Shown: positions 1-54,969 of the stretch, one piece after another
How positions within the stretch are numbered: position 1 is the stretch's first letter
Layout of the letters: each line of letters begins with the position of its first letter
Assembly (NCBI RefSeq): GCF_002160815.1
Contig: NZ_NFLH01000015.1
Location: 1 to 54,969, forward strand
DNA from: Massilimicrobiota sp. An134
Lineage (GTDB): Bacteria; Bacillota_I; Bacilli_A; Erysipelotrichales; Coprobacillaceae
Reading direction: 5' to 3'
DNA length: 54,969 nucleotides
Position numbers and translations under genes: made by a program
Notes under the pieces: model-generated
Told to the model about the DNA's origin: nothing
The model's database searches: none
Seen by the model: the letters and a program-made list of their open reading frames with translations, nothing else

Positions 1-825
1 AATGAGCTGCTCTATCCACTGATTGCCCAGCAGGGTCAATCCATTCATCATGTCTACATTCATCATAAGAACGAGATCATGTTCAGCGAAAAGACTCTCT
101 ATAAGATTATTGATGCTGGCATATTGAAAGTGAGAAACATCGATCTTCCTCGACAGGTAACCTATAAAAAAAGAAAGAAACCTTCAAGATACAAAATTGA
201 TTCAAAATGCATGGATGGAAGAAGGTACGAGGACTTCAAGAATTTTATAGAAGAAAATCCTGACATGCCTGTTGTCCAGATTGATACGGTTGAAGGCACT
301 AAAGGTGGAGCCTGTCTGCTTACAGTTCATTTTACAGTGCCAACATTTATGATTGCTTTTAGAAGAGAATATAATGATGCACAGTCTGTCATTGATATAT
401 TCAATGACATTTACAACCATCTTGGAAGAGATATGTTCATGAAGCTTTTCCCTGTCATTCTCACAGATAACGGACCTGAGTTCTCCAATCCAGAAGCCAT
501 TGAATTTGATGAAGATGGAAACAGAAGAACATATATGTTTTACTGTCACCCCAGCTCTCCGTTTGAAAAAGGTGACTGTGAAGTCAATCATGAATTTATA
601 AGAAGAATCGCACCCAAAGGAAAACCATTTGATCCTTATACGCAAAAAGACATCAATTTAATGATGTCTCACATTAATTCGTATGCTCGTCCAAAGCTGA
701 ATGACAAAACCCCACTCTTTGTCTTCGCTTTGCTGTTTTCCAAAGAAGTTGCAAGCTACTTTGGAATCGAACATATTGACCCAGATAAGATCAATCTGAC
801 TCAGTCGCTCTTATCTCAAAGATAA
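1..825 (+). mobile_element. IS30-family transposase, 5' end cut by the window
   Basis: The frame is open from base 1, so the N-terminal helix-turn-helix part lies outside the window; the first in-frame ATG at 79 is internal. The visible part is the DDE catalytic core: VVQIDTVEGTKGG carries the first Asp, ILTDNGPEF the second Asp, and SPFEKGDCEVNHEFIRR the Glu region. This arrangement, with the closing RIAPKGKPFD segment, is typical of IS30 transposases, which move an insertion sequence by cut-and-paste or circle formation. Base composition is richer in G and C than the core genes downstream, which fits acquisition. The stop is TAA at 823-825. I cannot see both terminal inverted repeats, so the element boundaries are unknown. 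Confidence 0.9.
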
Positions 826-1220
826 AGCATAAACAAAACACAGGGATACCCATAATGTACAGATAAATAAGACCATCAGGGGTGGAATTTTGCTTTGCAA
901 AAAAAAACAGAAAATTTGACCCTGGCTTTACTATACTCTCAAAAACAAGTCAAATTGCTTCTTATAAGTTCATTTTAAGACCTGATGTGTCAAAAATCAA
1001 TATCTGAAGGTGATTTTTATAATACAAAAAATCACTTTGCAATTTGAAATTCAACTCCCACAAGAAGAGTTGAATTTAAATATACAAAGTGGAATTTAGT
1101 TTTTCATTTCACCTTTGTGATATTTCAGACAAAGAAACTATAATAAAAAATCCGAGAGCCAGAAGAATACCTCCAACCCTCGGAATGTTATGCTCTCAAG
1201 CCACCTCAGTATTCAGTTGC
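826..1220. other. Intergenic region with overlapping hairpins after the IS30 gene
   Basis: No convincing gene lies here. Three inverted repeats sit in a row: AAAAATCA 992-999 with TGATTTTT 1011-1018; GTGATTTTT 1010-1018 with AAAAATCAC 1027-1035; and AAATTCAACTC 1047-1057 with GAGTTGAATTT 1067-1077 (11 bp, 9-nt loop). The first two share an arm and cannot form together. They may be the IS end, a terminator zone, or both. Confidence 0.5.
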
Positions 1221-2147
1221 TTACAAATATTTCTTGAACGCTTTCTTCATTTTGATGGCCATGTCCATCATCCAATCAAACTGTTCAGACCATGTATCCT
1301 TATTATCGAAATCGACCGTCTTATACACCAGGATACGGCTTGCTTTTTTCTCCGGAAGTTCATTCCACTCAAGCTGCACGCCCATCTCCTGTTCAATCGC
1401 AGCCTTGTTGGAATAGAACTTATGATACAGTTCCTTGTCATCGGAAATATACCATTCCACAAGAGCGTGGTTGTATTTTCTTATTTGCGACATACTGATG
1501 TGGCAAGCAGAGGAGCCGACACTGAACGTCATCCAATGGTCGGTACTTGCTTTCCTTTTATTGAACTGCTTTGCAAATGCGTTGTTTTGGAATGCATAGT
1601 CATTAAAGGCAACCCAATAATCGTATCTTGCCTGCAGTGTAGGGGAATTGCTGGTGTTACGCTTGATTTCCTTTGTCCAGTCATTCGGCTTTTCTACAAC
1701 CTCGAACTTAACGGCAATATCAGAACTGCCGATTTGATACAACTTGATTTCAACAAGGAAGAACGCAATATTCTCATCGGTATGATTATTCAACCATTCG
1801 ATAGCCGAGCGATGTTCTTCTCTTGCTCTCTTTACAACCCAAATCACAATATCTGCAGATTTCCCGGATGCATATGTAATCAGCTTTCCCAGATGGTCAT
1901 GGTTCGTATCCTCAAGCTGATTCTCAATGATAATTTTTCTGTCCGTTCCGGTTTCTGTTGCGTAGATATCCACATTGAAGTCACCAACACTGGACTCCGT
2001 CTCATCAACGGTTATCTCCAATCCAACAGCATCTGCCAACAGGGTAAGATTATCGTCTTCCGCAAGCCAAGGAGTAAAGTCCAATGCTTCATGCGGCCAG
2101 ACTTTTCGTAAGTCTTTTATTTCTTTTAATTTTCCTAAGTTTATCAC
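1221..2147 (-). CDS. DUF4268 domain protein, PD-(D/E)XK nuclease-like fold
   Basis: This is a 308-residue soluble protein starting at GTG 2147, with AAGGAGG about 9 nt upstream. Around residues 50-90 it shows GDFNVDIYA followed by IIIENQLE and HDHLGKLITYASG. This Asp then Glu-x-Gln pattern is that of PD-(D/E)XK-type nucleases and is characteristic of DUF4268 proteins. The C-terminal half has many aromatic residues and ends in a basic helix (MKKAFKKYL). The family is widespread and usually single-gene; a nuclease or defence role is suggested by fold only. The gene is richer in G and C than the core genes and lies next to an IS30 remnant, so recent acquisition is likely. A long open frame on the opposite strand here is a shadow. 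Confidence 0.8.
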   Translation of the reverse strand: MINLGKLKEIKDLRKVWPHEALDFTPWLAEDDNLTLLADAVGLEITVDETESSVGDFNVDIYATETGTDRKIIIENQLEDTNHDHLGKLITYASGKSADIVIWVVKRAREEHRSAIEWLNNHTDENIAFFLVEIKLYQIGSSDIAVKFEVVEKPNDWTKEIKRNTSNSPTLQARYDYWVAFNDYAFQNNAFAKQFNKRKASTDHWMTFSVGSSACHISMSQIRKYNHALVEWYISDDKELYHKFYSNKAAIEQEMGVQLEWNELPEKKASRILVYKTVDFDNKDTWSEQFDWMMDMAIKMKKAFKKYL

Positions 2148-2356
2148 GGTACTGTTCCTCCTTGTCGCAAGATAATCGTCTTATCCACTCGACCTATTAC
2201 AAAATCATCTTATCAACTCAACTTTGCTCATTTTCAACCTGTCAACTCAACCCTTGTTTTTATTACAAGGCAAGGGTCATTTGTTGTCCAAAAGAGCTGA
2301 TAAGAAACGCACTCCCAACTCTCGGAAACGCCTTGTTTTCAAGCCTTTTTCGATAT
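2148..2356. other. Short intergenic spacer at the accessory/core boundary
   Basis: There is no gene. CCTTG and CAAGG near 2255-2275 form a small hairpin, and TCAACTCAAC occurs twice at about 2213-2252. Composition changes from mixed to AT-rich near 2340, which marks the edge of the accessory patch. Confidence 0.4.
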
Positions 2357-3484
2357 TCAATTCTGTACTTTTGACAGCAATACTACGCACTCAATATGCT
2401 CAGTATGTGGAAACATATCAACTGGATAAACATCATGACTTTGATAGCCAATTTTAGCAAACATTTTCAAATCACGTGCCTGCGTTGTTGGATCACATGA
2501 TACATAGATAACCTGTCTAGGCTGTAAAGTACGAATTGCTTCAATAAAAGTTTTTGTACTCCCAGCACGTGGTGGATCCATAACAACACAATCTACTTTT
2601 TGTTTTTGAATAGCCAATTGATGCATAAACTCAGAAGCATCCCCATTAACAAAATGAATATTTGAAATATGATTCATTTTTGCATTGTTAATAGCATCTT
2701 TATAAGCTTCTTTGTTGATTTCCACCCCAATAACAGTTTGAACATATTGAGCCAAAAACATTCCAATCGTTCCAATACCACAATAAGTATCTAAAATGGT
2801 ATCATCCTGATGTAAATTCAATAACGATAAAATGCGATGATAAAGAACTGTACACTGTTCATGATTAATCTGGTAAAATGATTGTGCTGATATTTTAAAT
2901 GTTAAGCCACATAATTGATCAACAATAAATCCTTTTCCATATAGCACTTTTTCTTGTTTAGATAAAACTACACTTGTTTGTCTACGATTTGTATTTAAAA
3001 CAACCGATTGAACAGATGGACAGGCTTTTATTAATTCCTGACAAAAATTTTTACTTCCCTTCATGACATGATCTGTTCCAACCAGAACAACGAGTGTCTG
3101 ATTCGTTATGACTGCCCTACGTATTAAAACATGTCTTAAAAATCCTCTATTTTTCTTTTCATCATATATGGATACACGATATTTTTTGAGAATCTTCTGT
3201 ATGGTCGATAAAATTTGATGTGTTTCATCATCATGCAACAAACATGATTTCATCGGTACAATGCGATGAGATGTTTCTTCATATAAACCATATTCATATT
3301 TTTGATTAAAAGCGACAATGACTTTATTACGATAATAATATGGTTTTTCCATTCCAGCAACATCATGAACGAAATGATGAGGAAATAGTTTTTGACACTT
3401 TTCTTTTTTTATAAGCAACTGTTTTTGATAATCCATTCCAATATATTGACAGCTGCCACATTGTTTTTTGATTGAACAATCCAT
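2357..3484 (-). CDS. RlmCD/RumA-family 23S rRNA (uracil-5-)-methyltransferase, short form
   Basis: It transfers a methyl group from S-adenosylmethionine to C5 of a uracil in RNA. The N-terminus (DCSIKKQCGSCQYIG) carries the cysteines expected for the 4Fe-4S cluster of RumA-type enzymes. The methyltransferase domain has the SAM loop ILDTYCGIGTIGMFL near residue 240, the VVMDPPRAG motif, and the catalytic Cys in YVSCDPTTQARDL. At 375 residues it is shorter than the usual 450 because there is no N-terminal TRAM domain. A second, full-length homologue lies at 28128-29474. The start at 3484 is preceded by AGAGGGATTTT. It lies 9 bp after pepD on the same strand and is probably co-transcribed. Which uridine it modifies cannot be told. 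Confidence 0.88.
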   Translation of the reverse strand: MDCSIKKQCGSCQYIGMDYQKQLLIKKEKCQKLFPHHFVHDVAGMEKPYYYRNKVIVAFNQKYEYGLYEETSHRIVPMKSCLLHDDETHQILSTIQKILKKYRVSIYDEKKNRGFLRHVLIRRAVITNQTLVVLVGTDHVMKGSKNFCQELIKACPSVQSVVLNTNRRQTSVVLSKQEKVLYGKGFIVDQLCGLTFKISAQSFYQINHEQCTVLYHRILSLLNLHQDDTILDTYCGIGTIGMFLAQYVQTVIGVEINKEAYKDAINNAKMNHISNIHFVNGDASEFMHQLAIQKQKVDCVVMDPPRAGSTKTFIEAIRTLQPRQVIYVSCDPTTQARDLKMFAKIGYQSHDVYPVDMFPHTEHIECVVLLSKVQN

Positions 3485-3493
3485 AAAATCCCT

Positions 3494-4927
3494 CTATAAA
3501 GTTGCTAAAAAGGCAACTAAACAATCATAACATCTTAAATAAGAAGCCAAATCTAATTTTTCATCAGGTGTATGAACATTTTCCATATGTGGTCCATAAG
3601 TTATAATATCTAAATCAGGAATTTTTTGTTTAAAAATACCCGTTTCTAATCCACCATGTGTTGCCTCTTCTTTTAATGTCTGATTGGCATAGGTTTGATA
3701 AAATTCTTTAAACTGTGCTCTAAAGCGTGAATGAGGATCATAATCCCAACCCGGATAATCATTAGATACCTGAATAGAAGCTCCATATAATAAAGCAATT
3801 GTTTCCAGTTGTAGACATAACTCATCACGTAAACTTTTTAAAGGTGAACGTAATGAATAATCAATTGTAAAGCTATTATCATGTGTACGTATGACCCCCA
3901 TATTCAATGATAAAGTTGGTAAATGTTCAATTGCCTGTGACATTTCCAGCATTCCATTCAAACCTAAATACATAATTGAAATCATAGCTTCACTATCTTT
4001 TGCATTCACACAGACATGACATTCATCACAATGCAATTCCACATAAAATTCAGGATCACTGATTTCTAATTCCTTTCGAATATCTGTTTCATACTGTCCA
4101 ATATATTGTGCTAATTCTTCATAAGATTGCTGACTTGCAAAAGCAACTGTACACTCTCTAGGAATCGCATTGTTTTTTAATCCTCCTGTAATATCAATCA
4201 AACGAATATCCATCCCATTTTTCAATAAATGATATAAAATGCGTCCCGCAATCTTATTAGCATTTCCTCTACCTAAATGAATACATCCACCAGAATGTCC
4301 TCCTTTTAAACCTTTCACTTCCAAAACATAAACTGGAGAATGATTATCTTCACCCGTGATTTCTTTGGTAATCAAAACATCATTTCCTCCTGATGATGAC
4401 ACACAAGTTTCCCCTTCTGCTTCATTATCTAAATTAATTAAACGTTTAGCTTTAAGTGATGTTGTATCTAAAGCCATTGCTCCACATAGTCCAACTTCTT
4501 CTTGAACAGTAAAGACACATTCCAATGCTGGATGAGATAAACTGTTATCTGTCAACAATGCCAACATATAACATACACCACAACCATCATCAGCTCCTAA
4601 AGTTGTCTCTTTTGCATGTAAAAAACCATCTTCCACATAAAGCTTTAATGGATCAGTATCAAAATTATGCTGACTTTCTTTATTCTTTTCATTAACCATA
4701 TCTATATGTGCCTGCAACATGACTGGTTCATGATCTTCATAGCCTTGACTGGCTTCTTTAAACACAATTAAATTATGCATATCATCACGCATATAACGAA
4801 GATGATGTTGTTTAGCTAAATCTTCAATATAATCCGCCAATTTTTCTTCATGGTATGAACCATGCGGAATTTGTGAAATTTCTTCAAAATAACGATATAT
4901 AAGTATATTTGTATCTAATACTGACAT
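3494..4927 (-). CDS. pepD: Aminoacyl-histidine dipeptidase (PepD, M20 family)
   Basis: It is a cytosolic zinc peptidase that splits dipeptides such as carnosine-like Xaa-His. The M20 metal-binding pattern is complete: MLQAHIDMVNE (His, Asp), TLGADDGCG (bridging Asp), VQEEVGLCGA (catalytic Glu pair), INLDNEAEG (Asp), and a late EHVHTPDE-like segment (HMENVHTPDEKL). The lid domain begins with GLKGGHSGG near residue 210. The full length, about 477 residues, matches the family. I start at ATG 4927 (MSVLDTN) because GGAGG lies 9 nt upstream; the longer frame starting at GTG 4951 would place that site inside the gene. It is followed closely by the short RlmCD-like gene. Confidence 0.93.
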   Translation of the reverse strand: MSVLDTNILIYRYFEEISQIPHGSYHEEKLADYIEDLAKQHHLRYMRDDMHNLIVFKEASQGYEDHEPVMLQAHIDMVNEKNKESQHNFDTDPLKLYVEDGFLHAKETTLGADDGCGVCYMLALLTDNSLSHPALECVFTVQEEVGLCGAMALDTTSLKAKRLINLDNEAEGETCVSSSGGNDVLITKEITGEDNHSPVYVLEVKGLKGGHSGGCIHLGRGNANKIAGRILYHLLKNGMDIRLIDITGGLKNNAIPRECTVAFASQQSYEELAQYIGQYETDIRKELEISDPEFYVELHCDECHVCVNAKDSEAMISIMYLGLNGMLEMSQAIEHLPTLSLNMGVIRTHDNSFTIDYSLRSPLKSLRDELCLQLETIALLYGASIQVSNDYPGWDYDPHSRFRAQFKEFYQTYANQTLKEEATHGGLETGIFKQKIPDLDIITYGPHMENVHTPDEKLDLASYLRCYDCLVAFLATL

Positions 4928-4978
4928 TCTATTTTCCTCCAATCTTGTCACAATTATATCAACTTCCCTATCAGATGT

Positions 4979-5704
4979 CTATGCCAAAGCATTCTGCAAT
5001 AATTTCATTTCATCTTCATTAAGTTGACGATATTGTCCATATTTCAATTGTTCATCTAAAACAATATGCGCAAATGCTATTCGTTTTAAACTAACAACTT
5101 CATTAGACATTGATAAAAACATTTTTTTGATTTGATGATATCTTCCTTCACATATTGTAACGAGGCAATGATAATCATCTTTTATTTCTAGCTCTGCTGG
5201 TAAACATTGATATGTCCTATCAATCATCATTCCTTTTTGAAAAGCCTCAACATAGTTTTCCGTTATTGGCAATTTTGTCTGCACTTCATATGTTTTTTCT
5301 ACATGATTCTGTGGCAATAGAAGCTTTTTAGATAAAGATTTATCATTAGTTAATAACACAAAACCTGTTGTATCTTTATCCAGACGTCCAACACAATAAC
5401 AATCATCTCGATCTATTAATTCTAATAGACAAGGATATTTCTGGTCATGCGCAGCACATATATATCCCACTGGTTTATTGATCATATAATAAACAAATGG
5501 CATTGTCTCAATCACTTTACCTTGAACTCTAATTTTATCCTCTTTACAAACAAGGTAATGTGGATCTTTCACACATTGATCATTAATCATCACATAACCT
5601 TTTTTGATCAATGTTTTACATTCTTTCACATTGCCCAATTGGTTTTTCATTAAGATAAGATATAAATATTTGTTAATGGGTATTTCTTCCTCTCCAGCAA
5701 TCAT
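4979..5704 (-). CDS. RsuA-family 16S rRNA pseudouridine synthase
   Basis: It isomerises a uridine in small-subunit rRNA. An S4 RNA-binding domain comes first (NKYLYLILMKNQLGN then LIKKGYVMIND), followed by the synthase core with YYMINKPVGYICA, the catalytic-Asp motif VGRLDKDTTGFVLLTND, and ICEGRYHQIKKM near the C-terminus. The start is uncertain. ATG 5704 has no good ribosome site, and family alignments begin at the INKYL segment, where the only nearby starts are ATA 5683 and ATT 5677. The ATT shares one base with the stop of the upstream ParB-like gene and lies after GGAGAGGA. Translation is probably coupled to that gene. Function is sure, start is not. Confidence 0.88.
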   Translation of the reverse strand: MIAGEEEIPINKYLYLILMKNQLGNVKECKTLIKKGYVMINDQCVKDPHYLVCKEDKIRVQGKVIETMPFVYYMINKPVGYICAAHDQKYPCLLELIDRDDCYCVGRLDKDTTGFVLLTNDKSLSKKLLLPQNHVEKTYEVQTKLPITENYVEAFQKGMMIDRTYQCLPAELEIKDDYHCLVTICEGRYHQIKKMFLSMSNEVVSLKRIAFAHIVLDEQLKYGQYRQLNEDEMKLLQNALA

Positions 5705-5957
5705 TGGAACGTACATTTCCATTATTTTTAATAATAACAGGGACCAATGTGCCACGTGAATACTGTGGATTGTCCTTTATAATATCAGCTAAAGCTGATA
5801 AACGTTTATGTCCATCCACACAAATGTAATGTTGATTTTCCTGATTGACAGAAATAGGAAATGAAAAACCAATTCTTAAAACTGATTGATAAAGTGTTTG
5901 AGGATATTTTTGATAGTTAAATTCTATCTGTGATATATCTATTTTCATTATACGCAT
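5673..5957 (-). CDS. Small ParB/Srx-fold domain protein
   Basis: The protein has 94 residues. The segment RIGFSFPISVNQENQHYICVDGHKRLSAL matches the ParB N-terminal nuclease/CTPase-like fold, with the typical P-I-x-V and DGHKRL motif (residues 29-57). It lacks the helix-turn-helix and C-terminal dimer domains of true ParB, so a role in chromosome partition is unlikely. The end, SNDCWRGRNTH, looks like a genuine conserved tail, not a frameshift. AAGGAG lies 8 nt before ATG 5957. Its stop overlaps the probable start region of the rsuA-type gene, so the two are translationally coupled. The specific function is unknown. Confidence 0.75.
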   Translation of the reverse strand: MRIMKIDISQIEFNYQKYPQTLYQSVLRIGFSFPISVNQENQHYICVDGHKRLSALADIIKDNPQYSRGTLVPVIIKNNGNVRSNDCWRGRNTH

Positions 5958-6063
5958 TTTGTTATCTCCTTTATTTTATTGATTATATCATTTTTTTCAA
6001 AAAAGCAAAATCTTTATCTATTTCTATTTAAACATGATATAATGTTGAATAGGGAGGTATCTT

Positions 6064-6813
6064 ATGAATATATTATTGAGCCGTATTTTAACCTATTTAA
6101 ATGGAACCCTTTTTCATGATTATAATTATAAAATTTGTACATTCATTATTTTTCATTACCTTGAAATGGAAGATATGAGTGAAGAAGAATTTTTAAAAAA
6201 AGGATGTTTTAAAAAAGAAGAATTATATTCTTTTATTGCCTTACTAGGCTTTAAAGAATATGAAGAATTTAAGGAAACCTTAGTGAATCATCATCAGACA
6301 CGTCTTAATCAAATTCGTGTCAGAATGATTGGTGTTGATAGTCGTGAATTCATTGAAAAAATGGATAAAGACTGTAGTGATGATGAAATGCAAAAAATCA
6401 TAAGTGATATTTGTCAAAAGCTTTATCGTGCCAAAAGAATTGTTGTATTTGGTGCTTTATATCCAATATCTATTGCTATTGAACTACAAACTGATATGAT
6501 TACATTTGGTAAACCTTTTATTCAATATCATAGTTATGATCCTATTGTTATGGATGAACATGATGTGGCCATTGTTATTAGTGCAACAGGTCGATACTTA
6601 GAAGGATTTAAAAAATCAAAAGCTGATGTACATATTGATAAAGCACAGCAGATTTTAATTACCCAAAATAAAAAATATCTGAGAACAGAAACTTCACCAA
6701 ATTGTAAAGTTATTTATGTTCCTGGTAAATTTGATAGTATTAATTTTAATTATCAAATTATGACAATTTGTGATTTAATTCGTCTACACTATTTTCAACA
6801 ATATTACTTATAA
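6064..6813 (+). CDS. RpiR/MurR-type transcriptional regulator with SIS domain
   Basis: The 249-residue protein has a helical N-terminal domain (1-80) of the RpiR type, although its helix-turn-helix is weak, and then a sugar-isomerase (SIS) domain. In the SIS domain, RAKRIVVFGALYPISIAIELQTDM and DVAIVISATGRYLEG form the phosphosugar-binding half. Such regulators sense sugar phosphates or cell-wall sugars. The start is preceded by GGGAGGTATCTT, and a TATAAT lies near 6039. It diverges from the ParB-like gene and faces an ABC transporter with which it shares a bidirectional terminator. Its target genes cannot be named. Confidence 0.8.
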   Translation: MNILLSRILTYLNGTLFHDYNYKICTFIIFHYLEMEDMSEEEFLKKGCFKKEELYSFIALLGFKEYEEFKETLVNHHQTRLNQIRVRMIGVDSREFIEKMDKDCSDDEMQKIISDICQKLYRAKRIVVFGALYPISIAIELQTDMITFGKPFIQYHSYDPIVMDEHDVAIVISATGRYLEGFKKSKADVHIDKAQQILITQNKKYLRTETSPNCKVIYVPGKFDSINFNYQIMTICDLIRLHYFQQYYL

Positions 6814-6816
6814 TAC

Positions 6817-6848
6817 AAAAAGACTGTTACTCAAAACAGCCTTTTTTA
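6817..6848. terminator. Bidirectional intrinsic terminator
   Basis: CTGTT and AACAG pair around a short loop, flanked by A-rich sequence on the left and TTTTTT on the right. It serves the RpiR-type gene on the plus strand and probably the transporter operon on the minus strand. Confidence 0.75.
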
Positions 6849-6872
6849 TATTTTATCCATTTGACTTACTTT

Positions 6873-7658
6873 TTATTGTAATAAGATATGATCAGTATAA
6901 TCATGAGTATGTTGAGTATAAAGATAAATCAAGTCTTCCACCGTTAAATTTTGTTTACGTTTTTCATCAATGAAATCAAGAATTCGCCCTTCACTCATAA
7001 TAATGATTTTTTGTCCATATTGAATAGCATCTTCCATATTATGAGTAATCATTAATGTTGTCATCTGATTTTTTTTGACAATATTTGCTGTTAAATCTAA
7101 GACTGTCTTTGCAGTTTGTGGATCAAGAGCAGCAGTGTGCTCATCTAATAGTAAAAGCTGTGGTTTTGCATATGTTGCCATTAATAAAGACAATGCCTGA
7201 CGTTGTCCTCCAGAAAGAACACCAACCTTTGTATCCATACGTTTTTCTAATCCTAATCCCAGCTCTTTCAATGCTTCCTTCATTTGTTGGCGTTGTAAGT
7301 GAGAAACTGGTTTTAATTTGAAGTAATGTCCCTGACAACCAGCTAATGCTAAATTTTCTTCAATAGTCATAGTAGGTGCTGTTCCTTTTAAAGGATTTTG
7401 AAAAAGTCTACCGATAAAGCGTGAACGTTTGTATTCTTTTAAATTTGTAATATCTTGATGATTCAAATAAATATGACCCTGAGCTGGAAGAATCGCTCCA
7501 CTTATTGTTTGAAACAATGTTGACTTTCCAGCTCCATTACTACCAATAATTGTTACAAAATCCCCTTGTTGAATTTGTAAATTGACATGTGATAAAGCTT
7601 TCTTTTCATGAATTGTATCAGGATGAAAAACAACCGATATGTCCTGTAATTCTAACAT
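6873..7658 (-). CDS. trpZ: ABC transporter ATP-binding protein of a tryptophan-type uptake system
   Basis: It is the cytosolic ATPase that powers import. Walker A is GSNGAGKSTLF near residue 40, the signature is VLSGGQRQALSLLMATYA, Walker B is LLLLDEHTAALDP, and the H-loop is TLMITHNMED. It is closest in layout to the ATPase of LivF-like branched systems that pair with PF04392 binding proteins. It overlaps the permease gene by 7 bp. The symbol rests on the TrpXYZ arrangement known from streptococci plus the Trp T-box upstream, not on direct evidence of substrate. Confidence 0.88.
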   Translation of the reverse strand: MLELQDISVVFHPDTIHEKKALSHVNLQIQQGDFVTIIGSNGAGKSTLFQTISGAILPAQGHIYLNHQDITNLKEYKRSRFIGRLFQNPLKGTAPTMTIEENLALAGCQGHYFKLKPVSHLQRQQMKEALKELGLGLEKRMDTKVGVLSGGQRQALSLLMATYAKPQLLLLDEHTAALDPQTAKTVLDLTANIVKKNQMTTLMITHNMEDAIQYGQKIIIMSEGRILDFIDEKRKQNLTVEDLIYLYTQHTHDYTDHILLQ

Positions 7659-8518
7659 ACTTTTTTCCTCCTTATTTTTAATTTTGTCAAAATCAAAGCC
7701 AATACAACTAATAAAGCAGACAACAGTTTTAAATCTGTTGATGGAATCCCCATTTGTAAAGCTAAAGTGAGAATTCCACGATATATAAATGCACCTATCG
7801 TAACTGCTAATAATTGATAATGAATCTGATCTTTTTTTATAAATGCCATTCCAATAATAATACTTGCTAAACCAATGACCATCATTCCTGTGCCACTTTG
7901 ACTATCCGCAAAGGATTGATGCTGAGCATATATAGCTCCAGACAAAGCCACAAGTCCATTGGATAAAGATAAACCTAAAATTTTCATCAAGTCAGCATTT
8001 ATAGATGAAGCTTTAACCATATCTTCGTTATCGCCGCATGCGCGCAGCGCTAAACCAAGCTGTGTTTTTAAAAAATAATAAAGAACTCCAAAAATAAAAG
8101 CTACAAACATGATAATCAATAAAAACTGTGAATATGGTTCGAAATTGGTCAATGGTGTAAATATGGTTGTAGAACCGAACAATGACAAATTAGGTGAATC
8201 ATTCATAATTTTTAAATTTATAGAATAAAGTCCAGTCATAGTTAAAATTCCTGCAAGTAAAGATGCAATTTTCAACTTTGTTGTTAAAAGCCCAGTCACA
8301 AGACCAGCCAGCATTCCTGCAATAAAAGCTGCACATAATGCCAAGTAAGGATGCCCAGAAAGTGTCAAAACAGCACTAACTGCACAACCCAATGTAAAGC
8401 TTCCATCAACTGTTAAATCAGGTAAGTTTAAAATCTTATAGCTCAAATATAATCCTAAAGACATAATCGCAAATATACCACCAAGTTCTAATGCTCCAAT
8501 AATAACTATCATATTCAT
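7652..8518 (-). CDS. trpY: ABC transporter permease of a tryptophan-type uptake system
   Basis: This is a 288-residue integral membrane protein with about eight or nine hydrophobic segments, and it forms the import channel. It has the LivH/PF02653-like features LSYKILNLPDLTVDGSFTLG near residue 30 and LRACGDNEDMVKASSIN near residue 160, the loop that contacts the ATPase. AGGGGTGG precedes ATG 8518. It sits between the binding protein (15 bp upstream) and the ATPase (7-bp overlap) in a three-gene operon under T-box control. Confidence 0.88.
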   Translation of the reverse strand: MNMIVIIGALELGGIFAIMSLGLYLSYKILNLPDLTVDGSFTLGCAVSAVLTLSGHPYLALCAAFIAGMLAGLVTGLLTTKLKIASLLAGILTMTGLYSINLKIMNDSPNLSLFGSTTIFTPLTNFEPYSQFLLIIMFVAFIFGVLYYFLKTQLGLALRACGDNEDMVKASSINADLMKILGLSLSNGLVALSGAIYAQHQSFADSQSGTGMMVIGLASIIIGMAFIKKDQIHYQLLAVTIGAFIYRGILTLALQMGIPSTDLKLLSALLVVLALILTKLKIRRKKVC

Positions 8519-8533
8519 AACATGACCACCCCT

Positions 8534-9508
8534 CTACATCATAGCCAATGAAGAATCTTGAATGATGTTTTCAGGTAATTCAACATCAATTTGTGTCATG
8601 ACATCCTGATTCACATAAATCTTTAAATCATCCTTAAAAACCTTAACAGGAATATCACTTACATTTGAACCATTAAGAATTTGATCAACCATATTGGCAG
8701 TTTCCCTTCCCAATTCTTCATAGTCAATCCCAACGCTTAAAAATCCACCATCCTGTACCATAGAATCTGCTCCTACATAAAGTGGAACTTGTGACTCAAT
8801 ACATGAATGACTGACAACATTCATAGCACTGGCAATTGTATTGTCATTAGGAGCAAAAACAGCATCACATTGAGTTGCAAGAACATCAATTGCACTTTGA
8901 ACTTCATTAACATTTGTAATAGTTGCTTCTTTAATTTCAAAACCATGCTTTTGTGCATAATTTTTAGCTTTTTGAATATTTGTTACTGAATTAGCTTCTC
9001 CTTTGTTGTAAATAACTCCTAAAGTTTTTAAATTCGGATTTATTTCAAGGGCTTTATCAAGAATCAAATCTACTTGAATCTCATCACTAGTTCCTGTTAT
9101 ATTTTTATCTGGTTTTTCTAAAGAACTTGTCAGTTTAGCTCCAATTGGATCACTCACTGCAGCAAAGACAACAGGTGTTGTTGAAGAAAGCGAAGCAACT
9201 GACTGAGCAACAGGGGTTGCTATCGCAACAACGACATCAGGATTTTCTGATGCAAATGTTTGTGTAATACTAGCTGCAATACTATTATCCCCTTGTGCAT
9301 TTTTAAAAATATATTCAATATTTTGATTATCTTGATAACCTAACTCTTCCATTTGCTTATCAAAAGCATCCTTAATTGTATTTAATGATGTGTGTTCCAT
9401 ATATTGAACAACAGCAACTTTTTTCACAGTTGAGTTATCACCTTGACAACCCATTGTCATTGATAATATACATATTCCTATTAATACGTTTTTTAAAATT
9501 TTTTTCAT
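8534..9508 (-). CDS. trpX: Substrate-binding lipoprotein of a tryptophan-type ABC transporter
   Basis: The protein captures substrate outside the membrane. The N-terminus (MKKILKNVLIGICILSMTMGC) is a lipoprotein signal peptide, with Cys about residue 21 as the anchor. The mature part is an ABC_sub_bind (PF04392) periplasmic-binding fold: KKVAVVQYMEHTSLN at its start, PDVVVAIATPVAQS, VVFAAVSDPIGAKL, and the hinge LGVIYNKGEANS. ATG 9508 has AAGGAG 9 nt upstream; the longer frame from 9541 lacks a site. It is the first gene of the operon and directly follows the Trp-specific T-box, so tryptophan or a precursor is the likely ligand. Confidence 0.9.
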   Translation of the reverse strand: MKKILKNVLIGICILSMTMGCQGDNSTVKKVAVVQYMEHTSLNTIKDAFDKQMEELGYQDNQNIEYIFKNAQGDNSIAASITQTFASENPDVVVAIATPVAQSVASLSSTTPVVFAAVSDPIGAKLTSSLEKPDKNITGTSDEIQVDLILDKALEINPNLKTLGVIYNKGEANSVTNIQKAKNYAQKHGFEIKEATITNVNEVQSAIDVLATQCDAVFAPNDNTIASAMNVVSHSCIESQVPLYVGADSMVQDGGFLSVGIDYEELGRETANMVDQILNGSNVSDIPVKVFKDDLKIYVNQDVMTQIDVELPENIIQDSSLAMM

Positions 9509-9611
9509 AGTCTTATCTCCTTTATATTGTATTTTATTCATGTTTAACTAGAAAATAAGACACCATCGTTTCATTTTCATAAGAAAGCTCCTTTCTTATT
9601 GGCATATAAAC

Positions 9612-9862
9612 AAAAAACACCTGTCCATCAAAGGACAGATGTTATAATCTGCGGTACCACCTTTATTGGTTATAAAAATAACCCACCTCATTAAAATGCC
9701 AACACATTTTTGCTTTGTAACGTAAGCTCACGTCGCAGGATACTCGTTACCTTTCCCCTTTGCCCTCATAGGTCCATTTACTTAACTGCCACTATCCAGC
9801 TTCCACCATCCTGGACTCTCTTTAAGTACATTTTCAAGTTTTATCTCCTACTCATTGGTTTG
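9612..9862 (-). promoter_or_regulatory. T-box riboswitch with Trp (TGG) specifier
   Basis: Read on the minus strand, it has stem I with GGTGGAAGC, a specifier loop with TGG at 9776-9774 followed by ACCTATGAG, the T-box core AAGGTGGTACCGC near 9665-9651, and a terminator (ACATCTGTCC / GGACAGGTGT then T-run, about 9642-9612). The flanking helix ACTTAA/TTAAGT sets the specifier register. Uncharged tRNA-Trp should block the terminator and switch on the transporter operon downstream. Confidence 0.92.
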
Positions 9863-9870
9863 TTTATATC

Positions 9871-9899
9871 AAATTATCACACCTTTATTAAATTGTCAA
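9871..9899 (-). promoter_or_regulatory. Promoter of the Trp T-box operon
   Basis: TTGACA at 9899-9894 is followed 17 bp later by TAATTT 9876-9871 (GATAAT overlaps it with a shorter spacer). It lies just upstream of stem I of the T-box. Confidence 0.7.
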
Positions 9900-9941
9900 T
9901 ATTTTTAGATAAAAAATAAATAATATCTATTTTTTTGTTAA

Positions 9942-10688
9942 TTAAATAAACAAATAGCTGTAAAAATATAAAATATATTCTCCAAAAAACAAAGAAATAA
10001 GAATTCCCACACAAAGAAAACCAGCAAATGCGATATGATGATGGCGATGTGTTTTTTTATAAAAAAGTAAATATGATGCATAGATTCCACCCAATAAAAC
10101 CGCTATCGTAAAAGCAAGTATAATCTTTATATATCCTAACATAAAGCCATTAACCATCAATAATTTGATATCCCCACCACCAAAACTATCTGGAATCCAA
10201 AAATTGAGTAATAATAATGGCATACTTATAATCAATATACCTATCAAATGTTCCCACAATGAAACATCACTATAAGGCATTAATCCTGATACAATAAATA
10301 TTTCTAAAATAATCATTTCATCAGGTATAATTTGCCATTGTCTATCTATTAATGAAATGGTTATAAAATCCATTATCAATAAAAAAAGAAGAATAGCCTT
10401 TATCACTTGGGATTCATAATAGACAAGTAAGACAAGCAAAAAACCACTCATCATTTCAAAGATAGGATAAAAAAGTGAAATGCGGTGATGACAATATCGA
10501 CATCTTCCTTTTAACATCACATAACTGACAATAGGTATTAAATCAAACCATTGTAAAGGATGCAAACAATCAAAACAAAAACTTCTTCCTTTTACAATAT
10601 CCAAACCAAGTGGCAATCGATCTTTACACACTTGAAAAAAACTTCCTATAACAGCACCCAAAATAAAAAACCATACATATAAAAACAT
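9942..10688 (-). CDS. Prepilin peptidase (type IV leader peptidase, A24)
   Basis: This membrane aspartate protease cleaves and N-methylates type IV prepilin-like proteins. It opens with LGAVIGSFFQVCKDRLPLGLD, has the two zinc-type CxxC pairs (CFDCLHPL and CRYCHHRIS), and the two catalytic Asp sites (SLIDRQWQIIPDE and SFGGGDIKLL). There are about seven or eight membrane segments. The start is ATG 10688, with AAAGGGG 8 nt upstream; earlier ATGs at 10694 and 10706 are too close to that site. No pilin or competence gene lies beside it, so the substrate is encoded elsewhere. Confidence 0.9.
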   Translation of the reverse strand: MFLYVWFFILGAVIGSFFQVCKDRLPLGLDIVKGRSFCFDCLHPLQWFDLIPIVSYVMLKGRCRYCHHRISLFYPIFEMMSGFLLVLLVYYESQVIKAILLFLLIMDFITISLIDRQWQIIPDEMIILEIFIVSGLMPYSDVSLWEHLIGILIISMPLLLLNFWIPDSFGGGDIKLLMVNGFMLGYIKIILAFTIAVLLGGIYASYLLFYKKTHRHHHIAFAGFLCVGILISLFFGEYILYFYSYLFI

Positions 10689-10786
10689 CTTCATGTCCCC
10701 TTTCATAGATATTTTTATAGTTGGCTTTGTTTCATATTTCGATATTATTCTATCTTAAAATATATTCATTTTCAACAAAAAAATAT

Positions 10787-10883
10787 TTGACATTTTTTAT
10801 TTTTTCTATAAAATATGGAGTGCTGTAAAGCTATAGATTTCTCTATTTCTGATTAATAAATAGAAAATTCTATAGCTTTTTTT
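10787..10883 (+). promoter_or_regulatory. Promoter and terminator-like leader of the MATE gene
   Basis: TTGACA 10787-10792, a 16-bp spacer and TAAAAT 10809-10814 form a promoter. Directly after the expected start, AAAGCTATAGA 10827-10837 pairs with TCTATAGCTTT 10869-10879. An inner TCTATTT/AAATAGA extends the stem, and seven T residues follow (10877-10883). The ribosome site AAAGGAG comes right after. This is an intrinsic terminator between a promoter and its gene, so it looks like an attenuator. Confidence 0.7.
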
Positions 10884-10904
10884 ACGAAAGGAGAATCTCA
10901 AATT

Positions 10905-12257
10905 ATGGAAAAAAGAAATCCAATGGCTTATAAACCTATTTTTCCCCTTTTGATGTCTATGGCCTTTCCGCCAATGATTTCAATGCTTATTCAATCATTA
11001 TACAATATAGTTGATAGTATTTTTGTGGCACAGCTTGGTGAAGAAGCTTTAACAGCTGTTTCGTTAATCTACCCCTTACAAAACTTATCATTAGCATTTT
11101 CCTGTGGTGTAGGTATTGCTTTAAACGCCATTATCGCAAGACATTTAGGTGCACATAATGATAAAGAAGCATCATTTGTCGCTACTCAAGGCATTGTTAT
11201 GACACTTTTACATTCCATTCTTTTTGTTGGAATTGGATTATTCCTTATAGAACCTTTTTTAACTCTTTTTACTCAAAATCAGGATGTCATACAATATGGA
11301 ATCGAATACGGTTTTATTGTTATTACTTTTACATTTTCAACATTTATTCACTTAGTCATCGAAAAAATGTTTCAGGCTTGTGGAAATATGATCATTCCCA
11401 TGATTATGCAAATGGTTGGAGCAATTGTTAATATTATTTTAGATCCAATACTGATCTTTGGATATTTTGGATTACCTACTTTAGGTGTAAGTGGTGCAGC
11501 TCTAGCAACTATTATTGGACAATTTAGTGCCTGCTTTTTATCAATATATTTATTCTTACGCTATAATTCACATATCCATATTTCATTCCGTCATTTTCGT
11601 ATTGATTGGCATACATTTAAAAACTTATATTCAATAGCTATTCCATCTGGAGTTATGATGTGTTTACCTTCTGTTTTAGTTTCAGCATTAAATGGTATCC
11701 TTGCTCCTGTGTCTCAAACTGCCGTTGCATTCTTTGGTATCTATTATAAACTGCAAACATTCGTTAATATGCCAACAACAGGAGTTGTACAAGGAATGCG
11801 TCCAATTATGAGTTATAATTATGGAGCTCATCAAAGAAATCGTATGGATCAGACATTAAAAATGGCAACTCTTACTATTGGAACTATTCTATTATTTGGT
11901 ACATGTCTATTCTTTATTTTCCCAGCTCAAATTCTTCAAATGTTTAATGCCAATCAAGATATGCTTATGGTTGGAATAACTGGATTACGTATTTTATCAT
12001 TAAGTTTTATCTGTTCTACATTTGCCATTGTTATGTCTGGAGTTTTTGAATCATTAGGAAAAGGACCTATTTCTTTAATCATTACACTCACAAGACAATT
12101 TATCATCATTATCCCATTATCCCTTATTCTTTTACCACTTGTTGGCGTAACTGGTATCTGGTTAACATTTCCTTTATCAGAGCTGATTGCCTCATTCATT
12201 GCTTTTCTTTTATATCAAAAAGTTTATAAAAAAATAAAAATAGGAAATGAAAATTAA
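10905..12257 (+). CDS. MATE-family multidrug/cation exporter
   Basis: The 450-residue protein has about twelve hydrophobic helices arranged as two similar halves and exports drugs or metabolites using a sodium or proton gradient. Typical features are PPMISMLIQSLYNIVDSIFVAQLGEEALTAV in helix 1-2, PLQNLSLAFSCGVGIALNAIIARHLGA, and a second-half repeat beginning IAIPSGVMMCLPS. The start at 10905 follows AAAGGAG. Expression is probably limited by the terminator-like hairpin in its leader. The substrate is unknown. Confidence 0.9.
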   Translation: MEKRNPMAYKPIFPLLMSMAFPPMISMLIQSLYNIVDSIFVAQLGEEALTAVSLIYPLQNLSLAFSCGVGIALNAIIARHLGAHNDKEASFVATQGIVMTLLHSILFVGIGLFLIEPFLTLFTQNQDVIQYGIEYGFIVITFTFSTFIHLVIEKMFQACGNMIIPMIMQMVGAIVNIILDPILIFGYFGLPTLGVSGAALATIIGQFSACFLSIYLFLRYNSHIHISFRHFRIDWHTFKNLYSIAIPSGVMMCLPSVLVSALNGILAPVSQTAVAFFGIYYKLQTFVNMPTTGVVQGMRPIMSYNYGAHQRNRMDQTLKMATLTIGTILLFGTCLFFIFPAQILQMFNANQDMLMVGITGLRILSLSFICSTFAIVMSGVFESLGKGPISLIITLTRQFIIIIPLSLILLPLVGVTGIWLTFPLSELIASFIAFLLYQKVYKKIKIGNEN

Positions 12258-12277
12258 TGATTCATTTCCTTTTTTTA
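12243..12277 (+). terminator. Intrinsic terminator of the MATE gene
   Basis: GGAAATGA 12243-12250 pairs with TCATTTCC 12262-12269, followed by eight T residues. The stop codon lies in the loop. Confidence 0.85.
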
Positions 12278-12388
12278 CAAAAATTTAATATATGATAATG
12301 TTGTACATTTGATTCTTTTCTTACCATTTTTCAATGATATTCAAAATAAAACAAAGTTATAAAAACAAACAGTTATATATACATAATA

Positions 12389-12655
12389 TTATCCATGTAT
12401 AATAGCTACAGCTAAATGAACACCTCGTTTAAACTGTATAAATCCATACTCATAAACAAATTCATTCACACAGTTTTCTAATTCTTCAACTTCTTCTTCA
12501 CTCAGTATTAATTTTCTATTTATAATACGTTCATGAAATTGATCCATTAAATCAAAATAACGAATATGTATCTGTTCCAGCATCATTTCTTCATCTTGAT
12601 TTAAAATAATATCAGAAGAATATATATCTTTTAAAACATTATCCATATCACACAT
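12389..12655 (-). CDS. Small acidic protein, DUF6809-like
   Basis: The 88-residue protein starts at ATG 12655 (MCDMDNVLK), with AAGGAG about 10 nt upstream; the longer frame from 12706 would overlap the preceding gene and lacks a site. It is helical and acidic (LSEEEVEELENCVNEF) and ends in YGFIQFKRGVHLAVAII, a pattern I associate with the DUF6809 family of unknown function. It lies 34 bp after the polymerase-like gene and is probably co-transcribed with it. In Gram-positive bacteria Y-family polymerase genes often travel with a small helical protein (for example YolD), and this may play that part. No function is proven. Confidence 0.65.
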   Translation of the reverse strand: MCDMDNVLKDIYSSDIILNQDEEMMLEQIHIRYFDLMDQFHERIINRKLILSEEEVEELENCVNEFVYEYGFIQFKRGVHLAVAIIHG

Positions 12656-12689
12656 AGTTCTCTTCTCCTTACTGAGATGATCATAAGAA

Positions 12690-13595
12690 CTAAACTGTTT
12701 TTTCAAACAATGAGCAATTTTTTAATGGCAAATGATTATGCTGTCCAAATATTTTTCTTTTAACATGATGTAAATCCACTTTATTTGGTAATATATATGA
12801 TTCATCCTGAAAATCTTTAAAATCGCATAACACTATTCTTAATCCAAAATATTGACCCTGATAAGAAAATTCATTTAATAATTTTCCAATAACATACATA
12901 ATCTCACTATGAATATTTGTATAATTTCTTAATTTCTCTTCTTTTTTATAAAAATTCAACTGCATGTCATAGAATTGAATTTGAATACAACGAATTCCAT
13001 AGTCTTTTTCTTTAAGTTGCTTGACTAAATTGAAGCTTAGATTTTGTGCTATTATTAAAGCTTCTCTGGCATTTAAAAAAGTATCTTGATTATCTTGACC
13101 GAATGATTGAGGAAGGGTATGAACTGTTCTATGTATTTGAGACATTTCATCTCTTTTTTGAGAGCATATATTCTTCCCAAATATTTTTACTGCCTGATAA
13201 AAACTTAAAATTCTATATGATTCATAACTGTGCATATAAATCCATTTGGCAAATTCTTGATGAAAACTGAATCCTATATGTATTGAAATACAAAGTTCAT
13301 CTGCTATTCTTTTCTGAATACATTTCATAAGTTTGATAGAATCCATACCAAATACATATTGAGATTTTGTTAAATCAAAAAATATATCATTTCTTTCTTC
13401 TTCAAAGACATCATTACAATATTCATATAAAATATTTTTTATTTGCTCTTTATAGAAACAATATTCATCCATGTTTCTTTGTTTGTTGATGAGTTCTTGA
13501 TGAATCAATCTCTTTTTTATAATGAAATTTCTCTTTTTCTCTATTTGATCTATGCATTCTTCAAAACAAATATATCCAATTAAAGTTTTCCACAT
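12690..13595 (-). CDS. Degenerate Y-family DNA polymerase-like protein (UmuC/UvrX-related), probably inactive
   Basis: The 301-residue protein starts at ATG 13595, with GAGGAG 8 nt upstream. Residues about 48-120 resemble the palm of Y-family polymerases: an YKEQIKNILYEYC helix, ERNDIFFDLT where active enzymes read SxDEaflDvT, then IQKRIADELCISIHIGFS. Residues about 155-265 resemble the little finger (LPQSFGQDNQ, a helix ending VKQLKEKDYGIRCIQIQFY, and GLRIVLCDF). Asn69-Asp70 replaces the catalytic Asp-Glu, and no N-terminal DxxxFFxxxE motif is seen, so catalysis is unlikely. It is shorter than the 400-500 residues of the family. It diverges from an S24 repressor and lies under a promoter with a candidate operator. 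The assignment rests on pattern recognition alone. Confidence 0.62.
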   Translation of the reverse strand: MWKTLIGYICFEECIDQIEKKRNFIIKKRLIHQELINKQRNMDEYCFYKEQIKNILYEYCNDVFEEERNDIFFDLTKSQYVFGMDSIKLMKCIQKRIADELCISIHIGFSFHQEFAKWIYMHSYESYRILSFYQAVKIFGKNICSQKRDEMSQIHRTVHTLPQSFGQDNQDTFLNAREALIIAQNLSFNLVKQLKEKDYGIRCIQIQFYDMQLNFYKKEEKLRNYTNIHSEIMYVIGKLLNEFSYQGQYFGLRIVLCDFKDFQDESYILPNKVDLHHVKRKIFGQHNHLPLKNCSLFEKTV

Positions 13596-13616
13596 ATTTC
13601 TCACTCCTCGTCAATT

Positions 13617-13721
13617 ATTATATATGACCTTGTTGCATATTTCAATATTTTTATGCAACTTATTTTATTATTTTTGATTTTTTCTTTATTTTAGATGTAT
13701 TTTATACTATAATATGCATAT
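13617..13721. promoter_or_regulatory. Divergent promoters with repeated TTGCATA operator half-sites
   Basis: On the minus strand, TTGAAA 13645-13640, a 17-bp spacer and TATAAT 13622-13617 drive the polymerase-like gene. The spacer contains GTTGCATA 13632-13639, inverted as TATGCAAC 13652-13659. On the plus strand TATAAT 13708-13713 precedes the repressor gene, and the palindrome ATATGCATAT 13712-13721 overlaps it. These sites are well placed for the S24 repressor to shut off both promoters. Confidence 0.68.
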
Positions 13722-13733
13722 AGGAGGTTGACC

Positions 13734-14330
13734 ATGGAACTCAAAGACATTATTAAGGATTATAAATATAGGCATCAACTTACAAATGATGAAATTGCTC
13801 AAAAACTAGGAGTCACGAAATCTACTGTCAGTCGTTGGATTTCAGGAGATGTCAAAAGAATTCAAGATGAAACATTAAAAAGATTAAATGAACTCCTTGG
13901 TTATGATATTGAACCCGTTATCAAAGGAAAGTCCATTCATTTAAAGCGTCCTATTTTAGGTTATGCAAAAGCCGGATATGATATGTATGGAGAAAATAAC
14001 TATATGGGTGAAGAAGAAGTCACAGAAGAAGATTTTTATAAGGGAGATTATTTTTTGCAGATTCAAGGTGATTCCATGACTGGATCAGGAATAATGGATG
14101 GAGATTTAGCCCTTATTAAACAATGTTCCTATGCCTCAACAGGTGATATTGCAGTTGTCATGATTGGTGGTGAAGAAGTAACAGTGAAGCGTATTATCAA
14201 AAAACCAGATATGCTTATTTTGGAAGCCACAAACCCACTTGTTGAAAATAGATATTTTTCTAATGAAGAAGTTGAACAACTTCCTGTTCGTATCATTGGT
14301 AAAGTCGTTTATACAAAAACTTATTTTTAA
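13734..14330 (+). CDS. LexA/CI-like S24 self-cleaving repressor with XRE helix-turn-helix
   Basis: The 198-residue protein starts at ATG 13734, six bases after AGGAGG; the TTG at 13728 abuts that site. Residues 16-40 (LTNDEIAQKLGVTKSTVSRWISG) form an XRE-type helix-turn-helix. The C-terminal S24 domain has the Ala80-Gly81 cleavage pair (GYAKAGYDMYG), the nucleophile Ser114 in QGDSMTGSGI and Lys152 in VTVKRIIKK. Such proteins cleave themselves when activated RecA filaments form, which de-represses their targets. Divergent placement from the polymerase-like gene and shared half-sites suggest those are its targets, together with itself. Confidence 0.9.
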   Translation: MELKDIIKDYKYRHQLTNDEIAQKLGVTKSTVSRWISGDVKRIQDETLKRLNELLGYDIEPVIKGKSIHLKRPILGYAKAGYDMYGENNYMGEEEVTEEDFYKGDYFLQIQGDSMTGSGIMDGDLALIKQCSYASTGDIAVVMIGGEEVTVKRIIKKPDMLILEATNPLVENRYFSNEEVEQLPVRIIGKVVYTKTYF

Positions 14331-14333
14331 ACA

Positions 14334-14409
14334 AAAAAATCTCATTCATGTTTTGAACTCTAAAGCTAATCTAACTTTAAGGGTTCACTCCATCTATGAG
14401 ATTTTTTAT
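14334..14409. terminator. Long bidirectional terminator hairpin
   Basis: AAAAATCTCAT 14335-14345 pairs with ATGAGATTTTT 14396-14406. Inside, GAAC 14355-14358 pairs with GTTC 14383-14386, and TAAAG 14361-14365 with CTTTA 14375-14379. Runs of A and T at the ends let it stop transcription from both the repressor gene and the GNAT gene, whose stop codon lies in the right arm. Confidence 0.75.
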
Positions 14410-15335
14410 ATATCACAAGACATACAAATCAAATGCTTTTCTTCAACAAAATTATTTTTACTATAAAATCCTTCACTTAAAAAACCACGAATTGTCTGTA
14501 AAACCATTCTCTCTATATGCAATTTGATACATTCTTTTTTTGTTTGTTGTAATAGATAACTTCCTAAATGTTGTCCATGCAATTCTGGTAAAATGCAGAC
14601 TTCATCAATCCATAGCTCTTTCTTTTCTAAATAAGTCATTTGACGTCCTAGTATCATACCTATCAACTGATTATCTCGATATAGAACATATCCCAAAGCA
14701 TATGGTGAAAGTAGCATTTCTTTCAATCGCTGATAAGACTGCTCATAAGTCCACGTTTCATTCCATGGTTCTTGCATAAAACATTGCTGAAATAATATTG
14801 AACACTTATTTAAATGATAATATTGCATGGGAATAAAACACATTTCATGACTTTCAAGTTCTAAAAACATATCATACCATGTCACTCCACCATGGATAGA
14901 TTGAGAAACTCCCAAGCAACTATAACCAAATTGTTTATAAAAATCTATTAACTCTTTTTTACAAGTCAGTACCAAGCCTTTTTTACCTCTTATAAGAGCC
15001 AGATCAATAAAAGCATTCATTAATTTTTGAGCAATCCCACGATGTTGAAAAGTTGGTAAAACAGCTAAACCAAATATACTTTGATATGGATGATTGAAAT
15101 CATGTAAGGATGTATCTTCATAATATTGATCAATTAAAAAACGTGTTGAAATCATTGCCCCATTGATAAATCCAACAATCTGTCCTTCTATAACGGCTAC
15201 TAAAAAACAATCAGGAAAAGCAAGAAATCTTTGTTGAAATTGTTGTTTAGTTGCAGCTTCTTGAGCAGGAAAACAAATTCTTTCAATTTCAGCAAGTTTT
15301 ATTAAATCTTGCTCTTTGGCTAATCTTATTTCCAT
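14406..15335 (-). CDS. Tandem GNAT acetyltransferase
   Basis: The 309-residue protein has two GNAT folds. The first (1-160) has the acetyl-CoA loop FGLAVLPTFQHRGIAQKLM and an ending typical of arylalkylamine-like members (FYKQFGYSCLGVSQSIHGG). The second (165-309) has VCILPELHGQHLGSYLL and ends GFYSKNNFVEEKH. GNAT enzymes acetylate amines, peptides or small molecules; the substrate is unknown. Both loops keep the Q/R-x-x-G-x-G/A shape, so both domains may bind acetyl-CoA. The ribosome site before 15335 is weak. Confidence 0.82.
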   Translation of the reverse strand: MEIRLAKEQDLIKLAEIERICFPAQEAATKQQFQQRFLAFPDCFLVAVIEGQIVGFINGAMISTRFLIDQYYEDTSLHDFNHPYQSIFGLAVLPTFQHRGIAQKLMNAFIDLALIRGKKGLVLTCKKELIDFYKQFGYSCLGVSQSIHGGVTWYDMFLELESHEMCFIPMQYYHLNKCSILFQQCFMQEPWNETWTYEQSYQRLKEMLLSPYALGYVLYRDNQLIGMILGRQMTYLEKKELWIDEVCILPELHGQHLGSYLLQQTKKECIKLHIERMVLQTIRGFLSEGFYSKNNFVEEKHLICMSCDI

Positions 15336-15348
15336 ATATACTTTTTAT

Positions 15349-15382
15349 AAAAAAAGACATTAATGTTTGATCAATGTCTTTA
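15349..15382 (-). terminator. Intrinsic terminator of the dnaK operon
   Basis: On the minus strand AAAGACATT pairs with AATGTCTTT and a run of T follows. It overlaps the dnaK stop codon. Confidence 0.75.
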
Positions 15383-17143
15383 TTCACCCATAGAAAGCAA
15401 GAATGCTGCACTATCTTCCAATCTTTGTTTTGCTTCTTTAATTTCCTGAAATTGTGCATCTGGGCATGTTTCAAACTGTACTTTTTTTGTTAATTTCTTT
15501 AATTGATTCAATTCATTTTTAATTTGTGTCCTTACAGTTTTATCTATTTCTTTATGATGTTTTGCTAAACTGGCTTCTACTCTTGACATTAATGTTTCTA
15601 AATCATTTTTAAAAACAAGTCTTTCTTTTGTTTTAGCATCCTGCTGTTCAAATTGTTTAGCTTCATGAATAGCTCTTTCAATATCTTCATCAGACATATG
15701 AGAACCATTTTCAATAGTAATACTTTGCATATTTCCACTAGCCAAATCTTTTGCAGAAACACTTACGATACCATTAACATCAATATCAAAAGTGACTTCA
15801 ATTTGTGGAATTCCACGCATTGCACGCTTAATCTTTTTAAGTTTAAATTTACCTAAACTTTTATTGTCTTTAGCTAAAGGTCTTTCCCCTTGTAAAACAT
15901 TAATTTCAACTTGTGTCTGGAAATTAGATGATGTTGTAAAAATTTGACTATGACTTGTTGGAATTGGTGTATTTCGATCAATTAATGGAGTTGCAACTCC
16001 CCCTACTGTTTCAATAGATAATGTCAATGGTGTCACATCTAATAATAAGACATCATAATTTCCCATTGCAGTCACATCACCAGATAATTTACCACCTTGA
16101 ATTCCTGCTCCCATAGCGACACATTCATCAGGATTTAATGATTTACTTGGTGTAATTCCAGTAACTTCCTTAATTTTATCTTGAACTGCTGGAATACGTG
16201 AAGACCCACCTACAAGAATAATCTTATTCAATTCAGCAGGTAATAAACGTGCATCATTTAACGCATTTTGCATTGGGAGAATTGTTCTTTCAACTAATTC
16301 TCTAGTCATACGATTAAATAAATCTCTTGTGATTGTCATTTCTAAATTTTGTGGTCCTGCAGATGTCGTTGTAATAAATGGTAAAGATACAACAGTAGAA
16401 GTCATTGAAGATAATTCAATTTTTGCTTTTTCAGCAGCTTCTTTGATACGTTGCATAGCCATTAAATCATTTCTCAATGAAATCCCTGAGCTTTTCTCAA
16501 ATTCAGTTAAAATATGTTGTGCTAATAATTCATTAAAATCATCACCACCTAGATGATTATCTCCTGATGTTGATAGAACTTCAATCACTCCATTACCAAT
16601 TTCAATAATAGAAACATCAAAAGTTCCTCCACCCAAGTCAAAAACCATCATTTTTTGCCCATAACTATTTTCTAAACCATATGCCAATGCTGCTGCAGTT
16701 GGTTCATTAATAATACGCATAACTTCCAATCCAGCAATTCTTCCAGCATCTTTTGTGGCTTGACGTTGGGCATCATTAAAATAAGCAGGTACTGTAATAA
16801 CAGCCTGTTTAACTTCTTCTCCTAAATAATTTTCAGCATCTATTTTTAATTTCTGTAAAATCATGGCAGAAATTTCCTGGGGTGTATACTCACGATTGCC
16901 AATTTTCTTTTTATAATCAGTTCCCATTTCACGTTTAATAGATGAAATTGTCCCCATTGGATTTGTAACAGCCTGTCGCTTAGCACTTTCCCCTACAAGT
17001 CTTTGTCCATCATGTGTGAATGCTACAACACTTGGTGTTGTTTTCGCTCCTTCACTATTAGGAATAATGGTTGTTTTTCCATTTTCAATAAAAGACATAC
17101 AACTATTTGTTGTTCCTAAATCAATACCAATAATCTTACTCAT
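15380..17143 (-). CDS. dnaK: Hsp70 chaperone, DnaK-type
   Basis: It is an ATP-dependent chaperone that binds unfolded peptide. The ATPase domain (1-360) has [29 protein letters not shown] and [13 protein letters not shown]. The substrate domain follows with [17 protein letters not shown], and a lid helix ends at residue 587. The acidic EEVDK-type tail and Gly-rich linker of canonical DnaK are absent, and no grpE or hrcA is beside it. It may therefore be a second, dedicated DnaK, not the main heat-shock copy. AAAGGAG lies before ATG 17143. The operon order on the minus strand is DUF5685, dnaJ-like, dnaK. Confidence 0.9.
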
Positions 17144-17156
17144 AAATCATTCTCCT

Positions 17157-17759
17157 TTAATAACATCTACAACAACAACTCATAAAAATATTAAACATCA
17201 ATAACGAATAACAGCAATTAGCCATATTAGCATATGGTGACGTATAAGTTTGCTGTGTCTGACGATATTGACCACTTCCAGCCTGCAATTGCTGAACCAA
17301 GAAAATATATTGTAAATTACCAGGTTCCATTTGCGCTGCTGTTTGTGCATATTCTAATGCTGTTGCATTATTTCCTATACCATTCATAGCTAAAGCACTG
17401 TAATAAAACCATATTGATGAACGATTACGAATCTGTTCCAAAATATGAAGAGCATCCTGATAACGACCAGCTTGAATAAATGCCGCAACATCTTGAAAAG
17501 CCGCCTGATCATTACCCTGATATTGATAAGTCGACTGTGAACTTTGACCATATGTTTGATTCGTAAATCCTTTTTTTCGATTATCCATGATCGTTTTATA
17601 TGCATTTTGTACCTGTTTAAACTTTTCAGTATATTCAGCCTGATGTTCACTATTAATATTAGCATCAGGATGATATTTTTTACTTAATGTTCGATAAGCA
17701 TGTTTGACTTCATCATCTGATGCATTTGGAGAAATTCCTAATACTTGATATGGATCCAT
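17157..17759 (-). CDS. DnaJ-domain co-chaperone with Cys-rich C-terminus
   Basis: Residues 1-65 are a J domain: [25 protein letters not shown], with the essential HPD triad in KKYHPDAN, which stimulates Hsp70 ATPase. A Gln/Tyr-rich linker comes next, then helical repeats resembling a TPR segment ([32 protein letters not shown]). The last 20 residues are hydrophobic with six cysteines ([19 protein letters not shown]), which suggests membrane association, acylation or metal binding. The zinc finger and client-binding domains of classic DnaJ are missing. The start codon abuts the stop of the DUF5685 gene. It probably delivers a particular client to the neighbouring DnaK. Confidence 0.88.
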
Positions 17760-18593
17760 TTACTTCTTATCCTCCATTCTTTTTTGATAACGTAATTCAT
17801 ATTGACTCCAAACACCACTATATATGATATTCCTTAAAATTTCAACATTTTCCTCTATTGGAAGATATTCAAAAGCTTCGGCAGCTCTTGAAATCATCAT
17901 TTCTAATAAATCATGGCATCTCTCTTCAAAATGTTCATCATGAAAATGAGAAATAAATGGATTATAGTTATTGTCTTTTAGATCTTTTTCAATATCATCA
18001 TAGGCATCTAGTAAATAAATATATTTACCTAAAAAAAATCCAAATTCCCTCAAATAATCTTGCCAGAGATCATCTTGAAAACAGCAAATTTCAGCCATGA
18101 CTTTTCCAAAACATCCGGAAATATCATCAATACGAACATCTTCCATTTTTTCATATTCATGAATCTTGTCCAATTGTTTTTCAATCATCTCTATCTTTTG
18201 TGGAAATTCTTTTTTTATAGATTGATAACTATGATTCAAAATTTTCTTATAGACCTGTTTTGACATCTTTTGATCATCAATCCAATCATCATCACATTTA
18301 AGATATGTTAAAGCAATTGTCATTTTAGCAGCATATTCAACATATTCATTTTGTATTTCTAGATGCTTTTTCAGTGGATGTAAAAAGCATCTACGATAGC
18401 TTGATTGATTGTGTGGTTCATATAAACCAGATAATAAAATAGCTAAAAATGTCATATCATAATTTAAAGCCACACGTCCTTTTAAACCATAATTATCATT
18501 TATAGTTCGACATAGCCCACAATAATATGACTGATAGATATCAAAATCTTTAAATTTCATTTCTGGTTTATTGATTACTATATATCCAAACAT
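17760..18593 (-). CDS. DUF5685 family protein linked to DnaK/DnaJ
   Basis: The 277-residue protein starts at ATG 18593 (MFGYIV), with AAGGAG 6 nt upstream; longer starts lack a site. The opening FGYIVINKPEMKFKDFDIYQSYYCGLCRTI is the DUF5685 signature, with a CxxC pair. The remainder is helical and contains several Cys and Asp residues (ISGCFGKVMAEICC, LLDAYDDIEKD) in an arrangement reminiscent of all-alpha isoprenoid-synthase-like folds. It is the first gene of the DUF5685-dnaJ-dnaK operon and abuts dnaJ, so it may be the specific client of that chaperone pair. Biochemical function is unknown. Confidence 0.82.
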   Translation of the reverse strand: MFGYIVINKPEMKFKDFDIYQSYYCGLCRTINDNYGLKGRVALNYDMTFLAILLSGLYEPHNQSSYRRCFLHPLKKHLEIQNEYVEYAAKMTIALTYLKCDDDWIDDQKMSKQVYKKILNHSYQSIKKEFPQKIEMIEKQLDKIHEYEKMEDVRIDDISGCFGKVMAEICCFQDDLWQDYLREFGFFLGKYIYLLDAYDDIEKDLKDNNYNPFISHFHDEHFEERCHDLLEMMISRAAEAFEYLPIEENVEILRNIIYSGVWSQYELRYQKRMEDKK

Positions 18594-18712
18594 CATGATC
18601 TCCTTATCATAATAAATCATGATTAGTATAGTGTGAAGATATGAACGAAACATGAACTTATAGAAACTTTATTTTAAAAATGTTAAAATAAAAATGAAAG
18701 CTGGTGAATGGT

Positions 18713-20026
18713 ATGAAAATCTCAAAAGAACAGCCTGTTTTAGAACCTTTGGCCAATCGTTTAAGACCTCTGACATTGGACCAATATGTAGGACAAAAAC
18801 ATCTTGTTGGTAAAGGTAAAGTGTTATGGCAATTTATACAAAATGATCAGATTCCTTCTATGATATTCTGGGGTCCTCCAGGAGTTGGAAAAACGACTCT
18901 GGCAAAAATTATAGCCCAAACAACAAAAGCACATTTCATTGATTTTAGTGCTGTCAATAGTGGTATTAGAGAAATAAAAAAAGTCATGCAAGATGCCATG
19001 CAGACACATCTTCAAGGAATTAAAACAATTGTTTTTATCGATGAAATTCATCGTTTCAATAAAGCACAACAGGATGCTTTTTTACCATATGTAGAACAAG
19101 GAAGTATTACTCTCATTGGTGCAACAACTGAAAATCCTTCATTTGAAATCAATTCAGCATTATTATCACGTTGTAAAGTTTTTGTCTTAAATGCTTTAAA
19201 TGTTGAAGATATTATGGAACTTTTGCATCATGCTATTGAAGATCCTAGAGGTTTTGGTCACTTTCATGTTGATATTGATTCTTCCAGTTTATCAATGATC
19301 GCTCATTTTGCAAATGGAGATGCCAGAGTAGCTCTTAACACATTAGAAATGGCTTTTTATAATGCTCCTCGTGATCATGATCACATCACTATTACTCCTC
19401 AAATTATCGAACAAATGACAAGTCAAAAATCATTACTGTATGATAAAAATGGTGAAGAGCATTATAATTTGATTTCTGCATTACACAAATCAATGCGTAA
19501 TAGTGATGTCAATGCTGCTATTTACTGGTTAGCCAGAATGCTGGAAGCTGGTGAAGACCCTTTATATATTGCACGACGACTTGTTAGATTTGCAAGTGAA
19601 GATATTGGTATGGCTGATAGTAGAGCATTAGAAATTGCTATTGCAGGATATCAGGCTTGTCATTTTATTGGAATGCCTGAATGCAGTGTCCATCTTACTC
19701 ATGTTGTCACTTATTTATCTTTATCAGTTAAATCTAACGCTCTATATGTCGCTTATGAAGCTGCTAAAAAGGATGCATTAAAGACAATCGCCAAACCAGT
19801 TCCCTTACATTTACGCAATGCTCCTACCCGTTTAATGAAAGATTTAAATTATGGTAAAGGTTATCAATATGCACATGATTTTCAAGATAAACTGACAACT
19901 ATGACTTGCTTACCTGAATCACTTCAAGACAGAGAATATTATCATCCAACAAATCAAGGAAATGAAAAAAAAGTCGAACTGCGACTTCAACAAATTCAAC
20001 AATGGAAACGTAAACATCAAAAATAA
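18713..20026 (+). CDS. rarA: Replication-associated recombination ATPase RarA/MgsA
   Basis: It is an AAA+ ATPase of the clamp-loader group that acts at stalled replication forks. It begins EPLANRLRPLTLDQYVGQKHL, has Walker A WGPPGVGKTTLAK near residue 50, Walker B VFIDEIHRFNKAQQDA, sensor IGATTENPSFEIN, and a C-terminal tetramerisation domain (HKSMRNSDVNAAIYWLARML, RRLVRFASEDIGMADSRAL). The 437-residue length is normal. I start at ATG 18713 because GGTGA sits just upstream; a GTG at 18704 is possible. It diverges from the chaperone operon and ends at a terminator shared with the CMD gene. Confidence 0.95.
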   Translation: MKISKEQPVLEPLANRLRPLTLDQYVGQKHLVGKGKVLWQFIQNDQIPSMIFWGPPGVGKTTLAKIIAQTTKAHFIDFSAVNSGIREIKKVMQDAMQTHLQGIKTIVFIDEIHRFNKAQQDAFLPYVEQGSITLIGATTENPSFEINSALLSRCKVFVLNALNVEDIMELLHHAIEDPRGFGHFHVDIDSSSLSMIAHFANGDARVALNTLEMAFYNAPRDHDHITITPQIIEQMTSQKSLLYDKNGEEHYNLISALHKSMRNSDVNAAIYWLARMLEAGEDPLYIARRLVRFASEDIGMADSRALEIAIAGYQACHFIGMPECSVHLTHVVTYLSLSVKSNALYVAYEAAKKDALKTIAKPVPLHLRNAPTRLMKDLNYGKGYQYAHDFQDKLTTMTCLPESLQDREYYHPTNQGNEKKVELRLQQIQQWKRKHQK

Positions 20027-20049
20027 AAGGTCAATGGCCTTTTATTTTT
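20021..20049. terminator. Bidirectional intrinsic terminator
   Basis: AAATAAAAGG and CCTTTTATTT pair around a short loop with A and T runs outside. It lies between the convergent rarA and CMD genes and overlaps both stop codons. Confidence 0.8.
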
Positions 20050-20788
20050 GTGTAACTTCATTAATAATATTGATAGCATTTAAAGTTCTTGGAAAACCAA
20101 TATAAGGTTGACATTGTGTAATCACATCAATCAACATGTCTCTACTATTTCCAACTTGTATATTAGCCATAGTATGAGCACGCAACTGATTTTCACAGCC
20201 ACCTAAAGTTGCCAACATAACAAAAGTTAACATTTCTCTTATTTTTAAATCAAGCCCCTGACGTGTATAAAAATCTCCAAAACAATGTGCAGATAAATAA
20301 TCTTGAATATGTTTTAATTCTTGAGGTGCATGATCATGATTAGCTTGAATATTCTCACGACCAAACGCTTCACTTTGAACATCAAATCCAGCCTGGAATC
20401 TTGTTTCTTCTTCTACTGTTGATTGATCTTCCAAAGGTAATTCAATTTGAGTTTCAACAAAAACATCATGAACAGCATCAAGAGCTTCTTTCACTTTGCC
20501 TACACCAATATATGGAGTACATTGATAAATGGCTTCTTTCATTTCAACTGGAGTCACATTAGCCTTTAAAGCTGCATAAACATGTTCTTTTAAAGATTCT
20601 AAAGTCATATTCGTTGTATTAACAACAATTAAAATCAATTCTCTAAGACGTAAATCAAGATTACCATGCTGATAAACATCACCATAAATATAATGAATCA
20701 TCATTTCCTCGTATGCTAAGTCATGAGGACAAAAATGATTTTTATGCAATGACTGATATAATTCTTTTGCTTTTTCAATATCTCTCAT
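20042..20788 (-). CDS. Carboxymuconolactone decarboxylase family protein, two CMD domains
   Basis: The 248-residue protein has two CMD/AhpD-like helical repeats: DLRLRELILIVVNTTNMTLESLKEHVYAALKANVTPVEMKEAI near 44-86 and GLDLKIREMLTFVMLATLGGCENQLRAHTMANIQVG near 175-210. The CxxC pair of AhpD peroxidase is absent; the second repeat keeps a Cys and the His of the AHxxxA motif. It is thus nearer to gamma-carboxymuconolactone decarboxylase-like proteins, many of which are oxidoreductase-associated and not real decarboxylases. A LysR regulator is encoded just upstream on the same strand, a common pairing. Confidence 0.85.
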   Translation of the reverse strand: MRDIEKAKELYQSLHKNHFCPHDLAYEEMMIHYIYGDVYQHGNLDLRLRELILIVVNTTNMTLESLKEHVYAALKANVTPVEMKEAIYQCTPYIGVGKVKEALDAVHDVFVETQIELPLEDQSTVEEETRFQAGFDVQSEAFGRENIQANHDHAPQELKHIQDYLSAHCFGDFYTRQGLDLKIREMLTFVMLATLGGCENQLRAHTMANIQVGNSRDMLIDVITQCQPYIGFPRTLNAINIINEVTQK

Positions 20789-20843
20789 AAATAAATTTTC
20801 CTCCTTGATAATTTTATTTTAAAACTTTAAAAATAACCTGTCT

Positions 20844-20860
20844 AATACTTATTATGTATT
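20844..20860. promoter_or_regulatory. Candidate LysR binding site
   Basis: AATAC and GTATT form an inverted repeat with a 7-bp centre, close to the T-N11-A form of LysR boxes. It lies between the LysR gene and the CMD gene, upstream of a TAAAAT-like -10 for the latter. Confidence 0.4.
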
Positions 20861-20889
20861 TGTAGCCATACTTTTTAAGCATGAAATAT

Positions 20890-21771
20890 TTATTTATGAA
20901 AATATGTATAAAGTTCTTGAATAAAACGCGTCGCTGTAGCCGAAAAAACTTGATGTTTTTTCCATACAATAACCGCTCCAGTTTCATAGGCCGGTTTTAA
21001 AGGAACAAAACGAACCAATGATTGATTTGACATATATACAATTTTGTCTAGACACAACGCATATCCTAACCCTTTCTCTACTAAAATAGCAGCATTATAT
21101 ATCAAGTCATAAGTCGCAACAATATTTAAATCACTAATATCCAATCCCATCCAATGTGCCAGTTCATTTTGGACAATTAAACGATGTCCTATAAGGAGTG
21201 GTAATTTTTGTATATCTTCAGGTGTTACATACTCTTTTTTAGCGATTTCGCTATTTAAAGGTGCAATAATACCCCATGCTTCTTTATATTTTAAACGTAC
21301 AAACTCATATTTTTCAATATCAACTGGTTCTGTAAGTAACCCTATATCTAAAAATCCCTGATCAATTTTCTGTTTAACATCATCAGCATTGCCACTATAC
21401 AAATGATATTGAATATGCGGAAAGCGACGATGAAAATCTATCATAAATTCTCCTAACTGATGCATAGCATTAATTTCTCCTGCACCAACAAAAATCTCCC
21501 CTGCTATTAATTCATCAGCCGCTAAAAATTCCTTTTCAGTTTTATCAGCTAAATCAATAATTTCTTCTGCTCTTCTTCTTAACAACATACCTGCATCTGT
21601 TAAGGTAACCTTATTTTTTCCCCTAATTAATAATTGCGTATTCAATTCTTCTTCTAATTGTATAAGCTGTCTTGATAAAGTCGGTTGTGTAATATGCAAT
21701 ACTGCTGCTGCACGTGTAATATTTTCTTCTCTTGCAACTGTTAAAAAATATCTCAATATTCTAATTTCCAT
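20890..21771 (-). CDS. LysR-family transcriptional regulator
   Basis: The 293-residue protein opens with the LysR helix-turn-helix (MEIRILRYFLTVAREENITRAAAVLHITQPTLSRQLIQLEEEL) and continues with the effector-binding domain from about residue 90 (GEIFVGAGEINAMHQLGEF, then HLYSGNADDVKQKIDQGFLDIGLL). It probably regulates the CMD gene that follows on the same strand; an inverted repeat lies between them. The inducer is unknown. Confidence 0.9.
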   Translation of the reverse strand: MEIRILRYFLTVAREENITRAAAVLHITQPTLSRQLIQLEEELNTQLLIRGKNKVTLTDAGMLLRRRAEEIIDLADKTEKEFLAADELIAGEIFVGAGEINAMHQLGEFMIDFHRRFPHIQYHLYSGNADDVKQKIDQGFLDIGLLTEPVDIEKYEFVRLKYKEAWGIIAPLNSEIAKKEYVTPEDIQKLPLLIGHRLIVQNELAHWMGLDISDLNIVATYDLIYNAAILVEKGLGYALCLDKIVYMSNQSLVRFVPLKPAYETGAVIVWKKHQVFSATATRFIQELYTYFHK

Positions 21772-21857
21772 GATAAGCCCCCTTTTTACTATTGTACTAA
21801 AAAAAATAACTTTTTTATACCTTTTCTTTTGATGGATAACTACGCAAATGATTTCAA

Positions 21858-21936
21858 TTGACTTTATTGGCTTTATTGGCTTTATAACACAGGAGAAAGT
21901 ATCAAAAAATCATTTCATACTTTCTTATGTTATAAA
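21858..21936 (+). promoter_or_regulatory. MerR-type promoter with a long imperfect inverted repeat
   Basis: TTGACT 21858-21863 and TATAAC 21883-21888 are 19 bp apart, the stretched spacing that MerR regulators act on. The spacer holds TTATTGGC in tandem. From the -10 onward, TTTATAACA 21881-21889 pairs with TGTTATAAA 21928-21936 and AGAAAGTAT 21894-21902 pairs with ATACTTTCT 21917-21925. This gives a 9+9 bp stem with no T-run after it. Confidence 0.6.
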
Positions 21937-21994
21937 GATATATTGCATTTTATACTCAAAAACATTATGATAAAAAACAAGGAGATGAAAACAT

Positions 21995-22399
21995 ATGAAT
22001 TATTCTATCAGTGATGTTTCTAAAATCATGAATTTACCTGTTTCCACTTTAAGATATTATGATAAAGAAGGGTTGCTTCCTTATATTGAACGTAAAGATT
22101 CCGGTTATCGTATTTTTAAAGAGGATGATATTCGTATGCTTGAAATTATTGAATGCTTTAAAAACACGGGTATGTCTATCAAAGAAATAAAGCATTTCAT
22201 CGAATTAGTCAAACAAGGCGATATTTCTTTACAACAACGTTATGAATTGTTTGTAGAACGTAAAAAAACTGTTGAAAAACAAATGCAAGATTTACAAAAA
22301 CAACTTGATTTAATTGATTATAAATGTGAATATTATCAAAAAGCGCTCAAAACTTATAATCAAAATAAACATCATAGTGATGAAAACAAATCACTATGA
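21995..22399 (+). CDS. MerR-family transcriptional regulator
   Basis: The 134-residue protein begins MNYSISDVSKIMNLPVSTLRYYDKEGLLPYIERKDSGYRIF, the MerR winged helix-turn-helix. It has a second helical part FKNTGMSIKEIKHFIELVKQGD, then a dimerising coiled coil (about 80-125). No C-terminal metal or drug domain is present. It resembles the small stress-responsive members that act on oxidoreductase genes. ATG 21995 is preceded by AAGGAGATG. Its own promoter has the 19-bp spacer such proteins untwist, so autoregulation is likely. Confidence 0.9.
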   Translation: MNYSISDVSKIMNLPVSTLRYYDKEGLLPYIERKDSGYRIFKEDDIRMLEIIECFKNTGMSIKEIKHFIELVKQGDISLQQRYELFVERKKTVEKQMQDLQKQLDLIDYKCEYYQKALKTYNQNKHHSDENKSL

Positions 22400-22408
22400 T
22401 GTTTTTTC
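22368..22408 (+). terminator. Terminator overlapping the merR-type coding end
   Basis: AACATCATAGTGAT near 22368-22382 pairs with ATCACTATGATGTT 22390-22403, followed by TTTTTT. The stop codon TGA (22397-22399) lies inside the right arm, so the last codons form part of the hairpin. Confidence 0.85.
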
Positions 22409-22411
22409 ACA

Positions 22412-22447
22412 TAAAAAAGCTGATAACATTTCATTTACCAGCTTTCC
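22412..22447 (-). terminator. Terminator of the 22456-22728 gene
   Basis: On the minus strand AAAGCTGGT pairs with ATCAGCTTT and a T-run follows. It is placed just after the stop of the minus-strand hypothetical gene. Confidence 0.75.
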
Positions 22448-22455
22448 TTATGCTT

Positions 22456-22728
22456 TTATATAGATATACGATCTTGTTCATAACGCCTTAAACTTTTCAT
22501 AATTTCCTCAGTTGCCTGCTGTGGACTATTTTTTAAAAATCCATCTTTAAATTCATAACTGATATTTATAGAATCATCAGGAATTTGATCAATATACTCA
22601 TTAGAAAAACCAATTTTCCAACATTTGTTTTCACGATAAGCATATAATGTCATATCATTAACATCATTGACATCATGAAACAATTGCTTTACGAGTTTAT
22701 ATAAAGCATATGGTGAAATATAATACAC
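22456..22728 (-). CDS. Hypothetical protein, 90 residues
   Basis: I do not recognise this protein. It starts at GTG 22728, a few bases after a GAGG site, and has its own terminator, so it is probably real. The sequence is soluble and mixed, with an Asp/Asn repeat (HDVNDVNDMTLYAY), a likely beta-rich centre (CWKIGFSNEYIDQIP, INISYEFKDGF) and a basic C-terminal helix (EEIMKSLRRYEQD). It is isolated between the MerR-type and YoaK-type genes. Confidence 0.6.
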   Translation of the reverse strand: MYYISPYALYKLVKQLFHDVNDVNDMTLYAYRENKCWKIGFSNEYIDQIPDDSINISYEFKDGFLKNSPQQATEEIMKSLRRYEQDRISI

Positions 22729-22877
22729 CTAACCTCGCCTCTTTTCATATTTCTATTATATAAAATAAAAGCCCTTTCAACAATAAAAAACTTAAATTTT
22801 TTTTATTTTTTATCAATATATATTGTCAAATAGATGCCGAGTGATATAATAAAAAAGCATTTAAGGGAGTGTTATCA

Positions 22878-23567
22878 ATGAAAAAAGATCATCAAGATGC
22901 TATTCTTCATTTTTTGATGGCTATGATAGGTGGTTTCTTAGGTGGATATGCTATTTTTGCTAGAATGAATATTTTTGGATCTGCACAAACTGCCAATTTA
23001 ATTGAACTGATCAAAAATATATTTGGAGCTAATTATGTGGAATCTTTAATGCGAATAGGTGCCCTTCTTATATATATTCTAGCAATAATGATTGCCACAG
23101 TTTTAACATATAAATCTCAATGGAATCTTAAACACCTTGTTTTATATCTTGAAATGATATGTATTGTTATATTGGGATTTATTCCTGAAGACATACCGCC
23201 AATCATTGCTTTGTATCCTTGTTTTTTTGTTACAGCATTTCAATGGTGTATTTTCAAAGGCGCTATGGGATATACAAGTTCTACTATTTTTTCAACCAAT
23301 AATATCAAACAGACTGTTGTATCATTGACAGAATATTTTTTAATACAGGACACCACAATCAAACAAGAAAAACTCAAAAAAGGTTGTTTTTTTGGTGGCA
23401 CTTTATTATGTTTTCATTGTGGTGTTGCTTTGTCGTATCTTCTATGGTCCATTTTTTCTTTAGCAGCCATTTGGTTTTTAATGATTCCTGTTTCCATTAA
23501 TTTAGGATATTTAATATATATTGAAAAATATGCTTATCCAATTCAACATATAGAAAAGATGATTTGA
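22878..23567 (+). CDS. YoaK/DUF1275-family membrane protein
   Basis: The 229-residue protein has six or so membrane segments. The start FLMAMIGGFLGGYAIFARMNIFGSAQTANLIEL is the DUF1275 signature, in which the first two helices carry a Gly-rich turn and NxxGxxQTAN. FVTAFQWCIFKGAMGYTSSTIFSTNNIKQ resembles the central conserved loop. Members are inner-membrane proteins of unknown transport function. ATG 22878 is used because AGGGAG lies 8 nt upstream. Confidence 0.82.
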   Translation: MKKDHQDAILHFLMAMIGGFLGGYAIFARMNIFGSAQTANLIELIKNIFGANYVESLMRIGALLIYILAIMIATVLTYKSQWNLKHLVLYLEMICIVILGFIPEDIPPIIALYPCFFVTAFQWCIFKGAMGYTSSTIFSTNNIKQTVVSLTEYFLIQDTTIKQEKLKKGCFFGGTLLCFHCGVALSYLLWSIFSLAAIWFLMIPVSINLGYLIYIEKYAYPIQHIEKMI

Positions 23568-23585
23568 CACCAAATCATCTTTTTT
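23554..23585 (+). terminator. Intrinsic terminator of the YoaK-type gene
   Basis: AAGATGATTT pairs with AAATCATCTT, and TTTTT follows. The stop codon TGA lies at the loop. Confidence 0.85.
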
Positions 23586-23670
23586 CATATCTATCACTAT
23601 TACCTATATTCAATGAAATCTCAATATATATTTTTTACTGTTATTTCAACTTAAATTCATCATAGAGTTC

Positions 23671-24246
23671 TTATGACTTATCGTCTTGTCTAATCACATT
23701 TTTTAAATAAAATTGATGATTGTCATATTCATATACAAAAATACAACAATTTCCAAATCCTTTTTTTAATTCTTCTGTTGGATCTTGCCATGCTCTTAAA
23801 AAATTAAAACAGGCGCCACCATGACTTACTGCCAAAACAGAATAATGATCTTCTTTCTCCATAATCGCAGTTAATGTATCAACCATTCTCTCTTTTAAAG
23901 TATTATTAGATTCACCACCAAATTGCAAATAATAGGTTTCACATTTTTGAGGATCATTTTCTGCCAAATAATCATGTTCTCCTTCTAGTAAGCCATAATT
24001 ATTTTCTTTAAGTCCTTTACATCGCTGATATGGCATGGACGTTATTAATTCTAATGTATCACAACATCTTTCACTTGTTGAACTATAAGCATGATCAAAA
24101 TGAATCTGATGTTCCTCAAACCATTTTTTTGCTAAAAGGGCTTGTTGAACTCCTTTTGATGTCAATGGAGAATCACACCATCCTTGAATCTTATGAAGAA
24201 CATTAAACAAGGTTTCACCATGACGCATGAGGTATAATGTTTTCAT
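23671..24246 (-). CDS. Histidine phosphatase family protein (phosphoglycerate mutase-like)
   Basis: The 191-residue cytosolic enzyme has the RHG motif LMRHGETLFN, whose His becomes phosphorylated. It also has SSTSERCCDTLELI with the second Arg, and LAVSHGGACFNFLRA with the second catalytic His. It follows the GpmB/PhoE branch in size. The start overlaps the stop of the MBL gene by one base, so the two are translated together. The substrate is unknown. Confidence 0.88.
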   Translation of the reverse strand: MKTLYLMRHGETLFNVLHKIQGWCDSPLTSKGVQQALLAKKWFEEHQIHFDHAYSSTSERCCDTLELITSMPYQRCKGLKENNYGLLEGEHDYLAENDPQKCETYYLQFGGESNNTLKERMVDTLTAIMEKEDHYSVLAVSHGGACFNFLRAWQDPTEELKKGFGNCCIFVYEYDNHQFYLKNVIRQDDKS

Positions 24247-25067
24247 TAATGTTCACCCTTTAAAACAAATGCTTCACCTGGAGCCAACACATGTATTCTA
24301 TCAGGATTGATGACTCTTTGGTATAAATCTTCAGGATTACCATTAAATGGTGTCATATCTGGAGCATCAACACTACCCCAATGTATACAAATCAAATGAG
24401 CTTGAGGGTATGTATTAGCCAATTGAATTGCTCCATCCAAAGTAATATGCCAATCATTATCAGCAAAATCAAATAATATAACATCTGGTTCAGGCATATG
24501 CAAATGTTCATCTAATAAACGTGAATCACCAGGTAACCAAATTGTTCCATCAGGCGTTTTTAACCAATAACCACAATAATCTTTCTCTTCCCAATAACGA
24601 TATTGCCATTTTTTCGAACCATTTTGCCAGTTATGTTGTGCTCGAGTTAATTGAACAGATAAATCCTGTACTTGAAAAACATCATCAATATCATGCTTTT
24701 CAGTTTGAAATCCTTCTTCATTCATAACATCTGCAACATAATTAGGAGCATAATATTTTTGACAAACATTTTGTACATGACGGCAAGTAGGTCGAGAAAA
24801 ATGATCATTATCTATATGAGTAATCAATATACCATCTAATTGTGGAACATCCTGTGATAAAATAGGCACTTCATACAACAAAGGAATATCAAATCCTTCT
24901 AATACTGGGTCAATCATAACATTTGTCTGATAACTGTGTATCATAATGCCTGCACCACCTAGCCAATAAATACGTGTTTCCTGGTCACTATAAAAGGCTT
25001 CCTTTGTTATAGGAATGGAAGCAGGAGCAACCGCCTGACCTTTATTATTCTTAACTATATTTCTCAT
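24246..25067 (-). CDS. MBL-fold metallo-hydrolase, UlaG/NAPE-PLD-like
   Basis: The 273-residue protein has a metallo-beta-lactamase fold: IYWLGGAGIMIHSYQTNVMIDPVL, the metal motif ILITHIDNDHFSRPT (HxDxDH), WLPGDSRLL and ICIHWGSVDAPD. It belongs to the branch that hydrolyses phosphodiesters or lactones. ATG 25067 has GGAG 8 nt upstream. A 20-bp inverted repeat at 25072-25121 includes this ribosome site. It is linked to the phosphatase downstream by a one-base overlap, and a TetR gene lies upstream on the same strand. Confidence 0.85.
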   Translation of the reverse strand: MRNIVKNNKGQAVAPASIPITKEAFYSDQETRIYWLGGAGIMIHSYQTNVMIDPVLEGFDIPLLYEVPILSQDVPQLDGILITHIDNDHFSRPTCRHVQNVCQKYYAPNYVADVMNEEGFQTEKHDIDDVFQVQDLSVQLTRAQHNWQNGSKKWQYRYWEEKDYCGYWLKTPDGTIWLPGDSRLLDEHLHMPEPDVILFDFADNDWHITLDGAIQLANTYPQAHLICIHWGSVDAPDMTPFNGNPEDLYQRVINPDRIHVLAPGEAFVLKGEH

Positions 25068-25071
25068 CAAA

Positions 25072-25121
25072 AAATCTCCTTTCTTTTATACTTTTATTTT
25101 AGTATAAAAAGAAGGAGATTT
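25072..25121 (-). promoter_or_regulatory. Long inverted repeat covering the MBL gene ribosome site
   Basis: The 20-bp arms 25072-25091 and 25102-25121 match at 18 positions around a 10-bp centre. The arm nearest the gene contains its AAGGAG. A TATACT at 25106-25101 on the minus strand could be a -10. The repeat may be an operator, perhaps for the adjacent TetR protein, or an RNA hairpin that hides the ribosome site. Confidence 0.6.
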
Positions 25122-25173
25122 CTATTTATATATTTTTTGTTTTGTCTAAAAATGGACATTTCTATGAATTTGT

Positions 25174-25746
25174 CTATTTCTGATAAGGATGAATTGAATT
25201 GTCACTATCTTGAAATAATTTATCCATGCCTAGTCCTCGCATCTCAACAATCATTTGAACAATCTCTTCACATGGAACTGGCATATCAGAAAGAATCCAA
25301 GATAATGTCATACTGCTAGACGCATGAGCATGATAGATTGTTGCAAACCTTAAAGCATCTGGCATAGGTTCTTTGCCATAAAGCTCCTGATGCCACTTTA
25401 AATCAAAAGCTTGACAATGATCAACAATATAATCCTTTAAACAGTTCTGCCCTTCCATTTGACACGCCTGTTTCATAAACCAGTAATATTTTTTTATATT
25501 TTCAAAAGTCACTAATAGTGAATCATGAAAATCAATATTCATATTCTGATCATGAAAATCAGGAACAATAAATGTATCATAAACATAGCAAATCAAATCA
25601 TTCTTATCTTTAAAATGATTATAAAATGTTTGTCTGCTGACACCTGTTTCTTTTAAAATTTGAGATACTGTCAAAGATTCTAAAGGCTTTTTTTGAGTCA
25701 ATTCTAACAAAGCTGTTCCTAATATTCTTTTTACATCAATAGACAT
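25174..25746 (-). CDS. TetR-family transcriptional regulator
   Basis: The 190-residue protein has the TetR helix-turn-helix in residues 1-45 (ILGTALLELTQKKPLESLTVSQILKETGVSRQTFYNHFKDKNDL). A helical ligand domain follows, of the DhaS/TetR_C_8-like type. I use ATG 25746 because AGGTGA precedes it; the alternative at 25764 overlaps the ktrA stop but has no site. It may bind the inverted repeat upstream of the MBL gene that follows. Confidence 0.87.
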   Translation of the reverse strand: MSIDVKRILGTALLELTQKKPLESLTVSQILKETGVSRQTFYNHFKDKNDLICYVYDTFIVPDFHDQNMNIDFHDSLLVTFENIKKYYWFMKQACQMEGQNCLKDYIVDHCQAFDLKWHQELYGKEPMPDALRFATIYHAHASSSMTLSWILSDMPVPCEEIVQMIVEMRGLGMDKLFQDSDNSIHPYQK

Positions 25747-25763
25747 ATATTCACCTGCCGACA

Positions 25764-26429
25764 TTAAACAATTAAATAATCAAATCTTTCAATTTTTTCA
25801 GTTTCGGCGACCATTAAGAAATGATCATTTACACGTAAGACATGTTCCGGATTAACATAAAGTTCAATTTTCTGTGTTTCCATATCACGTTGTCCTAAAA
25901 TATTGATTCCATATTTTTTTCTTAAATCTAAAGAAGATAACGTATGTCCAACCCATGCCTGTGGTACTTTCATTTCCACTAAGCTATAATTTTCATCAAG
26001 TTCAACCAAATCAGTTATGTTCTTTCTAAGCAATGTTCGTGCGAGTCTTTCTCCCATTTCTTTTTCAGGACGAATAATACGATCAGCACCAATTTTTTCT
26101 AAGATAGATTTAAATCTTTTATTCTTAGCTTTTGCGATAATATATGGAATACCAATTTCTTTTAAATTCAAAACACCTAAAAGACTTTCTTCTAAATGAT
26201 TACCAATAGCAACAATACCAACATCAAATTCTTCGATCCCTAAATCAATCAAAAAATCTTTATCAGTAATATCTCCAATAACTGCCTTTGTAGCAAATTC
26301 TGAAACTCTTTGTACACATTCAGGGCATTTATCTACTGCCACAACCTCACAACCATACTGTGATAATGTTTTGGTAATTGTTGAACCAAAAACACCTAAC
26401 CCTAATACTACAACTTGTTTACTTTTCAT
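25764..26429 (-). CDS. ktrA: Potassium uptake regulatory subunit KtrA
   Basis: It is a cytosolic ring-forming subunit that gates KtrB using ATP/ADP. The RCK_N Rossmann domain starts VVVLGLGVFGSTITKTL, with acidic VVAVDKCPE for the ribose. An RCK_C domain from about residue 140 (LVEMKVPQAWVGHTLSSLDLRKKYGINILGQ) is where c-di-AMP binds in known homologues. The 221-residue length is normal. It follows ktrB with a 5-bp gap and shares its leader. Confidence 0.93.
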   Translation of the reverse strand: MKSKQVVVLGLGVFGSTITKTLSQYGCEVVAVDKCPECVQRVSEFATKAVIGDITDKDFLIDLGIEEFDVGIVAIGNHLEESLLGVLNLKEIGIPYIIAKAKNKRFKSILEKIGADRIIRPEKEMGERLARTLLRKNITDLVELDENYSLVEMKVPQAWVGHTLSSLDLRKKYGINILGQRDMETQKIELYVNPEHVLRVNDHFLMVAETEKIERFDYLIV

Positions 26430-26434
26430 TTTCC

Positions 26435-27835
26435 CTATCCTATCAGAACATCACCAACTGGATAAACGATGTCCTTTCCTTTCTTTTGTTTATATTTCTT
26501 TGCAAAGACTAATACCATTGTCATTGGCCCAATACGTCCAATATACATTAATATAATAATAACTATTTTTCCTATGACAGTCAAAGTTGGTGTGAGTGAT
26601 GCAGATAAACCAACTGTTCCAAATGCTGAGAAGACTTCAAAGATTAAATCAATAAAATCTGCACCTTCATTCATCGACAATATAAATAATCCCAACGAAC
26701 AAACAAAGAAACTTAATATAGCAATAGTCAATGAACGTTTCACGACCTGATCATCAATACGACGTTTAAACATTGTGACAACTTCATAACCATTCTGTAA
26801 AGAATGTAAATACATTAATGCAATGACTAAAGTAGCTGTTTTAATTCCCCCAGCTGTTCCTGCTGGTGAACCACCAATAAACATGAGAATAGACATAAAT
26901 AATTTTGTCGAATCATGTAAAGAGGCCATATCAACAGAAGCAAATCCAGCAGTTCTCGTTGTCGTAGACTGGAAGAAACTTGCTAAAATTTTATCACCCC
27001 ATGGCAATGGTCCTAATGTTCCTGGATTATTATATTCAAGGAATAAAATGACTAATGTTCCCCCTAGCAATAATGAGACTGTTGCTAAAAGAACAATTTT
27101 TGTATGAAGAGATAATGATGAGAAAAATGTCTTTATCCTAAAAAATTTAAAATTTTCTTTATAGTGACGCCAAGACATTCTTAAATCAATCCAAACAACA
27201 AATCCCAAACCTCCAGCAATAATCAAACCAGCAATCGTCAAGTTCATTAGAACATTTGTTTGATAAGGAATCAAAGAATTAGGACCAAGAATATCAAAAC
27301 CAGCATTACAGAAAGCTGAAATTGAATGCCAGAATCCATAATAAATTCCTTTCACAAGACCAAATTCAGGAACAAAAACAATACATAATAATAATGCGCC
27401 AACAATTTCAAAAAAAGCTGTATATTTAATAACTCTTTTAATATAAACGCCAATGGCAGCCATAGAATTCTGATTTAATGCTTCCTGCATAATAATTTTA
27501 TTTGTATATGTTAACCTTTTCCTTAAAGCATAAATAAACATATTCAATAAGGTCAAGAATCCCAATCCACCAATTTGAATAAGCAAAATAATAATAAGTT
27601 GTCCAATGAGTGTATATTGATCAGCGACAACAACTGGCACCAAGCCAGTTACACAAGTCGCTGATGTTGCAATAAACAAATGATCAATGTATGGAGCAAC
27701 TGCTCCTTGATTTGAAAATGGACAAGCCAATAACAAAGAACCTACCAGTATTACCATAAAAAAGCTAAAAGCAATACGTCGCATAGGTGAAAAGACTTTC
27801 TTTTTCTTTGATTTATGAAAATCAACCGTTTCCAT
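26435..27835 (-). CDS. ktrB: Potassium channel subunit KtrB (TrkH/KtrB family)
   Basis: This 466-residue membrane protein conducts K+ with Na+ dependence in known homologues. The four pore loops with their filter glycines are visible: SATCVTGLVPV, ISAFCNAGFDILG, TTTRTAGFASVD and FSAFGTVGLSASLT. A flexible gate loop follows the third (FIGGSPAGTAGGIKTAT). A basic N-terminus (SKKKKVFSPMRR) faces the cytosol. GGAGG lies before ATG 27835. The gene sits 125 nt after a leader terminator, so its expression probably depends on antitermination. Confidence 0.94.
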   Translation of the reverse strand: METVDFHKSKKKKVFSPMRRIAFSFFMVILVGSLLLACPFSNQGAVAPYIDHLFIATSATCVTGLVPVVVADQYTLIGQLIIILLIQIGGLGFLTLLNMFIYALRKRLTYTNKIIMQEALNQNSMAAIGVYIKRVIKYTAFFEIVGALLLCIVFVPEFGLVKGIYYGFWHSISAFCNAGFDILGPNSLIPYQTNVLMNLTIAGLIIAGGLGFVVWIDLRMSWRHYKENFKFFRIKTFFSSLSLHTKIVLLATVSLLLGGTLVILFLEYNNPGTLGPLPWGDKILASFFQSTTTRTAGFASVDMASLHDSTKLFMSILMFIGGSPAGTAGGIKTATLVIALMYLHSLQNGYEVVTMFKRRIDDQVVKRSLTIAILSFFVCSLGLFILSMNEGADFIDLIFEVFSAFGTVGLSASLTPTLTVIGKIVIIILMYIGRIGPMTMVLVFAKKYKQKKGKDIVYPVGDVLIG

Positions 27836-27959
27836 CTTTCTCCTCCATAAATATTAACATTTGATATAAAATATCATATATTTTTATAAAACAATTATAA
27901 AATAATCTATTTCAACCCATATCTTTTCCTATATGACAACTCCCTTCAAATCTGTTTAT

Positions 27960-28107
27960 AAAAAAACAGATTCCTAAAAGAATCTGTCAAGATATTTTAT
28001 TTTACACATATAAAGTAAAACTCTCGAATAAATAAAGCGTATTAGCTTTATGACAGACTCCACCACTTATTCGACCTCCATTGTAACACAGTTAACTTTT
28101 TTGTCAA
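27960..28107 (-). promoter_or_regulatory. Riboswitch-like leader of ktrBA, class not recognised
   Basis: On the minus strand, TTGACA 28107-28102, a 16-bp spacer and TACAAT 28085-28080 form a promoter whose start is near 28073. The RNA begins with P1 (TCGAATAA 28074-28067 with TTATTCGA 28031-28024), enclosing a 15-nt joining strand and P2 (ATAAAGC 28051-28045 with GCTTTAT 28038-28032). A terminator follows: ACAGATTC 27987-27980 with GAATCTGT 27973-27966 and a T-run. GAGTCTGTCA 28060-28051 can instead pair with TGACAGATTC 27989-27980 (ten pairs, one G-U), which removes the terminator arm. Confidence 0.72.
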
Positions 28108-28127
28108 CCAAAACAATAGGTTTTATC

Positions 28128-29474
28128 TTATTTTGTAAGAAGCACAATATTTTCGATATGAAAGCTTTGTGGAAACATATCAACAGGCTGACATTTCACA
28201 GCATGGTATCCATGTTGTTGCAAGATATCAATATCTCTTGCCTGAGTTGCCACATCACATGAAATATATACAATTTTATCAGGAGATAATAACAATAGCT
28301 GATTCAAAAATAATTGAGAACATCCTTTTCTAGGTGGATCGACAATCACAGCATCAATTTGTTTATGCTTTGTCGCAAAATCAACCATAAATTCACCAGC
28401 ATCCTGACAATAAAATTCAACATTATCAATATGATTTCTTTTTGCATTTTCTTTAGCATCAATAATTGCCTGTTCAACAATTTCAACACCATAAACCTTA
28501 TGAACATATTGAGCTAATGATAAAGATATTGTTCCAATCCCACAATAAGCATCTATCACTTCATCAGTTGGTTGTAAATTGGCATATTCAATAGCTTTTT
28601 GATATAGGACTTCCACCTGTAATGGGTTGATCTGATAAAAAGATTTTAAAGAAATACGATATGTGTTTCCTAATAACTGATCTTCTATATATCCATCACC
28701 ATCTAAAATCATAACATCATCACCTAAAATCACATTATCATGGCGAGGATTATAATTTTGAATGATTGTTTTTAACTGTGGAAATTGCTTTTTAAGAGCT
28801 TGTATTAAATAGTCTTTTTGACGAATAGAACGTTGATATGTAATGAAAACAAGCATAGCCTGATTCGTATGATAACCATATTTGACAAGAATATGCTTAA
28901 TATTTCCCTGATGTGTGACTTTATCATAAGCCTTTTCACCTACTTCTTCCAACAATTGTCTTGTAAAAGGGATGATCTGATTAGATAACTCATTTTGAAT
29001 ATAACATTGATCCATCGCCACAATATCATTACTATGCTGCTTATAAAATCCAGTTACGAGATGGTTTTGATGCATTCCTACAGGAACTTGAACTTTATTA
29101 CGATAAAACCAGGGATTTTCCATCATGAGGCATGGTTCAACTGGCACTTGACAATGACCAATTTTAAGTAATGTATCTGCAACCCTCTTGGTTTTCAACT
29201 GTTGTTGTGCCAATTGATTTAAATGCTGTAAATGGCAGCCACCACATTGTTTAAATATCGGACATCTTGCTTCTTGACGAAGTGGACTGGAATCACTCAA
29301 TTCAATAAGCCTTCCAATGGCATATTTTTTCAAAACTTTAATAATCTTGATTTTTCCAATTTCATCAACAAGCATATTTTTTACAAAAATTGGCATTCCT
29401 TCATATTTGACAATTCCCATCCCATCATGAGTGTAATCAATACATTTTGCCTCAATATATTCATTCTTTTGCAT
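28128..29474 (-). CDS. rlmCD: 23S rRNA (uracil-5-)-methyltransferase RlmCD
   Basis: The 448-residue enzyme is the full-length form. It has an N-terminal TRAM RNA-binding domain (1-58; ECIDYTHDGMGIVKYEGMPIFV-like), Fe-S cysteines in CPIFKQCGGCHLQHL, the SAM loop VIDAYCGIGTISLSLA, VIVDPPRKGCS, and the catalytic Cys in YISCDVATQARDI. In Gram-positive bacteria one such enzyme methylates both U747 and U1939 of 23S rRNA. It is the larger partner of the TRAM-less paralogue at 2357-3484. The symbol rests on family membership. Its stop is about 20 bp before the ktr promoter. Confidence 0.9.
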   Translation of the reverse strand: MQKNEYIEAKCIDYTHDGMGIVKYEGMPIFVKNMLVDEIGKIKIIKVLKKYAIGRLIELSDSSPLRQEARCPIFKQCGGCHLQHLNQLAQQQLKTKRVADTLLKIGHCQVPVEPCLMMENPWFYRNKVQVPVGMHQNHLVTGFYKQHSNDIVAMDQCYIQNELSNQIIPFTRQLLEEVGEKAYDKVTHQGNIKHILVKYGYHTNQAMLVFITYQRSIRQKDYLIQALKKQFPQLKTIIQNYNPRHDNVILGDDVMILDGDGYIEDQLLGNTYRISLKSFYQINPLQVEVLYQKAIEYANLQPTDEVIDAYCGIGTISLSLAQYVHKVYGVEIVEQAIIDAKENAKRNHIDNVEFYCQDAGEFMVDFATKHKQIDAVIVDPPRKGCSQLFLNQLLLLSPDKIVYISCDVATQARDIDILQQHGYHAVKCQPVDMFPQSFHIENIVLLTK

Positions 29475-29493
29475 AATAATATATGTCCTCCTA

Positions 29494-29518
29494 TAAAAAA
29501 ACGAGCTTAGCTCGTTTT
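29494..29518 (-). terminator. Intrinsic terminator before rlmCD
   Basis: On the minus strand AACGAGCT pairs with AGCTCGTT and a long T-run follows. It ends the membrane-protein transcript just upstream of rlmCD. Confidence 0.85.
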
Positions 29519-30221
29519 ATTCATCCGTTAAAGTTTCTTGAGCTTTCTTTGCACTTTCTTCATCTCTTACAGAAGCTAAAGTATAGGAAAACTCATCATT
29601 TTGAATATTTTTTGTTCCATAAATCGGAAAATCTTCACTATCAGAAGATGTCATGAAAACATTGACTTCATATTGTGTCACACCATCAATTGTACCAAAT
29701 AAATCACTATATTTTTGGCCATCTTCTTTTTCTCTTCCCACAATACCATCCAAAGTTTGAACTGTTTCTTCTGCAATATTTTGTGCTTCTTTGGTGCTCA
29801 TACCTGCTTTAAAAGTAATATCTAATTTTAATTGACGACATTCAGTTGAAAGTGTCATTGATTCAATTTCATCATATTTTTCTTCCATAGTTGACACAGT
29901 TGAATCTCTGGCATCTTTAGAAATACTCACCATACCTTCACAGCGATCTCCGTAGACAGGACCATTATTAAATGATAAAACTACGATATAAATAATAAAA
30001 GCAACAGCTAAAGCTCCAAATAAAATGAGCAGATAGTGCCACCATTTCATAACAAAACCTTTTTTCTTTTTCTTCATTGGCTCCTCTTCCTCGTCATCTT
30101 CTTCATCTATTGCAGTATAAGGCACATTTTCTCTTTTGTTTTCTAAATCATCAAGATATGATGAAGGTTGGTATTCATCCTGAATATCGTCTTCATCATC
30201 AAAATGAAATTTTTTTGCCAT
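29517..30221 (-). CDS. Single-pass membrane protein with acidic cytosolic head
   Basis: I do not recognise a family for this 234-residue protein. Residues 1-50 are acidic and disordered (DEEDDEEEEP), then a basic patch KKKKKGF precedes one membrane helix (WWHYLLILFGALAVAFIIYIVVL, about 60-82). The remaining 150 residues are outside and soluble, with two cysteines (GDRCEGM and STECRQLKLDITF) that could form a disulfide, and a C-terminal SxSLAS-like strand. TAGGTGA precedes ATG 30221. It lies downstream of gatB on the same strand but has its own terminator. Confidence 0.75.
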   Translation of the reverse strand: MAKKFHFDDEDDIQDEYQPSSYLDDLENKRENVPYTAIDEEDDEEEEPMKKKKKGFVMKWWHYLLILFGALAVAFIIYIVVLSFNNGPVYGDRCEGMVSISKDARDSTVSTMEEKYDEIESMTLSTECRQLKLDITFKAGMSTKEAQNIAEETVQTLDGIVGREKEDGQKYSDLFGTIDGVTQYEVNVFMTSSDSEDFPIYGTKNIQNDEFSYTLASVRDEESAKKAQETLTDE

Positions 30222-30278
30222 TATTTTTCACCTACTTTTTCTCTATTGTACCAAAATTCATGAACAATGTATAGAACA

Positions 30279-31706
30279 TTATGTTTTTCTTTTTTCCAAT
30301 AATTGTTTTAATAATTGATTTGTTTTTTGAGGATTCGCTTGTCCTTGAGTTTTTTTCATGACTTGTCCTACAAAATAACCTAAAAGATTTGTCTTACCCT
30401 GATGGTAATCCTGAACCAATTGAAAGTGATTATCTAGCAGTTCTTCAATCAGCTCTATCAAAACATTTTCATCATTCATTTGTTGAATATGATGTTTTTG
30501 CATAATAGTTAAAGGATCCTTTTTTTCTAAAATCATTAGTGATAAAACCTGTTTTGTTTGTTTAGAAGAAACAATTCCTTGACCTGTCATATTCATCAGT
30601 TTCGCAAAATCCTGAACTTCAAATATATCATGAATATGTAAATGATTTTTATGAAGATAAGACAAAACATCTCCAATAAGCCAGTGACATACTGTATCAT
30701 AATATATACATTGTTTAACTACCTGGTCATAAAAATCTGATAAATCTTTATTCAATAAAAGCGTATCAGCTTCTTTTACTGAAAGTTTATATTCATGAAT
30801 ATATTTATCGCGTCTTTGTGCTGGAAGCACTGGTAAATGATCTTTAATACTTTCAATCCATTGCCATGGTAGACGAACTGGTAAAATATTAGGTTCAGGA
30901 TAATAACGATAATCAGCTAATAATTCCTTATCACGCATCGCTATTGTCTTTTGTGTCTTTTCATCAAAACGTCGCGTTTGTCTTGGAACGGAGCAATGAT
31001 TCAATAAAAGTTCTGTCTGTCTTTGAATTTCAAAATCAATCGCTTTTTGCACATTAGCGAGTGAATTCAAATTTTTAATTTCCACTTTTTCACCATAGCC
31101 TTGAGATCCTTCGGGGCGTAATGAAATATTAATATCACAGCGCATAGACCCTTGAGCCATAATAGCATCTGAAACATCAGTATAAATCAAAATCATTCTT
31201 AAAGCTTCCAAATAAGCACAAACCTCCTGACTATTATGAAACTGAGGTTGTGTCACAATTTCAATCAAAGGAATACCTGCACGATTATAATCAATCAATG
31301 TACAATCGTCATCATGGGTGAGTTTTGCTGTATCTTCTTCAAGATGAAGCTGTTCTATATTGATATGTATTTTTTGTCCATTGACTTCAATATCTAAATA
31401 TCCATTTTTACCAATAGGATGATATTGTTGCGTTATTTGGAAACCTTTTGGTAAATCTGGATAATAATAATTCTTACGATCAAAACGAAGCAAACTATCT
31501 ATATCCATATGCAAGGCATGACAAACACGAATAGCCATTTCCACTGCTTTTTTATTAACCGATGGTAAAGTTCCTGGCATCGCTAAATCTATAACATGAG
31601 CTTGACTATTAGGTGGTTGTCCAAATGAAACAGGAGCTGAAGAAAACATTTTAGACTGCGTTTTTAATTCACAGTGGACTTCAATACCTATGATTGTTTC
31701 AAACAT
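30279..31706 (-). CDS. gatB: Asp/Glu-tRNA amidotransferase subunit B
   Basis: It is the kinase and tRNA-binding subunit of GatCAB, which converts Glu-tRNA-Gln or Asp-tRNA-Asn to the correct amide. The cradle domain begins FETIIGIEVHCELKTQSKMFSSAP, followed by DRKNYYYPDLPKGFQITQQY and SMRCDINISLRPEG. The C-terminal YqeY-like tail helix ends NQLLKQLLEKRK. The 475-residue length is standard. It overlaps gatA by 8 bp. Its presence implies that Asn or Gln tRNAs are charged indirectly. Confidence 0.96.
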   Translation of the reverse strand: MFETIIGIEVHCELKTQSKMFSSAPVSFGQPPNSQAHVIDLAMPGTLPSVNKKAVEMAIRVCHALHMDIDSLLRFDRKNYYYPDLPKGFQITQQYHPIGKNGYLDIEVNGQKIHINIEQLHLEEDTAKLTHDDDCTLIDYNRAGIPLIEIVTQPQFHNSQEVCAYLEALRMILIYTDVSDAIMAQGSMRCDINISLRPEGSQGYGEKVEIKNLNSLANVQKAIDFEIQRQTELLLNHCSVPRQTRRFDEKTQKTIAMRDKELLADYRYYPEPNILPVRLPWQWIESIKDHLPVLPAQRRDKYIHEYKLSVKEADTLLLNKDLSDFYDQVVKQCIYYDTVCHWLIGDVLSYLHKNHLHIHDIFEVQDFAKLMNMTGQGIVSSKQTKQVLSLMILEKKDPLTIMQKHHIQQMNDENVLIELIEELLDNHFQLVQDYHQGKTNLLGYFVGQVMKKTQGQANPQKTNQLLKQLLEKRKT

Positions 31707-33141
31707 GTTGAATCTCCTTTTGGCAATATTGCTGAGAAAAAGATAGCGATTTTTCTAACGCATAGGCGCAATTGAGAACAGTCTGTTCCTCAAAACATCG
31801 TCCCATTATATGAATGGCTACAGGCATATGGTCAACAAAACCACATGGTAAAGTTAAACTTGGTAATCCTGCCAAATTCGCAACAATCAAAAAATCATCA
31901 ACTAATGTATATTCAACTTGCTTAGCCTCATCAAGGAAAGGAGCAATTCCCTCACCATTAGGAGTCAAAATAATATCATAATGACGATATAAATCTTGAA
32001 TCAAATTAACAATGAGTCGTCTGACCTGTTGAGCTTTTCTAAACATCTTTTCCTGATTTTCCTGTTTCAAGGCCAATGAACCCAAAATAAAACGCTGTTG
32101 AATGCTTTGATGAAAACCCTGGCTTCGAGTACGTATAATCATATCATCTATATTTTCCCCTTGTTTTTGTAAGCCATACTTAATGCCATCTAAGCAGGCA
32201 TGTTGACTTGTAGCTTCCCCATTAGCAATAATCTGATAAACTGGTGATAAAGCCTGAAGATAAGTATCTGGAAATTCAACTTCATGAATTGTTGCTCCTA
32301 ATGTTTTGAATATGGAAACACAATTCATAAATTTTTCTTTTATGCGTGAATCCGCTAATCTTTCATATACATTTTTTATGACAGCAATTTTCAAATGAGA
32401 TACATCTGAAGATAAAGATTGATAATAAGATGGTACTTTTTTAGTACATGATGTCATATCATGTTCATCATAGCCAGCAATATTTTCTAAAACAATACTC
32501 ATATCTTTAACGCTTCTGGTCATAGCACCAACCGTATCTAAACTGGCAGCATAAGGAATCAAACCATAACGTGATATCAATCCCCATGTAGGTTTCATTC
32601 CTACAATGCCACAAAATCCAGCAGGACGACGAATAGAATCGCCTGTGTCACTCCCAATTGCAAAAGGAACAACGCCACTTCCAACTAATGCTGCACATCC
32701 TCCAGATGAACCACCAGCAACTCTTTGAATATTCCATGGATTCAAAACAGGTCCCGTCAAAGCAGTCATATTCATAGTTCCCATGCCTAATTCATCCATT
32801 GAAGCTTTTCCAATTAAACAGCATTCTGCTTTTTCCAGTAAATCAACAATATGTGCATTATATACAGGTAAATAATCAGCCAACATACGGCTGGATGCTG
32901 TTGTATAAATCCCTTTTGTATTAAAATTATCTTTTAAAACATAGGGAATTCCACTCAAAATATTTTGAAATTGCGCATGTTTTAAATCTTGTTGTGCTTT
33001 ATCAAATGTCATAAGCGCAAAAGCATTTAAGCGTTTTTGCTGATATTGAGCCTCATGCCAAATCTCCTGATAGTAATTTTCAGGAAGAATTTGACCAGTT
33101 TTAAAACCATGATGCAATTCTTCTATACTATAAACATTCAT
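31699..33141 (-). CDS. gatA: Asp/Glu-tRNA amidotransferase subunit A
   Basis: This is the glutaminase subunit with the amidase signature. The catalytic Lys is in PYVLKDNFNTKG, the cis-Ser in RVAGGSSGGCAALV, and the nucleophile region in GSDTGDSIRRPAGFCGIVGMKPT. In that last segment the common SxR(Q)PA pattern is a variant, DSIRRPA. The 480-residue length is normal. Its start shares one base with the gatC stop, and it overlaps gatB, so the three subunits are made together. Confidence 0.96.
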   Translation of the reverse strand: MNVYSIEELHHGFKTGQILPENYYQEIWHEAQYQQKRLNAFALMTFDKAQQDLKHAQFQNILSGIPYVLKDNFNTKGIYTTASSRMLADYLPVYNAHIVDLLEKAECCLIGKASMDELGMGTMNMTALTGPVLNPWNIQRVAGGSSGGCAALVGSGVVPFAIGSDTGDSIRRPAGFCGIVGMKPTWGLISRYGLIPYAASLDTVGAMTRSVKDMSIVLENIAGYDEHDMTSCTKKVPSYYQSLSSDVSHLKIAVIKNVYERLADSRIKEKFMNCVSIFKTLGATIHEVEFPDTYLQALSPVYQIIANGEATSQHACLDGIKYGLQKQGENIDDMIIRTRSQGFHQSIQQRFILGSLALKQENQEKMFRKAQQVRRLIVNLIQDLYRHYDIILTPNGEGIAPFLDEAKQVEYTLVDDFLIVANLAGLPSLTLPCGFVDHMPVAIHIMGRCFEEQTVLNCAYALEKSLSFSQQYCQKEIQHV

Positions 33142-33428
33142 TATTCCACCACCTTAGGAATCTGAATTTGTTGATTTTTGATGTGTTTTGCATTTTTTAA
33201 AATATCTTCTCTACGCATAACATCCTGTATACTATCTTCCCTTAAAAAAGAAGTTTCTACCTCAAAAGGAAAAACCAAAGGCTTTACACCTTCAGTTTGA
33301 ATACTTTCTAGACTTTGAACCTGTTTGAGAAATTGATGATATGCTTCAATGAAAGTATCCATGTTTTCATCCAAAACAGATAACTTTACATCTTTTGCTA
33401 ATGATTGAATTAATTCTCTTTCGTCCAT
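33141..33428 (-). CDS. gatC: Asp/Glu-tRNA amidotransferase subunit C
   Basis: The 95-residue subunit wraps around GatA and GatB and stabilises the complex. It has the N-terminal helices with LAKDVKLSVLDENMD and the middle strand GVKPLVFPFEVETSFLREDSI, typical of GatC. It starts 10 bp after camS, and its stop overlaps gatA. Confidence 0.9.
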   Translation of the reverse strand: MDERELIQSLAKDVKLSVLDENMDTFIEAYHQFLKQVQSLESIQTEGVKPLVFPFEVETSFLREDSIQDVMRREDILKNAKHIKNQQIQIPKVVE

Positions 33429-33438
33429 AGTCCATCCT

Positions 33439-36572
<3,134 letters not shown>

Positions 36573-36602
36573 CCCAAAATTATCCTTATTTTCACATCAT
36601 TT

Positions 36603-38750
36603 TTATGACGATAAACGTCTTAAAGCCTTATGCTGTGCCATCAATGTTTTTAAACCATATGGCATGGAAAAAGCAATATCTAAAGTATTTCCACGAACTT
36701 TAACAATAACACCTTTACCAAAGACATCATGCTCTACAAAATCGCCCTGTTTCCAGTCATGAATATCATTATCACCTATCATCTCATCAACAGTTGGACC
36801 TAAATGTACAAATTGTTTTGTTTTAAATGGTGAAGGCTTACCAATATGTTCAACATGATCTACACCAATTTCATCAATAAACTGAGAAGCCATTTTAGGA
36901 GAATTCGTCATATAATTAAATCCTTGACTATCCGTCAGATATAGACGCTTTTTCGCACGCGTAAATGCCACATAAGCCAATCTACGTTCTTCTTCCATCC
37001 CCTCTTCTCCTTCTTCAGAAACACTTCTAAAACTTGGAAAGACATCCTGTGACAATCCCACAACAAAGACATAGTTAAACTCCAGACCTTTAGCCATATG
37101 AATACTCATTAATGATACATATTCATCCTGTGTCATATCATCTTGTGATGTATATAAAGCGATATCCTGTAAATAACTTTCAAAAGTAGCACTATCTGGA
37201 TGGGTATTCATATATCCAGCAATTGAGTTTTTTAACTCCATAATGTTTTGAATACGATTTTCATCTTCATCATTTCTTAGCATTTCAAAATAACCAATAT
37301 CTTTCAATAAGTATTCAAAGACATCAGCCAAGGGATTTCTTGATTGTCTTGCTTTTTCAATAGCTTGTACAAATTCACTGATGGCTTTTTTCACTTTACC
37401 TTTCAATCCAATTTCATCACTATATAAACAAACAGCTTCATAACAGCTAATGCCATACTCAATCGCTTTCAGTTGGATTTTTTCAAGTGTTTTTTGACCA
37501 ATACCATGACTAGGAACATTAATAATACGTTCAAAAGATAAATCATCCATAAATACCATTAAGCGTAAATAACTTAATGCATCTTTAATTTCTTTACGAT
37601 TAAAAAACTTTAATCCACCAAATATTTTATAATCAATCTGATGCTGAATTAATTTCTGTTCAAAAGGACGTGATAAATAATTAGCACGATAGAGAATCGC
37701 AAAATCATGATAATTCACACCATCAACCTGATGTATAATATTTTCAATTGTCTGACAGACAAACTCAGCTTCTGCTTCTTCATCGCCTGCTGAATAGTGC
37801 ACAACTTTATCTCCATCTTCTAATTGTGTAAACAAATCTTTTTCTAAACGATTTTTATTTTTTCGAATCAAATTATTCGATATATCTAATATTGTTTTTG
37901 TAGAACGATAATTCTGATCAAGAATAATGGTTTTGACATGAGAATAATCTTTATCAAAATTCATTATATAATTCACATCAGAACCTCTAAAAGAATAGAT
38001 TGTCTGATCAGGATCTCCAACTACACATAAAGTTGCTTGACCTGATAAAAGATGAATCAATTTATAATCAATATTTCCAACATCCTGAAACTCATCTACA
38101 TGTATATATTGAAATTTACGTTGCCATTTTTCCAGAATTTCTGGGAATTTCTCAAATAATTCAACAGTCTTCAACAACAAATCATCAAAATCCAGCATAA
38201 AATGTTCTTCTTTATATTTTTCATATTCCTGATAAACAATTGCTTTTTTGGCCTCACCTATAAAATCTCCTGCTAATTTATACGCTTTTTGTGGTGAGAT
38301 TTCAGCCATTTTACATGATGATATATAATGAATACAGCTTTTTACACTCATTGTTTTACTATCAATATTTTTATCTTTAAAAATCTTCTTTAATAATGAT
38401 TTTTGATCTTCTTCATCCATAATAACAAAATGATGAGGATAATGAAAAGCATGAATATGCTGTCTTAATATTCTGACACATAAGGAATGAATTGTACATA
38501 AAAGAGCTCCTGAAGCATATTCACCTAATAAATCCACAACTCTTTGACGCATTTCATTCGCTGCTTTATTTGTAAAAGTAATAGCCAATATATGTCGAGG
38601 CTCAATCCCCACTTCTTCAATCAAGTAAGCAATACGATATGTTAAAACACGTGTTTTCCCACTTCCTGCTCCTGCAATAATACGTAAATGAGAATCTAAA
38701 TAAGTGGCTGCTTCCTTTTGTTTTGGATTTAATAATTTGTCTAAATTCAT
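36603..38750 (-). CDS. pcrA: ATP-dependent DNA helicase PcrA (UvrD family)
   Basis: It is a 3'-5' helicase for repair and rolling-circle replication. The Q motif and Walker A (LNPKQKEAATYL, IAGAGSGKTRVLTYRIAYL), VDEFQDVG, VGDPDQTIYSFRGS, YRSTKTIL and VAFTRAKKRLYLT are all present. The C-terminal Tudor-like end KQGDFVEHDVFGKGVIVKV is typical of PcrA. I start at ATG 38750 (MNLDKLL), with GAGAGG 10 nt upstream. It precedes ligA, as in many Gram-positive genomes. Confidence 0.96.
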   Translation of the reverse strand: MNLDKLLNPKQKEAATYLDSHLRIIAGAGSGKTRVLTYRIAYLIEEVGIEPRHILAITFTNKAANEMRQRVVDLLGEYASGALLCTIHSLCVRILRQHIHAFHYPHHFVIMDEEDQKSLLKKIFKDKNIDSKTMSVKSCIHYISSCKMAEISPQKAYKLAGDFIGEAKKAIVYQEYEKYKEEHFMLDFDDLLLKTVELFEKFPEILEKWQRKFQYIHVDEFQDVGNIDYKLIHLLSGQATLCVVGDPDQTIYSFRGSDVNYIMNFDKDYSHVKTIILDQNYRSTKTILDISNNLIRKNKNRLEKDLFTQLEDGDKVVHYSAGDEEAEAEFVCQTIENIIHQVDGVNYHDFAILYRANYLSRPFEQKLIQHQIDYKIFGGLKFFNRKEIKDALSYLRLMVFMDDLSFERIINVPSHGIGQKTLEKIQLKAIEYGISCYEAVCLYSDEIGLKGKVKKAISEFVQAIEKARQSRNPLADVFEYLLKDIGYFEMLRNDEDENRIQNIMELKNSIAGYMNTHPDSATFESYLQDIALYTSQDDMTQDEYVSLMSIHMAKGLEFNYVFVVGLSQDVFPSFRSVSEEGEEGMEEERRLAYVAFTRAKKRLYLTDSQGFNYMTNSPKMASQFIDEIGVDHVEHIGKPSPFKTKQFVHLGPTVDEMIGDNDIHDWKQGDFVEHDVFGKGVIVKVRGNTLDIAFSMPYGLKTLMAQHKALRRLSS

Positions 38751-38872
38751 CGTATCACATCCTCTCAGTCTAATCATTATATCATAATTACTCAAAAAAG
38801 AAATCAAAAACATGAATAAAGGTTGAATTCAAAATGAATCAATGAAATAATGAAAAAAGAGAGGTGAAAATC

Positions 38873-39736
38873 ATGTATTTAGCTATAGATATAGGTGGTA
38901 CATATACCAAATATGGATATTATCAATCTAATGGGATATGCTTACAAAAGAATATGATTCCTACTGTCAAAACCAACAAAGAAACATTCTATCATACTTT
39001 AAAAACATTAATCACAAAAGAAGTCGAAGGAATAGCTGTCAGTATGCCCGGTCTTATTGATAGTCAAAGAGGATATATCCACGCTATTACTTTACTGCCC
39101 TATTTCAATGAAACAGATTTTTGTCAAGAATTTTCCAGTTTAACTCACTTACCAGTCACTTTACAAAATGATGCCAAATGCGCTGCTTTAGGTGAAATGT
39201 GGAAAGGAAGCTTAAAGAACGTTGATAATGGTTTTATGATTGTCTTAGGTTCAGGTATTGGCGGAACATATATATTACATGAAAAAATCGTAGAATCAAA
39301 ACACTATAAAATTGGAGAGATCGGTTCTTTTTTAATTCCTACATCAAATGGCTATTCTAACTTTGGTAAAGAATATAATGCTGTTAAACTCATTCATGAT
39401 CTGAGTGATATTTTAAAATGTCCTGATGATGGACAGATTGTATTTCAACAACTGACTTCATCTCATCAAGCTATGCAGTATTTTGAACACTATTGTTTAC
39501 AGATTGCAACAATGATCTATAATCTTGATTATTTACTAGATTTAGATATCGTAACTATTGGTGGAGGAATCAGTCAACAGCCATTTCTCATTCAAACTAT
39601 TCAAAAACAATTTCATGATTTAAGAAAACAATACAAAGAAGATGATCATGAACCAGTTATTAAAGCCTGTCAATTTCAAAATGAAGCCAATTTACTTGGA
39701 GCATTGTATCATTTTCATACCAAAAAAGGAGGTTAA
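38873..39736 (+). CDS. ROK-family sugar kinase
   Basis: The 287-residue protein starts at ATG 38873 after AGGTG. It has the N-terminal phosphate loop LAIDIGGTYTKYGYYQ, the sugar-binding region SMPGLIDSQRGYIHAI, LQNDAKCAALGEMWKGS with the catalytic Asp, IVLGSGIGGTYIL, and VTIGGGISQQP. The Cys-rich zinc site of glucokinases and repressors of this family is absent, and there is no helix-turn-helix, so it is an enzyme and not a repressor. The sugar cannot be named; N-acetylmannosamine or glucose are usual for this family. Confidence 0.86.
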   Translation: MYLAIDIGGTYTKYGYYQSNGICLQKNMIPTVKTNKETFYHTLKTLITKEVEGIAVSMPGLIDSQRGYIHAITLLPYFNETDFCQEFSSLTHLPVTLQNDAKCAALGEMWKGSLKNVDNGFMIVLGSGIGGTYILHEKIVESKHYKIGEIGSFLIPTSNGYSNFGKEYNAVKLIHDLSDILKCPDDGQIVFQQLTSSHQAMQYFEHYCLQIATMIYNLDYLLDLDIVTIGGGISQQPFLIQTIQKQFHDLRKQYKEDDHEPVIKACQFQNEANLLGALYHFHTKKGG

Positions 39737-39741
39737 TTTTA

Positions 39742-40677
39742 TCAATTAATCTCCTTTGCTATTTGAGAAAAATATTTTCTGACATATTCACGATCTTTAT
39801 AAAGTTGTTGAATGAGTTCTTCTTTAGAATGAAATGGTTTTTCCTTACGTATCAAATCATAAAATTCTACGTAAATCTCTTTTCCATAAATATCATGATT
39901 AAAATCTAAAATATGAACTTCTAAAGAAGCTTTATCTAATGCTTGAAAAGTGGGATTATATCCAATATTACACATTCCCATGTAGGTATTTTGATTGATA
40001 ATCACTTTAACAGCATAGACACCACCACAAGGTAAAAAATAAGAACCATAATCAATATTAGCTGTTGGAAAACCAATTTCATGTCCAATATGTCTACCGT
40101 GGATAACCTGACCATGTACACAGTATTGACGTCCTAATAATTCATTTAAATCTTTCATTTGTCCATTTTCTAGATGCTGTCGAATACGTGTTGAAGAAAT
40201 CTTTTCTCCTTTATAAATGACTTCATCTATAACACTGACATTAAAACCAAAAGATTCCTGCAATGTTTTCGCATCACCCTGATTTTTTGCACCAAAACGA
40301 AAATCAAAACCACAGACTACATGCTTGATACCACATTCAATAAGATATTTCTGTATGAATTCTTGAGGCGATAAAGCAGCAACCTTGGGTGTAAATTCAA
40401 TCACAAACAAATAATCAAATCCTCTTTTTTTAAGAATTTCATAACGATCATCAATGGAAGTCAGACATTTTTCTTCTTTTAACTTTCCTAATACATAAAG
40501 TGGATAATGATCAAAAGTTATTAAAGCTTTATGATAATGCTTTGTGTCTGCAACTCGTTTCACTTCTTCAACAAGTGCCATATGCCCTACATGTAAACCA
40601 TCAAAAAAACCAATTGCTGCTACAATAGAGTCTGTCATATGTAATTTCATATCTTCTTTTAAATAAATGATTTCCAT
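39742..40677 (-). CDS. ribF: Bifunctional riboflavin kinase/FAD synthetase
   Basis: It makes FMN and FAD. The N-terminal adenylyltransferase has GFFDGLHVGHMALVEEV (HxGH) and ISSTRIRQHLENGQM; the C-terminal kinase has GHEIGFPTANIDYG and YNPTFQ. The 311-residue length is normal. Its start shares one base with the truB stop, a common truB-ribF pairing. Confidence 0.96.
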   Translation of the reverse strand: MEIIYLKEDMKLHMTDSIVAAIGFFDGLHVGHMALVEEVKRVADTKHYHKALITFDHYPLYVLGKLKEEKCLTSIDDRYEILKKRGFDYLFVIEFTPKVAALSPQEFIQKYLIECGIKHVVCGFDFRFGAKNQGDAKTLQESFGFNVSVIDEVIYKGEKISSTRIRQHLENGQMKDLNELLGRQYCVHGQVIHGRHIGHEIGFPTANIDYGSYFLPCGGVYAVKVIINQNTYMGMCNIGYNPTFQALDKASLEVHILDFNHDIYGKEIYVEFYDLIRKEKPFHSKEELIQQLYKDREYVRKYFSQIAKEIN

Positions 40678-41513
40678 TAAAATAGCCCTCTTATACTTTT
40701 TAAATATCCTTCACCATCAGGTCCATAAACCGCTAAAACCTTATGATTTTGATTACATACAACAACCTGATGATCAATATCACTCTTTATTTTTTTACCA
40801 TGATAAACAATATTTTCATCATCAATGTAATAATGTTCAAAATGTTGAAATGCATCTTCTAAACTCATGAACTGATAATGTCCTTGTTCAATATCTTCTA
40901 AACTATAACAGTCTTCAAGATAAAACTCTCCTGAAGCTAAACGTATTAAATGAGTCATATGTGCAGGATAGCCCAACTTTTTTCCTATATCTACACACAA
41001 TGAACGAATATATGTGCCTTTGGAACATTTTACCTGAAATGTTATGGATTGATCTTGTTGGGAAATTAACTCTATTTTTTCAATCATAATAGTTCGGGGT
41101 TGAATATCTACATGTTCCTGATTTCTGGCATATTCATACAATTTTTTACCATGCACTTTAATAGCCGAATAAATAGGCGGAATTTGTTGTTGCTTTCCAA
41201 TAAAAGACTGTAAAGTTTCTTCAACATCTCTTACACCATGAAAGGCTTTTTCTTCCATAATTTGACCACTACTATCGTATGTATCAGTAGCTGTTCCTAA
41301 AAAGAGTGTCGCCTGATAAACTTTTGTTTCACTCATTAAAAATTGTAAAGCCTTTGTTGCTTTGCCAATACACAAAACCAGAACACCTGTGGCATCAGGA
41401 TCCAATGTCCCACAATGTCCAACTTTTTTTGTATGAAGAATCTTTCTAATACGATTCACAACATCATGACTTGTCATACCTGCCGGTTTATTAACTAACA
41501 ATATTCCATCCAT
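40677..41513 (-). CDS. truB: tRNA pseudouridine-55 synthase TruB
   Basis: It converts U55 of tRNA to pseudouridine. The motif GHCGTLDPDATGVLVLCIGKATK carries the catalytic Asp, and PPIYSAIKVHGKKLYEYAR and CSKGTYIRSLCVDIGKKLG are further family blocks. The 278-residue length is on the short side but normal for bacteria. It sits between an FKBP lipoprotein and ribF on the minus strand. Confidence 0.96.
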   Translation of the reverse strand: MDGILLVNKPAGMTSHDVVNRIRKILHTKKVGHCGTLDPDATGVLVLCIGKATKALQFLMSETKVYQATLFLGTATDTYDSSGQIMEEKAFHGVRDVEETLQSFIGKQQQIPPIYSAIKVHGKKLYEYARNQEHVDIQPRTIMIEKIELISQQDQSITFQVKCSKGTYIRSLCVDIGKKLGYPAHMTHLIRLASGEFYLEDCYSLEDIEQGHYQFMSLEDAFQHFEHYYIDDENIVYHGKKIKSDIDHQVVVCNQNHKVLAVYGPDGEGYLKSIRGLF

Positions 41514-41564
41514 TTCAAAACCTCCTCATCTGTGAAATATAAAAATGAGTCATTAGACTCAAAT

Positions 41565-41933
41565 TTATTGAATTTCACGATAAATCTTGTGCAAAGTAAT
41601 ATCAAATGTTGCTTCTTTTCCTGCAAGCTCTGCAGTGTAGTTTTCAGGAAAAGTTACAGTAATTGTTTTTTCTTCATCTAATTTCATCCCAACAATTCCA
41701 TCTTCAAAACCATCAATCATGGTATCAGAACCTAATTTTAACTCATAACCCTCTGCACTTCCACCATTGAAAGCTACACCGTCAATTTTTCCTACAAAAT
41801 CAATATTCACATAATCGCCATTTTGAGCTACAGCAGTTTGATTTTGAGTATCACTATTTTGTGTTTCTTGACTTTGTGATGAACAACCCAAAAGCATAAC
41901 TAATGCCATGAAACTTCCTAATATTTTTTTCAT
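41565..41933 (-). CDS. FKBP-type peptidyl-prolyl isomerase lipoprotein
   Basis: The 122-residue protein has a lipoprotein signal ([17 protein letters not shown], Cys17), a Ser/Gln/Thr-rich linker, then an FKBP domain. This domain resembles that of trigger factor: [41 protein letters not shown] and a final strand [14 protein letters not shown]. It likely folds exported proteins on the outer face of the membrane. It lies 9 bp after tyrS, so it may share the Tyr T-box transcript. Confidence 0.87.
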
Positions 41934-41942
41934 CCTATCCTC

Positions 41943-43169
41943 CTATTTATGATTAATGACATAATAATTTTTCTTACCACGTCTAATAACAGTTGCCTGT
42001 TTTCCAAAAGCATTTTCTTTTTGAATAACAAAGCTTACATCTGTAATCTTTTCTCCATTGACAAGAACAGAACCACCTGTAACAAATTGACGTGCTTCTC
42101 GATTTGATGAAGCAGCCCCTACTTTAACTAAAGCATTTAAAATTTGTGTATCTTCTTCCATATCTATACTAGGAACACCATGGAAGCATGACTGAACTTG
42201 TTCTAATGTTAAATCTTGAATTTTACCAGAGAATAACATTTGGCTAATATCCAAAGCTTCCTGATATGCTTCTTCACCATGGATAAATGTAATCACTTCT
42301 TTTGCTAGAGCTTTATGTGCTTCTCTTAAATGAGGCTGTGTTTTATTCTTTTCTTTTAATTCTTCAATTTCTTCTTTAGATAAGAAAGTTAAGAATTTTA
42401 AGTAATCAATGACTTTATCATCTTCTGAATTAATAAAGAACTGATACATTTCATATGGTGATGTTTTTTTACGATCTAACCAAATGGCATGACCGTTTGT
42501 TTTTCCAAATTTCGTACCATCAGATTTAGTAAGCAAAGGCATTGTAAATCCATAAGCTTCTTTCCCTGTTTTCTTTCTAATCAATTCAATACCAGCAGTA
42601 ATATTTCCCCATTGATCTTGTCCAGCTACCTGCATTTGGCAACCTTTATTTTCATATAACCAATAGAAATCCATGGCCTGCATAATCATGTAAGAAAATT
42701 CAGTATATGTAATTCCTAAGTCTAATCTTCTTTTGACAATATCTTTATTCAACATATAGTTGACATTAAAATATTTACCATAATCTCTTAAAAAATCAAT
42801 GAAGTTTAAATCTTTTGACCAATCATAATTATTCACAACTTCAAACCCAAATAAATCCTGAGCCTGTTTTTTTAGACATTCAAAATTATGTTGTACTTCT
42901 TCTTTAGTAATCATTGGTCTTTCAGTATCAGGTTTAGGATCTCCAATCAAACCTGTAGCTCCACCTACTAATAAAATAGGATTATGTCCGGCATCCTTTA
43001 ATCGTTTACTAATCAAAAATGATGAGAAATGTCCAATATGTAAACTATCACCAGTTGGATCAGTACCAATATAAAAAGTCATTCCTCCATTATTTAATTT
43101 TTCTTCAATATCTGGCGAGCTAACATCTTTAATTAAACCACGCCATACTAATTCATCATAAATTTTCAT
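41943..43169 (-). CDS. tyrS: Tyrosyl-tRNA synthetase
   Basis: This class I synthetase charges tRNA-Tyr. It has the HIGH-type motif SLHIGHFSSFLI near residue 43, the KMSKS-type motif KFGKTNGHAIWL, and a C-terminal S4 RNA-binding domain (SNREARQFVTGGSVLVNGEKI). The 408-residue length is normal. AAGGAGG lies upstream. A T-box with a TAC specifier precedes it, which is direct support for substrate. Confidence 0.97.
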   Translation of the reverse strand: MKIYDELVWRGLIKDVSSPDIEEKLNNGGMTFYIGTDPTGDSLHIGHFSSFLISKRLKDAGHNPILLVGGATGLIGDPKPDTERPMITKEEVQHNFECLKKQAQDLFGFEVVNNYDWSKDLNFIDFLRDYGKYFNVNYMLNKDIVKRRLDLGITYTEFSYMIMQAMDFYWLYENKGCQMQVAGQDQWGNITAGIELIRKKTGKEAYGFTMPLLTKSDGTKFGKTNGHAIWLDRKKTSPYEMYQFFINSEDDKVIDYLKFLTFLSKEEIEELKEKNKTQPHLREAHKALAKEVITFIHGEEAYQEALDISQMLFSGKIQDLTLEQVQSCFHGVPSIDMEEDTQILNALVKVGAASSNREARQFVTGGSVLVNGEKITDVSFVIQKENAFGKQATVIRRGKKNYYVINHK

Positions 43170-43191
43170 AACATATATCCTCCTTATAAAA

Positions 43192-43400
43192 TAAAAAAAG
43201 AATTCATCAAAAGGACGAATTCTCGCGGTACCACCTTTATTTATGCATTAAGCATACGCTCTTTATTGATAACGATGTTGCCACCGGCTAAACTTTTCAT
43301 TTAGCTGCTCCAAAGTGTATTCATTATAAACAATGATCTATTTCCACCAATCATAGACTCTCTATAACATCCATTTATAATTACTTGTCTTCTTCAACGC
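43192..43400 (-). promoter_or_regulatory. T-box riboswitch with Tyr (TAC) specifier
   Basis: On the minus strand, stem I (ATTATAAA with TTTATAAT) leads to GAA then TAC at 43319-43317 and ACTTTGGAG. The T-box core AAGGTGGTACCGCGAG lies near 43237-43222, and the terminator GAATTC/GAATTC with T-run spans 43224-43192. Uncharged tRNA-Tyr should allow readthrough into tyrS. Confidence 0.93.
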
Positions 43401-43408
43401 TTAAATAT

Positions 43409-43437
43409 ATAATATGCGATTTTCAAGTCGAAGTCAA
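43409..43437 (-). promoter_or_regulatory. Promoter of the tyrS T-box
   Basis: TTGACT 43437-43432, a 17-bp spacer and TATTAT 43414-43409 stand just upstream of the tyrS leader. Confidence 0.75.
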
Positions 43438-43447
43438 CTTAAAATTT

Positions 43448-44698
43448 TTACTTTGCATTTTGATTGATAAATTCAACTGAAGTTTTAGAATATACAATTT
43501 TTTGTGCTTGATACAAACTAAAATATCCTGATAAAACATAACATAATGCAACAACAATAGCCATTGCTGTTAAATATTGAATACCAAACATTTCAGCCCC
43601 TAACATGAGACTTGTAAGTGGCGAATTAATAACACAACAAAACATACCGACAATTCCAATAGCAGCCCCTAGATGAGGATCAATGCCCAATAATAAAGCT
43701 GATACATATCCTAAAGTTGAACCAATCACAAAAGTTGGAACAATTTCTCCACCTTTAAAACCACAGCCGATAGTAATAGCAGTAAAAATAGCTTTCATGA
43801 AAAAATCATATGGTAGAGCCTGATGATAAAGAGCTTCTGCAACAATTTCCATTCCAGCTCCTAAATATCTTTGTTGAAAAAAGAAAACCAAAATCATCAA
43901 CATGAATGATCCCATAATAACTCGTATATATGGATTATGAAAATATTGATGAAAACTTTTGTGACTATAATGCATCATTAAAACAAATACAATGGAAAAA
44001 GCAGCAATAATAAATGCAAAAACAGCTAATTTTAAACTCATAATTGGTGTTAATTGAAAAGGAATTGATAACTGATAAAAAGTTGGCTGACATCCAAAAA
44101 GTTGTGCAATTCCAAATGAAATCAAACTACTACATAAGCATGGAACTAATGCCGCATAATAAAATACACCGACACTAACAACTTCCATGGAAAAAAGTGT
44201 CGCAGTTAATGGAGTTCCAAATAAAGCTGAAAAGACTGCACTCATACCACACATAATCAGCATTGACATTTCACGCTGATCAGCATGAATTATTTTTCCA
44301 AAAGATGTTGCTAGAGAACCACCAATTTGTAATGCAGCTCCTTCTCTTCCACTAGAACCTCCAAACAAATGGGTAATAATAGTAGCTAAAAAAATCGCTG
44401 GTGCTAATAAAACAGGAACTTTTTCCTGTTGGCGAATAGATTGAATAATCGTATTTGTTCCTGGTTCGTGAGATAAATGAACCAGACGATAAAGATAGAC
44501 AATACAAACACCACCAATTGGCAATCCCCATACAATCCATGAATGCGACAAACGAAAATCAGTAACATAATCAATAGAAATATGAAATAATGCTCCTACA
44601 ATACCACAGACAATACCCAAAACAAAAGCAATCCATAACCATTTACAGACAAAACATATATTTAACTTTAAATCTATAAAGAATTGTTTGATATACAT
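43448..44698 (-). CDS. CLC-family anion transporter, possibly the fluoride-exporting type
   Basis: The 416-residue membrane protein has the CLC helices. The segment FGGSSGREGAALQIGGSLATSFG carries the gating Glu in GREGA, in place of the GKEGP/GREGP of chloride transporters. The late block GCGFKGGEIVPTFVIGSTLG replaces the common GGxFxPxL. GREG(T/V/A)- and GFKGGE-type blocks are, as I recall, features of CLC-F fluoride/proton antiporters, so fluoride export is plausible. AAAGGGGA precedes ATG 44698. A terminator separates it from ccpA, and no fluoride riboswitch is seen. Confidence 0.82.
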   Translation of the reverse strand: MYIKQFFIDLKLNICFVCKWLWIAFVLGIVCGIVGALFHISIDYVTDFRLSHSWIVWGLPIGGVCIVYLYRLVHLSHEPGTNTIIQSIRQQEKVPVLLAPAIFLATIITHLFGGSSGREGAALQIGGSLATSFGKIIHADQREMSMLIMCGMSAVFSALFGTPLTATLFSMEVVSVGVFYYAALVPCLCSSLISFGIAQLFGCQPTFYQLSIPFQLTPIMSLKLAVFAFIIAAFSIVFVLMMHYSHKSFHQYFHNPYIRVIMGSFMLMILVFFFQQRYLGAGMEIVAEALYHQALPYDFFMKAIFTAITIGCGFKGGEIVPTFVIGSTLGYVSALLLGIDPHLGAAIGIVGMFCCVINSPLTSLMLGAEMFGIQYLTAMAIVVALCYVLSGYFSLYQAQKIVYSKTSVEFINQNAK

Positions 44699-44708
44699 AA
44701 GATTCCCC

Positions 44709-44738
44709 TTTGAAAAAAACTTCTAAATCAATTAGAAG
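44709..44738 (-). terminator. Terminator between ccpA and the CLC gene
   Basis: On the minus strand ACTTCTAA pairs with TTAGAAGT and seven T follow. It starts within the ccpA stop region. Confidence 0.8.
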
Positions 44739-45748
44739 TCTTTCTTTGTTGTAGCACGTGGCATCAATAAATGTTGAATGACAACAGCTTTGTTTTCAAT
44801 TTCTTCATCATTAAGTATTTTTGTTAGCAATCTTACAGCTAATGCCCCCATATCATACACAGGAACATGAATAGATGTTAATGAAGGACGACAAATCAAA
44901 GCATAGCTTGTATTCATCATACCAATAACTTCCATTTCATCAGGAATTTCAATTCCATTGTCAATTGCAGCATTCACAACAGCAACAGCTTCCTTATCAT
45001 AACTTGTAAAAACAAGATCATGTCGATGATTTTTAAAATACTCTAAAAATTGTGGATAGCTTTTTTCATAATGTGATGATGTATGTACGACCTGTTTTGT
45101 TGCATCAAAAACCAAATCATATTTTTGATAAGCTTCCTGAATTCCAGTAATCATTTCTTCTATGTTGATTAAATTCTGCTTAGGTGACACAAACAAAATA
45201 TCACTTTTTCCCTGTGCCAAATATTTGTCAACAACCTCATATGCAATCTTTTTTGCATCAGCAAAAATAGATCCCATATATTTCCCAGTAACACTTGTTC
45301 CAATAACAACTGCAGGTATTTTATATTTATTAACTAAAGCAATTTCCTTTTCGATTTCTTCATTATTAAATAAAATCACACCATCTGCACGTGATTTCAC
45401 AACTTTTTCAATAACAGTTTCAATAGGATTGCCATCTCCAATTTCATCTGTTGTATAAATACTGACATTATAATCTAAACGGCGACTTGTATCACCTATT
45501 CCACCAATCATATCTTTCACATGAGCAAATAATGATTGTGGAAAAACAATAGCAATCGTTGTTGTCTTACTTGTTGCAAGACCTCTGGCAATCTGATTGG
45601 GTTTGAAATCTAAACGTTGAATAGCCTCAAGGACTTTATCACGTGTTTTAGGTTTCACAACACTCGAACCGTTAATAACACGTGAAACTGTTGCCAGAGA
45701 AACACCAGCTTCTCTAGCAACATCATAAATTGTTACATTTTTTCCCAT
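44732..45748 (-). CDS. ccpA: LacI-family regulator, CcpA-like
   Basis: The 338-residue regulator has the LacI helix-turn-helix VTIYDVAREAGVSLATVSRVINGSSVVKPKTRDKV followed by the hinge helix PNQIARGLATSKT and a periplasmic-binding-type effector domain. In Gram-positive bacteria CcpA with HPr(Ser-P) represses and activates genes according to sugar supply. Assignment is favoured by the murC-DUF948-ytxH-ccpA order, which is conserved around ccpA in Bacillus. It has only a weak ribosome site two bases after the ytxH stop, so translation is probably coupled. Confidence 0.88.
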   Translation of the reverse strand: MGKNVTIYDVAREAGVSLATVSRVINGSSVVKPKTRDKVLEAIQRLDFKPNQIARGLATSKTTTIAIVFPQSLFAHVKDMIGGIGDTSRRLDYNVSIYTTDEIGDGNPIETVIEKVVKSRADGVILFNNEEIEKEIALVNKYKIPAVVIGTSVTGKYMGSIFADAKKIAYEVVDKYLAQGKSDILFVSPKQNLINIEEMITGIQEAYQKYDLVFDATKQVVHTSSHYEKSYPQFLEYFKNHRHDLVFTSYDKEAVAVVNAAIDNGIEIPDEMEVIGMMNTSYALICRPSLTSIHVPVYDMGALAVRLLTKILNDEEIENKAVVIQHLLMPRATTKKDF

Positions 45749-45750
45749 GA

Positions 45751-46233
45751 TTAATCTTTAATCTCTTCAATCATTTCATCTAATTTTTCTTCAACATTCT
45801 CGATTTCATTTTCAAAAGCTTCTAAATAATCATCATCTACAGATGAATCTAAAACTTTTGTTTTGACTTCTTCTATTTTATCATTGACTTTTTGTGTTAA
45901 ATCAACAACTCCATCACGAATCGTTAAATACTGGTCACTATCTTTTACTTTTGCAGCAAAATCTTCTAATTTTGCTTCCAATTCATTAAGTTTATCTCTT
46001 GTTGTTGCTTTAAATGTATCAATATCAAATTCATCTACAGATTTCTTAACTGTTTCAATTGTTTGACCTAACATAGCTTCAAGATCTTCTTTTGTCATAT
46101 TCTTTAAATTATCATAAGCTTTTAAAGATTCACGTTTAATATCTTCTCTTAATTCACTACCTTTTTTAGGTGCCAATAACAATCCAGCGACTGCACCAAT
46201 ACCTAAACCAACTAAAAACTTTCCAAATTTCAT
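45751..46233 (-). CDS. ytxH: YtxH-domain protein
   Basis: The protein has 160 residues from ATG 46233, chosen because AAAGG lies 8 nt upstream (a GTG at 46242 is too close). The N-terminal KFGKFLVGLGIGAVAGLLLAPKKGSELR is the YtxH membrane-anchoring signature. The rest is a long acidic coiled coil with KVKDSDQYLTIRDGVVDL-type heptads. Its role is unknown, though relatives are linked to stress or membrane organisation. It lies in the murC-DUF948-ytxH-ccpA cluster. Confidence 0.85.
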   Translation of the reverse strand: MKFGKFLVGLGIGAVAGLLLAPKKGSELREDIKRESLKAYDNLKNMTKEDLEAMLGQTIETVKKSVDEFDIDTFKATTRDKLNELEAKLEDFAAKVKDSDQYLTIRDGVVDLTQKVNDKIEEVKTKVLDSSVDDDYLEAFENEIENVEEKLDEMIEEIKD

Positions 46234-46252
46234 TCTAATCACCTTTCTCTTT

Positions 46253-46552
46253 CTATTTTTTTCTTCTTAAAAACGAAGTTAAAAATCCTAAAACCCCAAA
46301 TAAACCAGATTTCATACCACCTTTTGAAAAAATTCCACTTACCAATTCAACAGGTGCATTGAGCATATTCATTTTATTATTGACATCATCTAAAATATGA
46401 TCAACTTTTTGAATGGTTGTTTCTAACATTGTCATTAAAACCGTTGTTTCTTTGACAGCTAAAGACATTCTTATTAATAATAGACCTAAGCTCAAAAGTG
46501 CAAAAGCCCCAGATAATATCAAAATGCAATAGCATACTAATTTTGCATCCAT
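46253..46552 (-). CDS. DUF948 protein, YtxG-like
   Basis: The 99-residue protein starts at ATG 46552 after AAGGAG; the upstream extension to 46639 has no site. It has one membrane helix (LVCYCILILSGAFALLSLGLLLIRM), then an amphipathic helix (VKETTVLMTMLETTIQKVDHILDDV) and a short tail. DUF948 proteins such as YtxG sit beside YtxH in Bacillus and are of unknown function. It lies between murC and ytxH. Confidence 0.83.
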   Translation of the reverse strand: MDAKLVCYCILILSGAFALLSLGLLLIRMSLAVKETTVLMTMLETTIQKVDHILDDVNNKMNMLNAPVELVSGIFSKGGMKSGLFGVLGFLTSFLRRKK

Positions 46553-46616
46553 AAGTTCTCCTTTCTGCCAATTTACCATATTATAGCATAAATACAACAT
46601 GATTAAAAGATAACCC

Positions 46617-47927
46617 TTACTGCGATTGTTTATAAGCAATAACTTGATCTTCTAATTTATAAATATCTTTACTACTCATAAATAGATAAACAACATTATC
46701 ATATTGACTTAAAAGCTTCACAGCAGCTTCATCTTCATGAATAACCTGAGCACGTGGATTGTATTTTGCAATGTCATAAATGTCTATATCAATACCAGGT
46801 TCTTTCTTCGCATTTTCTGGAAAATGGACAAAGAAAGGATAATCTGCTAAATCCATTGCTTCAGCAAATTCTTTGGCAAAACGTAATCCCCTTGAAAAAC
46901 GATCAGGTTGAAAGATGGCAACAATCTTTTTATGTGGATAACGTGAGCGTGTTGCTTCAATGACATAACGGATTGCTGTTGGATGATGTGCATAATCATC
47001 CACATAAATATTATTCCCAACTGTCTTAACAGTATAACGACGTTTTACACCATCAAAAGTAGAAAGACGTTCTTGGATATATTCAGCACTCATATTTTCT
47101 AAATATCCTAAAGTAATAACCGCTAATGAATCATAAAGCATATGCATTCCATAAAATGGCAAAGCAAAATGTCCAAATAAATCTTTATGAATATAAACAT
47201 CAAATGATAATCCATGATCATTATTAATGATATTTTTAGCAATAACATCATTATTTTCACCTGTTCCAAATTTTAGAACACGTTTTTGATAATGAAGATG
47301 TGGTAAATGTGGATCATCACCCCAGATAATAACTGTATCTTTAACTTGATTTGCATATTGTTCAAATGATTTTTCATATTGTTCCATAGATTTGAAATAA
47401 TCAACATGATCCATTTCAATATTATTAATAATCGCATAAGTTGGATAATAATGTAAAAAATGATCCTGATATTCACATGTTTCTGCAATAAAATATTTAC
47501 TGTCTTCAACAGCATGTCCTGTTCCATCACCGATTAAAACAGAAGTCTTATCAAATTCCTTAAACAAATGATAAGCCATACCAGTTGTTGTTGTCTTTCC
47601 ATGTGTTCCTGCAATACCAATAGAAATATACTGATCCATTAAATGACCTAAAAAATCATAATAAGTATGTGTTTTGACATTGGGATTACTTAATGCTTCT
47701 TTAACCTCTTCATTAGAGTCATCAAACGCATTACCAATAATCACTTCATAACCATCTTTAATATTATTTTTATCAAAAGAGTAGATTGGAATTCCTCTTT
47801 TTCTTAAATCTTCTTCAATAAAAATATATTTATCAATATCACTTCCAGCAACTTCATAACCTAAATCAAATAAAATTGTTGCAAGTGATGCCATACCTGA
47901 ACCTTTAATACCAATAAAATAATACAT
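46617..47927 (-). CDS. murC: UDP-N-acetylmuramate-L-alanine ligase MurC
   Basis: It adds the first L-Ala to UDP-MurNAc in peptidoglycan synthesis. The N-terminal Rossmann domain starts YFIGIKGSGMASLATIL, the ATP loop is GIAGTHGKTTTTGM near residue 110, and VDDYAHHPTAIRYVI and FQPDRFSRGLRF are typical late motifs. ATG 47927 is used because a longer GTG start at 47939 abuts the ribosome site. It is the first gene of the cluster ending in ccpA. Confidence 0.95.
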   Translation of the reverse strand: MYYFIGIKGSGMASLATILFDLGYEVAGSDIDKYIFIEEDLRKRGIPIYSFDKNNIKDGYEVIIGNAFDDSNEEVKEALSNPNVKTHTYYDFLGHLMDQYISIGIAGTHGKTTTTGMAYHLFKEFDKTSVLIGDGTGHAVEDSKYFIAETCEYQDHFLHYYPTYAIINNIEMDHVDYFKSMEQYEKSFEQYANQVKDTVIIWGDDPHLPHLHYQKRVLKFGTGENNDVIAKNIINNDHGLSFDVYIHKDLFGHFALPFYGMHMLYDSLAVITLGYLENMSAEYIQERLSTFDGVKRRYTVKTVGNNIYVDDYAHHPTAIRYVIEATRSRYPHKKIVAIFQPDRFSRGLRFAKEFAEAMDLADYPFFVHFPENAKKEPGIDIDIYDIAKYNPRAQVIHEDEAAVKLLSQYDNVVYLFMSSKDIYKLEDQVIAYKQSQ

Positions 47928-48054
47928 AACTCTCTTCACCTCGCCTTTTATTCTAGCATAAATTTTAAAAAAAGTATTCTCTATCTATTTATTTTTTCAT
48001 ATTTTTTATATTTTGGCACAAACTAAAGATGTCAATAGAAAGAAAGGAGAAATT

Positions 48055-48192
48055 ATGAGTCACAAAAAATCTAAAAACAAACAAAGACAAAATCAGTATA
48101 AAGGCTATAACCAAAATCAACAGGCAAGTTATAGTGGTGAAGATGGTTTAATGAGTGAAAAATATAAAGAAAACTCTAACGCCCAAGAATAA
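48055..48192 (+). CDS. Small basic Gln/Asn/Lys-rich protein, 45 residues
   Basis: ATG 48055 is preceded by AAAGGAG with a 5-base spacer and followed by 45 codons to TAA at 48190-48192, then a terminator. The peptide is hydrophilic, with a basic N-terminus (MSHKKSKNKQRQNQYK), a Gln/Asn/Tyr-rich centre and an acidic end (GLMSEKYKENSNAQE). It has no membrane segment. It is divergent from murC. I do not recognise the family, but the site, composition and terminator support a real gene. Confidence 0.72.
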   Translation: MSHKKSKNKQRQNQYKGYNQNQQASYSGEDGLMSEKYKENSNAQE

Positions 48193-48199
48193 TAATGGG

Positions 48200-48235
48200 A
48201 AGCTATAGAATCATAAAGATTTTATAGCTTTTTCA
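48200..48235 (+). terminator. Terminator of the 45-residue gene
   Basis: AAGCTATA 48200-48207 pairs with TATAGCTT 48223-48230, followed by a T-rich tail. Confidence 0.8.
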
Positions 48236-48325
48236 TTTTTAACAAACTTTATGTCATTTTCTGTAGATTCTACCTCTTCAAAATATGCTAATATTATATT
48301 AATCTGTTTGAAGGGGCGATTTGGA

Positions 48326-49024
48326 ATGCAAAACATTATTATTATTGATGACATGAAAGAACATATTCAATACATTCAAGACATTATCAACACCATGAAT
48401 CATCAATTTCAAATACAAACATTTCTTGATATACATGATGTCCTTTTACATATGGATCAATTCCCTGACCATTCCATTATTATTATAGATATTTTATTAA
48501 AAAATCATAGTGGCATTGAACTGGCAAAAGAATTAAATCAATTACATAAAAATTTTCAAATTATCTTTATCAGTTCCTATTTAGAAAAAGCAACAGAAGT
48601 TTATGAAACAAATCATTGTTATTTTGTATATAAACCTGAATCAAAGAAAAGACTGCCTATGGCTATTGAAAAAGCTATTCATCAAATTATAGAATCACAA
48701 AAAGTATTAACCATATCTTTAAAAGATAAAACCAAAATTATTTTATTAAATGATATTATGTATATTGAAAGAATTCAGAGATATTCATATATTTACACAG
48801 TTCATGAAACAATTAAGACAGCACAAAAAATCAAAGATCTATTAGAACAATTACCTTTACAATTTATTCGTACACATAACAGTTATATTATCAATGCATA
48901 TTATGTCAATGAAATAAAAAGAACCCATGTCATTTTAAATAACCAACAACCCATTCCAATCAGCCGTGCTCATCAACTAAAACTCAAAAAGCAATTTCAT
49001 GAGTTTTTAGTTGAACAATTATAG
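48326..49024 (+). CDS. LytTR-type response regulator, orphan
   Basis: The 232-residue protein starts at ATG 48326 (MQNIIIIDD) after AAGGGG; the longer frame from 48251 is not supported by a site. A receiver domain (1-120) has IIIIDDMKEH at the N-terminus, the phospho-acceptor region IIIIDILLKNHSGIELA, and YKPESKKRL with the conserved Lys. The LytTR DNA-binding domain (135-232) has ILLNDIMYIERIQRYSYIYTV and FIRTHNSYIINAYYVNEIKR. No sensor kinase is adjacent. Targets are unknown; relatives control virulence, bacteriocins or autolysis. Confidence 0.9.
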   Translation: MQNIIIIDDMKEHIQYIQDIINTMNHQFQIQTFLDIHDVLLHMDQFPDHSIIIIDILLKNHSGIELAKELNQLHKNFQIIFISSYLEKATEVYETNHCYFVYKPESKKRLPMAIEKAIHQIIESQKVLTISLKDKTKIILLNDIMYIERIQRYSYIYTVHETIKTAQKIKDLLEQLPLQFIRTHNSYIINAYYVNEIKRTHVILNNQQPIPISRAHQLKLKKQFHEFLVEQL

Positions 49025-49087
49025 TTTTTATCATTACTATGAACTTGTTCCTATATATTGAACCAAATATTATATTTTGTTAATGAT

Positions 49088-49128
49088 AGTCGCTACTATT
49101 CTCGTTTTTATTAGCGACTTCTTTTTTA
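49088..49128 (+). terminator. Terminator of the LytTR gene
   Basis: AGTCGCTA 49088-49095 pairs with TAGCGACT 49112-49119, and TTTTTT follows after one C. Confidence 0.8.
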
Positions 49129-49238
49129 TTTTATATATAAACTCAAAAAATATACTACTTGAATCAAAAATGTACATTTTTATAATATTTTTATATTTTC
49201 CTTCTTTAACACTAAACAAAAAGGCTAGAGTTTTCACT

Positions 49239-50321
49239 CTAACCAATAATCATTAAATCTTTTGAATAGTGATTTAAAACTTCACAGCCATCTTCAGTGA
49301 CTAAAACCAAATCTTCAATTCTAACACCGAATTCACCTTGAATATAAATACCTGGTTCAATTGAAAAAATCATTCCTGGTTCTACTTCCATATCAAAAGC
49401 AGCAGATACATCACCGTATTCATGAACATCTCTACCAATAAAATGACCTAAACGATGATTAAAGTTTGGTCCATAACCTGCTTCACTGATAATATCTCTT
49501 GCTGTTTTATCAATGTCACATAGTCTCACACCTGGTTTAATCATAGCTTCAGCTGCTTCATTAGCTTTTTTAACCAATTCATAAACTTCTCTTTGTTTAT
49601 CAGATACTTCTTTATAGAAAACAGTTCTTGTCATATCACTGCAATATCCTTGATAAATACCACCCATATCAATGACAATGCTGTCTCCTGGTTTTAACTT
49701 TGAATCATCGCAACCATGATGTCCATCTGCCCCGTTAGGTCCATAGCCAACAATTGGATCAAAAGAATTCCCACTGCATCCTAATGATTGAAAAATACCA
49801 TCCAGCTGATGTCCAACTTCTTTTTCCGTCAATGTCCCTTTGGCGCATAACTGAATCACCTGATCAATAGCCTGATCATTTAATTGACTCGCTTTACGCA
49901 TAAGTTCAATTTCTTCTTCATCTTTATGCATACGGACGTAATCAACACAGATTGAACCTAGTTCAAAACAACATTCTTCGTTAGCCAGTTCCATAACTCT
50001 CATCAAGAATCTAGCTTCCCAGTTTTTATCGACACCTACACAATGAGCATCTTTTAAAACTTCAGCAATCTTAGCCGGTCCATCTTCTGTATCATCATAC
50101 CAGATAATAATTAAATCTAATTGTTGATCTAAATAAAACAAATGATTTAAGAACAATGTATGATTTCCATCTAATGATAAAACCAATGCATACATTCTTT
50201 CTCCTGGATGATTATCATAACCAATCAAATAATTGATAGAGCTAGGATCACTGATAATCAAATGATCCATTCCTCTTTGACTCATTTCATTTAAAACATT
50301 ATTCACTCTTGTCTGATTCAT
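49239..50321 (-). CDS. M24-family aminopeptidase (Xaa-Pro type)
   Basis: The 360-residue enzyme cleaves N-terminal residues before proline in related proteins. A creatinase-like N-terminal domain (1-125) comes first, then the pita-bread fold. Metal ligands are seen as Asp in VIDMGGIYQGYCSDMTRTV (two), His in GHFIGRDVHEYGD, Glu in SIEPGIYI and Glu in GVRIEDLVLV. It overlaps aspS by 23 bp, so it is part of the hisS-aspS transcript. Confidence 0.92.
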   Translation of the reverse strand: MNQTRVNNVLNEMSQRGMDHLIISDPSSINYLIGYDNHPGERMYALVLSLDGNHTLFLNHLFYLDQQLDLIIIWYDDTEDGPAKIAEVLKDAHCVGVDKNWEARFLMRVMELANEECCFELGSICVDYVRMHKDEEEIELMRKASQLNDQAIDQVIQLCAKGTLTEKEVGHQLDGIFQSLGCSGNSFDPIVGYGPNGADGHHGCDDSKLKPGDSIVIDMGGIYQGYCSDMTRTVFYKEVSDKQREVYELVKKANEAAEAMIKPGVRLCDIDKTARDIISEAGYGPNFNHRLGHFIGRDVHEYGDVSAAFDMEVEPGMIFSIEPGIYIQGEFGVRIEDLVLVTEDGCEVLNHYSKDLMIIG

Positions 50322-52065
50322 ATTCTTTCACCCCGATTCCTAACTCTCCTAATTGTGCATCTGCCACTGGTGTCGGTGCTTTTGACATTGGACAAGTTGC
50401 ACTTGTATTTTTAGGAAAGGCAATGACATCTCTTAAAGAATCACAACCACAAAGTAACATGGCAATTCTATCTAACCCTAAAGCAAATCCTCCATGTGGT
50501 GGTGTTCCATATTGTAATCCTTCTACAAACCATCCAAATTGCGCATCAATTTGTTCTTGAGTGAATCCTAAAGCTTTAAATGCTCTTTCTTGAACATTTT
50601 GATCATAAATTCTTTGTGATCCTCCACCTAATTCATAACCATTTAAAACAATATCATAAGCATCAGCTAAGCAATGTTCTGGATCAGTTTCTAATTTATC
50701 TAAATCTTCATCTTTTGGTTTTGTGAATGGATGATGTTTTGCATAATATCTTTGTGTTTCATCATCATATTCAAACATTGGGAAATCAATAACCCATAAG
50801 AAATCAAAAGTATTTGGATCATATAATTTTAATTCTTTTCCTAAATAGTTACGAATAGCAGCTAAAGAATCGCAAACAACTTCATATTTAGCATCTCCAA
50901 CAAATAACAATAAATCCTGACTATGCGCATTCATAGCTGATAATAATTTTTCTAATTGTTCTTCAGTAAAGAATTTAGCAATTGGTCCCTGTATGCCATC
51001 ATCTGTCACTTTTAACCATGCTAAACCTTTAGCTTTATAAGTTTTCGCAAGTTCAGTTAATTGATCAATTTTTTTACGAGAAAAATTGGCTGCTTCACCA
51101 ACAACATTGATTCCTTTCACATGTCCGCCAGCTTCCAAAGCATTTTTAAAAACTGCAAAATCCACATCACTGACAACATCATTCAAGTTCACAAGCTCTA
51201 ATCCAAAGCGTGTATCAGGTTTGTCAATTCCATATCTTTCCATAGCTTCATGCCAAGTCAAACGTCTTAAAGGCAATTCAATATCAATACCTTTGACATC
51301 TTTCATTAATTTTTTGATCATACCTTCTCCAACTTCTAGAATCTGATCAGTTGACATAAAGCTCATTTCAACATCGACTTGTGTAAATTCAATTTGACGA
51401 TCAGCACGTAAATCTTCATCTCTAAAACAACGTGCAATCTGGTAATATCTTTCAAATCCAGATACCATTAATAATTGTTTAAACAATTGAGGTGACTGTG
51501 GTAAAGCATAGAAAGATCCTTTATGAACACGTGAAGGCACTAAGAAATCTCTTGCACCTTCTGGTGTAGAACGGTTTAAATAAGGTGTTTCAATATCTAT
51601 AAAATCTAAATGATCTAAATATTCTCTAATACTTCTTGTGATTTGATGTCTTGTCATTATATTTTTTTGCATCACAGGACGTCTTAAATCCAAATAACGA
51701 TATTGCATTCTTGTTTCTTCTAAAGCATCTGTTTCATCAGCCACAATCATAGGTGTTAATTTTGCAGTGTTAATAATTGTAAAAGCACTTGCCTGAATTT
51801 CAATATCACCTGTAGGAATCTTTGGATTTTTAGAAGATCTTTCAATCACTGTACCTTGAACAGATAAAATATATTCATTTTTCACTTCTTTTAATCTTTC
51901 TTCAAAAGATTCATCAAAAATCACCTGAGTAATTCCATAACGATCTCTTAAATCAACAAAAACCAAAGCTCCTAAATTTCTTTTCTTGGCAACCCAACCA
52001 ATCAATTCGACTTGTTGACCAACATTTTCAATTCTTAATTCCCCATTGTTATGTGTTCTATTCAT
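50299..52065 (-). CDS. aspS: Aspartyl-tRNA synthetase
   Basis: This class II synthetase has an N-terminal OB-fold (QQVELIGWVAKKRNLG), motif 2 FRDEDLRADRQIEFTQVDVEM, a bacterial GAD-type insertion (about 285-420) and motif 3 GGFALGLDRIAMLLCG. I start at ATG 52065 (MNRTHNNG), since GGAG lies 9 nt upstream; earlier ATGs are too near it. It overlaps hisS by 8 bp. An organism with GatCAB may use a non-discriminating form, but the sequence alone does not decide this. Confidence 0.96.
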   Translation of the reverse strand: MNRTHNNGELRIENVGQQVELIGWVAKKRNLGALVFVDLRDRYGITQVIFDESFEERLKEVKNEYILSVQGTVIERSSKNPKIPTGDIEIQASAFTIINTAKLTPMIVADETDALEETRMQYRYLDLRRPVMQKNIMTRHQITRSIREYLDHLDFIDIETPYLNRSTPEGARDFLVPSRVHKGSFYALPQSPQLFKQLLMVSGFERYYQIARCFRDEDLRADRQIEFTQVDVEMSFMSTDQILEVGEGMIKKLMKDVKGIDIELPLRRLTWHEAMERYGIDKPDTRFGLELVNLNDVVSDVDFAVFKNALEAGGHVKGINVVGEAANFSRKKIDQLTELAKTYKAKGLAWLKVTDDGIQGPIAKFFTEEQLEKLLSAMNAHSQDLLLFVGDAKYEVVCDSLAAIRNYLGKELKLYDPNTFDFLWVIDFPMFEYDDETQRYYAKHHPFTKPKDEDLDKLETDPEHCLADAYDIVLNGYELGGGSQRIYDQNVQERAFKALGFTQEQIDAQFGWFVEGLQYGTPPHGGFALGLDRIAMLLCGCDSLRDVIAFPKNTSATCPMSKAPTPVADAQLGELGIGVKEYESDKSE

Positions 52066-53338
52066 GATCATGATCTCCTTCATAATGATTTTCAATAAAT
52101 TCTACAATATTTTCTAATGGAACTTCCACTTGTTCTTTTGTATGATTACATTTCATATTCACGACTTCTTTTTGAACTTCTTCATCTCCAATAATCATTG
52201 AAAAATGAGCGTGGAAACGATCAGCAGATTTAAATTGCCCTTTTAACCCACGATCACATTGATCCATATCACAAGTAAATCCATTAGCACGAAGCATTGT
52301 CATAATCTGCATAGCCAAATCTTTAGCTTCGCTACCTAAAGGCATGATATAGACATCTAAACCTTCTTCATCTTCATGATCATCACCTAAAGCAATCATT
52401 AATCTTTCCATTCCAAAAGCAAAGCCAACACCAGGTGTTTGTGGTCCCCCTAATTCTTCTACAAGGCCATTATAGCGACCTCCTCCACCAACTGTTGAAC
52501 CAGCTCCTAACTTTGGATCATCAGAAATAATTTCAAAAACTGTATGTGAATAATAATCTAATCCTCTTACTAAGTTAGGATCAACAACGTAATCAATTTC
52601 TAAATCATCTAATAAAGCACAAACTTTTTCAAAATGCGCTTTTGCATTATCAGTTAAATAATCAATTGTTTTTGGTGCTGTTTTCATCATAGGATGATTT
52701 TTATCAACCTTACAATCTAAGATACGTAATGGATTTTTTTCATAACGTACCTGACAATCATGGCATAACTCATTTAAGACAGGTTGAAAATGATTTTGTA
52801 AAGCTTCACGATAAGCATCACGAGATTCCTGATCACCTAAAGTATTGATGTGTAATTGAATATTTTTTAATCCTAAAGCTTTCACAACTGTCACAGCCAT
52901 CAACATACACTCTACATCAACATATGGTGATTCAACTCCTAACATCTCTACACCAAATTGATGAAATTGTCTTTGTCTACCGTTTTGTGGTCTTTCATAT
53001 CTGAACATTGGACCCATATAATAAACTTTCTGTAATTTTTCAGGCATTCCATAAAGTTTATTTTCTACATAAGCTCTCGCAATACCAGCTGTTCCTTCTG
53101 GTCTTAACGTCATAGAACGACCTTTTCTATCTTCAAAAGTATACATTTCCTTAGATACAACATCTGTTGTATCACCAACCGCACGATTGAATAATTCTGT
53201 ATGTTCAAAAATAGGTGTTCTTATTCCTTTTACATTATAATTTGCACAAATTGTTCTTAATAATTGTTCTAATTCCTGCCATTTTCCAGATTGAGCAGGT
53301 AAAATATCTACTGTTCCTCTTGGTGCTTTATAGGCCAT
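52058..53338 (-). CDS. hisS: Histidyl-tRNA synthetase
   Basis: This class II synthetase charges tRNA-His. Motif 1 has TPIFEHTELFNRAVG, motif 2 MTLRPEGTAGIARAY, and the histidine-specific motifs are VRGLDYYSHTVFEII and GGGGRYNGLVEELGG. A C-terminal anticodon-binding domain starts near residue 325 (LDVYIMPLGSEAKDLAM). The 426-residue length is normal. It is the first gene after a T-box whose specifier region reads GACAC. Confidence 0.97.
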   Translation of the reverse strand: MAYKAPRGTVDILPAQSGKWQELEQLLRTICANYNVKGIRTPIFEHTELFNRAVGDTTDVVSKEMYTFEDRKGRSMTLRPEGTAGIARAYVENKLYGMPEKLQKVYYMGPMFRYERPQNGRQRQFHQFGVEMLGVESPYVDVECMLMAVTVVKALGLKNIQLHINTLGDQESRDAYREALQNHFQPVLNELCHDCQVRYEKNPLRILDCKVDKNHPMMKTAPKTIDYLTDNAKAHFEKVCALLDDLEIDYVVDPNLVRGLDYYSHTVFEIISDDPKLGAGSTVGGGGRYNGLVEELGGPQTPGVGFAFGMERLMIALGDDHEDEEGLDVYIMPLGSEAKDLAMQIMTMLRANGFTCDMDQCDRGLKGQFKSADRFHAHFSMIIGDEEVQKEVVNMKCNHTKEQVEVPLENIVEFIENHYEGDHDHE

Positions 53339-53360
53339 ATCTCTATCCTCCTTTAAAAAT

Positions 53361-53550
53361 AAAAAAACGCCCTATCTAAGGACGTTATTAACGCGGTACC
53401 ACCTTAGTTCATACAATGTATGCCCTCTCTGTCTTAACGCGACTCACGGTTACTTTCATAACTTCCTCCAAAGTGTCCCATAGCTTCCTCTATCTGTTTC
53501 CACCAACCACAGACTCTCTATTAGATTTTGACTATTTAATCTTCTTCAAC
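53361..53550 (-). promoter_or_regulatory. T-box riboswitch of hisS-aspS, GACAC specifier
   Basis: On the minus strand, GTTGGTGGAAACAG marks stem I. The specifier region is GGGACACTTTGGAGG with GAC at 53477-53475 and CAC at 53475-53473. The T-box core AAGGTGGTACCGCG is near 53404-53391, and the terminator (AACGTCCT with AGGGCGTT, T-run) spans 53386-53361. Aligned with the tyrS leader, GAC (Asp) falls in register; the His codon CAC overlaps by one base. Confidence 0.88.
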
Positions 53551-53561
53551 GGATTGACATC

Positions 53562-53590
53562 ATTATAAAAGATTCGCTTATAAAAATCAA
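53562..53590 (-). promoter_or_regulatory. Promoter of the hisS-aspS T-box
   Basis: TTGATT 53590-53585, a 17-bp spacer and TATAAT 53567-53562 precede the leader. Confidence 0.7.
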
Positions 53591-53751
53591 GTTCAATCAC
53601 TCTTTTCTTTATAAAGAGTTCCATCTCTTTTTATTTTTATATCCAATTGCCTTTGAATTAACTATTGATAAGCTTTTTGAATATCACTTTTTCATAATTA
53701 AGATAACATTATTTATATTTCCTATTATCATTTATTAGATCTATTAAAAAA

Positions 53752-53794
53752 GATAGAAATCAAGTTTTTCACTTCTTGATTTCTATCCTTTATT
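53752..53794. terminator. Strong hairpin of uncertain owner
   Basis: GATAGAAATCAAG 53752-53764 pairs perfectly with CTTGATTTCTATC 53775-53787 around a 10-nt loop, with a T-rich tail on the plus strand and an A-rich flank on the left. It acts like a terminator, yet no gene is evident just before it on either strand. Confidence 0.6.
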
Positions 53795-54138
53795 TTAAAG
53801 AAGAAATATTATCTTCAATGTGATTTATTTATATAAATGTTATAAATAACGATGACACTCAATTATCTATTTGCTTATCATTACTCAACTCTATCTTATT
53901 GTTTTATTTCTTAAAAACTCTTTTTTATTTCCATACATATCATTTGAAATATTCAATAAGACTTCATTTCATATTGATAATCTCATGAATAATGTTTCCA
54001 TATTTTCTATAAAGCGATATCATTATGTCCTTTTTTACTCATTTATCATGAATTGATAAACTTTCTCATTCACCCATCATGATCACTCTTTATTATATCA
54101 TGAACTTTTTTTATATTTACGGCCTATCTTTCCCAGGC
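53795..54138. other. AT-rich spacer with no supported gene
   Basis: A 61-codon frame on the plus strand (53871-54056) has no ribosome site and low-complexity content, so I do not call it. GGCCTAT occurs twice at 54121-54142 and forms a GC-rich stem (GGCCT with AGGCC) just after the 39-residue gene. Confidence 0.4.
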
Positions 54139-54258
54139 CTATTGTATGTTAGGGGGTAGAATATCTCTTTCCAATCTATAATCTTTTGGAAGATCAAGAT
54201 TGTCAACGAATTTAAGTCCTAAATACAATGTTTTTTCTTTTATTTTTCTTCCCATCAT
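54139..54258 (-). CDS. Small protein, 39 residues
   Basis: ATG 54258 is preceded by AAAGGAGG with an 8-base spacer, one of the best ribosome sites in the window, and the frame runs 39 codons to TAG. The peptide is basic at the start (MMGRKIKEKTLYLG), then mixed (LKFVDNLDLPKDYRLERD), with a PPNIQ end. It has no membrane helix or known motif. I do not recognise it. It follows ndk on the same strand. Confidence 0.65.
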   Translation of the reverse strand: MMGRKIKEKTLYLGLKFVDNLDLPKDYRLERDILPPNIQ

Positions 54259-54312
54259 TTTTAAGACCTCCTTTCGTTACTTTCCTTTTCTTCGCTTATA
54301 TTTTAACACACT

Positions 54313-54341
54313 TTTTATAAAAATGAAAGCCTTTTCATTTT
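54313..54341 (-). terminator. Terminator of ndk
   Basis: On the minus strand AAAATGAAA pairs with TTTCATTTT around AGGC, followed by T-rich sequence. Confidence 0.7.
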
Positions 54342-54356
54342 CGTATTATGAAAATG

Positions 54357-54839
54357 TTATCGAATAAATTTCTCCCATATAATCAACTCTTTTTGAGCAT
54401 CTTCATGAGAAGATGAAGCATGAATAATATTATCCACAAGACGATATTCCTGATCAGCTAATTCATAGCTATCACAACTCAATTCTCCACGAATACTCTG
54501 TGGATCTGCCTGTATTGGATTTGTCTTTCCAACAATTTTTCGAGAATACGTAATAATATCTTCATCACCATCATAACTCACTTTCATAGGCATAATATAG
54601 TGAGGCCCATCAAAATAGAAAGTATTAAATAATCTTGCAGGAAAATTAAAATCCTTTCCCTTTTCGTCAATAACGTGATGATAATGTTCCAATAAAATCT
54701 TCATAACATCTATATCTACCTGCACGACTTGTGATTTTTCAACATGTAATTGATGTTGAGCTAATATTTCAAGAACTCTTTGATTTTTATGATCAACAAA
54801 AGCATCAGGTTTTAACATCATATAAGTATATTGTTTCAT
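54357..54839 (-). CDS. ndk: Nucleoside diphosphate kinase
   Basis: It transfers phosphate from ATP to other nucleoside diphosphates through a phosphohistidine. It starts MKQYTYMMLKPDAF, has the phosphate-binding YDGDEDIITYSRKIVGKTNP region, GELSCDSYE, and the catalytic His in NIIHASSSHEDA. At 160 residues it is slightly longer than the usual 135-150 because of an insertion after residue 50. AGGAGGAG precedes ATG 54839. Confidence 0.92.
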   Translation of the reverse strand: MKQYTYMMLKPDAFVDHKNQRVLEILAQHQLHVEKSQVVQVDIDVMKILLEHYHHVIDEKGKDFNFPARLFNTFYFDGPHYIMPMKVSYDGDEDIITYSRKIVGKTNPIQADPQSIRGELSCDSYELADQEYRLVDNIIHASSSHEDAQKELIIWEKFIR

Positions 54840-54969
54840 TTTCTCCTCCTCTTTTCGTGCGCACGTTCTTGCGCTTAATATATATTTCTTTTGAAATCAT
54901 CGCTCCTGCAATGCGATGTAAAGCAACCGACTTACCTCGCGGGGATAACCCAACGGGGACCAAAGCATG
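54805..54969 (-). other. GC-rich edge with an open frame running off the window
   Basis: From 54969 to 54805 on the minus strand one frame stays open and reads like protein (ALVPVGLSPRGKSVALHR then IYIKRKNVRTKRG). It ends at TGA 54807-54805 inside ndk. It is much richer in G and C than its surroundings and contains the palindrome CGTGCGCACG 54856-54865 and ATCGC/GCGAT. It could be the end of a gene, a structured RNA or foreign DNA; the window is too short to tell. Confidence 0.35.

Follow-up and report, generated by a model that had tools for sequence, protein, structure and literature searches.

The analysed window, a 54,969-nt stretch of Massilimicrobiota sp. An134 DNA, carries a minus-strand leader between rlmD and ktrB. 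The TrkH-family ktrB and TrkA-type ktrA genes downstream of this leader indicated that the ktrBA label was right. Here the first-pass annotation had described a promoter directly followed by a compact two-stem RNA consisting of an 8-bp P1, a 15-nt joining strand and a 7-bp P2, and all of these parts were found where it had placed them on the minus strand:

28080–28107 (−): σ70 promoter TTGACA-16-TACAAT, immediately 5′ of P1, carrying 11 of the 12 consensus bases, with the −35 TTGACA at 28107–28102 and the −10 TACAAT at 28085–28080
28067–28074 (−): 5′ strand of P1, TCGAATAA, pairing with 28024–28031 over 8 bp
28052–28066 (−): 15-nt J1/2 bulge, GUGGUGGAGUCUGUC / GTGGTGGAGTCTGTC, invariant in five congeners and nearly invariant in members found without sequence conditioning
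28045–28051 (−): 5′ strand of P2, ATAAAGC, pairing with 28032–28038 over 7 bp
28039–28044 (−): P2 loop, UAAUAC, varying in sequence and length
28032–28038 (−): 3′ strand of P2, GCTTTAT, assigned by the covariation test
28024–28031 (−): 3′ strand of P1, TTATTCGA, assigned by the covariation test
27990–28023 (−): variable 34-nt linker from the aptamer to the terminator, from the five-congener alignment
28051–28060 (−): antiterminator strand 1, GAGUCUGUCA (= GAGTCTGTCA), mostly inside J1/2, forming a 10-nt pairing (duplex −13.1 kcal/mol)
27980–27989 (−): antiterminator strand 2, UGACAGAUUC (= TGACAGATTC), the terminator left arm, pairing with 28060–28051
27960–27988 (−): intrinsic terminator GACAGATTCT-TTTA-GGAATCTGTT plus T tract, conserved in five species
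27934–27957 (−): conserved post-terminator segment, AAACAGATTTGAAGGGAGTTGTCA, with invariant ACAGAT.TGAA.GGAGTTG.C in five species
26435–27835 (−): ktrB, TrkH/KtrB potassium uptake channel subunit (TIGR00933, 347 bits, above cut-off)
25764–26429 (−): ktrA, TrkA_N-type regulatory subunit with TrkA-family matches, starting 5 bases after ktrB

The aptamer spans 51 nt (28074–28024) and is bulged on its 5′ side only, P1 and P2 being directly stacked along the 3′ side; we propose that the J1/2 bulge is both the ligand-binding core and an antiterminator strand. The terminator hairpin (27988–27965) comprises 10 pairs followed by seven T residues, and the A at 28051 is shared between the 10-nt antiterminator and the first pair of P2. 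A search of the conserved post-terminator segment for a short leader peptide found none. This segment is complementary to the bulge and has a counterpart, TTGACAGRCYTTGARRGGRG, in members preceding P-type ATPase genes (L049, L052, L055, L056 and L057). Elsewhere in the window, three T-box leaders were located at 9628–9864, 43208–43406 and 53375–53558 (−).

Folding of the window sequence alone was mildly better than that of shuffled sequence (z = −1.38), an unremarkable result that made the single sequence weak evidence, so that the case was built on comparison. The minimum free energy structure of a 97-nt nascent RNA, from which the terminator left arm had just emerged, was the antiterminator fold (−24.0 kcal/mol), and that of the full-length RNA was P1/P2 plus the terminator (−27.0 kcal/mol).

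The element was present upstream of ktrB in all five Massilimicrobiota genomes examined, with 45 of the 51 aptamer positions invariant among these congeners; the promoter spacer, linker and leader flanks had diverged, and the upstream gene differed in one species. With a covariance model built from the five genus sequences (R1), other genera within both the family and the order were matched strongly (E 1e-7 to 1e-11), and a further model restricted to the hairpin (R2) extended the matches to other orders of the class. The covariance models thereby found >90 relatives, distributed over Erysipelotrichales, other Bacilli and Clostridia. About 50 members, mostly from Oscillospiraceae and other Clostridia, were added by one scan of named genomes with the pattern RTGGTGGAGTCTGTCANA followed by the R2 filter; as this pattern fixes the core, core invariance in these members is not evidence, while their stems were not fixed. 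Unconditioned covariance model search of one Clostridia order, Oscillospirales, found members in 18 of 245 genomes (~7%), nearly all carrying the core GGUGGAGUCUGUCA, with variation confined to the positions just before the core and to a single GUCUGGC. Searching this order a second time returned almost solely known members. A promoter matching at least 9 of 12 consensus bases and ending 5–13 nt 5′ of P1 was detected in 75 of 90 members, compared to 7% of shuffled upstream sequences.

Several weak matches were set aside as chance hits of the covariance models (L058–L061, L066, L077–L085, L098–L102, L105, L123 and L124); none had the core, and they fell within coding sequence or beside unrelated terminators. 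One locus (L073 / G203:C14) carried back-to-back copies of the RNA at 9587–9690 (−) and 9852–9950 (+), of which one precedes ktrB and the second is followed by a 19-aa membrane-like ORF, MGWIYYIIQMLFDSTNEEH, with its own terminator. In other Bacilli orders, the members L106, L107, L096, L097 and L103 were compact; in these, P2 with the U run behind it might itself serve as the terminator, and P1 would then make use of the U run.

The alignment of 69 members formed standard pairs in 95.8% of cells (99.5% in P2), a level somewhat inflated by fitting of the alignment to the model. Changes on both sides were seen in 12 of 15 pairs (7 of 8 in P1 and 5 of 7 in P2), and 47 further pair types were observed compared to 27.9 in shuffles. 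The covariation score of 0.486 exceeded the shuffled value of 0.178 and was reached by 0 of 500 shuffles, and sliding of the 3′ partners reduced pairing to 42–53%. The same direction was seen in 20 Erysipelotrichales members aligned earlier by sequence only. The covariation and the slid controls thus indicated that P1, the bulge (consensus RUGGUGGAGUCUGUC, nearly invariant) and P2 are real. Within Erysipelotrichales, P1 and P2 were conserved in sequence on both strands, a pattern that would suit recognition by an RNA-binding protein acting through attenuation or antitermination, in place of the ligand binding predicted for a riboswitch. However, across Clostridia the sequences of P1 and P2 vary freely while covarying, the element is sporadic over several orders, as in Oscillospirales, and no recurrent regulator gene was present among the downstream neighbours examined, making a protein target improbable.

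The 10-base pairing of the terminator left arm with the joining strand, also described in the first-pass annotation, was present in the window, and its complementarity was kept across 90 members: the complementarity of the bulge to the 190 nt downstream averaged 15.4, compared to 12.76 ± 0.21 (SD; maximum 13.27) in dinucleotide shuffles. In 57 of the 87 members having a terminator-like hairpin, the best bulge complement fell in its left arm or loop. The antiterminator would join UCUGUCA of the bulge with UGACAGA of the arm. Compensated changes were observed in L051 (bulge GAGUCUGGC opposite arm CCAGAUUC) and in L074 (bulge GAGGCUGUC opposite arm GACAGCC). In L074 the changed bases find no partner in the terminator right arm, which argues that the compensation serves the antiterminator rather than the hairpin. 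The suggested mutual exclusion of terminator and antiterminator was thus borne out at the level of sequence, as a conserved alternative with compensatory changes. Five members (L106, L107, L096, L097 and L282) showed no clear bulge-arm complement, indicating that the expression platform varies. An alternative in which the terminator is constitutive, the complementarity accidental and regulation absent would agree with the unremarkable single-sequence fold; it is contradicted by the deep conservation, the covariation, the compensated antiterminator changes and the coherent set of downstream genes, and is almost certainly wrong. We consider the comparative evidence from five-species near-invariance, covariation and arm complementarity decisive for the element being real.

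The bulge remained nearly invariant while the terminator arm tolerated variants (GACAGA, GGCAGA, GACGGG and others), and it must therefore do more than pair; to form a ligand pocket on stacked P1/P2 would be the simplest such role.

The idea of a riboswitch candidate for ktrBA was supported, though too restricted in scope: ktrBA lies downstream and the RNA class is real, but it is not specific to ktrBA and precedes many ion-transport and energy genes. The first downstream genes coded for KtrB (21 cases), membrane pyrophosphatase (18), CitMHS/NhaD-like carriers (14), PiT (9), pyruvate kinase (7), P2-ATPase (6) and DUF1538 (2), with single cases of the Na+ decarboxylase beta subunit (OAD beta), a Na+/Ca2+ exchanger, a Na/Pi cotransporter, a GltD-like protein, an ABC transporter and ATP synthase. 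A different KtrB paralogue, ~42% identical to that of the window, lay behind the RNA in several genera, and a P2-type cation ATPase in others, with TrkA-type genes after the ATPase in two of the loci examined. In other orders of the class, R2 placed the RNA before pyruvate kinase and a DUF1538 membrane protein; the ATP-synthase operon lay downstream of one marginal R2 match (E 0.019). The physiological theme of these genes was coherent across several lineages.

The P2-type ATPases of L087 (626–3436, −) and L088 (3634–4284, +) carried the Na,K-like PEGLL and IDIGTDM motifs, and a TrkA-type gene followed the ATPase gene in L088 and L090. ATPases of this type may possibly be K+/Na+ pumps linked to TrkA regulation in Erysipelotrichales.

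A simple theme of K+ dependence was considered and rejected: the downstream pyruvate kinases were of the K+-dependent type (TKGPE), but the pyrophosphatase motif GNTVKA has Lys at the K+-dependence position, which makes this enzyme look K+-independent. The pyrophosphatase was sodium-translocating by NCBIfam. The gene set also bears on a ligand other than an alkali cation, namely c-di-AMP, a nucleotide, phosphate or PPi, or pH. Ktr genes elsewhere are under c-di-AMP control, and PiT, Na_Pi, pyrophosphatase and pyruvate kinase share phosphate and energy metabolism; the known c-di-AMP class, however, gave no match, and ions better fit OAD beta, Na+/Ca2+ exchange and KtrB, so that we regard such a ligand as unlikely. 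We would accordingly rank alkali cations first (Na+, then K+), followed by c-di-AMP, nucleotides, phosphate species or pH.

The explanation that we favour, and consider likely, is a transcriptional riboswitch of a new class that senses a monovalent cation, either Na+ or K+, and probably acts here as an OFF switch, with both ligand and polarity inferred. Computation indicates that the transcript starts at P1, that the P1/P2 hairpin with its bulge folds, and that the bulge can alternatively pair with the terminator left arm. The bulge folded on P1/P2 may form a pocket for an ion (Na+ or K+ being the most probable) or for a ligand linked to ions. With ligand present, the bulge would be held and the antiterminator blocked, the terminator would fold and ktrBA would be off; with ligand scarce, the bulge would capture the terminator arm and ktrBA would be transcribed. 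Three points weigh against this explanation. The pairing of bulge and arm could coexist with P1/P2 as a pseudoknot constituting the bound, ON state, which the polarity argument ignores. An OFF switch suits repression of ktrB by K+ more than activation of exporters by Na+, although the gene list leans towards Na+. Finally, pyruvate kinase together with the K+-independent-looking pyrophosphatase motif is unexplained by one ion alone.

The same RNA class might instead sense Na+ specifically, with the bulge-arm helix as a bound-state pseudoknot in an ON switch like Na+-I, a reading consistent with the overlap with Na+-I genes (OAD beta, Na_Ca_ex, Na_Pi, CitMHS and sodium-translocating pyrophosphatase; PMC9337991). 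It would also accommodate the exact or near-exact cores at Bacillales loci, where L201, L133, L170, L329, L294 and L325 carried the same or nearly the same 13–14-nt core before CPA2, CitMHS and DUF1646 genes. However, the Bacillales loci are putative homologues, and the bulge-arm helix, flexible in sequence and length (GACAGA, GGCAGA, GACGGG), looks more like a helix that switches than like a ligand pocket, leaving the Na+-specific ON switch somewhat unlikely. At several Bacillales loci the core itself was the terminator left arm, giving the opposite polarity, and the covariance model scores were low; these leaders are possibly opposite-polarity relatives. Most Bacillales pattern matches were rejected as coding sequence (dihydrolipoyl dehydrogenase and others). 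At L312 (974–1040), a sub-threshold match to Na+-I (RF03071; 23 bits compared to a gathering cut-off of 40.5) lay ~460 nt upstream of the core-bearing leader of that Bacillales locus.

Rfam 15 (4227 families) gave no match at the window element or any member tested at gathering or permissive thresholds, in scans covering the window, Erysipelotrichales, other Bacilli, Clostridia and the Bacillales loci. The models for yybP (Mn2+), fluoride, nhaA-I/II and T-box (RF00230) had no match at the element, in agreement with the first-pass annotation, which had found no fit to ydaO, T-box, yybP or fluoride classes. The covariance model and search for relatives that it had called for yielded conservation, P1/P2 covariation and compensatory antiterminator changes, and, of the outcomes it had named against itself, lack of conservation or covariation and membership of an existing Rfam family did not come true. 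A search of openly accessible papers other than the 2017 survey of 224 motifs, on potassium and sodium riboswitches, hppA and ktrB leaders and the core sequence, found no description of the RNA; a prior one is possible, though none is in Rfam. The recent motif surveys searched described nothing with this gene set, and no K+ riboswitch was found in the literature searched. To our knowledge, few Na+ riboswitch classes are known.

The RNA thus apparently represents a broad, undescribed class of candidate transcriptional riboswitches for ion homeostasis, larger than first proposed. Since the family precedes potassium, sodium, phosphate and energy-coupling genes in gut Firmicutes, it may reveal a new bacterial route of ion sensing, and with >90 members it would give a direct handle on the balance of K+, Na+, phosphate and membrane energy in these bacteria. 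More speculatively, and with somewhat less than an even chance in our estimate, it might be the first class of riboswitch to sense K+, or else a third class for Na+ that has a new fold, and might coordinate membrane pyrophosphatase and pyruvate kinase with phosphate uptake, K+ uptake and Na+/H+ circuits in gut Firmicutes, its core being reused with opposite polarity in Bacillales as the terminator left arm. The 51-nt aptamer is small enough for in-line probing and structural work, which makes the ligand question directly testable.

Among known systems, Na+-I (DUF1646 motif, RF03071 Sodium) is likewise a small transcriptional leader RNA. Its regulon includes napA/kefB, OAD and ATP synthase (PMC9337991), and the gene sets overlap in OAD, ATP synthase, Na+/H+ antiporters and CitMHS-like carriers, with exact-core Bacillales loci before DUF1646. 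However, the published Na+-I has two separate hairpins with a passive linker between them, and its conserved bases lie at the base of P1 and in the P2 loop (PMC9337991), compared to the single stacked hairpin with a conserved 15-nt bulge described here, and the RF03071 covariance model did not match the element. The ydaO-yuaA c-di-AMP riboswitch, as reported for B. thuringiensis kdp (PMC6488665), controls Ktr/Kdp potassium uptake genes via transcription termination and would share this function with our RNA; its aptamer is much larger, and its Rfam model had no match here at gathering or permissive thresholds. The Li+ and Na+-II riboswitches (nhaA-I and nhaA-II) also lie in leaders of cation transporters and sense alkali ions (PMC9646797); our RNA matched no Rfam family. 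The nqrA-II motif (Narunsky 2024), an orphan candidate for which Na+ or a cation-gradient ligand has been proposed (PMC11109978), differs in having four stem-loops and occurring in Pasteurellaceae only.
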